From a virus, in the IMG/VR virus record IMGVR_UViG_3300048834_000145, positions 1-45,271 of that record: a stretch of 45,271 bases of DNA; one strand, 5' to 3'. This document shows, in pieces, positions 1 to 45,271 of this stretch. The number at the start of each line of letters is the position of its first letter. Position 1 is the first letter of the stretch. The position numbers and the translations under genes are program-made. The notes beneath the pieces were generated by a model. It made no database searches, was not told the DNA's origin, and worked only from the letters and a program-made list of their open reading frames with translations.

Positions 1-127
1 GGATATCTTGACAACTTGCTGGTTGGCGTCGTGCAGGGCGCATGGGATCAGATCAAGGTCGAGATAAGCGAAGAATGGGAACAGGTCAAGACGGACTTTA
101 GTGCAATCTTCGATGGTGGTCTGCCGG
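1..127. repeat. Terminal direct repeat, left copy
   Basis: These 127 bases are identical to 45145-45271. Joining the copies keeps the tape-measure reading frame open, so the repeat marks the closure of a circular assembly rather than a biological repeat inside a gene. The exact length of 127, a common assembler k-mer size, supports an assembly overlap. Confidence 0.95.
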
Positions 128-1359
128 TCATTGACATTCCCACGCCGGACATCAGTTGGCCGGACATCATTACCCCTCCGGACTGGTTGGTCGACTGGTT
201 CACGATGGACCTCGCCTCCTATATCAAGAAGTATTTCGGCGGCGGCGGTGGGGGAGGAACGGATTCCTCCACCGTGAACCTGCCGCCGTCATCGATTGGC
301 GGTGACCTGCCGTATACGGACGTGCCACCGGGGACCGTCCTTCCGGAGCCACCGATCCCGGTTCCGGAAGCAACGATTGAATCCTACCAGGCGATGGGCG
401 ATGCGTTCCTGACCATCAGTGACAACGCCACGGTCGCAGGACCGGCCCTCGACGGCGTCGTGCAAAAGATGCGCGAACTGGACGAATCGGCCCTCGGGGC
501 TGGCACCGCCATCGGGGCATCGTTCGGCGCAGGCATCATGGAGGGCGTGGCGCTCATGGGTAGCGCCCTCGGCCCGGCCATCGACGGCATCATCCAGCAG
601 ATGCGGGCGCTCGATGTGGCCGCGCTCGGAGCCGGCACCGCTGTGGGTGCGTCGTTCGGTGCCGGAATCGCAGAAGGCATCAACCTGATGTCCGGCGCCG
701 TCACCGGGGCCGCCCAGGCGATGGTCGCGATCATGCGGGCGCAGGATGCCCCGGCGCTCGGGGCGGGCACGGCAACGGGCGCCTCCTACGGGGCGGGGAT
801 GGCGAACGGCATCAACTCGATGCAGGGCGCGGTCAGTGGCGCGGCGAGTGGTCTGGTTGCCACGATGCGCGGCTTCGACGGCGCCGCCCTCAATGCGGGC
901 CTCGCGATCGGGATGTCGTTCGGGGCCGGAATCGCAGAAGGCATCAACTCCATGCAGGGCGCGGTGTCATCGGCCGCAGCAACCCTCGCCGGCATGGTGT
1001 CCGGTTCGGCGAAGAAGAAGCTGGATGTCTCGTCACCGTCGCGGGTCGCCCGTGACGAAATCGGGGCGATGTTCGGCCTCGGCGTCGCGCTCGGGATCGA
1101 GGACATGTACAGCCGCGTGGGCATGGCATCCACCGGCATGGCGAACCGGATGGTCTCCGCTGCCCAGGCCACACCCGGCCAGTACGTGACCCCGGCCACC
1201 TACGGCGGGGGCGGCAATGCCGGGGCGATGGTCGTCAACGTCACCGTGGAGGGCAACGTCACCACCGAACGCGACCTCACCGCCAACGTGACCCGCGAGA
1301 TCGGCAGCGCGATCCGTGACGACTTCCTGCGGCATCGCACCGCAGCGGGGGTGCGATAG
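1..1359 (+). CDS. Tail tape-measure protein, C-terminal part (continued from 42295)
   Basis: The frame is open from base 1 and continues the gene that begins at 42295; together they encode about 1402 residues. The TTG at 16 is not the real start, because the frame is open through the circular junction. This part holds a glycine-rich linker near nt 235-260, a proline-rich stretch, and four 44-residue repeats rich in Gly and Ala (nt 493-1020) built around motifs such as GASFGAGIAEGIN. The C-terminal end is typical of the tape-measure region that contacts the tail tip. Tape-measure proteins set tail length and help DNA passage into the cell. The next gene starts on the base after the stop codon, as expected for the tail operon. 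Confidence 0.9.
   Translation, partial: GYLDNLLVGVVQGAWDQIKVEISEEWEQVKTDFSAIFDGGLPVIDIPTPDISWPDIITPPDWLVDWFTMDLASYIKKYFGGGGGGGTDSSTVNLPPSSIGGDLPYTDVPPGTVLPEPPIPVPEATIESYQAMGDAFLTISDNATVAGPALDGVVQKMRELDESALGAGTAIGASFGAGIMEGVALMGSALGPAIDGIIQQMRALDVAALGAGTAVGASFGAGIAEGINLMSGAVTGAAQAMVAIMRAQDAPALGAGTATGASYGAGMANGINSMQGAVSGAASGLVATMRGFDGAALNAGLAIGMSFGAGIAEGINSMQGAVSSAAATLAGMVSGSAKKKLDVSSPSRVARDEIGAMFGLGVALGIEDMYSRVGMASTGMANRMVSAAQATPGQYVTPATYGGGGNAGAMVVNVTVEGNVTTERDLTANVTREIGSAIRDDFLRHRTAAGVR
493..1020 (+). repeat. Four 132-bp in-frame repeats in tape measure
   Basis: Units start at 493, 625, 757 and 889, each 44 codons. The protein pattern is LGAGTAxGASFGAG followed by an amphipathic segment and a QMRALD-like end. 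Conservation is clearer in protein than in DNA, which suggests old duplication under selection. Confidence 0.85.
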
Positions 1360-1902
1360 ATGAGCAGCACGAACGCGATCCGCCCGGCGGTCAAGGTGTC
1401 CACCAATCCGATCTTCGCCCGCCGCCCGTTCCTCGGGTTCGGCTCCGCGCATGACGTGACCGATATCGACTGGAATCCCGAATCCCGGTTCGTGTTCTGG
1501 CGCGACCGTCAGGCGTTCACCGACTGGCAGGTCGATCCGGTCATCGCCAAGCACCGCATCCCCCACGGCAATCGCACGGTCTACCAGAACATCGGGCAGG
1601 GGCCGTCCACGCTCGAAACCGGCCTGTGGTTCCGGTCACGCATCGACTACCAGGCGTTCCTGTCGATTGCCGGGACTGCTGGCGTGCTGCGGATGAATCG
1701 CGATTACACCATGCACGAACCCGACGCGATCGTGACCCGGTTCGGCCACCAGTACGCGGATTTTCATAACGTGGTGGTGACCAAGATCAGCCGGCAGACG
1801 TTCGACAACGACGGCGGGGTCCGCTGCGAGGTCACCTTCGAACGAGCCGAGGGCGCCAGCAGCTACTACGGATTCGCCTACTACGCGGGGCCGGACGAAT
1901 GA
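1360..1902 (+). CDS. Distal tail protein candidate (minor tail protein)
   Basis: This 180-residue protein directly follows the tape measure, the usual place of the distal tail (Dit) protein in siphoviruses. No signature motif is visible; the sequence has alternating hydrophobic and polar residues suggesting a beta-rich fold, and many aromatic residues (Trp, Tyr, Phe). Its ATG abuts the tape-measure stop and its own stop overlaps the next gene by ATGA. The Dit role is inferred from gene order only; it could be another baseplate component. Confidence 0.55.
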   Translation: MSSTNAIRPAVKVSTNPIFARRPFLGFGSAHDVTDIDWNPESRFVFWRDRQAFTDWQVDPVIAKHRIPHGNRTVYQNIGQGPSTLETGLWFRSRIDYQAFLSIAGTAGVLRMNRDYTMHEPDAIVTRFGHQYADFHNVVVTKISRQTFDNDGGVRCEVTFERAEGASSYYGFAYYAGPDE

Positions 1903-2285
1903 GCCGCCCGGTATCCGCCACGGTGACCGACTACAGCGGCACGCCCCGCGAGGCATTGCCGATCTATTTCCATGCGCCGGACGGGTATGCCGACGTGGTC
2001 GCACCGACCGATGCGTCGGGCGTGTTCGTGGCGCATCTCGAGACCGGCATTACCTATCGCGTGGCGGTCGAGAACGCGGTGATCGTGGACGGCCTGACCT
2101 TCCCGGCGGGCACGGTGTTCGTGGTGCGGGTCACCGAGGGCGAGGGGCCGGTGCCCGCGATCGAGGCGATGCAGGGCACGCTCGACGCCAGCCGCCCGAC
2201 CCTGCTTGATGCCATTGCGGCGCTGACGGCACGTGTGGACGCGCTGGAAGCCCTGCACGCCCCTGAACCACCGGAGGAACCCTAG
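1899..2285 (+). CDS. Small Ig-like/beta-sandwich tail protein
   Basis: This 128-residue protein begins with a region (residues 5-80) that reads like a carboxypeptidase-regulatory or Ig-like beta sandwich: polar strands, a YFHAPDG turn and a GVFVAHLETG segment. The C-terminal 45 residues form a predicted helix ending in a Pro/Glu tail (PEPPEEP). It overlaps the previous gene by ATGA. It probably decorates or links tail-tip parts. The exact family is not recognised. Confidence 0.55.
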   Translation: MSRPVSATVTDYSGTPREALPIYFHAPDGYADVVAPTDASGVFVAHLETGITYRVAVENAVIVDGLTFPAGTVFVVRVTEGEGPVPAIEAMQGTLDASRPTLLDAIAALTARVDALEALHAPEPPEEP

Positions 2286-2287
2286 CC

Positions 2288-3211
2288 ATGCCACACGGAC
2301 CCTTTACACCGCTGGTCGATGGTGTTGACGAGGCGGAAGCCGCGCAGATCAACGTCGTCTATGACGCGCTGGAAGATACCTATGACACCGGCGAGGTCGA
2401 CGCACTGATCCCGGCTGCACTGGTCGACCTCGACACGACCGTGACCGGTACACAGCTCAACAGCCTCAAGACCAAGGTCGACGGCATCGAGACCGCCGCC
2501 GACGTGACCGATGCCGCCAACGTTGCCGCAGCCGGGGCGGTGATGGAGTCGGACACCAGCACGGCGTCCATGAGCTTCGTGGTCGATGAGGACGACATGT
2601 CGTCCAATAGTGCGACCAAAGTGCCGACCCAGCAGTCGGTCAAGGCGTATGTCGATGCGAGTGGTGGTGGTGGTGGCGGTGTCGGGCCCACGTCGCTGCA
2701 CCCGAACTATACGTACATGTTCAGCACGCGGACCCACGGGCTCGGAGGCGGTGTCACCACCCTCGCCCTGTCGGCCAACGTGCTCTACCTCTCGTTTTTC
2801 CGGATGCCGCACGAAACCGCTCAGATCAGCAAGGTATGGATCAGGAACACGACCACGACCGCCTCCGGCAGCCTGCGCGTCGGCCTGTTCTCCATCAACC
2901 GGAATAGCCGGACACTGACCGCCACGCTCATCAAGGACGTGGGCGTCTTTGCCACCACCGCCGCCAGCGAGAAGCAGATTACGGGCGTCAATCAGGCGAT
3001 GACCGCCGGAGAGTGGTACGCGGCGGGAATCATCGTGGATGAGGCGGTCACGGTCTACGCCAACGCCGCATCATTCGGGCTCGGCCAGCTCAATCTGAGC
3101 ATCTCCAACCTCAACGCGCTGGCATCGAAAAACGAGACCTATGGCGCTTTCGCAGGGCCGTACACCGGGTTCGGCTTCTCAGAATACGCGCCGATTGTGG
3201 GGTTTGAATAA
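2288..3211 (+). CDS. Tail fibre-like protein
   Basis: The 307-residue product has, at about residues 65-125, the segment with VDGIE, DVTDAANVAAAGAVM and KVPTQQSVKAYVD that recurs in phage tail fibres and collar fibres as a repeat-like stalk. A poly-Gly hinge (about residues 126-131) then leads to a C-terminal beta-rich domain that is probably the receptor-contacting head. Spacing from the upstream gene is 2 bp, and the stop overlaps the next start by one base (TAATG). Confidence 0.75.
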   Translation: MPHGPFTPLVDGVDEAEAAQINVVYDALEDTYDTGEVDALIPAALVDLDTTVTGTQLNSLKTKVDGIETAADVTDAANVAAAGAVMESDTSTASMSFVVDEDDMSSNSATKVPTQQSVKAYVDASGGGGGGVGPTSLHPNYTYMFSTRTHGLGGGVTTLALSANVLYLSFFRMPHETAQISKVWIRNTTTTASGSLRVGLFSINRNSRTLTATLIKDVGVFATTAASEKQITGVNQAMTAGEWYAAGIIVDEAVTVYANAASFGLGQLNLSISNLNALASKNETYGAFAGPYTGFGFSEYAPIVGFE

Positions 3212-3552
3212 TGACCGACACCGAGCAGATCACCATTGAAACCTACGCGCCGGGTACCAGCACCCCGGAACTGCTTGCAACCGAAACCATCACGGTCTCG
3301 ATCCCGCCCGACGTGATCGAGCAACGCGCCTACACCACGGCCCTCGCCGCCGAACTGGTCGCCTACAAGGCCGACAACGAGGCGCTGCGGGCGGCCTGTC
3401 AGGCGGCGGTGGACATCATCCCCAACAACGCCTTTACCGGGGCGTCGCAGCTCAAAACAGCGCTGCGGGAAATCATCGACCAGAGCCGGGCACAACGGCG
3501 CATGTTCCGGGCCGCGATCCGGGACGTGTCCGCGCTGGATGACGGGCAGTAG
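3211..3552 (+). CDS. Small tail-module protein, unknown
   Basis: A 113-residue protein with an N-terminal strand-rich part (residues 5-35) and a long predicted helix after residue 40, which could be a coiled coil. It sits between a fibre gene and the hub-like gene and overlaps the former by one base. It resembles small chaperone or linker proteins that accompany phage fibres, but no family can be named. Confidence 0.6.
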   Translation: MTDTEQITIETYAPGTSTPELLATETITVSIPPDVIEQRAYTTALAAELVAYKADNEALRAACQAAVDIIPNNAFTGASQLKTALREIIDQSRAQRRMFRAAIRDVSALDDGQ

Positions 3553-3554
3553 CG

Positions 3555-5288
3555 ATGGCAACGTGGGGCGGATTCACCTGGGGCGACGGCACGATCTGGG
3601 GCGGCGAACCAGCCGAACCAGCCGAGCCGCGTTCCCTGCTGCCCGACATCCCCACGCTGTCCAGCGCACAGGAGGCGCTCGACGCCTTCCACACCTACAC
3701 GCGGGGACTGGTCTACGTTGGCGACACGACCGTGGACGCCTCGTCATGGTCCGCACAGTTCGGCGTCGATCAGGCATCATCCACCTGCCGCTTCACCGTG
3801 CCGCTGCCACGTCCTGACTCCATCGTCGGCGGGGCCGAGGTCACCATCGTCGGCGGACATAACGACCTGGTGGGCGTCCTGTTCTCGGGCCGCGTCATCT
3901 CATGGGATGCCGACATGGCCCTGCGCGGCGACACGCTCACCGTGACCGCTGTCGGCTGGCTGTCGTTGCTGAACGACCTCGACCTGTACGAATTGACGTT
4001 CCCCGGCCCGGTGAGCCTCTCCGAACTGTTCGACGCGCTCTGTGCCCGGCGCGGGGTGCCGTCCTACCGGGCCGATGCGGTCACCGATCCCACCGGCACG
4101 ATCACGGTCCAGTACGGGACGAACCCGCAGATCAACGACGGCAAGGTCATCATCCCCGACAATCAGACGCCGCTGACGGCGCTCAACAACCGCGCCGATC
4201 TCGTCGGGTATCGCATCTATGACACCGGCACCACGGCCCGCCTGACGCGCGTCAGCGGCGCGCCCAACACCGACCCCGTCGTGACGTTCACCGAGGGCAC
4301 GCACCTGATCTCTGCCCGGCGGCGATACGACACCGGGGCGATCGTCAACTACCCCGACATCCACGGCCAGACCTATGAGGATGCGCTGGGGGCCACGGTG
4401 CCGATCCGGGCGTTTCCCGCGACGGTCATCGCCGATCCGTTGATCCCGGTCAATGCCGGGGTCCGCAAGCGGCGGGTGCAGTCCAGTCTGATCGAATCGC
4501 AGCAGCTCGCGGAAATCGTGATGGCGGTGGAACAGGAAAACAGCGCCGCGCCCGATACCCGCGTGCGGTGGGAAGCGGTCGCCGTGCCGGGGCTGCACGT
4601 TGGGGACGTGGTGGAACTGGTCACCGAGACCACCGAAGGCTCCGGCGTCTACTGGTTGACGTCCATGGACATCACGTCCAGCGACCGCGGCCTGACCGCC
4701 ACGTACGAGGGCTGGGCCGGGGGCGGCACGGCCTCCCCGGTCGGTGAGAACCGGGAGATATACCGCCTGCAGGAGGGCGCGTTCCACATCGGTGACGAGT
4801 ACGTCGGCTGGTACGCGGTGCCGTCACCCACGAACACGTACAAGCGGTGGGATGTTTCGATCCTTGACCGCGCGACCGCCGTGAACGTGCGTGGATGGCA
4901 TCACTCGACAAATGCCCAGAACATCGGCGGCGTCGAAACCGCATTGGAGGTCACAAAGTGGCGCGTGTGGCCTGCCGGCACAACCAACTTCAAGGAAGAG
5001 GGCGACAACCGCCCGGTGACCAGCGGCAACATGCCGACGCTGACCGAGGACTACCGCCTCCGGCGACCGTACAGCACGTTTGCCTACAACGGCACGACGT
5101 GGGACGTCACGAATGCCGGGTACTGGACGCAGTTCGCGGTCAACCTGCGCAGCCTCGATCCCGGCGACTACATCTTCGAAATCGTCTGCGGCCAGAAGGC
5201 TGGTTACGACGACATGGAAGCGCGCCTGATTCACCTCGAAATATGGGGCCGGGCTGAGCCGGCCATCGTGCCGCAGGAGACGGAATGA
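3555..5288 (+). CDS. Tail-associated baseplate hub-like protein
   Basis: The 577-residue product starts with a Trp/Gly-rich tip (TWGGFTWGDGTIWGG), followed by a region around residues 50-130 with alternating strands and a GDTLTVTAVGW segment like the first barrel of phage late-control D / hub proteins. Residues 180-380 continue with a second hub-like domain, ending in a VGDVVELVTE turn. The last 190 residues, rich in Trp, Tyr and Asn, look like an added beta domain for glycan or cell contact. The size and position after the Dit candidate fit a tail-associated (Tal/hub) protein. The assignment rests on pattern and context. Confidence 0.6.
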   Translation: MATWGGFTWGDGTIWGGEPAEPAEPRSLLPDIPTLSSAQEALDAFHTYTRGLVYVGDTTVDASSWSAQFGVDQASSTCRFTVPLPRPDSIVGGAEVTIVGGHNDLVGVLFSGRVISWDADMALRGDTLTVTAVGWLSLLNDLDLYELTFPGPVSLSELFDALCARRGVPSYRADAVTDPTGTITVQYGTNPQINDGKVIIPDNQTPLTALNNRADLVGYRIYDTGTTARLTRVSGAPNTDPVVTFTEGTHLISARRRYDTGAIVNYPDIHGQTYEDALGATVPIRAFPATVIADPLIPVNAGVRKRRVQSSLIESQQLAEIVMAVEQENSAAPDTRVRWEAVAVPGLHVGDVVELVTETTEGSGVYWLTSMDITSSDRGLTATYEGWAGGGTASPVGENREIYRLQEGAFHIGDEYVGWYAVPSPTNTYKRWDVSILDRATAVNVRGWHHSTNAQNIGGVETALEVTKWRVWPAGTTNFKEEGDNRPVTSGNMPTLTEDYRLRRPYSTFAYNGTTWDVTNAGYWTQFAVNLRSLDPGDYIFEIVCGQKAGYDDMEARLIHLEIWGRAEPAIVPQETE

Positions 5289-5749
5289 TGGCCGATCCCT
5301 ACTACACCAAAATCCTGCGCGACATCGGCCTGTCCGAAGCCATCATCCCAGCCCACGACCTGCAACAGCAGCAGGCGAATACCCGCGTCATCGACCACAA
5401 CGGCGACGTGATCCGGGCCGCGATTGCCCCCTACCTGCGCGGCGAGAAGTTCACCTGGGGACCGAGTGACATCCGCAAGATCCCGACCGAGAAGGCCGGG
5501 AACCTCTCCCTGATTACGGCCTACGCGACCACGGCACCAACCACCGGCGACGCCACGGTCACGATCACGATCACGACCCCCAGCGGCACCGAGACGGTGG
5601 GCACGGTGCGGATACCCGAGGACACGCAGTTCAGCGATCCCGACACGGCGGAAGGGTTGCCGTACGCGGTCCCGGCCGGCGCGTGGCTGGCCTACACGGT
5701 CGACGCGCAGGGCGGCAGCGGCTTCTCTGTCGCGGCATTTGTGAGATAG
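5285..5749 (+). CDS. Tail-tip structural protein, unknown
   Basis: A 154-residue protein overlapping the hub-like gene by ATGA. The N-terminal 55 residues look helical (DIGLSEAIIPAHDLQQQQ); the rest is Thr-rich with alternating strands (VTITITTPSGTETVG). Such short beta proteins are common between hub and fibre genes. No family assignment is possible from sequence alone. Confidence 0.6.
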   Translation: MMADPYYTKILRDIGLSEAIIPAHDLQQQQANTRVIDHNGDVIRAAIAPYLRGEKFTWGPSDIRKIPTEKAGNLSLITAYATTAPTTGDATVTITITTPSGTETVGTVRIPEDTQFSDPDTAEGLPYAVPAGAWLAYTVDAQGGSGFSVAAFVR

Positions 5750-5757
5750 GAGGCGAC

Positions 5758-6141
5758 ATGCAGCCACACCGGCACGACATAAATATTTGGCAAGCCAACA
5801 CGTTCGAGATGCCGTTCGCGCTGGAAGAACCCGACGGCACGGTGACCAACCTCGCCACGGCGGGAGACGGCTATGACACCGGCTGGTTCGTGGTCAAGGA
5901 CACGCTCGACGGCGATGTCCAGGTAGAAGCGACCACCGCCAACGGGCGGCTGTCCCTGACCGCCTACACCGACGCGGACGGCAACGACTGGAGCGGCTAT
6001 GTCCGCATCCCGGCATCCGTCACCAAAGACATGACCGATTTCGGGGACGGCTCCTACGACCTGCAGGTCAGTGACGGCCTGCGCACCTACACCGTGCTGT
6101 ACGGCACGGCCGTCCTGACCCCGGAGGTGAGCACGACATGA
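5758..6141 (+). CDS. Small beta-rich tail protein, unknown
   Basis: The ATG at 5758 is chosen because a strong Shine-Dalgarno (taggaggcgac) lies just ahead of it. The product has 127 residues, with strand-turn patterns and a YDLQVSDGLRTYTVLYG segment near the end, like the small upper-baseplate (BppU-like) or fibre-adaptor proteins of other siphophages. The resemblance to BppU-type N-termini is a guess. The stop overlaps the next gene by ATGA. Confidence 0.6.
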   Translation: MQPHRHDINIWQANTFEMPFALEEPDGTVTNLATAGDGYDTGWFVVKDTLDGDVQVEATTANGRLSLTAYTDADGNDWSGYVRIPASVTKDMTDFGDGSYDLQVSDGLRTYTVLYGTAVLTPEVSTT

Positions 6142-6731
6142 CCATTTCGAATGGCGTACGGGTGCGCGTGGGCGTGACCGGCCTGACCGGGGGCGGGGCG
6201 ACCGTCTCCGAAGTTGAGGACGCGATTGACGACGCGATCGCCGCGATCTCCGTGCCGAGCGTCATCAATGACCTGTCCGACGTGAGCGGCACTCCGGCCA
6301 CCGGTGACCTGTTGCAGTACGACGGCAGCGGATGGGTGCCCTACACGCCCGCCGCGATCGAGGTGCCCTACTCCGCGCAGTTCATCATCGACGGCGGCGG
6401 CTCCACGATCACGACCGGCATCAAGGGTGACATTCGGATTCCGGTGGCGTCCACGATCACATCCTGGCACCTGCTGGCCGATCAGTCCGGGTCGATTGTG
6501 GTTGACGTGTGGAAGGATACCCTCGCGAACCATCCGCCAACCGATGCCGACAGCATCACCGCCAGCGCCCCGCCAACGATCACCGCCAACGTGCGCGGAT
6601 CGGATAACGTCCTGACCGGCTGGACCACGAGCGTCGCCGCTGGTGACGTGCTGCGGTTCAACGTGGACAGCGTCACGACCATCCAGCGGGTCACCGTCGT
6701 GCTCTACCTGACGCGGGAAGTTGGGCCGTAG
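6138..6731 (+). CDS. Tail fibre/adhesin-like protein
   Basis: This 197-residue protein has an N-terminal region with a short acidic helix (EVEDAIDDAIAAI), a stalk-like LSDVSGTPATGDLLQYDG segment typical of phage fibres, and a C-terminal beta domain with VVDVWKDTLAN and TITANVRGSDNVL patterns often found at the ends of phage tail proteins. It overlaps the upstream gene by ATGA. It is likely one of several host-contact proteins in this run of genes. Confidence 0.65.
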   Translation: MTISNGVRVRVGVTGLTGGGATVSEVEDAIDDAIAAISVPSVINDLSDVSGTPATGDLLQYDGSGWVPYTPAAIEVPYSAQFIIDGGGSTITTGIKGDIRIPVASTITSWHLLADQSGSIVVDVWKDTLANHPPTDADSITASAPPTITANVRGSDNVLTGWTTSVAAGDVLRFNVDSVTTIQRVTVVLYLTREVGP

Positions 6732-6732
6732 C

Positions 6733-7344
6733 ATGGCAATCTTCGCGCGCTCCTACTTTACGGGCACCAACTGGCAGACGATCAACGCCATTGGCGCGTC
6801 GGTCGGTGGCCCCATCTACGATCACGTCGATGAGGACGGCGCCTGGTACGTGTTCGAGAACCGGGCGCTCTGCCGGACGCCGGGCATGTGCTACTGGATG
6901 GGCACGCCGGCATCGGCCGACTACAGCGTCACCGCCACGATCACCATCAAGTCATCCATCGGCTCCACCGGCGTCGCGGGCCGCATCAGCACATCGGCCC
7001 GCACCTACTACACGGCCTATTTTGAGAATGGGTCGAATCAACTGGTGCTCGCCAAGCGAGTGTCCGGGTCCATTTCCACGCTCGGCACCAGTGGCGTCAA
7101 CCACGGCACCGGCACGCACACGCTCACGCTCGACATGGTCGGCACGACGATCCGCGCCCTGATCGGCGGCGTGCAGTTCCTGAGCGTGACCGATTCCGCG
7201 ATCACGGCGGCCGGCAAGGCGGGCATCCGCGCCCCGGTCACGTCCGACACCAGCACCGGCAAGCATCTCGACAACTTTGTGGCCGAGGACACCAGCACGC
7301 CCGCCGTGGGCCGCTCGTCCGTCGTGGGCCTGATCGGCCTGTAA
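6733..7344 (+). CDS. Lectin-like tail protein
   Basis: The start at 6733 follows the previous stop by one base. The 203-residue product is almost all beta strand and has the layout of concanavalin-like jelly rolls: YSVTATITIKS, GVAGRIS, YFENGSNQLVLAKRV, THTLTLDMVGTTIRALIGG. Such folds bind glycans. It ends in a small hydrophobic tail (VVGLIGL). It is probably a carbohydrate-binding adhesin or fibre component; the domain call is by pattern only. Confidence 0.65.
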   Translation: MAIFARSYFTGTNWQTINAIGASVGGPIYDHVDEDGAWYVFENRALCRTPGMCYWMGTPASADYSVTATITIKSSIGSTGVAGRISTSARTYYTAYFENGSNQLVLAKRVSGSISTLGTSGVNHGTGTHTLTLDMVGTTIRALIGGVQFLSVTDSAITAAGKAGIRAPVTSDTSTGKHLDNFVAEDTSTPAVGRSSVVGLIGL

Positions 7345-7361
7345 CAGAAAGGGGGAGGGTG

Positions 7362-8924
7362 ATGACGCAGGACGATCTCCAATTCGTCGCGGCTCGGGCG
7401 CTGGTTCGCGCCAAACATCACAACTCCGTGGTACGGGCGCTCCAGAACCGTCCGACCTATGACGAACTGCCGCCCGCGTTCGCCTACCAGGGGCGGGTCG
7501 ACCTCGTGGGCGACCTGCCCAGCGTCGGCAACACGGACGGCGACCTCTACGTGGTGGGCACCGGCTCGAGCGCCACGGCCTACCTCTGGGACACCGATGC
7601 GTGGGTGAGTCTCGGCCCGGTCACGATGGGCGCGCCCGGTGCGCCGGGACAGGACGGCGCAGACGGTGCCGACGGGCAGGGGTCGATCGCGCTCGACAAT
7701 GCGCTCGGCGCGGCAGGCGGGTTCGTCCTTGGCGACGGGCAGGTCACGTTCACCGTGTTCGGGGATGACGGCCTGCCGATCCCCGACGCCGTGGGCCTAC
7801 TCGTGGAGGCGTTCGAACGGGACGCGATCGACCTCGGGGGCGGCGGTGGCGGGGCAGTCGATTCCGTCAACGGCCAGACCGGGACGGTCGTGCTGGATGC
7901 CGACGATATTGCGGACGGCAGCGGCAAGGTCCAGATGACGGCGGCAGAACGCTCCAAGCTGGCCGGCCTGGCTCCCGGAGACGGCACAGGCTTCCTGTTT
8001 CCCGACCGCACGCCCACACCCCGGATCGTGGATATCGACGCCTTCACACTGCTGGATGGGGACGCCGGGCTGACGGTTTCCACCTGGGACACCTATGACG
8101 GCGGGGACGTGATCGTCCACCCGACCATCCGGTACTTCCCGGACGGCTGGAACGGCTACCGCTGGTGGGCCTGCGCGATGCCGTACGCCGCCAGCGTGGA
8201 CAGCATCGAAAATCCCTCGATCTTTGTCAGCATCAACGGCTCCGACTGGTTCCCGCCGCCCGGCGTGACCAACCCGCTCGCGCCCTACGTCGCGCCCTAC
8301 GTCAACCACGACAACAGCATCACGGTCGGCCCGGACGGGGTGATGTACCTCTTTTACGGCACCTGGACGCCGACTTCCGAAACCATCGACGTGCTCTATT
8401 CCAGCGACGGCGTGGACTGGACCGGGCCGGTCAACCTGTTCGGGGAGTCATCGGCGTCCGGGCGCGTCCTGATGTCACCCTGCGCCTGGTACGACCCCGG
8501 CGAGGGCGAGTGGGTGATGCTGATCGCCAAGTACAACTCCGGCTCCGACAAGCACCTGCGCCGCTACACCGCCGACAACCCGCTCGGGACGTGGACGGAA
8601 GGCTCCGCCGTGACCGTTTCCCCGGCCTGGGCATCCACCGGCATCTGGCATTTCGAGGCGTTTCCGTTGGGCGCGCAAATCGTCGGTCTGGCCGCATCGG
8701 AGGGTAACGCCGGTGAGGATAACGAGCTGTTCCTGATGGTGTCCGACGATGCCGGGCGCACCTTCCGGCGGCAGGCGTCGGCCCTCAACATCACCGGCGA
8801 AATGTACAAGTGCGGGATGGTTCCGATCCTGACCGAACGCGGGCTCGGGTTCGACGTGACCTTCGGCTACTTCGATCCGTGGGACAGCAAGCGCGGCCTG
8901 ATCGTGCCGAGTACGGGGGCGTAA
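7362..8924 (+). CDS. Receptor-binding tail fibre with collagen-like segment and beta-propeller
   Basis: The product has 520 residues if the ATG at 7362 is used (a GTG sits one codon earlier; a purine-rich gggggaggg precedes both). The N-terminal 80 residues probably attach to the tail. Residues near 89-106 form a short collagen-like run (GAPGAPGQDGADGADG), then a Gly-rich hinge and an SVNGQTGTVVLDADDI stalk. From about residue 220 onward is a five-bladed propeller-like domain with HPTIRYFPDGWNGYRWW, ENPSIFVSINGSDW and HFEAFP motifs. Similar domains occur on phage tail fibres and in GH43/sialidase-like folds. It is the best candidate for the main receptor-binding or glycan-processing protein. 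Confidence 0.8.
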   Translation: MTQDDLQFVAARALVRAKHHNSVVRALQNRPTYDELPPAFAYQGRVDLVGDLPSVGNTDGDLYVVGTGSSATAYLWDTDAWVSLGPVTMGAPGAPGQDGADGADGQGSIALDNALGAAGGFVLGDGQVTFTVFGDDGLPIPDAVGLLVEAFERDAIDLGGGGGGAVDSVNGQTGTVVLDADDIADGSGKVQMTAAERSKLAGLAPGDGTGFLFPDRTPTPRIVDIDAFTLLDGDAGLTVSTWDTYDGGDVIVHPTIRYFPDGWNGYRWWACAMPYAASVDSIENPSIFVSINGSDWFPPPGVTNPLAPYVAPYVNHDNSITVGPDGVMYLFYGTWTPTSETIDVLYSSDGVDWTGPVNLFGESSASGRVLMSPCAWYDPGEGEWVMLIAKYNSGSDKHLRRYTADNPLGTWTEGSAVTVSPAWASTGIWHFEAFPLGAQIVGLAASEGNAGEDNELFLMVSDDAGRTFRRQASALNITGEMYKCGMVPILTERGLGFDVTFGYFDPWDSKRGLIVPSTGA

Positions 8925-8926
8925 GC

Positions 8927-9976
8927 ATGAGCGACTACAGCGACGCGATTCTCGCCACCAGTGGCCTGGTCGGCTACTGGCGGCTGGACGAAACCACCGG
9001 CACCGTGGCCGACGACAGCAGCAGCGGCAACCGGGACGGCACGATCAACGGCAGTCCCACGCTCGGGGCCGCCTCGATCCTCCCCTACGGTGGCGGCACG
9101 GCCATCGACTTCGACGGCACCGATGACTACATCAGCATCCCCTACGCCGCCGCGCTCAACCCGGCCTCCTTCTCGGTCGAGTGTTGGGCGCGGGTCGATG
9201 GCGGGGCGGGCGCATTTCGGACCGTGCTCTCGACGCGCGATAGCACGACTCGCGGGTACGTCATCTATGCCACCGATGCGAACAAGTGGGCGTTCTACGT
9301 GGGGCGGGCAGCGTCGAATAGTTGGTATGAAGGCATCACCGCCACCGATGCCACCATCGGCAATGTGTATCACATCGTCGGCACCTATGACGCGGGCACC
9401 ACCACCGCCAAGACCTACATCAACGGGGTCGAGGTGCTGTCCGGGACCGTGACCGGCGGGCTGGACCCCAACACGGCGCGCGCCCTCCAGATCGGCGTCG
9501 GTGTCAACGAAACGCCGCTCGGCTTTTGGTTCAACGGCGTCATTGATGAGGTCGCTATTTACAACGTCGCGCTGTCTGCGGGCACGATTGAGGCGCATTA
9601 CGACCTTGGGACCACTGAGCCGAATGTCGCCCCGGTGGTCGATGCCGGGGCAGATGACGCCGTGGTCGCCAATGTCGCGTGGACCCGTTCCGGCAGTTTC
9701 ACCGATGCAACCGGCGCGTCATGGACGGCCACGGTCGATTACGACGATGGGGACGGCCCGGTGGCCCTGACGCTCACCGGCACGGACTTCGACCTGTCCC
9801 ACACCTGGACCTCTCCCGGCGCCAAGACCGTCACCGTCGCCGTGGAGGATGACGGCGGCCTGATCGGCACGGACACGGTCACGGTCACGGTCGCCTTGAG
9901 TGACATCACCGGTGGCTTCATCGTCAGCGAAGTGACGGGCACGCATCCCACCGCGCCCCGGATTTCGCTGGCCTAG
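8927..9976 (+). CDS. LamG-PKD adhesin-like tail protein
   Basis: This 349-residue protein starts at 8927, two bases after the previous stop. Residues 10-225 match a LamG/concanavalin-like domain: VGYWRLDETTG, FDGTDDYISIP, FSVECWARVDG, HIVGTYDAGTTTAKTYING and GVIDEVAIYNVALS are hallmark pieces. Residues about 240-325 match a PKD domain with a DYDDGDGP turn and a LSHTWTSPGAKTVTVAVEDDGG strand region. The gene closes the adhesin run. It probably binds surface glycans. LamG-PKD pairs are more usual in bacterial secreted proteins, so the phage may have gained it from a host. Confidence 0.85.
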   Translation: MSDYSDAILATSGLVGYWRLDETTGTVADDSSSGNRDGTINGSPTLGAASILPYGGGTAIDFDGTDDYISIPYAAALNPASFSVECWARVDGGAGAFRTVLSTRDSTTRGYVIYATDANKWAFYVGRAASNSWYEGITATDATIGNVYHIVGTYDAGTTTAKTYINGVEVLSGTVTGGLDPNTARALQIGVGVNETPLGFWFNGVIDEVAIYNVALSAGTIEAHYDLGTTEPNVAPVVDAGADDAVVANVAWTRSGSFTDATGASWTATVDYDDGDGPVALTLTGTDFDLSHTWTSPGAKTVTVAVEDDGGLIGTDTVTVTVALSDITGGFIVSEVTGTHPTAPRISLA

Positions 9977-10135
9977 CACACGGCGGGCGTGTGGAGCGTC
10001 CGCAGACGAGCGGCAGGATGTCGACGTGTCAGTCTCGGGGCTGCGAGGCCAGCACGTCAACTGAGGCCCGACAGCGATCGGGAGATGGGCAATGCGATAT
10101 GCGGATACATCCGGCGACCACCTGGGGGATCACTA
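9977..10135. other. Gap between adhesin and membrane-protein operons
   Basis: This 159-base stretch has no convincing gene. It contains a small inverted repeat, CCCGA and TCGGG separated by six bases (about 10066-10081), with no T-tract, and a purine-rich tctgggggat-like run just before the start at 10136. No clear -35/-10 pair is visible. An upstream extension of the next reading frame into this region looks non-coding. Confidence 0.5.
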
Positions 10136-10435
10136 ATGGACCCCCTCGCAATCCTTGGCATGTTCGGTGGCGGCATCGCGGCGATGTGGTGGTATTTCCG
10201 CGCATCAAACGACGCCCGGATTCTGGACCTGAAAGCCGAGCGCGATCGGGACCGGGAGACGTGGGCGGCGGAACGGACGCGGCTGGAATCCGAAATCGCG
10301 GCGCTGGAAACCAAGATCGACGCGCAGAACGCGACGCTCGCCAAGAATACGGACGCGCTGACCAAGGCGGCGGAATCGCAGGAACAGATGGTCGGGATCA
10401 TCCGGCAGTTCCTCGACCCGCCGGCGGGCACGTAG
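10136..10435 (+). CDS. Membrane-anchored coiled-coil protein
   Basis: The 99-residue product has an N-terminal membrane segment (residues 2-21, LAILGMFGGGIAAMWWYF) followed by a long charged helix from about residue 25 to 85 with regular heptads. A single N-terminal membrane helix plus coiled coil is common among phage lysis-region proteins such as i-spanin-like or holin-accessory proteins, but nothing proves the role. The next segment (10435-10548) is coding-like in the -1 frame and may be an extension of this protein. Confidence 0.65.
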   Translation: MDPLAILGMFGGGIAAMWWYFRASNDARILDLKAERDRDRETWAAERTRLESEIAALETKIDAQNATLAKNTDALTKAAESQEQMVGIIRQFLDPPAGT

Positions 10436-10548
10436 ATGATGATCTCGCACGCCGCAGCGAACACGCCCGGTCACGGATCGACCGCTCGACCGACGATCTC
10501 CTGCGCCTCGTGGCCGCGTTCGAGCGCCGCAAGGACGGTGAGGAATGA
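10435..10548 (+). CDS. Coding-like segment without a start codon
   Basis: Thirty-seven codons in this frame encode DDDLARRSEHARS followed by an amphipathic DLLRLVAAFERRKD helix, with codon use like the neighbours, and the TGA is overlapped by the next ATG (ATGA), the junction type used throughout this genome. No ATG, GTG or TTG exists in this frame here; the ATGs at 10436 and 10439 are in another frame whose translation looks random. It may be reached by -1 frameshifting from 10136-10435, or a base may be wrong in the assembly. Confidence 0.45.
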   Translation, partial: DDDLARRSEHARSRIDRSTDDLLRLVAAFERRKDGEE

Positions 10549-10889
10549 CCGTGAACAACGAAATCGCCGTGACGAATATCGCGGTCGCCGTGTCCCTGAT
10601 CCTGCTCGGCTCCGCATTCCTCTGGAAGGCGCGGGCGCACTGGCGCGAGTGGCCGGTGGCGGCATTGATCGCGATTGGCGGCTGGGTGCTGTCGCTGGCC
10701 TGCATCATGGCGCAACTCGCCTGGTGGCGTCTGGCCGAACCCGATCCCGAACCACCATGGCATACCAACGGCCTCGCCACGCTCACTGTGCGCGTCGTGG
10801 CCGTGGTGCTGACGCTGGCCCTGCTGCGGCGGGTGATGATGGGTACGCTGCTGACCGCGGCCGATCGCCGCCGCCTTGGTGCCGGGTGA
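10545..10889 (+). CDS. Three-helix membrane protein
   Basis: This 114-residue protein has hydrophobic segments near residues 8-27, 38-60 and 78-97, with basic residues between them. It belongs to a run of overlapping membrane-protein genes placed between the adhesins and the endolysin, so a holin or holin-like role is possible. No family motif is visible. It ends with a GTGA overlap to the next gene. Confidence 0.65.
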   Translation: MTVNNEIAVTNIAVAVSLILLGSAFLWKARAHWREWPVAALIAIGGWVLSLACIMAQLAWWRLAEPDPEPPWHTNGLATLTVRVVAVVLTLALLRRVMMGTLLTAADRRRLGAG

Positions 10890-11095
10890 CCGCCGTGCAT
10901 GTGCCGCGCCCGGTGCGGGTCATTCGGGAGGACGTGCGGGCACGGCTGGCCCGAATCAAATCGGCGCGGGCCTCGCGGCAGGTCGCGGAATTGCGCCGGG
11001 ACACGCCGCCGGACATCAACCTCGTGGAGCTGGCGATCCTGCGCCGGAATGCACGAGAGGACGCGGAAAGGCGGGATCATGCAAGCAATCAATGA
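10886..11095 (+). CDS. Small basic protein, unknown
   Basis: The GTG start at 10886 overlaps the previous stop (GTGA). The product has 69 residues, is strongly charged and mainly helical (RARLARIKSARASRQVAEL, ELAILRRNAREDAERR). Its 3-prime end overlaps the next gene by 17 bases. Function is unknown; position in the membrane-protein operon suggests a cytoplasmic partner. Confidence 0.55.
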   Translation: MTAVHVPRPVRVIREDVRARLARIKSARASRQVAELRRDTPPDINLVELAILRRNAREDAERRDHASNQ

Positions 11096-11531
11096 TTGGC
11101 TCGTGGAACACCTCGGCACGGTCAGCCTCGTCACGGCGTGGTCGCTCTGCATCGGATTCGCGGTGCTGGCAGTGGTCGAGGGCGTGACGTTCGCTGCGAC
11201 CGTCCGCACCCGATCCGTCACCAAACTGGGGCAGGCAATCACGTGGTACGCGGCGGCGGCCTGCGTGTTGAGTATCGCGTTGTCGGTGCTCTACGGGGCC
11301 ACGTTGTGGCTCTACTACCACGATGATCGGCTGCTGACCGTCTGGCAGGAGACGGCCGTCTACGCACTGCTGATTGCCGGGATCGTCGGTGCCTGCATTC
11401 ACGGCACGGTCTACGCGCGGCACCTGCGCCGGTTGCGGTGGGGCCACCACGACGAGCCACCGGACCCGCCGCAGACCACGATCTCCGGACTCAAGCCCCG
11501 GACTGACAAATATAAGTTCTGGATCGGGTGA
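11079..11531 (+). CDS. Membrane protein with three predicted helices
   Basis: The ATG at 11079 has a purine-rich site (ggaaaggcggg) upstream. The 150-residue product has hydrophobic helices near residues 17-37, 54-77 and 90-110, then a polar C-terminal tail rich in His, Pro and Lys that should face the cytoplasm. It is another candidate for a membrane component of lysis or superinfection exclusion. The next gene starts at the last base of its stop (TGATG). Confidence 0.65.
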   Translation: MQAINDWLVEHLGTVSLVTAWSLCIGFAVLAVVEGVTFAATVRTRSVTKLGQAITWYAAAACVLSIALSVLYGATLWLYYHDDRLLTVWQETAVYALLIAGIVGACIHGTVYARHLRRLRWGHHDEPPDPPQTTISGLKPRTDKYKFWIG

Positions 11532-11614
11532 TGAGCGCCGAAGCGTGGGCCATCGTGATCGTCGTGCTGGCGGTCATTGCCGTGTGGCTTACGCGGCTCT
11601 TGGAGGATGACTGA
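11531..11614 (+). CDS. 27-residue single-helix membrane peptide
   Basis: A tiny gene reading MSAEAWAIVIVVLAVIAVWL then TRLLEDD. Almost all of it is one membrane helix with a charged C-terminal end. It starts in a TGATG overlap with the previous gene, which supports translation. A similar 23-residue membrane peptide occurs at 13962. Such peptides often accompany phage holins. Confidence 0.6.
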   Translation: MSAEAWAIVIVVLAVIAVWLTRLLEDD

Positions 11615-11618
11615 CATG

Positions 11619-12209
11619 CTATTCGTCCGGGAAGTTGAGACGAGCATGATCGCCGTGCAACTCGCGCGCCTTGGCGTCATAGGCGCGCGCCGCAGCCTCC
11701 GCATCCCGAAACAGCCCCAGATGATACGTAGCGCCACGGTAGCCGATATTTGCGACCCATCGTCGCTTGTCGGAGCGATACCGAACGCCTTTGTACCCAG
11801 TCGCGTTCTTGATTGCGGCCTGTCGATTCATCATGTTGCCGTGCTGGGTGGTGACGCGCATGTTCACACGGCGACAGTCCAAGCCGTCGCCGTTGACGTG
11901 ATCCACGATCATCCCCGGATCGGGCTGCATCAGGAAACGATGCAAGCCAACCCATTGACCCTTATCGGTTCGCACCGCGTACCGCAGATCGTTCCTGATC
12001 TCATGGACACGCCAGTTGAGCGCGCCCACTACGGGCGCGTCGGCAGCATCAATGGTTGCGTGAAACCCTTTGGAGAGGGGGACCAGAAACGTTCCGTCGC
12101 CACGATCAATGAGCGGGCGGGGCAAGTTCCGGCACGGTCTGCACGTCTTCGCTCGGCGTGTAATGGGGATTCCGCACGCTGGGCAGGTGCGGGTATACTC
12201 GTTGTGCAT
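11619..12209 (-). CDS. HNH homing endonuclease with AP2 domain
   Basis: This 196-residue protein has an N-terminal zinc-knuckle-like region (CPACG near residue 9 and CRPC near residue 26), an HNH nuclease core around residues 92-130 (HRFLM, VDHVNGDGLDCRR, NMRVTTQHGN) and a C-terminal AP2 DNA-binding domain (GYKGVRYRSDKRRWVA to AYDAKARELHGDHARLNFP). HNH-AP2 proteins are free-standing homing endonucleases. It is inverted relative to the lysis operon, with its own promoter and a strong Shine-Dalgarno (taggagg). Two related genes lie at 20092 and 34157. Its 3-prime end stops four bases from the membrane peptide gene. Confidence 0.9.
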   Translation of the reverse strand: MHNEYTRTCPACGIPITRRAKTCRPCRNLPRPLIDRGDGTFLVPLSKGFHATIDAADAPVVGALNWRVHEIRNDLRYAVRTDKGQWVGLHRFLMQPDPGMIVDHVNGDGLDCRRVNMRVTTQHGNMMNRQAAIKNATGYKGVRYRSDKRRWVANIGYRGATYHLGLFRDAEAAARAYDAKARELHGDHARLNFPDE

Positions 12210-12271
12210 GGAGTCCTCCTAAGACTCTGTGCCAGCCTCGGGGTGAGCCATCACCGCCGGGGCATTTCGCT
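12210..12271 (-). ncRNA. Two-hairpin leader upstream of HNH gene (copy C)
   Basis: Read on the minus strand, the leader has hairpin 1 at 12263-12235 (outer stem GCCCCGG with CCCGAGGC carrying one C-A mismatch, inner stem GGTG with CACC, six-base loop) and hairpin 2 at 12227-12211 (GAGTC with GACTC, seven-base loop holding the Shine-Dalgarno). The start codon follows after one base. The same layout occurs at 34102-34156 and 24330-24390. It may control translation of the nuclease. Confidence 0.6.
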
Positions 12272-12277
12272 GCCCCA

Positions 12278-12286
12278 ATTATACCA
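12278..12286 (-). promoter_or_regulatory. Extended -10 promoter for HNH gene
   Basis: The minus strand reads TGGTATAAT here: a perfect -10 hexamer with the TGn extension. No good -35 is seen, as is usual for extended -10 promoters. Transcription would begin just before hairpin 1 of the leader. Confidence 0.65.
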
Positions 12287-12321
12287 AACCTACGCCCTTA
12301 CGGGTGCTTCGGAGGTGCAGC

Positions 12322-13962
12322 GTGTTTGACGGGAATTTCCCCATCAGGGGTATGAGCCGGGGCGATCCGGCAAGGGTCAAGGCGTGGTTCCGCGCTCGGG
12401 GCGTGGGGCGTCCTGACGATTGCGACCTGTACGTTGACGCCCTGTACGAACTGGCCCCAATCCTCGGCATCAATGCCGATGTCTGTGTCGCTCAGTTCAT
12501 CCAGGAGGCCAGCCGTCGGGAGCCACCACACGAGCCGGGGCACGGCGTGCCGTGGCTGTACGGGTGCAATCCTACAGGAATCGGAGTGACGAGTGACTCG
12601 GCGTGGAGGGTCTACCAATTCGTCACCGGGCGAAACGGTGCCATTGCCCACCTGATGCAGCTTTCGATCTACGTCAACGGCACTGACCTTCCCGCGTCAT
12701 GGCCTTACTCAATCGAGTATCCCTACTCACACGCCCCGAACCCCGCCCCGCGCTGGTACACCACCATCAAGGCATCCCCCAGTCGAATCCGATGCGCCAC
12801 CGTCCTGAGCGACCTTGACGGCATGTGGGCATACCCCGGCGTCGGCTACGGGGACAGCATCGCCAACATTCTCGCCCGGCTCGAATCGTCCGGGTTGTTC
12901 ACCGGCACACCGTCGATACCGTCAAAGGAACACCCCATGGCAACGCACCGATTTATACTTTCGGCAGGTCATAGGAATACCAACAGAGGGGGAGCGTACA
13001 GGGAGGGGGACTGGACCTACCCCAGCGTCGTCGCCCTCAAACGTGAGATCGAGAAGCGCGGCGGGAAAGCCTGGATCGTGTCGGAAGAGGACGGCGACCG
13101 TGATCCGTCGTTCTACCTCAACGGCGGACTGCAACAGGCGGCCGCCAAGTGCGTGGCCCTCGCCAAACTGCACGGCCCGTTCGACGCCTACATATCCAGC
13201 CACTACGATTCCTCGCCCGGATTCCATGCGATCTTCCCCGATGCCCCAACGGGCGGGGTCGATGTGAAGGCGAACAATCCGCTGGACGTGCGGCTCTGCC
13301 GGGCGATGCGTGACCGGGTGAAGGCCACCGGGACGGTGCCCATGAAGTCGTGGACGCGGGACTCTCCCGGCGTGATGTCGGAGCGCGAAACCGGCGTCGG
13401 CTCGAAGGGCTACCGCCTGGGTGAGTTCTACGGCACGCTCGGCTTCCGTGACCGAACGGCGCGGGTCATCATCGAAGCCAGCGGCACCGGCGATCCGTAT
13501 CTGTGGAAAGAGGGGTGGGTGACGAACACCTACGCCCCGGCGATCGTGGACGCGCTCGAGGACGTGTTCGGGGCATTCCGCGAGGCGCAGCCGGAGCCGC
13601 AACCCGAACCAGTGCCGGACCCGAAACCGGAGTATGAGGCAGCCGACCCGATCCCCGAATTGGCAACCCTTCCCGCCTACCTGAAACTGCCGAACGGCGC
13701 GCAACTGATCCGGGTCGATCATACGGTGCTCGCGCTCCGTGACACACCGCGCCTCAAGTGGGCCAGTCCGCAATCGCCAAGCATCGGGGCCGATGTGCCG
13801 GGCGGGGAACTGTTCGATGTGCAGTACCTGATTATCAACCCGGACGGGTCGCTCTACTGGTACAGCCCATGGGCGACCAGGTTCCGATTCGAGGATGCCG
13901 TGCCGTACGTCGGTGATCTGGGCGGGGACGATCCCGACGAAATCCAGAAGGAGGCCGCGTGA
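12322..13962 (+). CDS. Two-domain endolysin (glucosaminidase plus amidase)
   Basis: The GTG at 12322 is preferred over the GTG at 12304 because ggagg lies six bases upstream. The 546-residue product has an N-terminal glucosaminidase-like domain (about residues 20-195, with YVDALYELAPILGINADVC and a FIQEAS catalytic-Glu-like motif). It continues with an Amidase_3-like domain (about 208-420) whose SAGHRN, SSHYDSS and VIIEASG motifs supply the zinc and catalytic residues. A Pro/Glu linker (PEPQPEPVPDPKPEYE) leads to a C-terminal domain of 100 residues that probably binds the wall. It degrades peptidoglycan at lysis. An internal ATG at 12937 precedes the amidase domain and could give a shorter enzyme. 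Confidence 0.85.
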   Translation: MFDGNFPIRGMSRGDPARVKAWFRARGVGRPDDCDLYVDALYELAPILGINADVCVAQFIQEASRREPPHEPGHGVPWLYGCNPTGIGVTSDSAWRVYQFVTGRNGAIAHLMQLSIYVNGTDLPASWPYSIEYPYSHAPNPAPRWYTTIKASPSRIRCATVLSDLDGMWAYPGVGYGDSIANILARLESSGLFTGTPSIPSKEHPMATHRFILSAGHRNTNRGGAYREGDWTYPSVVALKREIEKRGGKAWIVSEEDGDRDPSFYLNGGLQQAAAKCVALAKLHGPFDAYISSHYDSSPGFHAIFPDAPTGGVDVKANNPLDVRLCRAMRDRVKATGTVPMKSWTRDSPGVMSERETGVGSKGYRLGEFYGTLGFRDRTARVIIEASGTGDPYLWKEGWVTNTYAPAIVDALEDVFGAFREAQPEPQPEPVPDPKPEYEAADPIPELATLPAYLKLPNGAQLIRVDHTVLALRDTPRLKWASPQSPSIGADVPGGELFDVQYLIINPDGSLYWYSPWATRFRFEDAVPYVGDLGGDDPDEIQKEAA

Positions 13963-14033
13963 TGGATCTCGTAACGCTGTTGGTGATTACCCTGCTGGTG
14001 CTTCTGGTGCTGGCAGTCGCGCGGAGGATATGA
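13962..14033 (+). CDS. 23-residue membrane peptide next to endolysin
   Basis: The peptide is MDLVTLLVITLLVLLVLAVA then RRI: one membrane helix with a basic end. The start overlaps the endolysin stop (TGATG) and a strong gaaggagg site lies in the endolysin 3-prime end. It lies between the endolysin and holin candidate, so a lysis accessory role is likely. Confidence 0.6.
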   Translation: MDLVTLLVITLLVLLVLAVARRI

Positions 14034-14035
14034 CC

Positions 14036-14323
14036 ATGCCGAAACACGAACCGGCTGCCGGTATCGGTGGCTCCATCACCGCGATCCTGTACGCCCTGTT
14101 CATGGTCCTCAAAGCGGCCGACGTGGGGGTCACGGACGAAATGACCGACGGCATCACCGCGCTGGTGCTGGCCCTCTGTGCGGTCCCGGCGATCGGTGGC
14201 TTCATCACCCGGTTCTTTGTCTACGCCCCGGCGACGGTGGAGAAGATCGCGGAGCGGCAGTACACGGCCGGGACGCCCCCAACCGAGCCGCAGCCGGAGA
14301 TTCCCCCACCGGGCACCGTGTAA
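14036..14323 (+). CDS. Holin candidate
   Basis: The start at 14036 is chosen over 14030 because gcggagg then sits eight bases upstream. The 95-residue product has two hydrophobic helices (about residues 14-28 and 40-64) and a polar, Pro-rich C-terminus (PPTEPQPEIPPPG). Size, topology and position right after the endolysin match phage holins, which form the membrane lesions that release endolysin. It is the last gene before a strong hairpin. Confidence 0.7.
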   Translation: MPKHEPAAGIGGSITAILYALFMVLKAADVGVTDEMTDGITALVLALCAVPAIGGFITRFFVYAPATVEKIAERQYTAGTPPTEPQPEIPPPGTV

Positions 14324-14339
14324 GCCCGGAGACGCAGCA

Positions 14340-14365
14340 CGGCCCCCGGATCAATCCGGGGGCCG
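14340..14365. terminator. Strong hairpin between lysis operon and minus-strand cluster
   Basis: An 11-bp perfect stem (CGGCCCCCGGA at 14340-14350 with its complement) closes a four-base loop. It lies between two convergent gene ends (14323 and 14380). There is no T-tract on either side, so it may terminate weakly or act with Rho, but the location fits a bidirectional terminator. Confidence 0.7.
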
Positions 14366-14379
14366 CTGTCGTGGCGGGG

Positions 14380-14685
14380 CTAGTCGGTGGATTGTGTCGC
14401 TTCAAGAGCCTTATTCAACGCAACCAATGGGTCACGGTGATACCGGACGATCTGCCGGAACCGTCCATCCTCCCACTTGCGGAGATACGCCTCGAACTCG
14501 CCATTGTGCGGCGCGACATGGCGAAACTCCCAGCCGTTAGGGATCGCGAGCCGGGGGACGCTGGCACGTCCTTCCACGGCGGCATCAATGGCCGTCCCGA
14601 CATGCTCCCACGCATCCACCTCGGCCTCGTACCGGGCCACGTCTGCCGCGATGGTCCGTTCGTCGTCTACCGGATAGTCGCTCAT
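14380..14685 (-). CDS. Small protein, unknown (minus cluster, last gene)
   Basis: The ATG at 14685 is preceded by ggaggcggc and overlaps the previous stop by ATGA. The 101-residue product begins MSDYPVDDERTIAADVARYE, is acidic at first and mixed later, with WEFRHVAPHNGEFEAYLRKWEDG in the middle, resembling small phage proteins of unknown role. It is the distal gene of a coupled minus-strand operon. Confidence 0.65.
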   Translation of the reverse strand: MSDYPVDDERTIAADVARYEAEVDAWEHVGTAIDAAVEGRASVPRLAIPNGWEFRHVAPHNGEFEAYLRKWEDGRFRQIVRYHRDPLVALNKALEATQSTD

Positions 14686-14858
14686 GCCGCCTCCAACTCG
14701 TCGGATCGGTAGTAGAGTCGCCACTTCCCGGACATGCCCGCCACCTGCACCGCCCACTCCCCGGAGTCCGCCCGGTCGATGATGACGCCAGTGTGCCCGT
14801 AGTAGCTTGACCCTGCCGCCTTGACGCGGACCCTGTCACCGATCTTGTACTCGCTCAC
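14682..14858 (-). CDS. KOW/SH3-like small protein
   Basis: The GTG at 14858 overlaps the previous stop (GTGA). The 58-residue product reads YKIGDRVRVKAAGSSYYGHTG, then VIIDRADSG and WAVQVAG, the typical pattern of KOW or SH3-like beta barrels. Such domains bind nucleic acid or protein. It ends DELEAA, the peptide that encodes the next Shine-Dalgarno. Confidence 0.7.
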   Translation of the reverse strand: MSEYKIGDRVRVKAAGSSYYGHTGVIIDRADSGEWAVQVAGMSGKWRLYYRSDELEAA

Positions 14859-15157
14859 GCCGCCCTCGCTTCCTCGATCCGCGCCACCCACGTCGGGAGC
14901 GCCGTGTGGAGAAACGTCTTGCCGTCGACCCGGATCACCAGCAGGCTCGGCTTGCGTGCCCGGTGCCGGTGTCCGATCACCTGCCCTTCCAGTCCCTCAC
15001 ACGAGTTGCCGTCACGGTAGCGCACCCGGCACCCGAGCGGGAACTGCCGCGCCAGGTCGGTGCGCTCCTGCGCGATCTTGTCGCATTCGGGCCCCCATCC
15101 CCGTGCGACGGATGCGGGGTCGGTGAGTTCGCGTTTGCAGATCGTGCAGCGGGTCAT
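14855..15157 (-). CDS. DUF6011-like zinc protein with KOW-like tail
   Basis: The 100-residue product starts CTICKRELTDPASVARGWGP then EC: two CxxC-like cysteine sites with the LTDPxSVARGxGPxC pattern of DUF6011 proteins. The second half (CRVRYRDGNSCEGLEGQVIG) resembles an SH3-like barrel, as in the next gene. Function is unknown; the zinc motif suggests nucleic-acid or protein contact. Confidence 0.7.
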   Translation of the reverse strand: MTRCTICKRELTDPASVARGWGPECDKIAQERTDLARQFPLGCRVRYRDGNSCEGLEGQVIGHRHRARKPSLLVIRVDGKTFLHTALPTWVARIEEARAA

Positions 15158-15175
15158 GGCGTCGGCTCCGTTCCG

Positions 15176-15415
15176 TTAGCGCCCGAGGGCGGCGCGGCTG
15201 ATCTCGGTCTTGCGGTCAATGATGAGGTCGTGTTCGGTTTCCGCGCCGTCGTTGACGATCAGGGAGATACGATCGTCACCCAGCATCTTGACCGTGTATT
15301 CCATCGCGCTGCCGACGCTTTCCGCGCTCTCGATGTCCGTCGCCTCGTTCAGGATCGCCTTGAGTTGCTTCCGGGTGATCTTCTGAATCTGCGTTCCGGT
15401 GATCATGCGGGCCAT
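15176..15415 (-). CDS. Small protein, unknown
   Basis: Start chosen at the ATG at 15415, with a cggaga site upstream; a start at 15445 is possible. The 79-residue product has a basic helical N-terminus (TQIQKITRKQLKAILNEA) followed by strands (EYTVKMLGDDRISLIVNDG). It lies 18 bases upstream of the DUF6011-like gene and is read with it. Confidence 0.6.
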   Translation of the reverse strand: MARMITGTQIQKITRKQLKAILNEATDIESAESVGSAMEYTVKMLGDDRISLIVNDGAETEHDLIIDRKTEISRAALGR

Positions 15416-15533
15416 GTGCGTCTCCGTTCGTGTCTGCCGTCTCAAGGTCGTGCCCGAGGTCGCAACCGCAGTAGGTGGAATCGTCCAGGGTGCCCTCCCC
15501 GTTGCAGTTCGGGCACCCGTAGTAGTCGGTCAC
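15276..15533 (-). CDS. Zinc-ribbon-like small protein, 3-prime end uncertain
   Basis: The GTG at 15533 overlaps the preceding stop (GTGA). The first 36 codons encode CPNCNGEGTLDDSTYCGCDL, a zinc-ribbon-like array of CxxC and CxC. The frame then stays open for another 49 codons over the next gene, where the translation (HGPHDHRNADSEDHPE) looks non-native. Only the first 30-40 codons are convincing; either the tail is a real overlap or an indel separates the two genes. Confidence 0.45.
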   Translation of the reverse strand: MTDYYGCPNCNGEGTLDDSTYCGCDLGHDLETADTNGDAHGPHDHRNADSEDHPEATQGDPERGDGHRERGKRRQRDGIHGQDAG

Positions 15534-15772
15534 CTGGCCCTTTCCTCAAGGGCCAGGTCGATGGACGCGAGGTTCTTGCGATCCATTCCGAGATCGCTCT
15601 TGAGGCATCGCAGCGGGCCGGTTGCCTTCGGGTCGCTCTCGATAATGGCCAGCGCTTCGGGGATTCGGGCTTCGAGCGTTGCGACGCGGGTTTCGTACCG
15701 CTCACGCTCTGCGACCAGTTCGGCGGTGGTCATCGTCAGGTGCTTCTTCATCGGGGCGGTGAGGGTCTTCAT
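15530..15772 (-). CDS. Small helical protein, unknown (first gene of minus cluster)
   Basis: The ATG at 15772 has gaaagg upstream; an earlier ATG at 15796 is less well placed. The 80-residue product is mostly helical (LVAERERYETRVATLEARIP) and probably forms a coiled coil. It lies about 40 bases from a good promoter (-10 at 15814-15819) and ends in a GTGA overlap. Confidence 0.6.
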   Translation of the reverse strand: MKTLTAPMKKHLTMTTAELVAERERYETRVATLEARIPEALAIIESDPKATGPLRCLKSDLGMDRKNLASIDLALEERAR

Positions 15773-15813
15773 GCGGCGGCCTTTCGTACTAACCATCTAA
15801 CTTCAATACATTC

Positions 15814-15842
15814 ATGTTATCGTGATCGTTAGCGATTGTCAA
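15814..15842 (-). promoter_or_regulatory. Sigma70-like promoter for minus cluster
   Basis: On the minus strand a perfect TTGACA (15842-15837), a 17-base spacer and TAACAT (15819-15814) are present. It should drive the small-gene cluster 15772-14380. It is back to back with the promoter at 15863-15891, leaving 20 bases between the two -35 boxes. Confidence 0.75.
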
Positions 15843-15862
15843 CCCTCAATCGCCATGAATCA

Positions 15863-15891
15863 TTGACGAATACGGAAACGATACCTAGACT
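15863..15891 (+). promoter_or_regulatory. Sigma70-like promoter for excisionase-like gene
   Basis: TTGACG (15863-15868), a 17-base spacer and TAGACT (15886-15891) lead into a ggagg site and the ATG at 15910. It faces away from the minus-strand promoter, so one regulator bound between them could control both. Confidence 0.7.
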
Positions 15892-15909
15892 ACGGATGGA
15901 GGTGGCACG

Positions 15910-16107
15910 ATGCCGAAGCAGTACACGACACAACAGGTGGCGGACATCCTCAACATCACGGATGGGCGGGTGCGCCAGTTGGCGAAGGCGCTCTGCATCG
16001 ACCGCAAGTTCGGCCGGGCGCGGTACTTCACCCCAGGCGACATCGACCGGATGCGCCAGCGCAACACGGCGCCCGGCCCCCGGCCGCGCAAGGAGGGGCA
16101 GGGATGA
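15910..16107 (+). CDS. Excisionase/MerR-like HTH protein
   Basis: The 65-residue product reads YTTQQVADILNITDGRVRQL, then RARYFTPGDIDRMR: the HTH_17 / winged-helix pattern of phage excisionases and MerR-like regulators. It lies near the serine recombinase and may act as its directionality factor or as a regulator. The basic tail (PRPRKEGQG) could contact DNA. It has its own promoter and a strong ggagg site, and overlaps the next gene by ATGA. Confidence 0.75.
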   Translation: MPKQYTTQQVADILNITDGRVRQLAKALCIDRKFGRARYFTPGDIDRMRQRNTAPGPRPRKEGQG

Positions 16108-16361
16108 AGCACACACAGGCCATCACCGGCACGATGCAGATCACGGACACGATGTACGACGTGTGGCGCCGCGAGTTCGGCTCACAACGCTGGGAGGTCA
16201 AGCAGGGACCGCTCACGTTCGAGATTGTTGACGGCGAGTGGAAGGACGGCGAGTACGTCTGCAATCTGGTCCTGCGCAAGATTGAGTTCACAGAGGAACA
16301 ATACTGGAACCTCTCGGCCGATCAGCGCGACCTGTGGGGCGGGTACATCGAGATCGTGTGA
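16104..16361 (+). CDS. Small protein, unknown
   Basis: An 85-residue acidic protein coupled by ATGA to the excisionase-like gene. It has alternating strands in the middle (WEVKQGPLTFEIVDGEWKDG) and a Trp-rich end (YWNLSADQRDLWGGYIEIV). No family is recognised. Its position suggests a role in the lysis-lysogeny region. Confidence 0.6.
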   Translation: MKHTQAITGTMQITDTMYDVWRREFGSQRWEVKQGPLTFEIVDGEWKDGEYVCNLVLRKIEFTEEQYWNLSADQRDLWGGYIEIV

Positions 16362-16433
16362 CCTGCTACCCATCGACATTGATCCCAACAAATGCGCGCC
16401 AATAGCCATTTACGCGAACCACGGAGGATGCCC

Positions 16434-16730
16434 ATGCCAGCCCGGAAGGTCTACAAGTACCCGGTGCCCATCGAGGATACGTTCACGCTCACGATGCCGC
16501 TCGGCGCGCAGGTGCTGTGCATGGACATGCAAGGATCGGTCCCGCACATCTGGGCGCTGGTTGACCCGTCGCAGGGTCCGGAGGTGCGACACTTCCGGCT
16601 CGCCGGGACCGGCCACGATATCGAGGGTGCGGTGGAGTACCTCGGGTCATTCCAGATGCACGGTGGCGCTCTCGTCTTTCACCTGTTCGAGGCGGAGCCG
16701 TTTGGCGCTCGCATCATGTACGAGGGCTAG
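16434..16730 (+). CDS. DUF7352-like small phage protein
   Basis: The ATG at 16434 is six bases after ggagg. The 98-residue product shows VYKYPVPIEDTFTLTMPLGA, then IWALVDP, FRLAGTGHDI, YLGSFQ and ALVFHLFE, a pattern I associate with DUF7352 proteins encoded by many phages. Function is unknown. The stop codon interlocks with that of the serine recombinase on the other strand in a shared CTAG. Confidence 0.7.
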   Translation: MPARKVYKYPVPIEDTFTLTMPLGAQVLCMDMQGSVPHIWALVDPSQGPEVRHFRLAGTGHDIEGAVEYLGSFQMHGGALVFHLFEAEPFGARIMYEG

Positions 16731-18175
16731 CCGAACCACGGCGCCAGCGCGTCCCCCACGCGCAGCACCGGGCCGCAGGGCCCACCGACCACCAGACGCG
16801 CGTCCAGCGCCACCATGACCCGCACAAGGCCCGCAGGGGCGTGTCTGGCGAGGCCGGGGATCGCCAGCGTCAGGTCCGCCAGCCGGTCGTGCTGATCGGC
16901 CGCCTCGATCGCCGTGAGCGGGGGCGGCACTGAGGCCAGGTCGGCCCGCACCGTCGCCGTCTCCGCTTTCAACGCGGCATCCCGCGCGGCGTACCGATCG
17001 GCGTCGATCTTCTCCGCGAGGAACAGGTCGAGCAACCGATCCCGCTGCCGGTCGAGGTCGGCCAGCCGCCGCTCGATGCGCTCGCGGACCTTGTGCCGTT
17101 CCCTTGCCGACGCGCCGGCCGTCGCCGCCAATGCCGCCAGCACGGCGTCGGGCTCGAGCAATCGCCCGGCGAGGGCCGACAGTTCCCGCACGATCACCGC
17201 CTCGGCAAGATCGCCGAACAGGGACGCCGGCCGCACCTCGCACCGATCCCCGCGTGTGCCGGTATTCGCCCGGTAGCACCGAAACCGGGGCCGGGAGACC
17301 TCACCTTCGGTCCACGTCGCCAGGTACATGCGCTGCCCGCAGGCGTGCCACACAAACCCCTCGGCCCATGACGGTGCCGCCTTGCGGCGTTGGCTTGCCC
17401 GGCGGTCGATCAGGGATTGCACCGCCGCGAACTCGGCATCGGTGACGATCGCGGGGTGCGCATCCCGCGCCACGATCTCCCCGCCGAACGGGACGTGCCC
17501 GGCGTACACCGGATTCCTCAACAACCGCAGGACCGCCGTCTGCGTCCACGGCTTCCCCTTCGCGGTCACCCGGCCGCGCTCGGTGAGCCGGTGCGTGATC
17601 TCCGGCGTGCCATGCCCGGCCAGTGCCCAGTCCCAGACCTCGCGTACCAGCGGCGCGGTCTCGTCATCGAGCACCAGGCACTTCGCTTCGATCCGGTAGC
17701 CCCATGGCGCGTAGCCGTGATGGTGCCCCCGGCGTGCCCGCGCGGCGAACGTCGAGCGCAACCAGTCGCTTTGATCGCGGCGATAGTTCTCATTCACGGC
17801 GCCGAGAATCTGCCGCACCATCGGCGAGGTGCTGACGTGCGGTTCGGTGACGGACACCAGATCCCCGCCCGCCTCGGCAATCTCCGAGACCACGGCTTCC
17901 TGCATCATCAGGTCGCGGGCGAATCGTGAGAGTTTGTACAAGATCACGCAGGACGCACTGCCGTTGCGGATCGTGTCCAGCATCGCGTCAAACCCTGGAC
18001 GGTGCCGACGCCAGCCCTTTTGATCCGGGTCCGTGAACGTGCCGACCACCGTACCGCCTCGTGACGCGGCGAACTCCCGGCACGCCTTGACCTGCATCTC
18101 GATCGACAAACTGTCATCGGGGAATCTCGACAACGATTGCCGGGCATAAATCACGAACCGGGGCCGGTCACTCAT
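16727..18175 (-). CDS. Large serine recombinase (integrase)
   Basis: The 482-residue product has an N-terminal resolvase domain with the catalytic Ser in YARQSLSR (S14), SIEMQ, the GFDAMLD segment and LYKLSRFARD. The central recombinase domain includes GHHHGYAPWGYR and RLLRNPVYAGHVPFGG. A zinc-ribbon-like region follows (ACGQRMYL, FRCYRAN, DRCEVRP). A coiled coil lies near residues 360-410 (RERIERRLADLDRQRDRL), and a C-terminal segment completes it. This is the layout of phage large serine integrases that recombine attP and attB. It is coupled by ATGA to the repressor gene upstream. No attP core could be identified. Confidence 0.92.
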   Translation of the reverse strand: MSDRPRFVIYARQSLSRFPDDSLSIEMQVKACREFAASRGGTVVGTFTDPDQKGWRRHRPGFDAMLDTIRNGSASCVILYKLSRFARDLMMQEAVVSEIAEAGGDLVSVTEPHVSTSPMVRQILGAVNENYRRDQSDWLRSTFAARARRGHHHGYAPWGYRIEAKCLVLDDETAPLVREVWDWALAGHGTPEITHRLTERGRVTAKGKPWTQTAVLRLLRNPVYAGHVPFGGEIVARDAHPAIVTDAEFAAVQSLIDRRASQRRKAAPSWAEGFVWHACGQRMYLATWTEGEVSRPRFRCYRANTGTRGDRCEVRPASLFGDLAEAVIVRELSALAGRLLEPDAVLAALAATAGASARERHKVRERIERRLADLDRQRDRLLDLFLAEKIDADRYAARDAALKAETATVRADLASVPPPLTAIEAADQHDRLADLTLAIPGLARHAPAGLVRVMVALDARLVVGGPCGPVLRVGDALAPWFG

Positions 18176-18630
18176 GGCCGGGTGTTCTGTACCTGAAACG
18201 CGTCGACCACCAACAATACGGCGTTTACCTGTTCGGAGTTCAACCCGGACGCTCCGAGCGCTCGCACAAGGACCGCACGGTTTCCGGCGTCCTGCAATTC
18301 GGCGTACGCCTCCGGCGCGTGACGTTCGGCAATCCTCATGCCTACGTCATGGCTCACCGACGTATCCGGGACGTTTCGGGAATTGATGTAGACCGACCCG
18401 CCCTCAAAGTCCATGCGGGTAAGCAGACCCACGGCGACCAGATCATCTTCGGTCGTTCCCAATACGCGATGAATCTTGAATCGAGTCGTTTCGTCCGGCA
18501 GTTCAACACGGCCATTTTCGGCGCGTGACACGTATTTGTCGCTCAACCCCGCCGCTTCCTCTAGCGCGGTTTGCGTCATGCCCCGAATCGTCCGCTGGTG
18601 TTTCAGCCATTGGCCATAGGTCATGTTCAT
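18172..18630 (-). CDS. XRE-family repressor
   Basis: The 152-residue product has an N-terminal XRE helix-turn-helix (residues 5-60: WLKHQRTIRGMTQTALEEAA, LSDKYVSRAENG, LPDETTRFKIHRVLG). The remaining 90 residues, with VGMRIAERHAPEAYAEL and SEQVNAVLLVVDAF, probably form the dimerisation domain. No Ser-Lys protease motif is seen. It lies divergent to the early operon across an operator-like palindrome, as for a CI-type repressor, and is coupled to the integrase, so lysogens should make both. Confidence 0.85.
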   Translation of the reverse strand: MNMTYGQWLKHQRTIRGMTQTALEEAAGLSDKYVSRAENGRVELPDETTRFKIHRVLGTTEDDLVAVGLLTRMDFEGGSVYINSRNVPDTSVSHDVGMRIAERHAPEAYAELQDAGNRAVLVRALGASGLNSEQVNAVLLVVDAFQVQNTRP

Positions 18631-18656
18631 GGCGTGAGTATCCGCCTGCTAGGGGG

Positions 18657-18709
18657 TTGACGCTATGCACATCCTAGGTGCATACTACGTGCAGTACACT
18701 GTTACGCAC
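18657..18709 (+). promoter_or_regulatory. Early rightward promoter with operator palindromes
   Basis: A TTGACG (18657-18662) is followed 18 bases later by CATACT (18681-18686). Between and over the -10 lies a perfect dyad, TATGCAC and GTGCATA around a seven-base centre (18664-18684). A second, imperfect dyad with GTGC and GCAC arms spans 18689-18709, and its right part shares TAxGCACCTAGGA with the first when read in reverse. Repressor binding here would block the promoter. Confidence 0.65.
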
Positions 18710-18721
18710 CTAGGAGATGCC

Positions 18722-18910
18722 ATGAAGCAGCCATCCCCCGATCGCGAACCGATGAAGCGGTTTCAGTTCAAAGCCGAACCGCAGTTCATCGAGAAGGTTG
18801 ACCGTGAGGTCGATCGCCTGCCGGAGTTTGAAGGAAGCCGCTCCCGCCTGATTCGCAAACTCCTTCGCGAGTTCCTGGCCGATGCCGAACAGAATCCGGA
18901 GGCCGCGTAG
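18722..18910 (+). CDS. Ribbon-helix-helix regulator
   Basis: The ATG at 18722 follows a taggag site; an earlier start at 18665 would place coding over the operator. The 62-residue product has one strand (KRFQFKAEPQFIEKVDREV) and two helices (SRSRLIRKLLREFLADAE), the compact layout of MetJ/Arc-type regulators. As first gene of the early operon next to the repressor it may act as a Cro- or Arc-like switch protein. The next gene begins on the base after its stop. Confidence 0.75.
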   Translation: MKQPSPDREPMKRFQFKAEPQFIEKVDREVDRLPEFEGSRSRLIRKLLREFLADAEQNPEAA

Positions 18911-19129
18911 ATGGACCACACCACCCACGCGGCGACCATCCTCGCCGACCTCACCGGCCTGCCGATTGACACCCCCGCGCTGCAACGCGAGGCCGCTCGG
19001 ATCGCGCCCCGGCTGACCGTGACCGACCCCGCCACGCTGCGGGCCGAACTGATTGCCGAGTGGGTCGATATGGCCGGCGTCCTGATCGACCACGTCGCCA
19101 GCATCACCGCCGCAGAACAGGCCGCGTGA
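18911..19129 (+). CDS. Small protein, unknown
   Basis: A 72-residue acidic helical protein (ATILADLTGLPIDTPALQRE, LRAELIAEWVDMAGVLIDHV). It begins directly after the upstream stop, and ggagg near the end of the upstream gene serves it. No family is recognised. Confidence 0.6.
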   Translation: MDHTTHAATILADLTGLPIDTPALQREAARIAPRLTVTDPATLRAELIAEWVDMAGVLIDHVASITAAEQAA

Positions 19130-19488
19130 TGACCGGCCTGGAGGGTTGCACGCAGCGCCGGACCCGAGCGCGCACAGACACATTGCCAGACGGCTCGGTG
19201 AGCCTCGGTGCTGCGTCCAACCCTTCATGCCCACTCACACCCCATCCCTCCCCCCGGCTGACCTGGACCGGTGCCACGACCGTGGCGACACCTTGCCGGT
19301 CCAGGCAGGGGGCGGGTTCCCATTTGAGGATCGTTCGCATCGTCATTCCCTTCCAAGGAGGTGCCACGACTGACAACGCCCAACGAGTGACCACTCGGGC
19401 GGGTTCCCTTGACACACACGCCCGCCCGATTGCTCCCACGGTATCCCCGCTGCCGTCATTGGTGATTAATCGCAAGGACCGCCCCGCC
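19130..19488. other. Structured 359-bp gap in early operon
   Basis: No convincing gene is found here, although one frame stays open. A ten-base inverted repeat (CCTGGACCGG at 19262-19271 with CCGGTCCAGG at 19296-19305) encloses a smaller hairpin (GCCAC and GTGGC, 19273-19286). Another pair, CGGGCGGG at 19396-19403 and CCCGCCCG at 19421-19428, lies downstream. A strong ribosome-binding-like aaggagg at about 19357 has no start codon at a normal distance. It could hold a small RNA or regulatory site. Confidence 0.55.
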
Positions 19489-19812
19489 ATGCCCAATACC
19501 CTGCACCCCATCGAGAACTGGATTCTCGAGCGCCGCGTCATCCGCAAGGTGCTGATGTCGACGTTCCTCGAGGACGGCCAACTGTCGCCAAAGGAACGCT
19601 ACGCACTGGACCTGATCGCGGCGAAGGATGAAGAGATTGTCGAATACCGCGCGCGACAGGTGGCCGCGCAATCGTTCGAGCGCAACGGCGACACCCGCCT
19701 GACCCGCGACCGCTTCCAGGCCGCCGGGCACAAGCTGGTCGACCTCGCCACCGAACGCACGAAACGGCACCCGAACGTCGTGCGCTTCCCCGAGCGCCAG
19801 AACGCAGGCTAA
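19489..19812 (+). CDS. Small basic helical protein, unknown
   Basis: The frame extends far upstream but the stretch before 19489 looks non-coding; ATG 19489 has an aagga site at some distance. The 107-residue product is helical and charged (ENWILERRVIRKVLMSTFLE, LSPKERYALDLIAAKDEEIV). It lies in the early operon and could bind nucleic acid, but no family is seen. Confidence 0.6.
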   Translation: MPNTLHPIENWILERRVIRKVLMSTFLEDGQLSPKERYALDLIAAKDEEIVEYRARQVAAQSFERNGDTRLTRDRFQAAGHKLVDLATERTKRHPNVVRFPERQNAG

Positions 19813-19823
19813 GGAGATCACCC

Positions 19824-20039
19824 ATGGATGACGACCTCGTGACCATCGGCACGAAACACGGCGTGTATCCGATTCACGCGCACTGGCTCGACACGCCCAC
19901 GCAATGCCTGCTGCGGTGGATTCGGGCGGGATCGCAGAAAGCGCCGAACAGCGGCCCGTACGTGTACACGCTCACCGGCCGCAAGGTCATCCCGGCAGGC
20001 GCACGCGACTACGTTGGCGACCTCGACCAGGCCGCCTAA
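19824..20039 (+). CDS. Small protein, unknown
   Basis: A 71-residue protein with a clear aaggagatc site before its ATG. It has short strands (LVTIGTKHGVYPIHAHWLD, YVYTLTGRKVIPAG) and two Trp residues. Possibly a small SH3-like or ubiquitin-like fold. It is followed by a hairpin and then the HNH gene. Confidence 0.55.
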   Translation: MDDDLVTIGTKHGVYPIHAHWLDTPTQCLLRWIRAGSQKAPNSGPYVYTLTGRKVIPAGARDYVGDLDQAA

Positions 20040-20045
20040 ACGGAA

Positions 20046-20071
20046 CCGCCTCGTGTGCGACCACGAGACGG
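20046..20071 (+). promoter_or_regulatory. Hairpin upstream of third HNH gene
   Basis: A ten-position stem (CCGCCTCGTG with CACGAGACGG) has one C-A mismatch at the fourth position and a six-base loop. The mismatch recalls hairpin 1 of the other HNH leaders, but no TATAAT box or second hairpin accompanies it. Confidence 0.45.
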
Positions 20072-20091
20072 CTCAATAGGAGACATCGGTT

Positions 20092-20661
20092 GTGACACCT
20101 TCCAGAAACTATACAACAACCCCGAACCGATACGTACGTCGTCCCGACGGTGCTATCGAGATGCACCTAACACAAGGCCGAGTTGCCGTCATTGATGCGG
20201 AGGATCTGGCGACGGTGATTCTATTTCGGTGGTGCGCCCAACGAAGCGACTCCAACCCGAGCAAGTCGTATGTCTGGGCGTACGAGTCCGGCGTCGGTCG
20301 AGGCAGGAAACGAGTGAACCTCCACAGGCTCCTAGTGAACGCCGACCCGGGAGTCGATGTCGATCACATCGACGATGACCCGCTGAACAACCGTCGATCC
20401 AATCTCAGGATCGCGTCCCGTTTCCAGAATCTCGGCAATACCAGGAGACGGGCGGACAACACGTCAGGGTTCAAGGGAGTGAGTTGGAGTAATCGGTTCC
20501 GCTACTGGGTGGCATCCATCGGTTATGCGGGGGCAAAACGGCATCTCGGGTGTTACCCAACCGCCGAGCAGGCTGCACATGCGTATGACGAGGCAGCCCG
20601 TGAAATGTTCGGTGAGTTCGCGCGGGTGAACTTCCCGCAGGAAGGCGAGTTGGCAGCATGA
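20092..20661 (+). CDS. HNH homing endonuclease with AP2 domain
   Basis: GTG start at 20092, preceded by aggag. The 189-residue product lacks the N-terminal cysteines of the 11.6-kb relative. The HNH core includes VNLHRLLVNADP, VDVDHIDDDPLNNRRSNLR and NLGNTRRR; the AP2 domain runs from TSGFKGVSWSNRFRYWVA to AAREMFGEFARVNFP. Homing endonucleases of this class insert into phage genomes and copy themselves. The final LAA overlaps the next gene by ATGA, so the insertion is fully built into the early operon. Confidence 0.9.
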   Translation: MTPSRNYTTTPNRYVRRPDGAIEMHLTQGRVAVIDAEDLATVILFRWCAQRSDSNPSKSYVWAYESGVGRGRKRVNLHRLLVNADPGVDVDHIDDDPLNNRRSNLRIASRFQNLGNTRRRADNTSGFKGVSWSNRFRYWVASIGYAGAKRHLGCYPTAEQAAHAYDEAAREMFGEFARVNFPQEGELAA

Positions 20662-20888
20662 CCGAACGACACATCACCCCTCACCTGGAAGAGATCGTCC
20701 CGATGGGCGGACGGCTCGTCCGCTTCGTTCGGGGTGCGACGGGTGCCCTCTACGAAGTCATCGAGGAACACGACGTGATCGGCATCGACGTTTTGCGCGG
20801 CACCGGCTGCGGCTGCACCGTCCACGGTGACCGCCCCACCGGCCTGCTGCGATTCCCGATGACCGAGGAAGGACCGAGCGCCGCATGA
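20658..20888 (+). CDS. Small protein, unknown
   Basis: A 76-residue protein coupled by ATGA to the HNH gene. It has strands (GRLVRFVRGATGALYEVIEE) and a GTGCGCTVHGD turn with two Cys and one His, which could bind metal. Function is unknown. Confidence 0.55.
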   Translation: MTERHITPHLEEIVPMGGRLVRFVRGATGALYEVIEEHDVIGIDVLRGTGCGCTVHGDRPTGLLRFPMTEEGPSAA

Positions 20889-21286
20889 ACCTCGACGCCA
20901 TACGCGAACGTGCCGCCGCTGCGGAGTCCGGTCCCTGGTTCTGGCGGGGAAGCCTCAAGTACTCGGGGCCGCGACTCGTCACCCGAAACAGTCACCGGGG
21001 CGAGCACACCGTCATGGATTTCGTTCGCCTCGGGATGCAGTACGCCCAGCCACGGTTCCAACGGCCTGACGGGTTGATGGACAAGGCGGCGACTCCCGGT
21101 CTGCCCATCTTCGAAGTCTGTCCCGATGCCATGAGCGCGGACGATCCCCGCGTCTACCGTGACCACATCATCGGATTTCGCAACGGTAATGCCGAGTTCA
21201 TCGCCCACGCCCGACAGGACATTGACGACCTGTTGGCGCTGGTGGACGAACTCACGGCGCGCCTCGATGAACGGGAGGCCGCATGA
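20885..21286 (+). CDS. Conserved phage early protein, unknown
   Basis: The 133-residue product starts with MNLDAIRERAAAAESGPW, followed by strand-rich RGEHTVMDFVRLGMQ and a helical end with NAEFIAHARQDIDDLLALVD. This N- and C-terminal pattern is common in phage early genes, including Ead/Ea22-like proteins of unknown role. It is coupled by ATGA on both sides and ends REAA, the encoded ribosome-binding site for the next gene. Confidence 0.65.
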   Translation: MNLDAIRERAAAAESGPWFWRGSLKYSGPRLVTRNSHRGEHTVMDFVRLGMQYAQPRFQRPDGLMDKAATPGLPIFEVCPDAMSADDPRVYRDHIIGFRNGNAEFIAHARQDIDDLLALVDELTARLDEREAA

Positions 21287-21414
21287 CCGCCACCGACTAC
21301 CGGCGCATCGTCGCCGCCCGCCACTGGTGCGAGGTGGGTCAATCCGTCCACATCGGCGCTCCGCTCTGGATTCGGCCGGCCCGATCCCGCCACTGGTGGA
21401 GGTTCGGACGATGA
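21283..21414 (+). CDS. 43-residue basic protein
   Basis: A short gene in ATGA overlaps on both sides, reading TATDYRRIVAARHWCEVGQS and ending RHWWRFGR. It is rich in Arg and Trp. Coupling at both ends is the main evidence for translation; function is unknown. Confidence 0.5.
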   Translation: MTATDYRRIVAARHWCEVGQSVHIGAPLWIRPARSRHWWRFGR

Positions 21415-21680
21415 CCGACCGCGAACGCATAGCACGAGCCATGTATGACTGGGACTGGGAAACCGGATTCTGGCCGTGGGAACTGGCCCAAACGGATTAC
21501 CTGGAACGCGCCGACGCCGTGCTGGCCGTCATCGGCGACCGGATCCTGCCGGATTTGCCGGACGTGACCGATGTGGCGATTGAGTTGGTCTATCCCGAGG
21601 GCCAGACGTGGCGGATGCGGCTGGGGATCGGCAGGACCGTCCTTGCCGCTGTCCAGTCCGCGATGAGGACCGACAAGTGA
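21411..21680 (+). CDS. Small protein, unknown
   Basis: An 89-residue protein beginning MTDRERIARAMYDWDWETG, a start seen in many phage early proteins (RERIARAMY), followed by DYLERADAVLAVIGD and a strand-turn end. ATGA and GTGA overlaps flank it. Function is unknown. Confidence 0.65.
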   Translation: MTDRERIARAMYDWDWETGFWPWELAQTDYLERADAVLAVIGDRILPDLPDVTDVAIELVYPEGQTWRMRLGIGRTVLAAVQSAMRTDK

Positions 21681-21871
21681 CCCCCGGCGCGCGCGTCCAG
21701 GTGGTCGAGGTCTTTCACCCGTTCGACGCCCGGCATCACGTGCTGGGCACGCTCGGCACCATCACGCGGCTCGACCCGGCCCGGCCATGGGCACCCTACG
21801 TGGTCACGCACGACTGCGGCGCGGTCTGGCGCTACGGCGCTCGACAACTGCGCGTGCTTGCAAATCCGTAG
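21677..21871 (+). CDS. KOW/SH3-like small protein
   Basis: GTG start in a GTGA overlap. The 64-residue product reads GARVQVVEVFHPFDARHHVL, then GTLGTITRLDPARP and YVVTHDCGAVWRYGARQLRV, a compact all-beta pattern like SH3-type barrels. It may bind nucleic acid. Confidence 0.6.
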   Translation: MTPGARVQVVEVFHPFDARHHVLGTLGTITRLDPARPWAPYVVTHDCGAVWRYGARQLRVLANP

Positions 21872-21892
21872 AAACGTATCGGAGATTACGAA

Positions 21893-22459
21893 ATGCCACA
21901 ATTCGACCCGAACACCTATGTGGACGTGCAGACGCGCATCGGCCGATTCTGGGCCGAACACGCGAACGGCGCGATCCGCACGAGCCTGGTGAGCGATCCC
22001 GATGACTGGGAACGGTGCCGCTACCGCGCGGAGGTCTACAAGGACGCCGCCAGTGCCTACCCCGATGCCACCGGCTACGCATTCGAGGTGGCCGGCGGTC
22101 GTGGCCCCAACGCCACCAGCCATGAAGAGAACTGCGAAACGTCGGCCATTGGCCGGGCGCTCGCGAACATGGGCTATGCCACGTCGGGTGCGGATCGACC
22201 GTCCCGGCAGGAAATGACCAAGGTGGCCGCGAGAGACGATCACGGCGCGCCAGCACAGCCATCGGCACCGCGTCCGATGAGTGGCCCGTCCGAGAAGCAG
22301 ATGGGCTTCATCCGCAAGCTGGCGCGGGATCTGAAACTGTCCGATGAGCAGCTGAACGCCTACGTGGAGAAGGAGTACGGCGCGCCGATTGACGCCCTCC
22401 AGGGACGCGACGTGTCCAACCTGATCGACCGCATGAAGGCGAAGGTGGATGCAGGATGA
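21893..22459 (+). CDS. Probable single-strand annealing/recombination protein
   Basis: The 188-residue product has the N-terminal FDPNTYVDVQTRIGRFW block and the central ENCETSAIGRALANMGYA motif that many phages carry in a gene before replication genes. Erf- and RecT-like annealing proteins share the ETxAIGRAL motif. A Pro/Ala linker (APAQPSAPRP) leads to SEKQMGFIRKLARDLKLS, a C-terminal motif also found in annealing proteins. It could pair homologous ends and help recombination or genome circularisation. The family name cannot be fixed by eye. Confidence 0.6.
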   Translation: MPQFDPNTYVDVQTRIGRFWAEHANGAIRTSLVSDPDDWERCRYRAEVYKDAASAYPDATGYAFEVAGGRGPNATSHEENCETSAIGRALANMGYATSGADRPSRQEMTKVAARDDHGAPAQPSAPRPMSGPSEKQMGFIRKLARDLKLSDEQLNAYVEKEYGAPIDALQGRDVSNLIDRMKAKVDAG

Positions 22460-22734
22460 CCAGCGACCAGCAACGGGCCATGCGGAGGCTGCACGCCACC
22501 GCCAAGCCCTACGGCATCACCCACGAAATGATCTCGGAGTGGGCCGATGACGTGCATGGCAAGGGGTCGACCACCGAGGTCGATCCCGCTGCCCTGGATG
22601 CGCTCTCCCGGCAGATCGACGCCGAGGGTGACGACTTCACCGCGCTCTTCATCGCCAAGTACGGGCCGCGGTCGATCACGCAATTCGCGTTGCTGGACGT
22701 GCCGGAAGCGGAGGGCGACCGATGGGCCAGCTAA
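22456..22734 (+). CDS. Small protein with SDQQ motif, relative of upstream C-terminus
   Basis: A 92-residue protein coupled by ATGA. Its start (SDQQRAMRRLHATAKPYGIT) resembles the C-terminal SEKQ domain of the preceding protein, which suggests an old duplication of that domain. The rest is acidic and helical. It may work with the annealing protein. Confidence 0.55.
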   Translation: MTSDQQRAMRRLHATAKPYGITHEMISEWADDVHGKGSTTEVDPAALDALSRQIDAEGDDFTALFIAKYGPRSITQFALLDVPEAEGDRWAS

Positions 22735-23024
22735 CCACCGACACGATCCGTGAGGCGGCACAGGCCGCGTACCGCACGTATTACGGCAAGCGCACCTGGC
22801 ACCAGTGGGAGACGGCCGGCAACGCCACGCAAATCCGCTGGGAGCAACTGGCGGCGCAGGTATTGCATGGGACGTTTCGCAACGCGATCCAGTGCCACGC
22901 CTATTACTCCGACGGCCTCGTGGACGCGGTCGAATGGGCGGGCCTGAAACCGGGCACGCGGGCGAAGTGGCGCGACGTGCTGGAGACGATCCGGAGTACC
23001 GGGCAACGACGGGAGGCGGCGTGA
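22722..23024 (+). CDS. Small protein, unknown
   Basis: A 100-residue protein overlapping the upstream gene by 13 bases. It is helical and Trp/Tyr-rich (AAYRTYYGKRTWHQWETAG). It ends RREAA, which encodes the ribosome-binding site of the following GTG start. Function unknown. Confidence 0.6.
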   Translation: MGQLTTDTIREAAQAAYRTYYGKRTWHQWETAGNATQIRWEQLAAQVLHGTFRNAIQCHAYYSDGLVDAVEWAGLKPGTRAKWRDVLETIRSTGQRREAA

Positions 23025-23122
23025 GCTGGCAGCACATCCTGATCGGCTGGCCCATCGCCAGCATCCTCGCCGCCGTGGCGTGGGCGCGCATGTGGCGCAA
23101 CCTGGATATGGGGGACGAATGA
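23021..23122 (+). CDS. 33-residue membrane peptide
   Basis: GTG start in a GTGA overlap. The peptide SWQHILIGWPIASILAAVAW has one membrane helix followed by ARMWRNLDMGDE. The gene lies between the early small genes and the methyltransferase, with ATGA into the latter. Role unknown. Confidence 0.55.
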   Translation: MSWQHILIGWPIASILAAVAWARMWRNLDMGDE

Positions 23123-24237
23123 CCGTCACGATCCTGACCGGGGATTGCCGGGACATCCTGCCGACGCTGCCCGACCAATCGGTGCAGACGTGCGTGACCT
23201 CGCCGCCGTACTTCGGCCTGCGGGACTACGGCACGGCGCAATGGGACGGTGGCGATCCCGACTGTGACCACATCGAACAGGTACAAACCCTGAACGTGGG
23301 ATTCAACGAGCGATGGGGCAACGCTTCCGGCGACCGCAAGCAGGAGAACACCAAGCGCACGCAGTACCGCGACACCTGCGGCAAGTGCGGGGCCGTCCGC
23401 ATCGACTCCCAGATCGGTCTGGAACCAACCGTCGACGCATACGTGGCCGAACTGGTCGCCGTGTTCCGCGAGGTGCGGAGGGTGCTGCGGGATGATGGGA
23501 CCGTTTGGCTGAACCTTGGCGACAGCTACGCGGCAAGTAGGCCCGGCGGTCAGCCTCCGCCTACCAACACTGGGAACCGAAAGGGATACCAGGAGAGTGG
23601 GCTACAAGGCGTGATGCGTGTCCCTGACGGCCTCAAGCCCAAAGACCTGATCGGCATTCCGTGGAGGGTGGCGTTCGCGCTCCAGGCCGACGGCTGGTAC
23701 TTGCGGCAGGACATCATTTGGGCGAAGCCGAACCCGATGCCCGAGTCCGTGCGGGACCGCTGCACCAAGTCGCACGAGTACATCTTCCTGCTGTCGAAGT
23801 CGCCGCGCTACTTCTACGATGCGGCGGCGATTGCGGAGCCGGCCGTCATCCATGAGCAAGGCCGGCAGTTCCGAGGTGATCGGTCCGTCGATTACGCCGG
23901 TGGTACGTCCGCTCACATCCAGCCGTATTCGACCGGGGCTACTGGTTACGGAGCGGGTAAGGATGGCCGCAATAAACGATCCGTCTGGACCGTCGCCACG
24001 CAGCCGTACAGTGACGCGCACTTCGCGACATTTCCGCCCAAGTTGATCGAGCCGTGCATCCTGGCCGGTTCGCGTGAGGGTGACACCGTACTCGATCCGT
24101 TTGGCGGGTCGGGCACCACCGGCGAGGTCGCCAACCGGCTCGGCCGGCACAGCATCCTGATCGAACTGAATCCGGCCTATCGGCCGCTGATCGAAACGCG
24201 CACGGCGCAACAGGGCCTCCCCCTCGGTGCCGACTGA
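23119..24237 (+). CDS. Beta-class DNA methyltransferase (N6-A or N4-C)
   Basis: The 372-residue product begins with TILTGDCRDILPTLP and motif IV TSPPYFGLRDYG (about residues 27-38); motif I DPFGGSGTTGE comes late (about 326-336), so the order is that of beta-class methyltransferases. CGKCG near residue 92 may be a zinc site. Other features are VWLNLGDSY, GIPWRVAFAL and a WAKPNPMPES segment. It transfers a methyl group from S-adenosylmethionine to A-N6 or C-N4. No restriction partner is adjacent, so it is an orphan that probably protects phage DNA or marks it for regulation. Confidence 0.9.
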   Translation: MTVTILTGDCRDILPTLPDQSVQTCVTSPPYFGLRDYGTAQWDGGDPDCDHIEQVQTLNVGFNERWGNASGDRKQENTKRTQYRDTCGKCGAVRIDSQIGLEPTVDAYVAELVAVFREVRRVLRDDGTVWLNLGDSYAASRPGGQPPPTNTGNRKGYQESGLQGVMRVPDGLKPKDLIGIPWRVAFALQADGWYLRQDIIWAKPNPMPESVRDRCTKSHEYIFLLSKSPRYFYDAAAIAEPAVIHEQGRQFRGDRSVDYAGGTSAHIQPYSTGATGYGAGKDGRNKRSVWTVATQPYSDAHFATFPPKLIEPCILAGSREGDTVLDPFGGSGTTGEVANRLGRHSILIELNPAYRPLIETRTAQQGLPLGAD

Positions 24238-24307
24238 CGGCGGATTTCCGCGTGGCGCCGGGGATTGTGGGCAAGGGATAGGGGTGTACGGATGGGCTTG
24301 GATGGAT

Positions 24308-24313
24308 TACAAT
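24308..24313 (+). promoter_or_regulatory. -10 box before orphan two-hairpin leader
   Basis: TACAAT at 24308-24313 is followed by ggagg, as in the HNH leader at 34078 (TATAAT then ggagg). No clear -35 and no TGn extension are seen. It may drive the replication initiator. Confidence 0.45.
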
Positions 24314-24319
24314 GGAGGG

Positions 24320-24390
24320 GTAATAAATCGGCCCCGGAAGTCGCTTGCAACGAACTCCCGGAGCCTGGCGATTCGCTTGGTAGTAGCAAG
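24320..24390 (+). ncRNA. Two-hairpin leader without HNH gene (copy B)
   Basis: Hairpin 1 (24330-24365) has outer stem GGCCCCGG with CCGGAGCC and one C-A mismatch; inside, AGTCG pairs with CGaACT around a seven-base loop CTTGCAA, compared with TTTGCAC in the 34.1-kb copy. Hairpin 2 (24376-24390) has CTTG with CAAG and a seven-base loop GTAGTAG. Changed stems with kept pairing and kept loops argue for an RNA structure. No HNH gene follows. Confidence 0.6.
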
Positions 24391-24399
24391 GAACCGCGT

Positions 24400-24486
24400 A
24401 TGCCTCATTTTGGCACACCCACCCCTTCAGCGCAATATTCACAGGCCCCATATCTGCGGATCGGCGGTGCCGCGTGCAACGCATGA
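24400..24486 (+). CDS. Possible 28-residue leader peptide
   Basis: The ATG lies nine bases after hairpin 2 of the leader, with aagga just upstream, and its TGA overlaps the ATG at 24483 in the replication gene. The product (MPHFGTPTPSAQYSQAPYLR then IGGAACNA) is unlike any family. It may be a translational coupling peptide or the remnant of a deleted HNH gene. Confidence 0.35.
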   Translation: MPHFGTPTPSAQYSQAPYLRIGGAACNA

Positions 24487-25391
24487 TCGACACCGGCACC
24501 TGGGACGATCCGTGGTTCGCTGACCTTGAACCAGACGCCAAGCTGTTGTTCCTGTACCTGCTCACGAATCGGCGGTCAACGGCGGCCGGTGCGTTCGAGA
24601 TCACGGTACGCGCCATGGCGTTCGAGACCGGCCTCGCGGGCAAGCGCATCGAGGCGCTACTCCCGACGTTTGGCGATCGGGTGCAGTGGTGGTCGCAGCA
24701 TCAAGTCATTTGGGTCCGCAACTTCTTCAAGCGCCAGGCCGCCAATGAGAAGTTCACCATCAGCGCGCAGCGCGTCGTGGCCGACCTTCCGGTCGATGTC
24801 CAGTGCGTGGTCGCCACGGCATACCCGAACCTTGTCAGCGAAGGCATATCGGCCCAATGCGATACCCATGGCAATGGGTATGCAACGGGTATGGATACCC
24901 CTTCTGCAGTAATAGGTATAGATAAGGGTAGTAGTAGGGATAGTGGAGTAGCCGACGCTAACGCGCCGGACAACCCTACTGGCAAGTCAAAACGCGCCAC
25001 GCAAGTGCCCGATGACTTCACCGTCACCGACGCCCTGAAGGCGTGGGGAGCGGAGAACGGGTACACCGAGGCGCAGATGCTCGGCCAGGTGCCGCAGTTC
25101 ATCGACCACTACCGGGGGAAGGGTGAAGCCCGCAAGGATTGGAATCGCTCGTTCCACAACTGGATGCGCAACGCGGAATCGTACGGGCACCTGACCCGCG
25201 CGGCCGGGAGCCTGACGATCGTCAATGGCGATAGCCCGTTCGCCGGGCGTGGCTTCGACCCGCTCCGCCGGATCAGCCCCGAGGAACAGGCCGAGCATGA
25301 CCGGTTGCTGGCGAAAGCCAAGGCCGAACAGGATGCCATGATCGAGGAACGCCGCCGTCAGCAACGCGAGACGGAAAGGGCGTCGGCATGA
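24474..25391 (+). CDS. Replication initiator protein (O/DnaD-like)
   Basis: Start is GTG 24474 or ATG 24483; the 305 residues counted from GTG include MIDTGTWDDPWFADLEPDAK and LLFLYLLTN, the usual N-terminal block of phage replisome organisers. This winged-helix region covers about residues 1-110. A low-complexity hydrophilic linker (about 130-175) is encoded by the repeat-rich origin candidate. The C-terminal part (VPDDFTVTDALKAWGAENGY to DWNRSFHNWMRNAESYG) resembles DnaD/DnaT-type helicase-loading domains; the end is a charged helix. It probably binds the origin and loads the helicase encoded next, with which it overlaps by ATGA. Confidence 0.8.
   Translation: MQRMIDTGTWDDPWFADLEPDAKLLFLYLLTNRRSTAAGAFEITVRAMAFETGLAGKRIEALLPTFGDRVQWWSQHQVIWVRNFFKRQAANEKFTISAQRVVADLPVDVQCVVATAYPNLVSEGISAQCDTHGNGYATGMDTPSAVIGIDKGSSRDSGVADANAPDNPTGKSKRATQVPDDFTVTDALKAWGAENGYTEAQMLGQVPQFIDHYRGKGEARKDWNRSFHNWMRNAESYGHLTRAAGSLTIVNGDSPFAGRGFDPLRRISPEEQAEHDRLLAKAKAEQDAMIEERRRQQRETERASA
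24862..24938 (+). other. Candidate replication origin inside initiator gene
   Basis: Four copies of the six-base ATACCC/GGGTAT lie in two inverted pairs: ATACCCAT and ATGGGTAT around four bases (24862-24881), then GGGTAT and ATACCC around two bases (24887-24900). Shorter variants (GGTAT, GGGTA, GGGAT) follow to about 24938 in a locally AT-richer tract. The location in the linker of the initiator gene matches lambda-type origins, whose iterons lie inside gene O. Confidence 0.6.
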
Positions 25392-27067
25392 GCGATTGGA
25401 GCGACCTCGGCATCGACCTCCGGGGCAAGGTATCCGGACAACTGAAAACCCGGTGCCCAAAATGCGGCCCAGCGGCCCGGCACCGGAACAAGCAGGATCT
25501 GTCCGTCGACCTCGATCGCGGCCTGTACAACTGCCACAACCCCGGCTGCGACTTCCAGGGCAAGGTCGGCAGCGCACCGGACTGGCGCGACTTCCAACCG
25601 ACCCCGGCCTATGTTCGGCCCGCCCCGCCGCCCGAGAACGCCCAAATCCGGACGAAGGGTCAGGCGTGGCTTGCCGGGCGCGGCATTGATCCGCTGATTG
25701 CGGAATCCATGGGCGTCTACTCCAACGACAACGACACCGCGCTGGCGTTCCCGTATCACCGGGACGGCGAGGTGGTCCACGTCAAGTACCGCAGCATCAC
25801 GGACAAGAAGTTCTGGTCCAGCAAGGACACGGAGCCGCTCTTCTACAACCTCGACAACTGCCGCAATGCCACCGACGTGCTGATCTGCGAGGGCGAACTC
25901 GATGTCCTGGCCCTGATGACGGTCGGCATTGATACGGCGCTCTCGGTCCCGAACGGCGCACCGGCCCCAGGCCAGAATGCCGACGGCAAGCTGGCCTGCA
26001 TGACTTCCGGCGAGGCGATTATCGAAGGCGCGCGCCGGGTCATCATCGCGGTCGATTCCGACGAGCCGGGCGTCAACCTCAGCGACGAACTGGTGCGCCG
26101 GATCGGCCCCGAGAAGTGCTACCGCGTGACCTGGCCAGCCGGGTCAAAGGACGCGAACGACACACTGCAACAGCACAAACACCATGGCGTCCTGCAGGCG
26201 GTCGCCGATGCCCGCCCGGTACCGATTTCCGGCCTGATCTATGGGCACGAGGTCGCGGATGAAATCTGGCGCAACCGGCACGGTCGCCAACGTCGCGGCG
26301 TGGAGGTGCCGCAGTGGCAGCGATTCAACGATCACTATCGGGTCGGTGAGGGCCACCTGACCATCGTCACCGGCGCGCCCGGTTCGGGCAAGTCGGCATT
26401 CCTTGCGGCGCTCCTGAGTCACGTTGCCCAGAACGATCCGTCATGGTCGTTCGCCGTGTTCTCGCCGGAGCAGATGCCCGCCGCCGAGTTCTACGAGGCG
26501 CTGGTCACGCACTGGACCGGCACGGCGCTAGATGCCGCCGACGAGCGCGACTTCCGCGATGCGATGAATTGGGTCAGCGACCATTTCATCCTGCAGGCGC
26601 CGGAGAGTCGGACGATTGACGAAATCCTCGAACTGGCCCGGATTTGCGTACTCCGCCACGGCGTGAAGGGCGTCGTGATCGACCCCTGGACCGAGGTCGA
26701 ATCCGGCCGGTTGGCAGGCATGAACGAATCCGAACACATCGGCGTCAGCCTTGCCCGCATCCGCTCGTTCGGCCAAACCCACCGCACGCACATGTGGGTG
26801 GCGGCTCACCCGACCAAGCCAGACCGTGCATCGGACGAAAAACCCATCGGCCCGTACGACATCAGCGGGTCTGCCAACTGGTTCAACAAGGCGGACGCGA
26901 TGCTCTCGGTGTTCCGCCGGGATCGATCGTCGGATGCCTCACCGGTCGACGTGTACATCCAGAAGATCCGCTTCAAGGCGTTTGGCAAGAACGGCAAGGC
27001 ATCGTTCGGCTTCGACCAACGCTCTGGCCGGTACTACGAAATTGCCACCACGGAGGATGCCCGATGA
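25388..27067 (+). CDS. Primase-helicase, T7 gp4-like
   Basis: The 559-residue product has an N-terminal zinc finger (C23, C26, C49, C54), a TOPRIM segment near residues 160-230 (VLICEGELDVLAL, VIIAVDSDEPG), and a DnaB-like helicase from about residue 290. Walker A is GAPGSGKS (about 328-335) and the Walker B-like strand is VKGVVIDPW near 427; SGSANWFNKADAML and IRFKAFGKNGKASFGFD are late RecA-fold motifs. It makes primers and unwinds DNA at the fork. Coupled by ATGA to the initiator and to the following zinc peptide. Confidence 0.92.
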   Translation: MSDWSDLGIDLRGKVSGQLKTRCPKCGPAARHRNKQDLSVDLDRGLYNCHNPGCDFQGKVGSAPDWRDFQPTPAYVRPAPPPENAQIRTKGQAWLAGRGIDPLIAESMGVYSNDNDTALAFPYHRDGEVVHVKYRSITDKKFWSSKDTEPLFYNLDNCRNATDVLICEGELDVLALMTVGIDTALSVPNGAPAPGQNADGKLACMTSGEAIIEGARRVIIAVDSDEPGVNLSDELVRRIGPEKCYRVTWPAGSKDANDTLQQHKHHGVLQAVADARPVPISGLIYGHEVADEIWRNRHGRQRRGVEVPQWQRFNDHYRVGEGHLTIVTGAPGSGKSAFLAALLSHVAQNDPSWSFAVFSPEQMPAAEFYEALVTHWTGTALDAADERDFRDAMNWVSDHFILQAPESRTIDEILELARICVLRHGVKGVVIDPWTEVESGRLAGMNESEHIGVSLARIRSFGQTHRTHMWVAAHPTKPDRASDEKPIGPYDISGSANWFNKADAMLSVFRRDRSSDASPVDVYIQKIRFKAFGKNGKASFGFDQRSGRYYEIATTEDAR

Positions 27068-27237
27068 CTGATTCCAACGACCCATGGCGATGCCCGAATT
27101 GTGGCACGCCGAATACGAGTGTTGTGTCCGTATTGGTTCCCTCTGGCGGCGGAAAGGTGCGTTGGTGGGAAGTGCGGCTGGCCTATGCCTGTTGCCGCAC
27201 GTTACTGGACACCTCACCGCCGGAGGCGGCGAAATGA
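27064..27237 (+). CDS. Small zinc-ribbon-like protein
   Basis: The 57-residue product reads DPWRCPNCGTPNTSVVSVLV and later LAYACCRTLL, so four Cys could bind zinc. ATGA overlap with the helicase gene. Possibly accessory to replication; no family is named. Confidence 0.6.
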   Translation: MTDSNDPWRCPNCGTPNTSVVSVLVPSGGGKVRWWEVRLAYACCRTLLDTSPPEAAK

Positions 27238-27443
27238 GACAGGACGTTCCTACCCTTCACACCATCGTGGATGTCTTGACCGCCCGCGCCGAATGGGCCG
27301 ACGAATCCGGCCTGTTGGCCGAACGGGACGCCCTGCTTGCCGCGCGTGAGCGGATTGTCGAATACGTGTTCCGCGAGGAACGGCACCGCACGATTCTCGG
27401 CATGATTCTCGATCGCTTGCACATCCGGAAGGACGCAGCATGA
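27234..27443 (+). CDS. Small helical protein, unknown
   Basis: A 69-residue charged helical protein (LHTIVDVLTARAEWADESGL, LLAARERIVEYVFREERHRT). ATGA overlap on both sides. It could be a helical bundle; role unknown. Confidence 0.6.
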   Translation: MRQDVPTLHTIVDVLTARAEWADESGLLAERDALLAARERIVEYVFREERHRTILGMILDRLHIRKDAA

Positions 27444-27742
27444 CTGACCTGATCCACCACTCGATTCATCCCCGCACGCCGAAGCGCCTGGCCGAGTACG
27501 AGGCGCGCTTCTGGGACGCCGATGCGCCGCTCCGCAACGCGATCGGATGGAACGAGATTGTCACCCGCTCCGGGCATTCGGCGTCAACGCTCTGGCGCTG
27601 GCGCCGGGAAGGCCGATTCCCGTTCGTGCCGATCCTCTCGCGGTCGACCGATGGCAAGGCCGAGATGTATTACGACCGGCCGCCCCTCGAAAAGTGGCTA
27701 TCCGCGATCACCGGCACATGGAACGAACGGGAGGCGGCATGA
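27440..27742 (+). CDS. Small HTH-like protein
   Basis: The 100-residue product contains WNEIVTRSGHSASTLWRWRR then EGRFPFVPIL and YYDRPPLEKWL, the pattern of AlpA or excisionase-type helix-turn-helix proteins. It may be a regulator of later genes or assist recombination. It ends REAA and overlaps the next gene. Confidence 0.65.
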   Translation: MTDLIHHSIHPRTPKRLAEYEARFWDADAPLRNAIGWNEIVTRSGHSASTLWRWRREGRFPFVPILSRSTDGKAEMYYDRPPLEKWLSAITGTWNEREAA

Positions 27743-27855
27743 TCCGAGACATTGCGACCATCGTCGCCTACGGGCTGGTGTTCTGGGGTGGCGTGTCGCT
27801 CGTGGCGGTGGCGCTGTATGCCATCGCCGCGCACCGGCGGAGGGACGGACGATGA
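27739..27855 (+). CDS. 38-residue membrane peptide
   Basis: The peptide has one membrane helix (IATIVAYGLVFWGGVSLVAV) and a basic C-terminus (HRRRDGR). Coupled by ATGA on both sides. Comparable single-helix peptides lie at 23021, 11531 and 13962. Confidence 0.6.
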   Translation: MIRDIATIVAYGLVFWGGVSLVAVALYAIAAHRRRDGR

Positions 27856-28259
27856 ACGAGATTCCCTGGATTCTGACCAGCCACGAGCGGCTCATGCTCC
27901 GGCTCGGGCAGGCGGTCTATCCCGATGCCGTCACCCGCGCCACCGCGCTGGCCCTCGGGATGCTGGCCACCCCGGCGGACCTGGACGGCATCACCGCCAC
28001 CGTTGGCGCCGATGTTGCCACGATCAACCTGACCAGCAACATCGACCGCTGCTCACCGATCACGCTGGGCGAGACGCTGGCCGCGCTGCGGACCCTCGCC
28101 GATATGTCCGTGCTGCACGAGACGACCAACGGGCTGCTGCTGATCGACGGCCGGAGCCTGTGCAGCCGGTTCGATCCCGCCATGGACCGGATCGGGCTGG
28201 ACCCCGGCACGCAGACGGAATCGCCCACGTACCGGATTGACGAACAGGAGGCGGCCTAG
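27852..28259 (+). CDS. Early protein, unknown
   Basis: A 135-residue protein with helical segments (HERLMLRLGQAVYPDAVTRA) and an ETLAALRTLADMSVLHETTN region that resembles a winged helix turn, then a GLLLIDGRSL strand. Function unknown. The last codons (QEAA) encode ggagg for the GTG start that overlaps its stop. Confidence 0.6.
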   Translation: MNEIPWILTSHERLMLRLGQAVYPDAVTRATALALGMLATPADLDGITATVGADVATINLTSNIDRCSPITLGETLAALRTLADMSVLHETTNGLLLIDGRSLCSRFDPAMDRIGLDPGTQTESPTYRIDEQEAA

Positions 28260-28384
28260 TGAATCCAGAAAATACGCCAGAAATCGCTACAGGGCACCGT
28301 AGCGCCCCGGAAGGGTCGGGTGCCCTATCCGGAGACCTTGCAACGCGCACAGGGCCAGCAAACGGCGCACAGGGGGGCTTCTGA
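28259..28384 (+). CDS. 41-residue polar peptide, possible
   Basis: GTG at the last base of the previous stop (TAGTG). The peptide is Gly, Thr and Ala-rich (NPENTPEIATGHRSAPEG) and low in complexity. Its TGA overlaps the next ATG (TGATG). Base use differs slightly, so it could be a non-coding spacer; coupling at both ends is in its favour. Confidence 0.4.
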   Translation: MNPENTPEIATGHRSAPEGSGALSGDLATRTGPANGAQGGF

Positions 28385-28581
28385 TGATTCTCGAAGTCAA
28401 GACCTGGATATTCCGCTGCGACCAGTGCCGCAAGGATTCAGCGCCGGTATGCGATACCCATCAACCACCGTTGCCGGAGGGATGGAAACCCAGGGATGTC
28501 CACAACTGCGGCATGACCGGATACACGCGCCATGAGCAGATATGCCCGGACTGCGTGCAGCAGGAGGGGCATGACCGATGA
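28384..28581 (+). CDS. Small zinc-ribbon protein
   Basis: The 65-residue product has CDQC near residue 12, further Cys at about 23 and 42, and CPDC near 54, suggesting one or two zinc sites. Trp- and Arg-rich. It starts in a TGATG overlap and ends in ATGA with the RusA-like gene. Function unknown. Confidence 0.65.
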   Translation: MILEVKTWIFRCDQCRKDSAPVCDTHQPPLPEGWKPRDVHNCGMTGYTRHEQICPDCVQQEGHDR

Positions 28582-28970
28582 CCGACCCGCTGATCGTGAC
28601 CATCCCGGCCACGCCGCCGCGCTCGCTCTCGCCAAACGGCCGCGTCCACTGGCGAAGGAAACATGCCGACGGGAAGGAACTGCAATCGGCTGCACGCTGG
28701 GCCACCGTCAACGCGATCCACACGGCACCACTCGGCCCGCGACTCATCACCGGGCCGGTGACCCTGCACTGGCTGGTGGCGTGGGAACGTGGTCGGAAAA
28801 AAATGGACCAGGACAACCTCATCGCCGCGCTCAAGGCCGCACAGGACGGGATCGCCGGGGCGCTCGGCATTGACGACAAGGTGATGGTCGTTGGCAGCGT
28901 CACCCAGGAACGGGACACGGACGGGTTTGGCTTTATCCGCTGCGCCATCGAGGAAACGCCCCATGCCTGA
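28578..28970 (+). CDS. rusA: RusA-like Holliday-junction resolvase
   Basis: The 130-residue product matches RusA-type resolvases in length and pattern: TIPATPPRSLSPNGRVHWRR at the start, then KKMDQDNLIAALKAAQDGIA and LGIDDKVMV, whose conserved Asp residues bind metal. RusA cuts four-way junctions. It is the usual late-early gene of lambdoid-type phages and may debranch DNA before packaging. Start codon in an ATGA overlap. Confidence 0.85.
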   Translation: MTDPLIVTIPATPPRSLSPNGRVHWRRKHADGKELQSAARWATVNAIHTAPLGPRLITGPVTLHWLVAWERGRKKMDQDNLIAALKAAQDGIAGALGIDDKVMVVGSVTQERDTDGFGFIRCAIEETPHA

Positions 28971-29193
28971 CGACGTGATCTTCTGCGACGAACTGACCGA
29001 CCCGGATGCTGACCGCACGCTCCGGATCACCGTCGACCGCGACGGCTGCGTGTACGTGACCGTGGAAACCCAATTCGGCCCCCTGCACCCGGCCACCATC
29101 ATCGGCGGCGAGGCGCTGCTGATGTGGTTGCAGGCGCAGAGCGAGGCGGCCAATTTCGCCCTGCACCGGCTCGAGCAACGGGAGGCGGCATGA
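28963..29193 (+). CDS. Small protein, unknown
   Basis: A 76-residue acidic protein overlapping the RusA-like gene by eight bases. Strands DRTLRITVDRDGCVYVTVET then a helical end (GEALLMWLQAQSEAANFALH). The last codons REAA encode the next ribosome-binding site. Confidence 0.6.
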   Translation: MPDDVIFCDELTDPDADRTLRITVDRDGCVYVTVETQFGPLHPATIIGGEALLMWLQAQSEAANFALHRLEQREAA

Positions 29194-29423
29194 CCACCAC
29201 GAAACGCACGCCCCGCCAGAAGCCCATTGCCACCGTGCTCGCGGACTTCCACGACCGCGCCGATGTCCTGCGGGACGGTATCCGCCGCGAACTCCTGGCC
29301 CGCTATCCGCCGGACGATCCCGACGCGGCCCAGATTGCGGACCTCGCCGAGCAACTGGCGAACTGCCTGCGGATCGAGCGGGCGCTGAAAACCGGGTATC
29401 CACGACAGGAGGTGACCGGGTGA
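29190..29423 (+). CDS. Small helical protein, unknown
   Basis: A 77-residue charged protein with a basic N-terminus (TTTKRTPRQKP) and two helices (FHDRADVLRDGIRRELLARY, IADLAEQLANCLRIERAL). ATGA and GTGA overlaps flank it. Function unknown. Confidence 0.6.
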   Translation: MTTTKRTPRQKPIATVLADFHDRADVLRDGIRRELLARYPPDDPDAAQIADLAEQLANCLRIERALKTGYPRQEVTG

Positions 29424-29584
29424 GTGCGACGAATCGTTCTCTTTGGCTTCTGATCGCCCAGTACAAACGCGGCGAGATCGACCAGCGCGAGTTCCTGAAA
29501 CTCGCGGCGGCGATTGGGGTGTCTGCATCCGTCGCCATGTATCTGGTGCGGGCAGCGGATTGTGAGAGGGAGTCGCCTGGCTGA
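29420..29584 (+). CDS. 54-residue HTH-like protein
   Basis: GTG start in a GTGA overlap. The peptide reads SLWLLIAQYKRGEIDQREFL then KLAAAIGVSASVAMYLV, which could form a short helix-turn-helix. Being the last gene before the terminase promoter, it might regulate late transcription, but this is only inference. Confidence 0.55.
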   Translation: MSATNRSLWLLIAQYKRGEIDQREFLKLAAAIGVSASVAMYLVRAADCERESPG

Positions 29585-29602
29585 CGGCGTACGTTCACCG
29601 TT

Positions 29603-29639
29603 TGCTATACTGGACCTAGCGCGCGTTCGGCGCGAACGC
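29603..29639 (+). promoter_or_regulatory. Late promoter with leader hairpin before terminase
   Basis: TGCTATACT (29603-29611) is an extended -10 with five of six matches; a weak CTGACG lies at 29581. A perfect seven-base hairpin follows (GCGTTCG 29623-29629 with CGAACGC 29633-29639, three-base loop), 22 bases before the terminase ATG. It should start the packaging operon. Confidence 0.6.
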
Positions 29640-29660
29640 CCAGCGACCACGGACACACGC

Positions 29661-30278
29661 ATGGCGGACTCCACGACAACCAAGGCCCGAGCCCGTGGCG
29701 GATCATCGACCACGGGTTCCGCCGTGCCTGCCGTTACGCAGATTTACACCAAGAAACAGCACTTGGCGGCGTCGTTGCTCGCCGATGACGAACTGTCCGA
29801 TGAGCAGATCGCCAATGAGGTGGGCATCACTCGAAAGACCTTGCACAACTGGAAACAGAATCCTGAGTTCGCCGCGCTGATCGGTGACTACACCGGGCAA
29901 TTGCAGGCGTCGGTGCTGCGGTATGCCGTTGCCAAGAAACGCAAGCGGGTCGAAGCACTGGACCTTGTGTTTCACAGCATCCTTGAAGCCATTGCCCACC
30001 GTACCAATGCCATGCAGCCGGACGATTCGCCGATGGGCCACGCTGCCCGGACATTCGGCGATCGGGTGCCCCCGGAAGCGAGTACCGGTCTGTTTGCCCC
30101 AAAGACCAGCGTGACCCCGAGCGGGCATATCGTCACGGACTACGTGTTCGATGCGCCGATGATTCGGGAGCTGCGGGAAACCATGAAACAGGGAGCGCAG
30201 GAGGTCGGTGACTGGACCGAACAGTCCCAGATCGAGCACAGTGGCATCGTCCGCAGCATCGTCCTTGAGGATGACTAG
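29661..30278 (+). CDS. terS: Terminase small subunit
   Basis: The 205-residue product has an N-terminal basic leader and a helix-turn-helix (LSDEQIANEVGITRKTLHNW with KQNPEFAALIG) typical of small terminases of the phBC6A51 type, then a helical oligomerisation part. Together with the next gene it recognises and packages phage DNA. Start at ATG 29661; the large-subunit GTG begins at its last stop base. Confidence 0.8.
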   Translation: MADSTTTKARARGGSSTTGSAVPAVTQIYTKKQHLAASLLADDELSDEQIANEVGITRKTLHNWKQNPEFAALIGDYTGQLQASVLRYAVAKKRKRVEALDLVFHSILEAIAHRTNAMQPDDSPMGHAARTFGDRVPPEASTGLFAPKTSVTPSGHIVTDYVFDAPMIRELRETMKQGAQEVGDWTEQSQIEHSGIVRSIVLEDD

Positions 30279-31645
30279 TGGTCGCCACCATGACCGCTCC
30301 GACCGCATCCCCTCGGGTTGTTGTGCGCGGTGCCCCCAAGCGCCTGTTCCGCGAGAAGCCCGGCGGTGAGGTCATCATCAGCGGCCCGGCCGGCACCGGC
30401 AAGACGCGGGCGATCCTCGAATGGATCAACCACCGCTGCCAGACGGAGCCGAACCTGCGCTGGCTGATGCTCCGCAAGACGCAGGAATCGCTTAAGGCGT
30501 CCACGCTGGTCACGTTCACCACCCAGATCCTGACCGACTTCGACGGCAAGGAATCCCGGCCCGACAACGTCACGTACTATGGCGGCTCCGGCATCCGCCC
30601 GGCCGACTTCACCTACCACGACACCGGGTCAAAGATCATCATGACCGGCATGGACCGCATCTCGAAAGTGCTCTCGACCGAATGGGATGGCATCTACGTC
30701 AACGAAATCACGGAACTGTCCCTGGCCGAATACGAGCAATTGTCCGCCCGCATCGACCGGCCCACGATGGTCGGCAATCGTCCGCCGTCGATCCTGCTCG
30801 GTGACTGCAACCCGGATGCGCCCACCCACTGGATCAAGCAACGCGAACGGGACGGCGGGCTGAACCTCTGGACCAGCGTTCACGAGGACAATCCGGCGAT
30901 GTGGGACAAGCATCGCGGGTCATGGACAGAATCCGGACAGCGGTACATCGACCGATTGGAACGACTCACCGGCGTTCGCTACCAACGTCTGCGACGTGGC
31001 CTGTGGGTGGCTGCTGAGGGCCAGGTGTACGATGGTTGGAATCCCGACCTGCACCTGATCGACCGGTTCGAGATTCCCGCCGAGTGGCCGCGCTTCTGGA
31101 CGATTGATTTCGGCTATGTGCATCCGTTCGTCTGGCAGTGGTGGGCACAGGGACCGGACGGCGCGCTCTACCGCTATCGCGAGATCTACATGACCCGGCG
31201 ACTGGTCGAGGATCACGCGGCGCAGGGGCTGGCCCTGAGCCGCAACGAGCCGAAGCCGAAGGCGGTCATCACCGACCACGATGCCGAGGATCGGGCCACG
31301 TTCGAAAAGCACGCGAAGGTGCGGACGGTGGCCGCGAAAAAGACGGTGCGCGACGGCATCCAGGCGGTCGCCGCCCGGCTCCGGCCGGAAGCCAACGGGC
31401 GGCCCCGCATCTACTTCCTGCGGGACTCCCTGGTCGAGCGGGACCGGGAACTGGTCGATGATGCGAAACCCACCTGCACCGAGGAAGAGTTCCCCGTCTA
31501 CGTCTGGGCCGACGTGAAGCCCGGCGCCGAACGCAAGGCTGACGAGGTGCCGGTCAAGGAGTTCGATCACGGACTCGATGCCACCCGCTACGCCGTCGCC
31601 CACTTCGACCTGCAGAAACGACTCGCCACGGCTCGGAGCTTCTAA
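30278..31645 (+). CDS. terL: Terminase large subunit
   Basis: The 455-residue product has an ATPase domain with Walker A GPAGTGKT (residues 36-43), the WLMLRKTQESLKAS segment and Walker B-like GIYVNEITEL, followed by an RNase-H-like nuclease with acidic motifs WTIDFGY (about 273), VITDHDAED (about 330) and FDHGLDATRY (about 427). It powers DNA translocation and cuts concatemers. GTG 30278 overlaps the small-subunit stop (TAGTG); ATG 30290 is an alternative start. A class with headful packaging would fit the circular assembly, but this is not shown here. Confidence 0.93.
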   Translation: MVATMTAPTASPRVVVRGAPKRLFREKPGGEVIISGPAGTGKTRAILEWINHRCQTEPNLRWLMLRKTQESLKASTLVTFTTQILTDFDGKESRPDNVTYYGGSGIRPADFTYHDTGSKIIMTGMDRISKVLSTEWDGIYVNEITELSLAEYEQLSARIDRPTMVGNRPPSILLGDCNPDAPTHWIKQRERDGGLNLWTSVHEDNPAMWDKHRGSWTESGQRYIDRLERLTGVRYQRLRRGLWVAAEGQVYDGWNPDLHLIDRFEIPAEWPRFWTIDFGYVHPFVWQWWAQGPDGALYRYREIYMTRRLVEDHAAQGLALSRNEPKPKAVITDHDAEDRATFEKHAKVRTVAAKKTVRDGIQAVAARLRPEANGRPRIYFLRDSLVERDRELVDDAKPTCTEEEFPVYVWADVKPGAERKADEVPVKEFDHGLDATRYAVAHFDLQKRLATARSF

Positions 31646-31647
31646 CC

Positions 31648-33051
31648 ATGGACACCCTGTTCCTCACCGATACGGATACCGCCCTTGCGTGGGCCGTTGA
31701 CGCCTACAAGCGCCACGGCAAGCACTACGGCCAGTGCCGCGCCTACCTGCAGGGCGATCAGCCGCTGGAGTTCGCGACCGAGAAGTTCAAGAGCGCATTC
31801 GGTCGCCAGTTCGCGACGTTCGCCTACAACCGCTGCGCGATGGTGGTCGATGCCCATGCTGACCGGCTGCAGGTGGAAGGCTTCGGGGCCGACAATGATG
31901 CGACCAGCCAGGCCGCGCAGGATATCTGGGACGCGAACCAGATGGACGTGCGGGAAGGGCAGGTCGAGCAGGAAGCGTTCGGCATGGGCGACGGCTACGT
32001 GATCGTGGAACTGGACCCCACCGATGGCGCCGTGCTGATCTGGCCCCAGTACGCCGAGGGCATCCGCATCGAGTACAGCAGCGACCGGCCGGGCAAGATC
32101 ACCCGCGCCTCTCGCCGCTGGGTTGAGGACAAGCGGGTCCGGCTCAACGTCTACCTGCCGGACCGGATCGAGAAGTACATCAGCCGCCGCACGACCACCG
32201 ACGGCACCATGGTCGACGTGCAGCCGAGCGACTGGGAGCGGTACGAGGGCGAGGGCGAGACGTGGCCGGTGCTGCTGAACATCAAGGACACGGTGCCGGT
32301 GTTCCACTTCGGCAACAATGCGCGGGTGAACAGTTACGGCACCAGCGAACTGCGGGACGTGATCCCGCTGCAGGACGCGATCAACAAGACGGTCATGGAC
32401 ATGATGGTCGCGATGGAGTTCGCCGCCTACCCGCAGCGGGTGTTGCTGAACGTGGACGTTGAGGACGACGCCACCGCCGACAGCATCCAGCGGTTCCAGA
32501 CCGGGATCGACCGGATGCTGGCGCTGACCGGCTCCACTGACCGGCAGGCAGCGATTGCGGAATTCAGCGCGGCGGCAATGACGCAGTACCTCGACGTGGC
32601 CGAGAAGTTTGACCAGATGATCGGGCGCGTGACCAAGATTCCAGGCCGGTATCTGACGCAGGAAGCCACCGCGATCAGCGGCACCAGTAAGCGCATGGAC
32701 GAATCGCCGTTCGTGTCCAAGGTTGAGGACCGACAACGTGCGTTCGGCTCCGTGTGGGCCGACGTGATGCGCTACGCGCTGCGGTTGACCGGGACCGAGG
32801 TTGAGCCGGGTGCGCTACGGGTCAACTGGCGGCCGGCCGCGCCACTGTCCGAGACCGAGCAGATCGAACAGGCGATCGGCATGGACACGGTCGGATTCCC
32901 GTTCGCCGCCATTTTGCGGGAAGTGTGGGGCTACGAGCCGGACCAACTGAAAGAAATCCTCGCAGAGAAACAGGCGGAGGCTGACGCGGCAGCGGCACAG
33001 TTCGACCTCGTTGGCGACCTGACGCCGCGCCCGATTGAGGCGGGCGTCTAG
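31648..33051 (+). CDS. Portal protein, SPP1 gp6-like
   Basis: The 467-residue product shows the SPP1-type portal pattern: FAYNRCAMVVDAHADRLQVE, NQMDVREGQVEQEAFGMGDG, VFHFGNNARVNSYGTSELRD and a helical clip/crown region (TSKRMDESPFVSKVEDRQRA). Portals form the dodecameric ring through which DNA enters and leaves the head. It follows the terminase by two bases and precedes the MuF gene, the conserved order. Confidence 0.9.
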   Translation: MDTLFLTDTDTALAWAVDAYKRHGKHYGQCRAYLQGDQPLEFATEKFKSAFGRQFATFAYNRCAMVVDAHADRLQVEGFGADNDATSQAAQDIWDANQMDVREGQVEQEAFGMGDGYVIVELDPTDGAVLIWPQYAEGIRIEYSSDRPGKITRASRRWVEDKRVRLNVYLPDRIEKYISRRTTTDGTMVDVQPSDWERYEGEGETWPVLLNIKDTVPVFHFGNNARVNSYGTSELRDVIPLQDAINKTVMDMMVAMEFAAYPQRVLLNVDVEDDATADSIQRFQTGIDRMLALTGSTDRQAAIAEFSAAAMTQYLDVAEKFDQMIGRVTKIPGRYLTQEATAISGTSKRMDESPFVSKVEDRQRAFGSVWADVMRYALRLTGTEVEPGALRVNWRPAAPLSETEQIEQAIGMDTVGFPFAAILREVWGYEPDQLKEILAEKQAEADAAAAQFDLVGDLTPRPIEAGV

Positions 33052-33053
33052 CC

Positions 33054-34052
33054 GTGGCGCTTGAGGACCGCGACCTCGGGCGACTGATCTATCGCGCCGT
33101 CACGGCGGTCGATGCCGTGTTCGCCGATCTTGCCGACGACATCACGGCGCTGGTTCGCAATCGCCCCACCGATCGCCGGGCGCTGATGCGGGAGATTGAC
33201 CGCCTGCTGGACCGGGCCTTCGGCCTGACCCAACGCGCTGCCCTCGTGTCCCGCCTGTTCGCCACGATCGTGGACGTAGCCGGGATCGCGGTCGACCTGC
33301 CGTTCGCGCGTGCCATCGAGCGGGTGCGTACGGTGGTCGACCGGCGTGACGGGACGTGGTGGCGGCGGATTATCAACCGCAGGCCGATCCTGCCCCCGGA
33401 CCCGTTCCTTGACGTGGTGGCCGCGCTGGACACCTGGGACGCCTTCGGCAACCGGATCACCCCCGAACCCCTGCGCCGGGAACGCCTGCGACGATCGCGG
33501 TTGCTGGACCCGACCCGTTCGTGGGTTCCGGGTGAACGCAAGGGGCTGTCAGACCGCGTGTGGCGCACCGGGAGGGATGTTCGCCGGCAAATCGATGAAA
33601 CGCTCCGCGAGGGGATCGCTCGTGGAACCAGTGCCGAGGATTTGGCTCGGCAACTGGACAAGTTCCTCCACCCCAAACATGCGAACACGTCCTATCGCCG
33701 CAACGGAAAGATTTACCAGCGGCGGAACGGAAACCAGCCGTATGCAGCCAGCGCCGCACGTCGTCTGGCTCGTACTGAAATCACCAGGGCTCATGGAATG
33801 GCCGTCATTGAATCGGCCAAGATCACACCCGGCGTTGTTGGCGTGCGATGGCGAGTATCCGGTCAACATCCATTGACCGATCCCTGCGATGAGAACGCAC
33901 GCCAACACAGTGACGGCATGGGGCCGGGTGAGTACAAGCCGAACGAGGTGCCAAGGTATCCCGAACATCCTCAGTGCATGTGTTCGTTGCTCCCAGTCGT
34001 GATATCGCGCGAAGAAATGGTCAATCAACTTATCGCCAAATACGGGGAATAA
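33054..34052 (+). CDS. Head morphogenesis protein, MuF/SPP1 gp7-like
   Basis: GTG start at 33054. The 332-residue product has a helical N-terminal half and a C-terminal MuF domain (about residues 230-320): AARRLARTEITRAHGMA, VRWRVSGQHPLTDPCDENA and RYPEHPQCMCSLLPV with the conserved HPxC. Such minor head proteins sit inside the capsid near the portal and may be injected. Ends 105 bases before the HNH gene. Confidence 0.87.
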   Translation: MALEDRDLGRLIYRAVTAVDAVFADLADDITALVRNRPTDRRALMREIDRLLDRAFGLTQRAALVSRLFATIVDVAGIAVDLPFARAIERVRTVVDRRDGTWWRRIINRRPILPPDPFLDVVAALDTWDAFGNRITPEPLRRERLRRSRLLDPTRSWVPGERKGLSDRVWRTGRDVRRQIDETLREGIARGTSAEDLARQLDKFLHPKHANTSYRRNGKIYQRRNGNQPYAASAARRLARTEITRAHGMAVIESAKITPGVVGVRWRVSGQHPLTDPCDENARQHSDGMGPGEYKPNEVPRYPEHPQCMCSLLPVVISREEMVNQLIAKYGE

Positions 34053-34074
34053 TGCCCATGGAATCAACGATTGT

Positions 34075-34083
34075 TGGTATAAT
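34075..34083 (+). promoter_or_regulatory. Extended -10 promoter for HNH gene
   Basis: TGGTATAAT at 34075-34083 is the same nonamer as before the minus-strand HNH gene at 12.2 kb. No clear -35. It gives the nuclease its own transcript inside the late operon. Confidence 0.65.
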
Positions 34084-34089
34084 GGAGGT

Positions 34090-34156
34090 CTACAACAGAG
34101 CGGCCCCGGCGATGTTTGCACCATCCCGAGGCCAGACACCGAAGGGACTAGCTTCG
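34090..34156 (+). ncRNA. Two-hairpin leader upstream of HNH gene (copy A)
   Basis: Hairpin 1 (34102-34133) has outer stem GGCCCCGG with CCGAGGCC carrying one C-A mismatch, a bulged C, inner stem GATG with CATC and the seven-base loop TTTGCAC. Hairpin 2 (34140-34156) has CGAAG with CTTCG and loop GGACTAG; the ATG follows directly. Copies with changed stems but the same form lie at 12210-12271 and 24320-24390. Confidence 0.65.
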
Positions 34157-34798
34157 ATGCCGAACCATGATACCCCAGACTGCCAATGCGGCTGCGGCTA
34201 CCCCACTCGAATCAATCGCCGCACGCGCAAGCCGAACCGATTCATTCACGGACACAGAGCGCGGCTCCAGCAGACAACGCCGAATCTCACTCGCACCCTG
34301 CCCGATGGCACGATCGCAGTGCAGCTCAGTCGCGGCTGCGAAACAGTCATCGACGCCAAGGATTACCAACTCATCGCACCGTACCGCTGGTATGCATTCT
34401 CGTCTCGCGCCAATACCTACGCGGCGCACAAGTCGACGGGTTGCCCCACGATCCTGATGCATCGCTTAATTGTCGGTGCTACCGATGGCGAGATGGTCGA
34501 CCACGAGGATGGAGATACCCTCAACAATCGACGCGCCAACCTCCGCCCCTGTGACAACCGCAGGAACCAGCAGAATCGCAAGCTGAGCAGTGACAACACG
34601 AGCGGGTACAAGGGCGTGTCGTGGCACATTCGTGACAAGTTCTGGCGCGCAAATATCCGCGCAGATGGAAGGCAGATATTTCTCGGATCATTCAACACAC
34701 CGGAGGAAGCCGCACGAGCGTATGATGCCGCTGCCCGCACGTATTTCGGTGAGTTCGCCCGCCTGAACTTCCCCGACGAAGGAGAACGTGCAGCATGA
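34157..34798 (+). CDS. HNH homing endonuclease with AP2 domain
   Basis: The 213-residue product has an N-terminal zinc-finger-like part (CQCGCGYPTRINRRTRKPNR then FIHGHR), an HNH core (MHRLIVGATDGEMVDHEDGD, TLNNRRANLRPCDNRRNQQN) and a C-terminal AP2 domain (TSGYKGVSWHIRDKFWRANI to AARTYFGEFARLNFP). It interrupts the head genes between MuF and a small gene, with its own promoter and structured leader. The last codons overlap the next gene by ATGA. It is the closest relative of the gene at 20092 by its AP2 end. Confidence 0.9.
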   Translation: MPNHDTPDCQCGCGYPTRINRRTRKPNRFIHGHRARLQQTTPNLTRTLPDGTIAVQLSRGCETVIDAKDYQLIAPYRWYAFSSRANTYAAHKSTGCPTILMHRLIVGATDGEMVDHEDGDTLNNRRANLRPCDNRRNQQNRKLSSDNTSGYKGVSWHIRDKFWRANIRADGRQIFLGSFNTPEEAARAYDAAARTYFGEFARLNFPDEGERAA

Positions 34799-35040
34799 CC
34801 GACTCCACCGGACTCGACATCATCACCTGGGTCCAGCGGCAATCGGGCATCAGCCGCGAGGATGCCGAGCGGATCGTGACCCGCATCACCGCCGATGCGT
34901 GCCGCGTCTTTGCCGAGCAACAAGCCGCGCAGCCGCAACCCGAACCGGCCCGGCTGCAACCGATCAGCATCACGTTTCATGCGGAGGTGGATACCACGGC
35001 GATTGTTGACGCGATCCGGAACGCAGGAGCCTTGACGTGA
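34795..35040 (+). CDS. Small protein, unknown
   Basis: An 81-residue protein with a helical first half (LDIITWVQRQSGISREDAER) and a strand near the end (ISITFHAEVDTTAIVDAI), joined by a Pro/Gln/Ala linker. ATGA to the HNH gene and GTGA to the next. Found with head genes; function unknown. Confidence 0.6.
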   Translation: MTDSTGLDIITWVQRQSGISREDAERIVTRITADACRVFAEQQAAQPQPEPARLQPISITFHAEVDTTAIVDAIRNAGALT

Positions 35041-35255
35041 CCGATCTCACCCACATCGACGCGACCGCCCTCGCCGATCAGATCAACGCCGCCCGCCGCG
35101 ACGTGACCGCCGCCGTGGCCGCGCACTACACGGCGATGATCGAAACCGGCATGGACCCGAAAGCCGCGCTCAATCTGACCCGCGACTACCAGGCCGATCT
35201 CCTGACCGTCCACGCTGACGCCGAACTGGTGATCCACATGGAGGGCGGTGATTGA
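35037..35255 (+). CDS. Small helical protein, unknown
   Basis: GTG start in a GTGA overlap. The 72-residue product is helical and Ala-rich (ALADQINAARRDVTAAVAAH). It ends one base into the next ATG (TGATG). Function unknown. Confidence 0.6.
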   Translation: MTDLTHIDATALADQINAARRDVTAAVAAHYTAMIETGMDPKAALNLTRDYQADLLTVHADAELVIHMEGGD

Positions 35256-35404
35256 TGGACCTGACCCCACCGAAGCCCAAACCGATCACGCCCGACCCGG
35301 ACAAACTCCTCGCGATCACGGTGCGCCGTGCGTTGTTGATGATCGTGCGGGCCGTGGAGATTCGGTACGACCTCGGCGACAAGGATGACCGCAAGGTCGC
35401 GTGA
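35255..35404 (+). CDS. 49-residue protein, unknown
   Basis: The peptide has a Pro/Lys-rich start (LTPPKPKPITPDPDKL) and one basic helix (LAITVRRALLMIVRAVEIR). TGATG coupling with the previous gene supports it. It closes the packaging segment before the capsid leader. Confidence 0.5.
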   Translation: MDLTPPKPKPITPDPDKLLAITVRRALLMIVRAVEIRYDLGDKDDRKVA

Positions 35405-35425
35405 GGGGGAGATTCCGCGATGATG

Positions 35426-35468
35426 TAAACTAGACGCAAGACCAATACGGCCACACCGCGCAAGCGGT
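35426..35468 (+). promoter_or_regulatory. Putative -10 box and GNRA hairpin in capsid leader
   Basis: TAAACT at 35426-35431 is a possible -10 without a clear -35. It is followed by a short hairpin with a GCAA tetraloop (ACCGC 35455-35459, GCGGT 35464-35468). The spacing and layout resemble the leaders at 29603 and 42174. Confidence 0.4.
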
Positions 35469-35498
35469 CTCGCCCCCTGACGAGGACACACGGCTTCG

Positions 35499-35526
35499 GC
35501 CCTCTGCCCTTCGGCAGGGGGCTTTT
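35499..35526 (+). terminator. Rho-independent-like terminator before scaffold gene
   Basis: A ten-pair stem (GCCCTCTGCC 35499-35508 with GGCAGGGGGC 35513-35522, one G-T pair) with loop CTTC is followed by TTTT and then CGCGTTT. It ends transcripts from the packaging operon or attenuates the capsid operon, whose gene starts 26 bases later. Confidence 0.75.
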
Positions 35527-35551
35527 CGCGTTTCGCCCCAGGAGGGCCATC

Positions 35552-36094
35552 GTGACCGATTCCACCGCCGCCACGGACCAGGAGTCCACGGCAGCCGACG
35601 CAGGCCAGGAGCCCAATGCCAGCGGGCAGGACTCGCCCACCGGCTTCGACGCCCTTCCCCCCGAAACGCAGGCCGAGATTCGCAAGCTCCGCAAGGAAGC
35701 CGCGACCTACCGCAAGCGGGTGGACGAGTACGAGAACGCCAGCAAGACCGAACTGGAGCGCCGTGACGCTGCCCTGAAGGCGGCCGAAGATCGCGCATCC
35801 ACCCTTGAAACCCGGCTCCGTGACCTGAGCGCCAGGAGCGCCGTCACCGATGCCGCGACGAAGGTCAACGCGATCAGCCCGCGTGCCGTCTACGCCCTCA
35901 TCAAGGGCGACCTCGACTTCGATGACGACGGCAACCCGACCAACGTCGATGCCCTGCTCAAGCAGGCGCAGAAGGACGAGCCCTCCCTGTTCCGGGCCGC
36001 GAACGGCTCAGGCGACGGCGGCAAGGGCACACCGGCGGGCGCGACGCAGAACATCAACGATGTGTTTCGGGAGATGGCCCGAACCGCTAGCTAG
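35552..36094 (+). CDS. Scaffolding protein
   Basis: GTG start after caggagg. The 180-residue acidic product has a disordered Ser/Thr/Glu-rich N-terminus, a central coiled coil (AEIRKLRKEAATYRKRVDEY, LKAAEDRASTLETRLRDL) and a C-terminal part (INDVFREMARTAS) likely to contact the capsid shell. This is the layout of GP20-type scaffolds, and the capsid gene follows. It guides head assembly and is then removed. Confidence 0.85.
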   Translation: MTDSTAATDQESTAADAGQEPNASGQDSPTGFDALPPETQAEIRKLRKEAATYRKRVDEYENASKTELERRDAALKAAEDRASTLETRLRDLSARSAVTDAATKVNAISPRAVYALIKGDLDFDDDGNPTNVDALLKQAQKDEPSLFRAANGSGDGGKGTPAGATQNINDVFREMARTAS

Positions 36095-36112
36095 CAAAGC
36101 GAGGGTACGCGA

Positions 36113-37063
36113 GTGCCATACAACTCCGTGACCAGCCGTACCGACGTGCAGGCCATGATTCGGGAACAAGTCTCCGAGATCATGCTGCAGGGTCTCCAGA
36201 CCCAGTCGGCCGCGCTGAACATGTTTACCCGGATCAACGTGCCGACCAACCAGACGCGGTTCCCGGTCCTGTCCGCCCTCCCGAACGCCTACTGGGTGAA
36301 CGGGGATACCGGGCTCAAGCAGACCACCGAAGCGGCCTGGGACAACAAGTACATCAACATCGAGGAACTGGCCGCGATCGTGCCGATTCCGGACTCGGTG
36401 CTGGCTGATGCGTCGTTCGACATCTGGGGCAGCATCCGCCCGCTTGTTGAAAACGCCATTGCCCGTGCGCTCGATGCCGCGATCTTCTTCGGCACCAACG
36501 CCCCGGCCTCGTTCCCCGACGACATCCTGACCGCCGCCACCGCGGCCGGCAACGACTACGAACGTGGCACCGCCACCGTTGCCGAGGGCGGCATTGCCGA
36601 GGATCTGAACCAGACGATCGCACTGCTCGAGGCGGACGGCTACTTCCCGTCCGGCTTCATTGCCAACCCGACCGTGCGGGCGCGACTTCGCTCCGCCCGC
36701 AGCTCTGACGGCAACCTGCTCACCGATGTCAACGGTGGCGTCACGACCATCTGGGGCCTGCCGGCCGTCTACCCGATGCCCGGCCAGTGGCCGACGGGTG
36801 ACGAGGTGGCGGAACTCTTCGCCATCCAGCGCGAGAACTTCATCCTCGGCGTGCGTCAGGACTTCACCGTCACCGCGTCGAATACCGCCGTGGTGCAGGA
36901 CGGGTCCGGCGTCGTGCAGTTCAACGCCTTCCAGCAGGACATGACGCTCTTCCGCGTGGTGTTCCGGGCTGGCTGGCAGGTCAACAACCCGATCAACTAC
37001 ACGCAGGGCGTCGAGGCCAACCGTTACCCGGCCGCCGTGCTGCTGACGCCGGCTGCGGGCTGA
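36113..37063 (+). CDS. Major capsid protein, HK97 fold
   Basis: The GTG at 36113 begins a 316-residue product with the HK97-family pattern: MIREQVSEIMLQGLQTQSAA, RFPVLSALPNAYWVNGDTG, EELAAIVPIPDSVLADASFD then RALDAAIFFG, SGFIANPTVRARLR, and a C-terminal FTVTASNTAVV and MTLFRVVFRAGWQV. These are the N-arm, E-loop, P-domain and A-domain pieces. It forms the head shell. No delta-domain protease gene is adjacent, so a separate scaffold is used instead. Confidence 0.93.
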   Translation: MPYNSVTSRTDVQAMIREQVSEIMLQGLQTQSAALNMFTRINVPTNQTRFPVLSALPNAYWVNGDTGLKQTTEAAWDNKYINIEELAAIVPIPDSVLADASFDIWGSIRPLVENAIARALDAAIFFGTNAPASFPDDILTAATAAGNDYERGTATVAEGGIAEDLNQTIALLEADGYFPSGFIANPTVRARLRSARSSDGNLLTDVNGGVTTIWGLPAVYPMPGQWPTGDEVAELFAIQRENFILGVRQDFTVTASNTAVVQDGSGVVQFNAFQQDMTLFRVVFRAGWQVNNPINYTQGVEANRYPAAVLLTPAAG

Positions 37064-37065
37064 TC

Positions 37066-37281
37066 GTGAGCGAAGCAACGCGGGCAACCGCCTACCGGCA
37101 GATGATCCGGGCGCAACATCGGTGGCACGCCACTCTTGACGCCCTGTTGATTCCTCCGAGTGACGCGCCCGCCGACCTGGTTCGCGAGGACTGGTTGCCG
37201 ATCGAGCAATTCATGCAGGAGGGGCCAGATGTCGGAGAAACAGACTTCCCCGAATCCGAAGCCGGCCAACGCATCAACTGA
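37066..37281 (+). CDS. Small head-module protein, unknown
   Basis: GTG start two bases after the capsid stop. The 71-residue product is helical (ATRATAYRQMIRAQHRWHAT) with an acidic end. It overlaps the next gene by 53 bases. It may be a small head or connector part; no family is seen. Confidence 0.55.
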   Translation: MSEATRATAYRQMIRAQHRWHATLDALLIPPSDAPADLVREDWLPIEQFMQEGPDVGETDFPESEAGQRIN

Positions 37282-37435
37282 CAGGAAGGCCGCCGATTAC
37301 GGCAAGGCCGAACTCCAGAAGGTGCAGGACGTGGCCGACAAGCAGGGCTATTTCGGCACCGTGCCCGATGAGACGCCGAACGAGGCGTACACCGTGGCCG
37401 GGGTCACGAAACAGGCCCGGAAGGACGCCAAATGA
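37229..37435 (+). CDS. Small head-module protein, unknown
   Basis: The ATG at 37229 lies inside the previous gene, after gcaggagggg. The 68-residue product is Lys-rich and polar (DRKAADYGKAELQKVQDVAD) and ends TKQARKDAK. The region 37229-37281 is coding in two frames. ATGA leads to the next gene. Confidence 0.6.
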   Translation: MSEKQTSPNPKPANASTDRKAADYGKAELQKVQDVADKQGYFGTVPDETPNEAYTVAGVTKQARKDAK

Positions 37436-37836
37436 GCGGACGTGCTCCCCATGTTCACAAGCTGACGGCGGACGTACCGGCCGTGGCCCAGGGGTCGACC
37501 GCTTCCACGGCGATCCTTGAGGCGCCGTATGCGGGCGTCGTCACTGCCGTCACCTACACGCCGGTCGCCAACATCACCGGCGCCGATACCAACACCCGAA
37601 CCTTCACGTTGGTCAACAAGGGTGCCGATGGCAACGGCACGACCGTGATCGCCACCCGCGCCATGACGGACGGCGTGAATGCCACCGACTTCAACGAGGA
37701 CGCCTTGACGCTCTCCGTGGTTGAGGGCGCGACAACCGTGGCCGAGGGCGACATTCTTGCCTGGGTGTCCACGCACAGCGCGACCGGCATCGCCGATCCG
37801 GGCGGCCTCGTCCAGATCGAGATCACGAGGGACTAG
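37432..37836 (+). CDS. Head decoration-like protein
   Basis: The 134-residue product is beta-rich and Thr/Ala-rich, with APYAGVVTAVTYTPVANI, TRTFTLVNKGADGNGTTVIA and EGDILAWVSTHSATG. This pattern and the position just downstream of the capsid gene suggest a head decoration or fibre protein that binds the shell. The assignment is by context. Confidence 0.6.
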   Translation: MSGRAPHVHKLTADVPAVAQGSTASTAILEAPYAGVVTAVTYTPVANITGADTNTRTFTLVNKGADGNGTTVIATRAMTDGVNATDFNEDALTLSVVEGATTVAEGDILAWVSTHSATGIADPGGLVQIEITRD

Positions 37837-37837
37837 G

Positions 37838-38254
37838 ATGGCGACCGATCCGCTGACCGATGCCACCCAGGCCCGCACGTTGCTCGAACAGGCAACGGCG
37901 TGGGACAGCGACCCGGTGCTGACCTCGACCGAGGTTGACGATCTCATGGACCTCGCGGCGAGTGAGAACGACGACAGCGACACGGTCTACACCGGAGCCG
38001 ACCTGAACCGCGCGGCATCGCTCGGGTGGCAATGGAAGGCCGGCAAGGTCGCGGGGTACTTCACGACCGCGCTGCCCGATGGCATGAAGTTCAACCGGGA
38101 ACAGGTTTACGAGCACTGCATGACGATGGCGGCGAACTACGCAGCCGGGCTCCTGTCGGTGATCGGGACCGGGTTGCCGGGGCGACGGACCAGCGGGATC
38201 ACCAGCGTGGGCCTGATGACCAGCACCAGCGCCGACTACTGGGAGACGCAGTGA
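37838..38254 (+). CDS. Head-tail connector (adaptor) protein
   Basis: The 138-residue product begins with ATDPLTDATQARTLLEQATA and a helix DDLMDLAAS, like gp6/gp15-type adaptors which join portal and tail. Helices dominate (EQVYEHCMTMAANYAAGLLS). The order adaptor, stopper, completion, terminator here matches other siphophages. Confidence 0.7.
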   Translation: MATDPLTDATQARTLLEQATAWDSDPVLTSTEVDDLMDLAASENDDSDTVYTGADLNRAASLGWQWKAGKVAGYFTTALPDGMKFNREQVYEHCMTMAANYAAGLLSVIGTGLPGRRTSGITSVGLMTSTSADYWETQ

Positions 38255-38637
38255 TGGCCACGCCGTTCATGACCGATGCGGAGTTTGACGCCCTGGAGCC
38301 AATCATGGCCGATGGGTGGGCAACCCTGCGCGAGTGGTACGGCAACACCACCATCACGGTCGCCCGGCAGGGTGGCACCACGGTCGGCACCTTCCCCGTC
38401 GTCAGCGTCCGGCTTGCCAACCGTGAGCCGGCCACAACGGGGGCAGGGTCGCCGGTTGGCGCGACCGAACTGGACGGCACGCTTCGCCTCTGGACGGATG
38501 ACGTGACTGCATCGCCGATTCACCGGGGCGACCGGTTCCTGTGGAACGGGCAGGCGGTCGTGATCGCCACGCCGCCGATGTTCAAGCGGGGCGGGGTCGC
38601 CGAGTACGGCTTCACCCTCCAGGCAAGGAACACGTAA
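38254..38637 (+). CDS. Head completion (stopper) protein
   Basis: The 127-residue product has a helical start and many strands (TITVARQGGTTVGTFPVVSV, HRGDRFLWNGQAVVIATPP), like the stopper proteins (SPP1 gp16-like) that close the head. TGATG and TAATG junctions join it to its neighbours. Named by gene order and fold-like pattern. Confidence 0.65.
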   Translation: MATPFMTDAEFDALEPIMADGWATLREWYGNTTITVARQGGTTVGTFPVVSVRLANREPATTGAGSPVGATELDGTLRLWTDDVTASPIHRGDRFLWNGQAVVIATPPMFKRGGVAEYGFTLQARNT

Positions 38638-39005
38638 TGGCGACCGTACGCTGGGACGTGCCCCCAACCCGAATCGGTGACGAGATCGTCCGGCGGGCGC
38701 AACGGGTCGCCCCGGCTGTCGCGGCGGTGGGTCAGTCCCACGCGGCGCGGGCCGAAGCCGCGATGAAGGCGGGTGCGCCGTGGAACGACCAGACCGGCAA
38801 CGCCCGGCAGGGCTTGTTTGGGCGGGTTGAGGTGACCGGCACGCAGGTGGTGATCTACCTCGGGCACACGATGCACTACGGCGTGTATCTCGAACTCGGG
38901 ACGAGTCGCATGGCGGCCCGCCCGATCGTGATCCCCGTCATGGGGCAGACGTATCCCGAGTTCGTGCAGGACGCCGTGCGCGTCATTCGCGGATTGTTTG
39001 GCTGA
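38637..39005 (+). CDS. Tail completion protein, HK97 gp10-like
   Basis: The 122-residue product contains TGNARQGLFGRVEVTGTQVV then LGHTMHYGVYLELGTSRMAA, RPIVIPVM, the signature of HK97 gp10-like neck/tail completion proteins. It joins head and tail. Start in a TAATG overlap. Confidence 0.85.
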   Translation: MATVRWDVPPTRIGDEIVRRAQRVAPAVAAVGQSHAARAEAAMKAGAPWNDQTGNARQGLFGRVEVTGTQVVIYLGHTMHYGVYLELGTSRMAARPIVIPVMGQTYPEFVQDAVRVIRGLFG

Positions 39006-39454
39006 TGGCGACCATGGCGAGCCACGTGGCAGCCCGGCTGGTGCAGGACACGCAGATCGTGTCCTACACCGGAAGCCGTGTCTATGCCCACGACATCCGG
39101 CTCGACGGACCCGACGCGCACCCGGAGATCGTGGGGCCGTACGGGTTCCTGCAGCCGCACATCGTGGTCGATGACGCGGGGGGTGGCGCGGCACCGTTCG
39201 GGCCGTCGGCGGCCTATCAGGACATCATCCACGTCTGGATATTCGCCGAATCCGGCACGACCGGGCGCACGGCGATTGAAGCCTTGACGGCGCGGGTGCT
39301 GGTGCGCCTGCACCGCTGGCAGGAGGCGAACACGAAGGCACTGCTGATGTTCGCGACGAGGACCGGCTACGTGGCCGATCCCTCACCGGCAACCGGGGCA
39401 CAGGAACGGTTGACGTTCAGTGTCGCGGGCGTGATTGCAGGAGTATCGACATGA
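39005..39454 (+). CDS. Tail terminator-like protein
   Basis: The 149-residue product has a helical start, a strand-rich middle (FLQPHIVVDDAGGG) and the segment DIIHVWIFAESGTTGRTAIE then ALTARVLVRLH, a pattern shared with tail terminators such as DUF3168 and gpU-like proteins. It caps the tail tube during assembly. The place before the tail tube gene supports it. Confidence 0.75.
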   Translation: MATMASHVAARLVQDTQIVSYTGSRVYAHDIRLDGPDAHPEIVGPYGFLQPHIVVDDAGGGAAPFGPSAAYQDIIHVWIFAESGTTGRTAIEALTARVLVRLHRWQEANTKALLMFATRTGYVADPSPATGAQERLTFSVAGVIAGVST

Positions 39455-39600
39455 CCGACAAGGACACGGACCAGACCGCCACGGAGAAGAAGCTGGCGGA
39501 TGACTACCTCAAGGACTTCACCCGCAAGCCGGGCTATTCGTACCGGCTCAAGGTCGTGGGCGGCGAGACGCGCGTGATCGTCAAGAAGCTCGGGAAGTAA
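39451..39600 (+). CDS. 49-residue basic protein
   Basis: A small gene in an ATGA overlap with the tail terminator. The product is Lys/Asp-rich (DQTATEKKLADDYLKDFTRK) with a strand end (YRLKVVGGETRVIVKKLGK). It has the look of small tail-module proteins; function unknown. Confidence 0.6.
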   Translation: MTDKDTDQTATEKKLADDYLKDFTRKPGYSYRLKVVGGETRVIVKKLGK

Positions 39601-39603
39601 CCC

Positions 39604-40251
39604 ATGCCACGCCTGGAGTTCGCGTCGTACAGCCCGTTTCACGACATCGAGGGGACCGTCGCCAAACTCAAGGCGAAGCACCCCACGATCTCGGATCACG
39701 GCATCAACGTCGCCGTGAAGCGGATGCTGGACGGCTACAAGCCGCGGCACAAGGGGCTGGTCGTCCACCTCTACGGGGCGGACATCCTGACCGCTGACCT
39801 CGAGGACATCCCGGCGTGGCCATGGGTGAGCGATGCCGAGAAACGGCGTATCCAGAAGTACCCGATCGACAAGGGCGAACGGGTGCCGAACGACGTGGAC
39901 GCAGAAGTGCGGCGGATGGTGCAGGAGGAAATGGCGGGGCGTCTCAGCCCATGGATGATCCACCGCTCGGTGCTCATCTCCCCGCCCGGCCTGCAACAGA
40001 CCTACGTGTGGCGGCAGGCGAACGACTGGATACAGGAGGTGACGGACGCGGACTACGCCCTGATTCTCTCGACGCCCTACAACCGGCGCCATTTCCGCGA
40101 TCCGGACATTCACGGCCCGTATGTGCCGGTTCGATCGTACGACACGCCGGGTGAGGAAATCGGCAGGGCGCGGTCCCTGCGCGACGCGGAATACCTGATG
40201 CGCCATGTGACGCGCCGGCCGCAATGGTCCGGCACGGACGTGGCGGACTAA
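39604..40251 (+). CDS. Tail-module protein, unknown
   Basis: The 215-residue product is charged and mixed. It has RLEFASYSPFHDIEGTVAKL, TISDHGINVAVKRMLDGYKP, a Tyr/Arg-rich end and a helical AEVRRMVQEEMAGRLSPWMI. No family is recognised. It sits between the tail terminator and the tail tube gene, where other phages have none or a small gene, so it may be an accessory of the tail or a late cargo gene. Confidence 0.6.
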   Translation: MPRLEFASYSPFHDIEGTVAKLKAKHPTISDHGINVAVKRMLDGYKPRHKGLVVHLYGADILTADLEDIPAWPWVSDAEKRRIQKYPIDKGERVPNDVDAEVRRMVQEEMAGRLSPWMIHRSVLISPPGLQQTYVWRQANDWIQEVTDADYALILSTPYNRRHFRDPDIHGPYVPVRSYDTPGEEIGRARSLRDAEYLMRHVTRRPQWSGTDVAD

Positions 40252-40265
40252 CCAAGGAGGGCGGC

Positions 40266-40823
40266 ATGGCCGCAACGACCTACAACCTCAACCACCTGCA
40301 GGCGGCCACGAACGACGGCTCGCCAACGTACGTGGACATCAACTACGCGATCAGCTTCGAGCCGAACATCACCCAGGAGAATGAATCCTTCCGGGCGGAT
40401 GGTGCGGTCGTGGTGACCGCGCAGGGCGCACCGGAAGGCGCGCTGTCGCTCTCGTTCGGCTCGTACGATACGGATGCCTTTGCGGTCCTGACGGGCGGCA
40501 CGTCCAGTTCGTCCGGGTCGGCCGGCACGCTGATCGAGCGGCTGGAAATCCCGGCCGACTACAGCGCGCCGTCGGTGATCCTGGTCGCGTGGCTGCCCAA
40601 CGTGGACGGCAACAGCACCAGCGCCGGCCTGCGGATCACGGTCCCGAACGCCAAGGTCAACATGCCGTCGGCCGCGTTCGGGCAACAGACGTGGTCGGAG
40701 TTCTCGGCGGACGGCTCGTTCAGCGCGGACGCCAACGACGTGATGTTGATCTTCGAGGATCTGGCGACCGCGCCAACCTTCACCACCGGCGTGATTCCGA
40801 CCAACCTGACGGCCCCGGCCTAG
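40266..40823 (+). CDS. Major tail (tube) protein
   Basis: The ATG at 40266 follows aaggagggc. The 185-residue product is beta-rich with the pattern of siphophage tube proteins: YAISFEPNITQENESFRADG, EGALSLSFGSYDTDAFAVLT, ITVPNAKVNMPSAAFGQQTW and a FSADGSFSAD turn. Many copies stack into the tail tube. A strong hairpin after the stop may limit read-through to the chaperone genes. Confidence 0.82.
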   Translation: MAATTYNLNHLQAATNDGSPTYVDINYAISFEPNITQENESFRADGAVVVTAQGAPEGALSLSFGSYDTDAFAVLTGGTSSSSGSAGTLIERLEIPADYSAPSVILVAWLPNVDGNSTSAGLRITVPNAKVNMPSAAFGQQTWSEFSADGSFSADANDVMLIFEDLATAPTFTTGVIPTNLTAPA

Positions 40824-40833
40824 TCGATACGTA

Positions 40834-40857
40834 GCGGGGCGGCTGCGGCCGCCCCGC
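40834..40857 (+). terminator. Strong hairpin after tail tube gene
   Basis: A ten-base perfect stem (GCGGGGCGGC with GCCGCCCCGC) and loop TGCG lies 11 bases after the tube-protein stop. No T-tract follows, so it may stabilise or attenuate the transcript rather than end it, lowering expression of the chaperone and tape measure compared with the tube protein. Confidence 0.6.
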
Positions 40858-40882
40858 CCACCACAAAAGGATACGAACACCC

Positions 40883-41467
40883 ATGACCATTCGCGCCCTC
40901 ACCCGTGACGCCTACCTCCAGCACCAGCAGAAGATTCGCGAACAGGGGCTGCAGTTTCCCCTTGCCGCATCATCCCTCGGCATGGATGACCCCCTGAAGG
41001 CCCGTGCACGCCGGATCAACACCACCGACCGGGCCGCGATCGAAGCCCTGCCCACCGCCGTGCAGGAGACGGTCTGGAAGGGCATCAAGGAGTTCGAGCG
41101 TCAACAGAAGGCAGCGACGCCGGCCCAGTCCCTGATCGAAGCCGCCATCAAGAATGAGGAACAGATGGCCGCCGCTGATGCCTTTTGCATCGCGGCGTTC
41201 ATGGGTATCTACCAGGGCGATGACCAGATCGCCAGCGGCCTGGTTGGCACCACGGCCGAACTGGCCGGCTCACCGGATGCGTGGGTGGTCACCGATATTG
41301 CCGCCGAGGATCGCATCAGTTTCTTCTATGCCTGCCTTGACGCCGATTCCGCGAGCGCGAAGCAATTGAAGATGTTTCGTGGCCCGGCCCCGGAGCGTGT
41401 ACCGGCTGGCCCGGCTGGCGGACTGGACACGCTCACGACCATCGGAGTTGTTGAATCTGCCGGGTGA
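40883..41467 (+). CDS. Tail assembly chaperone (G-like)
   Basis: The 194-residue product is helical and lies directly before the tape-measure region, as the G protein does in lambda. Segments include KARARRINTTDRAAIEALPT, QSLIEAAIKNEEQMAAADAF and WVVTDIAAEDRISFFYACLD. A second coding frame begins near its end and forms the T-like extension. The chaperone coats the tape measure during tail assembly. Confidence 0.8.
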   Translation: MTIRALTRDAYLQHQQKIREQGLQFPLAASSLGMDDPLKARARRINTTDRAAIEALPTAVQETVWKGIKEFERQQKAATPAQSLIEAAIKNEEQMAAADAFCIAAFMGIYQGDDQIASGLVGTTAELAGSPDAWVVTDIAAEDRISFFYACLDADSASAKQLKMFRGPAPERVPAGPAGGLDTLTTIGVVESAG

Positions 41468-41735
41468 CGGCTACGAGCCGGACCAGTGCCTCGACTTCGA
41501 TTTCGCGGTCATGGACTGGTGGGATCGGTTCGACGCCTACCGCCGGGAACAGAAGCTGGTCACGCCGCCCAAGACCAACCGCCACCAGATCGCGGTGCCG
41601 AAGTACGACAGCGATGCCGAGATCCTGCAGGCGCACTACGGCCTCGGTGGGCCGGGAGCGCAGACGGTGGACCCGGTGGTTGCGGCAATGACCGACGACG
41701 ACCTGGCCGAATTGCTCGATGGGTGGGACGCCTAA
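41379..41735 (+). CDS. Tail assembly chaperone extension (T-like, by frameshift)
   Basis: This frame, +1 to the G-like gene, is strongly coding after about 41400: SVYRLARLADWTRSRPSELL, LDFDFAVMDWWDRFDAYRRE and DPVVAAMTDDDLAELLDGWD. Its 89-base overlap with the G-like gene is the usual place for programmed frameshifting that makes a G-T fusion. A +1 or -2 slip would join them; no canonical slippery heptamer is visible. The GTG at 41379 alone is a weaker explanation. Confidence 0.75.
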   Translation: MARPRSVYRLARLADWTRSRPSELLNLPGDGYEPDQCLDFDFAVMDWWDRFDAYRREQKLVTPPKTNRHQIAVPKYDSDAEILQAHYGLGGPGAQTVDPVVAAMTDDDLAELLDGWDA

Positions 41736-42118
41736 TCCTGCAACACCAGGAGGGCGACAATCTTCCCAGCGGCAACGTGGACCATCATCAGCGCCTGGAT
41801 GCCGTCCCGGTAGGTGTAGGCGAATGCGCGCGTCCCCTGCTCGGCAACCGTGTCGGTGGACCATCTCGCGCCACCCTGCCGCCGCCGGGATGCATCATCC
41901 TCGACGTACTGCCAGTACAGGTCGTCAAGGTCGAATACGGCGGGGCTGAACAGGTCGTAGACGCGCTCAATGTCGCCCCCATTGGCGACATACCGGATAT
42001 AGGCCCGCATCACGTCGGCGGGCGAAGCGAATGCTTCCGGGGTGGCATCCTGCGACAACGCGACGGCGGGCAACAGGGCCGGGATTCCGGCAAGCAATGT
42101 GCGGCGATTCATGGGCAT
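41732..42118 (-). CDS. Tat-exported cargo protein (moron)
   Basis: The 128-residue product begins NRRTLLAGIPALLPAVALS, a twin-arginine signal (NRRTLLAG) with a hydrophobic core and a likely cleavage before QDATPEA. The mature part (PADVMRAYIRYVANGGDIER, FSPAVFDLDDLYWQYVED) may have an NTF2-like fold. It is inverted inside the tail operon, has its own promoter and shares a CTAA stop overlap with the T-like gene. It is likely expressed in lysogens as an exported protein. The post-signal motif resembles exported proteins of Thermomicrobia-like Chloroflexota. Confidence 0.75.
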   Translation of the reverse strand: MPMNRRTLLAGIPALLPAVALSQDATPEAFASPADVMRAYIRYVANGGDIERVYDLFSPAVFDLDDLYWQYVEDDASRRRQGGARWSTDTVAEQGTRAFAYTYRDGIQALMMVHVAAGKIVALLVLQD

Positions 42119-42131
42119 TCTCCTTGACGCG

Positions 42132-42160
42132 ATTCTACCAGTGGACCATCACCCGGTGAA
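42132..42160 (-). promoter_or_regulatory. Promoter for Tat-exported cargo gene
   Basis: On the minus strand, TTCACC (42160-42155), a 17-base spacer and TAGAAT (42137-42132) lead to an aaggag site and the ATG at 42118. It is independent of the tail operon. Confidence 0.65.
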
Positions 42161-42173
42161 TATTCGCGTAGGG

Positions 42174-42286
42174 TAGAATGGTAACCAGACGAATAAGGGC
42201 TGCGCGCCTTTGCTCCGCCCGATCTGTTCCGGCTAGTCCGTCGCCAACGCGACCGCCCAGCCGAATGGATCGGGCGTTTCGTGTTT
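42174..42286 (+). promoter_or_regulatory. Promoter and structured leader before tape measure
   Basis: TAGAAT at 42174-42179 may be a -10. A nine-base inverted pair (CGCCCGATC 42216-42224 and GATCGGGCG 42268-42276) encloses 43 bases and is followed by TTTCGTGTTT, giving a terminator-like form. The tape-measure ATG follows 18 bases later. A similar tail (TTTTCGCGTTT) ends the hairpin before the scaffold gene. Confidence 0.5.
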
Positions 42287-42294
42287 GGACCTTC

Positions 42295-45271
42295 ATGGCC
42301 GTTCTTCTCGGCAGCGCAAGCGCATCAATAACGCTGGACATCTCGCAGTTCATGGGCGCCGCACAGCAGGCCCAGGGCGCGATGACGCAGCTTGCCCAAG
42401 CCGGGACCGGATCGCAGCCGACATTCTTTGACCGCCTCAAGGGGTCGGCCCTCGGCCTCGGCACCGCGCTGGTGGCCCCGATGGCGTTGGGGATCAGCGC
42501 CGCGATCGACCTCGAGCAATCCCTCGCCAACGTGGACGCCGCGCTCGGCAACGTCTCCGATGCCGATCTGTCGATGCTGGCGGACCAGTTCAACGAGATC
42601 GCGATTGCCTCGCAGTTCAGCGCGACCGAAGTGGCCGCTGTCGGTGAGGGACTGGCGAAAGCCGGATTCGACGCCAGCGAACTCCAGAACGTCACCGAGG
42701 CGGTCGTGCTGCTCTCGCAGGCCACCGGGGACGGGCTTGAACCGGCCATGACCGGCGTGATTGCCGCGATGTCGATCTGGTCCGAGGAAATCGTCGGCGT
42801 CGAGAACGCGCTCGGCGATGCCACCCGCGTCTCCGACATCCTGACCACCGCCGCCAACCAGAGTACGGCGTCCCTCTCCGACATCAATGCCGGGATGCGC
42901 TCCCTCGGTCCCGTCGCCGCACAGATGGGCATCGGGTTCGATGAGAGCGCCGCCGCGATTGCCCTCTTTACCAACTACGGCCTGCGCGGGGCCGATGCCG
43001 GTATCTCCCTGGCACGCGGTTTGCAGAACCTCGCCAACCCGACCAGCGAAGCCGCCACCCTCATGGATGAACTCGGGATCGCGGCGTTCGACTCGCAGGG
43101 GTCGTTCGTCGGCTTCCCCGACCTGTTCCGGCAGTTGCAGACGGCGATGGGCGGCATGTCCGACGAGGCGCAACTGATGGCGCTCTCAACCATCTTCGGG
43201 GCCGAGGCGATGGACGTGATGGGCCTCGCGATCCTGCAGGGGGCCGATCCACTGGAAGCCCTGATCGCGCTGATGCAGGAATCGGGGACCGCGTCGGAGC
43301 AATCCGCGATCCGCATGGACACGTTGGGGGCCGCGCTGGGAACGCTCCGCGAGGGCGTGACCACGTTCCTCGGCTCACTGGTGCAGGGGTTGATCCCCGG
43401 CCTGCGGCTGCTCGTGGACGGCGCCAACGTCGTCGTTGACGCGCTGATGAAGATCCCCGCGCCCATCAAGACCGTCATCGGGGCGCTGGCCGGAATGCTG
43501 GCCCTGTTCGCCGGCATCAACATCGGGATCGGGGCGTTCGGCGCGATCACCGGGGCGATGAGCGCGATGGGGATCGGGGCGGGGGCGGCCACGCTCGGCC
43601 TCGGCAGCCTGCTCGGGATCATCGGCGCGGTCGTGGTTGCCGTCGGTGGCCTGTACCTCGCATGGAAAACCAACTTTCTCGGGTTCGCGGACATCGTGGA
43701 CCAGGCGCTCGATCCGCTCCGCAACGTGGTCGGTCGCATCCAAACTGGCTTCCGGGGCGTGACCAACTTCATCAACCGATTCAGGAACGCCCTGCGCGGC
43801 GTGGAACGCCCGGTCAAGTCCGTCACCAATGCGGTGGGGGGCTTTGCCGATGTGATTGGCGGGGGCTTTGAACGGCTCTCGGCCATCCTCTCCCCGCTCG
43901 ATCCGGTTGCCGACACCCTCACCGAGATCGGAGCGGCATTCGGCACGGTCGGTGACGCCCTCGGCTACGCGACTGGCCCGATGCAGGACGTGTCCCGGTT
44001 CTTCGATCAGACGGCCGACGCGGCAACCTCGCTGGGCCGGGTGCTGGACGCGCTCGCGATCGCGATCCGGGGCATCAACGGCGGCGAGATTCCCGGCTGG
44101 CTCACGAGCCTGGCTGACGCCTTCACGGCCGCCAGCGACATCGTTGACGAGTTCTACGCGCGATTCGAAACCGGGCGACTGGCGATGCTGGCCGAAGGGG
44201 CCAGTGCGCTGGAAGCCACGATGGCCGGGATCCGCTACGCGCTCTCCGGGCTCGATATCGGCGAAGTGCTCATCACCATCGGCTCATGGGCGTTCAACGC
44301 GCTGGTCGACGTGGCCGGGGCGCTGGCCTCGTGGGTGCAGGATACGGCGCTCCCCGCTGCGGCATCGGCCGCTGGCACCGTCCGGGATGTGCTGGTCAAC
44401 ATCGGTTCATGGGCGAAAGGGATCATCACCGACCTCGCGCCGTACGTCGCCATGTGGGCTGAGGACGCGGTGTCCGGGCTGGCCACGGCGGCAAGCACCG
44501 TGTGGGGCGTGATCGTCAATATCGGCAGCTGGGCGAAGGGGATCGTCTCGGACATCTGGCCCTACGTCACGATGTGGGCAGAGGAAGCGATCGGCGCGGC
44601 CACCGGGGCCGTCAGCACGCTCTGGAACGTGTTGGTGAATATCGGCAGCTGGGCAAAGGGCATCGTCTCCGACCTGGGGCCATATGTCGCCATGTGGGCC
44701 ACGGAAGCCATTGGCACCGTGACCGACGCCGTCAGCACCCTCTGGGGTGTTGTGGTCAACATCGGCTCATGGGCCAAAGGGATTGTGTCCGACATCTGGC
44801 CCTACATCGAACAATGGTCACAGGATGCCTGGACCTCGGTCAGTGGTGGCGTGGTTGATCTGGTCGAAGCCGTCAAACTCGGCATCGACAACTTCGAGGC
44901 AGAACTCGATGAATCGGCATTCTGGTCCGAGGTCAAGAGCGCAATCAATGAGTTGTGGACCGTCTCGGACTCGACGCTCGCAGATGTCTATGCAACGGGC
45001 CGGGAGCAGGGCCGAAATATTGGCGCAAAGCTGGTCGAAGCGTTGTTCGGTGGCATGGCCGAATCGAGCGGCGGGGGTGGGGGCGGCGAACCGGCCCTGA
45101 ATCAGGCATACGGCAGCCAGCGGAATCTCACGGACGCGGCCGCCGGATATCTTGACAACTTGCTGGTTGGCGTCGTGCAGGGCGCATGGGATCAGATCAA
45201 GGTCGAGATAAGCGAAGAATGGGAACAGGTCAAGACGGACTTTAGTGCAATCTTCGATGGTGGTCTGCCGG
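42295..45271 (+). CDS. Tail tape-measure protein, N-terminal part (continues at base 1)
   Basis: The ATG at 42295 opens a frame that runs without a stop to the window end and continues in frame at base 1 (45145 aligns with base 1; 950 codons to that point). The N-terminal 350 residues match the TP901-type tape-measure core: ITLDISQFMGAAQQAQ, LSMLADQFNEIAIASQFSAT, GEGLAKAGFDASELQ and DINAGMRSLGPVAAQMG. Residues about 390-455 are strongly hydrophobic (VIGALAGMLALFAGINIG). Residues about 661-860 are five 40-residue repeats with NIGSWAKGI. A poly-Gly linker lies near residue 924. Full length about 1402 residues. Confidence 0.93.
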   Translation, partial: MAVLLGSASASITLDISQFMGAAQQAQGAMTQLAQAGTGSQPTFFDRLKGSALGLGTALVAPMALGISAAIDLEQSLANVDAALGNVSDADLSMLADQFNEIAIASQFSATEVAAVGEGLAKAGFDASELQNVTEAVVLLSQATGDGLEPAMTGVIAAMSIWSEEIVGVENALGDATRVSDILTTAANQSTASLSDINAGMRSLGPVAAQMGIGFDESAAAIALFTNYGLRGADAGISLARGLQNLANPTSEAATLMDELGIAAFDSQGSFVGFPDLFRQLQTAMGGMSDEAQLMALSTIFGAEAMDVMGLAILQGADPLEALIALMQESGTASEQSAIRMDTLGAALGTLREGVTTFLGSLVQGLIPGLRLLVDGANVVVDALMKIPAPIKTVIGALAGMLALFAGINIGIGAFGAITGAMSAMGIGAGAATLGLGSLLGIIGAVVVAVGGLYLAWKTNFLGFADIVDQALDPLRNVVGRIQTGFRGVTNFINRFRNALRGVERPVKSVTNAVGGFADVIGGGFERLSAILSPLDPVADTLTEIGAAFGTVGDALGYATGPMQDVSRFFDQTADAATSLGRVLDALAIAIRGINGGEIPGWLTSLADAFTAASDIVDEFYARFETGRLAMLAEGASALEATMAGIRYALSGLDIGEVLITIGSWAFNALVDVAGALASWVQDTALPAAASAAGTVRDVLVNIGSWAKGIITDLAPYVAMWAEDAVSGLATAASTVWGVIVNIGSWAKGIVSDIWPYVTMWAEEAIGAATGAVSTLWNVLVNIGSWAKGIVSDLGPYVAMWATEAIGTVTDAVSTLWGVVVNIGSWAKGIVSDIWPYIEQWSQDAWTSVSGGVVDLVEAVKLGIDNFEAELDESAFWSEVKSAINELWTVSDSTLADVYATGREQGRNIGAKLVEALFGGMAESSGGGGGGEPALNQAYGSQRNLTDAAAGYLDNLLVGVVQGAWDQIKVEISEEWEQVKTDFSAIFDGGLP
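44275..44877 (+). repeat. Five tandem repeats (about 120 bp) in tape measure
   Basis: Units start near 44275, 44398, 44518, 44638 and 44758. Each encodes 40-41 residues with a NIGSWAKGIVSD start and a WPYVxMWAEEA middle. Spacing of the last four is exactly 120 bases. Trp-rich tandem repeats are typical of tape measures and may set tail length. Confidence 0.85.
45145..45271. repeat. Terminal direct repeat, right copy
   Basis: Identical to bases 1-127; see the left copy. It contains tape-measure codons in frame with both ends, so the two ends of the window are one locus. Confidence 0.95.

What the first reader, a model, noticed from the sequence alone, without database searches (positions are those of the whole stretch)
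12210..12286. Repeated two-hairpin leader RNA with extended -10 promoter before HNH genes
The minus-strand HNH gene at 12209 and the plus-strand HNH gene at 34157 share one upstream plan: TGGTATAAT, then hairpin 1 with a C-A mismatch and an inner stem, then hairpin 2 with a five-base stem and seven-base loop, then the ATG within one base. Inner stems differ but still pair (GGTG/CACC here, GATG/CATC at 34111-34125), as do hairpin 2 stems (GAGTC/GACTC here, CGAAG/CTTCG there). Such covariation points to a selected RNA. In this copy the Shine-Dalgarno is inside hairpin 2, so folding could shut off translation. It may be an autonomous expression cassette that travels with HNH-AP2 homing genes.
Basis: partly seen in the sequence, partly recalled or inferred. 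Interest (0 to 1): 0.85.

Follow-up and report, generated by a model that had tools for sequence, protein, structure and literature searches.

The report
Antisense RNA bridling homing-endonuclease genes
Many phage "cut-and-spread" nuclease genes carry at their start a small built-in gene for an RNA running the opposite way, which probably blocks their translation; this RNA family is not in Rfam and appears to be shared by unrelated kinds of mobile-DNA enzymes.

Summary
The two leaders are real and belong to a large family: well over 100 homologues in IMG/VR contigs, Actinomycetota genomes and a cultured phage (Arthrobacter phage Pitbull, before an annotated HNH gene). Base pairs covary strongly (0 of 500 shuffles reach the observed score). 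The conserved fold is on the ANTISENSE strand: 64 A·C and 0 G·T mismatches on the sense strand (G·U pairs on the antisense), and antisense folds are more stable in 75 of 80 members. A conserved reverse extended -10 lies inside codons 4-6, with its predicted start at a conserved G opposite the base after ATG. Hairpin 1 is followed by a U-rich stretch on that strand. Best reading: a ~60-nt antisense RNA, anti-Shine-Dalgarno in its first loop, masks the ribosome site and AUG of an mRNA made from the convergent TGGTATAAT promoter, as IS10 RNA-OUT does. One empty-site comparison shows promoter, RNA gene and ORF inserted as a unit. Downstream proteins are mainly HNH nucleases (49/99 against 1/88 controls), also GIY-YIG, LAGLIDADG, PD-(D/E)XK, Vsr-like, integrases, Cas1-like and some secreted proteins. 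Not in Rfam. No transcript data exist; repression is inferred.

The parts
12278..12286 (-). copy 1 sense extended -10 promoter TGGTATAAT; mRNA start predicted at A12271
   Evidence: in 50/80 family members a strong extended -10 lies upstream, against 11.5 in shuffles, most often ending 14 nt before hairpin 1
   Evidence: covariation
12211..12227 (+). copy 1 hairpin 2 core; on the antisense strand the loop is CUCCUAA, complementary to the Shine-Dalgarno
12206..12268 (+). predicted antisense RNA of copy 1 (start G12206; 3' end approximate)
   Evidence: MFE -36.2, z -4.97 against sense -27.2, z -2.63
12194..12199 (+). copy 1 antisense -10 TATACT (preceded by GG), 6 nt before G12206
   Evidence: sequence; motif enriched p=1e-24 in family against control genes
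11619..12209 (-). copy 1 HNH_3 + AP2 homing endonuclease gene, 196 aa
34075..34083 (+). copy 2 sense extended -10 promoter TGGTATAAT
34103..34132 (-). copy 2 hairpin 1 (antisense 3' hairpin)
34140..34156 (-). copy 2 hairpin 2 core, next to ATG 34157
34098..34160 (-). predicted antisense RNA of copy 2 (start G34160, running left; 3' end approximate)
   Evidence: MFE -32.1, z -3.54 against sense -23.0, z -2.18
34167..34172 (-). copy 2 antisense -10 TATCAT inside codons 4-6
34157..34798 (+). copy 2 HNH_3 + AP2 homing endonuclease gene, 213 aa; stop overlaps the next ATG (34795)
20043..20074 (-). divergent relative upstream of the third HNH-AP2 gene: 13-bp hairpin with two sense A·C mismatches (G·U on antisense), U-rich 3' flank on antisense
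   Evidence: antisense MFE -29.3 against sense -18.8; not found by model R2
20108..20113 (-). possible antisense -10 TATAGT of the third gene
   Evidence: sequence
20092..20661 (+). third HNH_3 + AP2 gene (GTG start)

Best explanation
The element is a cis-encoded antisense RNA gene overlapping the translation start of a mobile-DNA enzyme gene, packaged with the gene's own promoter. The sense extended -10 promoter starts the mRNA about 8 nt before hairpin 1 in members with the commonest spacing. A reverse extended -10 promoter (GnTAnnnT) inside codons 4-6 starts a ~58-65 nt antisense RNA at the G opposite the base after ATG. That RNA folds as 5'-GCAU-stem(loop with CUCC)-GUGY, then a GC-rich bulged hairpin, then a U-rich stretch, and ends near the sense start. 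By pairing with the mRNA it masks the Shine-Dalgarno and AUG and keeps the nuclease at a low, copy-number-sensitive level. Shown by sequence: structure, its strand, both promoter motifs and their spacing, movement as a unit (one case). Inferred: that both RNAs are made, termination at hairpin 1, pairing, repression, dependence on copy number.
For: Covariation: 16/16 pairs with double changes, score 0.418 against 0.095 shuffled, 0/500. Strand: 64 A·C against 0 G·T (p=1e-19), 99.6% of pairs standard on antisense against 95.7% on sense, although the alignment was fitted to the sense strand; antisense more stable in 75/80 and 28/30. The conserved linker GRCAC and ATGC pair on the antisense only: 5' GCAU fully paired in 68/68 against 0/68. 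Reverse promoter: C+4 85% against 25% in control genes, A+11 with T15A16 54% against 2.8%, p=1e-24, across unrelated proteins; 9 of 11 model hits not used to define it also have it. U-tract: A fraction 0.47 against 0.20, at least 4 A of 8 in 48/80 against 3.9 expected. Sense promoter in 50/80 against 11.5. Empty site: L182 against L317. Known precedents: IS10 RNA-OUT, 69 nt, covering the translation start (PMC5006887); symE/symR, reverse promoter within the gene (PMC3874152).
Against: No transcript or expression data were available. Neither window copy passes a simple scan for an intrinsic terminator or a -35/-10 promoter. Sense promoter motifs are missing in over a third of members. The sense strand can fold too. 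Some targets are not mobility enzymes (secreted proteins, XRE regulators). Counts are over related sequences, not independent events, and the outer stem and one mismatch position of the larger set were partly fixed by the search pattern.
Confidence: 0.8

Rival explanations
1. One reading: the hairpins act in the sense mRNA; hairpin 2 folds on itself and hides the Shine-Dalgarno, as for T4 I-TevI, segB and Aeh1 mobE.
For: Shine-Dalgarno lies in or next to hairpin 2; such hairpins are known for T4 homing endonucleases (PMC2988022); the sense strand also folds better than shuffles.
Against: G·U pairs that a sense RNA would tolerate are rare or absent while A·C mismatches accumulate; it does not explain the conserved C+4, A+11, TA+15 inside unrelated coding regions nor the A-rich stretch before hairpin 1.
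Confidence: 0.1
2. The antisense RNA activates: it opens the weak sense 5'-UTR structure and exposes the ribosome site, as proposed for Asr9 of ISPpu9.
For: Asr9 is a stable antisense RNA over a structured transposase 5'-UTR and raises its translation (PMC8450116).
Against: Here the antisense RNA covers the Shine-Dalgarno and AUG themselves, so the duplex should block initiation; the sense hairpins are the weaker partner.
Confidence: 0.06
3. The hairpins act as folded single-stranded DNA, for instance as a recognition end for the mobile unit.
For: They sit at the 5' edge of the inserted unit; one strand is favoured, as for IS200/IS605-type palindromes (own knowledge).
Against: Two correctly spaced promoter motifs, anti-Shine-Dalgarno in the loop and adjacency to ATG have no place in this model.
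Confidence: 0.04

Closest known systems
IS10/Tn10 RNA-OUT and RNA-IN
   Same: Short (69 nt) antisense RNA against a mobility gene, covering the translation start; opposed promoters (PMC5006887)
   Different: One transposase family only; different structure; here two hairpins and many unrelated nucleases, integrases and others
symE/symR and other 5'-overlapping type I toxin-antitoxin antisense RNAs; EcoRI and Eco29kI reverse promoters
   Same: Reverse promoter inside the gene; the symR duplex covers the Shine-Dalgarno (PMC3874152)
   Different: No homology seen to any Rfam family; targets here are mobile-DNA enzymes of many folds
FinP/traJ (Rfam RF00107)
   Same: Two-hairpin antisense RNA; best weak Rfam hit for copy 1, in the antisense orientation
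   Different: Score 14.7 against a cut-off of 45, E=1.6: not a member
ISPpu9 Asr9
   Same: Stable antisense RNA over a structured 5'-UTR of a transposase gene (PMC8450116)
   Different: Reported to raise translation; a single IS family
T4/Aeh1 homing endonuclease leader hairpins (I-TevI, segB, mobE)
   Same: Post-transcriptional control of homing endonucleases at the ribosome site (PMC2988022)
   Different: Sense-strand hairpins of individual genes, no shared antisense RNA described

Membership tests
Rfam families (release 15) | score at or above a family's gathering cut-off | tested here: not met
   no family reached for the window or for leaders in 22 further loci (only tRNAs found)
FinP (RF00107) | gathering score 45 | tested here: not met
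   14.7 bits, E=1.6
cis-antisense RNA controlling translation initiation | structured RNA encoded opposite the target's translation start | tested here: met
cis-antisense RNA controlling translation initiation | own promoter in the target gene, correctly spaced from the start | tested here: met
   motif and spacing by sequence only
cis-antisense RNA controlling translation initiation | RNA is transcribed and represses | not testable with these tools
   no transcriptome held
IS10 RNA-OUT | IS10 transposase target | tested here: not met
   targets are mostly HNH proteins; no Rfam hit
free-standing homing endonuclease gene (cassette cargo) | HNH, GIY-YIG, LAGLIDADG or similar nuclease inserted between phage genes | tested here: met
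   endonuclease activity and homing not tested
type I toxin-antitoxin | small toxic hydrophobic peptide as target | tested here: not met
   targets are mostly 60-750 aa enzymes or secreted proteins

The most novel reading that the evidence does not exclude
A portable, gene-agnostic antisense RNA module that unrelated mobile-DNA enzymes (HNH, GIY-YIG, LAGLIDADG, Vsr-like, PD-(D/E)XK, tyrosine integrases, Cas1-like proteins, perhaps transposases) share as a copy-number governor. It would let the enzyme be made when a lone copy enters a cell and shut it off as copies accumulate or where a resident copy already makes the RNA, so the RNA would also act as immunity between like elements.
Probability: 0.45. 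Interest if true: 0.88.

Novelty: new variant of a known kind. Interest (0 to 1): 0.8.

Why it matters
How free-standing homing endonucleases are kept harmless while able to spread is poorly understood outside T4. A shared antisense RNA gene at their start codons would be a general answer. It would place homing endonucleases beside IS10 in using antisense RNA, link enzymes of different folds through one regulatory module, and it is testable at once in a cultured Arthrobacter phage. It also gives a way to find unannotated mobility genes: the RNA marks them.

Tried and rejected
1) First viral pattern CCCCGG-N-CCGAGGCNNGCAC: nearly all chance hits inside genes; dropped. 2) Searching with the whole protein P0002: no relatives confirmed; P0001 gave L122, the first true homologue. 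3) Rfam: nothing. 4) HNH-AP2-specific cassette: rejected, since most downstream genes lack AP2 (6/99 match). 5) RNA guide for HNH (HEARO/IscB-like): rejected because LAGLIDADG, GIY-YIG and integrase genes share the RNA. 6) Sense-strand riboswitch or thermometer: disfavoured by strand asymmetry. 7) Host-gene regulon in Conexibacter: 9-10 copies per genome, but copies precede mixed accessory genes and only 14/99 genomes of the class gave a match at the cut-off used. 8) Literature: six searches found no antisense RNA for homing endonucleases in the held open-access library.

Full report
OBSERVATION. Both copies are as described. TGGTATAAT occurs only at 12278-12286(-) and 34075-34083(+). The stem pairs, C-A mismatch, loop sizes and ATG positions are correct, and a pattern joining both copies is not expected by chance. 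The downstream genes are HNH_3 + AP2 proteins. A third such gene lies at 20092-20661. The window is a virus record of IMG/VR with phage portal, terminase and Mu-F-like genes.

A FAMILY. The closest protein relative found, L122, has a homologous leader. Pattern ATAATN{45,75}CGAAGGN{4,8}CTTCGATG gave further ones before GIY-YIG and other HNH genes. CACCGAAGGRGN{2,5}CTTCGATG gave 28 viral stretches, nearly all true, and 41 in bacterial genomes, of which five were judged true. Model R2 recovers both window copies at E=1.9e-9 and 1e-5 and finds 1-5 copies per viral contig. The element is also in a cultured phage, Arthrobacter phage Pitbull, upstream of an annotated HNH endonuclease with a GTG start, and a similar leader precedes gene 47 of phage Richie. 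14 of 99 genomes of Conexibacter's class and 10 of 296 of its phylum gave strict matches; these are lower bounds, since only a few candidates per genome are scored.

STRUCTURE. Hairpin 1: 7-bp outer stem, usually one unpaired base (mostly C) on the sense 5' side, 4-bp inner stem, 6-7-nt loop. Then NNGRCAC, then hairpin 2, closing 0-3 nt before ATG. On 15 sequences in good register the covariation score is 0.402 against 0.081 shuffled. On 112 distinct model-aligned sequences it is 0.418 against 0.095, every pair has double changes, and slid controls collapse. In the set not chosen by hairpin 2, a perfect 4-bp stem ending at the start codon occurs in 78% against 40% in recombined controls.

WHICH STRAND. 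G·U pairs are allowed in RNA and A·C is not, so the strand that folds shows G·U and its complement shows A·C. On the sense strand alignment A3 has 64 A·C and 0 G·T. In strand-neutral fits the counts are 16 to 2 (inner stem), 31 to 4 (hairpin 2) and 17 to 2 (hairpin 1 of the set not selected by hairpin 1). Because my third pattern permitted G/A at one outer-stem position, that position is not independent evidence; the inner stem, hairpin 2 and the other set are. The antisense RNA folds better in 75 of 80 (4 the other way) and in 28 of 30. In the window the values are -36.2 and -32.1 kcal/mol (z -4.97, -3.54) against -27.2 and -23.0 (z -2.63, -2.18) on the sense strand. The conserved linker GRCAC and the C after ATG are explained: on the antisense strand GCAU at the 5' end is fully paired in all 68 members tested, on the sense strand AUGC in none.

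PROMOTERS AND ENDS. Inside the gene, C+4, A+11, T+15 and A+16 are conserved across unrelated proteins (85, 72, 66, 57% against 25, 27, 16, 25% in 254 control genes of the same contigs); A+11 with T15A16 is 54% against 2.8% (p=1e-24), and with small shifts allowed 62/80 show A...TA. Read backwards this is an extended -10, G-N-T-A-N-N-N-T, and seven bases after its last T comes the G opposite C+4: canonical start spacing. Of 11 model hits that did not come from the patterns, 9 have both features, which are not in the model. Upstream, 50/80 have a strong sense extended -10 against 11.5 in shuffles (maximum 18), most often ending 14 nt before hairpin 1, which puts the mRNA start at the often conserved A at -8. 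The 8 nt beside hairpin 1 are A-rich on the sense strand (0.47 against 0.20), i.e. U-rich after the antisense hairpin; Pitbull and L368 have clear T runs there. The window copies do not pass a simple terminator scan, and no -35-containing promoter is called there, so termination in them is the weakest step.

MOBILITY AND CARGO. L317 carries the same phage genes as L182 without the cassette. The insert in L182 begins 2 nt after the stop codon of the upstream gene, directly with CA-GGTAGAAT, and ends about at the HNH stop. Sense promoter, antisense RNA gene and ORF thus form one unit; this rests on one clean case. Of 99 downstream proteins 49 match HNH_3, against 1 of 88 control proteins from the same contigs; others match AP2 (6), LAGLIDADG (3), GIY-YIG (2), MTES_1575/DUF559 (2), integrase (4) and beta-helix (3), and one each PD-(D/E)XK and methylase-helicase. 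In Thermoleophilia genomes the cargo includes four tyrosine integrases, two Cas1-domain proteins and a DDE transposase whose leader lacks C+4. A minority are secreted proteins or HTH regulators.

MECHANISM. Convergent promoters would make an mRNA and a ~60-nt antisense RNA overlapping over the whole leader, Shine-Dalgarno and AUG. The antisense RNA shows CUCC in its first loop and has a paired 5' end, as expected of a durable RNA; the mRNA strand is less stably folded. Pairing would block ribosome binding, as for RNA-OUT, where control grows with copy number (PMC5006887). Transcription, pairing and repression are inferences.

KNOWN OR NEW. No Rfam family fits, and six searches of the held open-access library found no antisense RNA for homing endonucleases; subscription papers are not covered. 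Antisense control of mobile-element genes is a known kind. A structured antisense RNA family shared across many unrelated enzyme families, homing endonucleases above all, appears to be a new variant.

Noticed in passing
window 20043-20113: The third HNH-AP2 gene has a divergent hairpin with two sense A·C mismatches and a possible reverse -10, so it may carry a distant form of the same antisense RNA.
   Followed up: partly
L369:1556-2668, L379:1556-2944: Cas1-domain proteins with a zinc-ribbon-like N-terminus in Thermoleophilia genomes carry the same leader and reverse promoter.
   Followed up: partly
L345-L363 (two Conexibacter genomes): Nine to ten leader-like copies per genome, two of them (L351, L359) before short XRE-type regulator genes, some with no clear ORF.
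   Followed up: partly
L243, L249, L261, L294, L316, L339, L343: Some phages use the leader before secreted proteins (beta-helix, metallopeptidase-like), which are not mobility enzymes.
   Followed up: no
L397:1200-1260 (Streptomyces griseorubiginosus plasmid NZ_CP107770.1): A leader-like hairpin with GGCAC and GAGGAG before an ATGC, between two primase genes; no annotated ORF directly behind it.
   Followed up: no
window 16727-18175(-): Large serine recombinase (Resolvase + Recombinase), suggesting a temperate phage.
   Followed up: no
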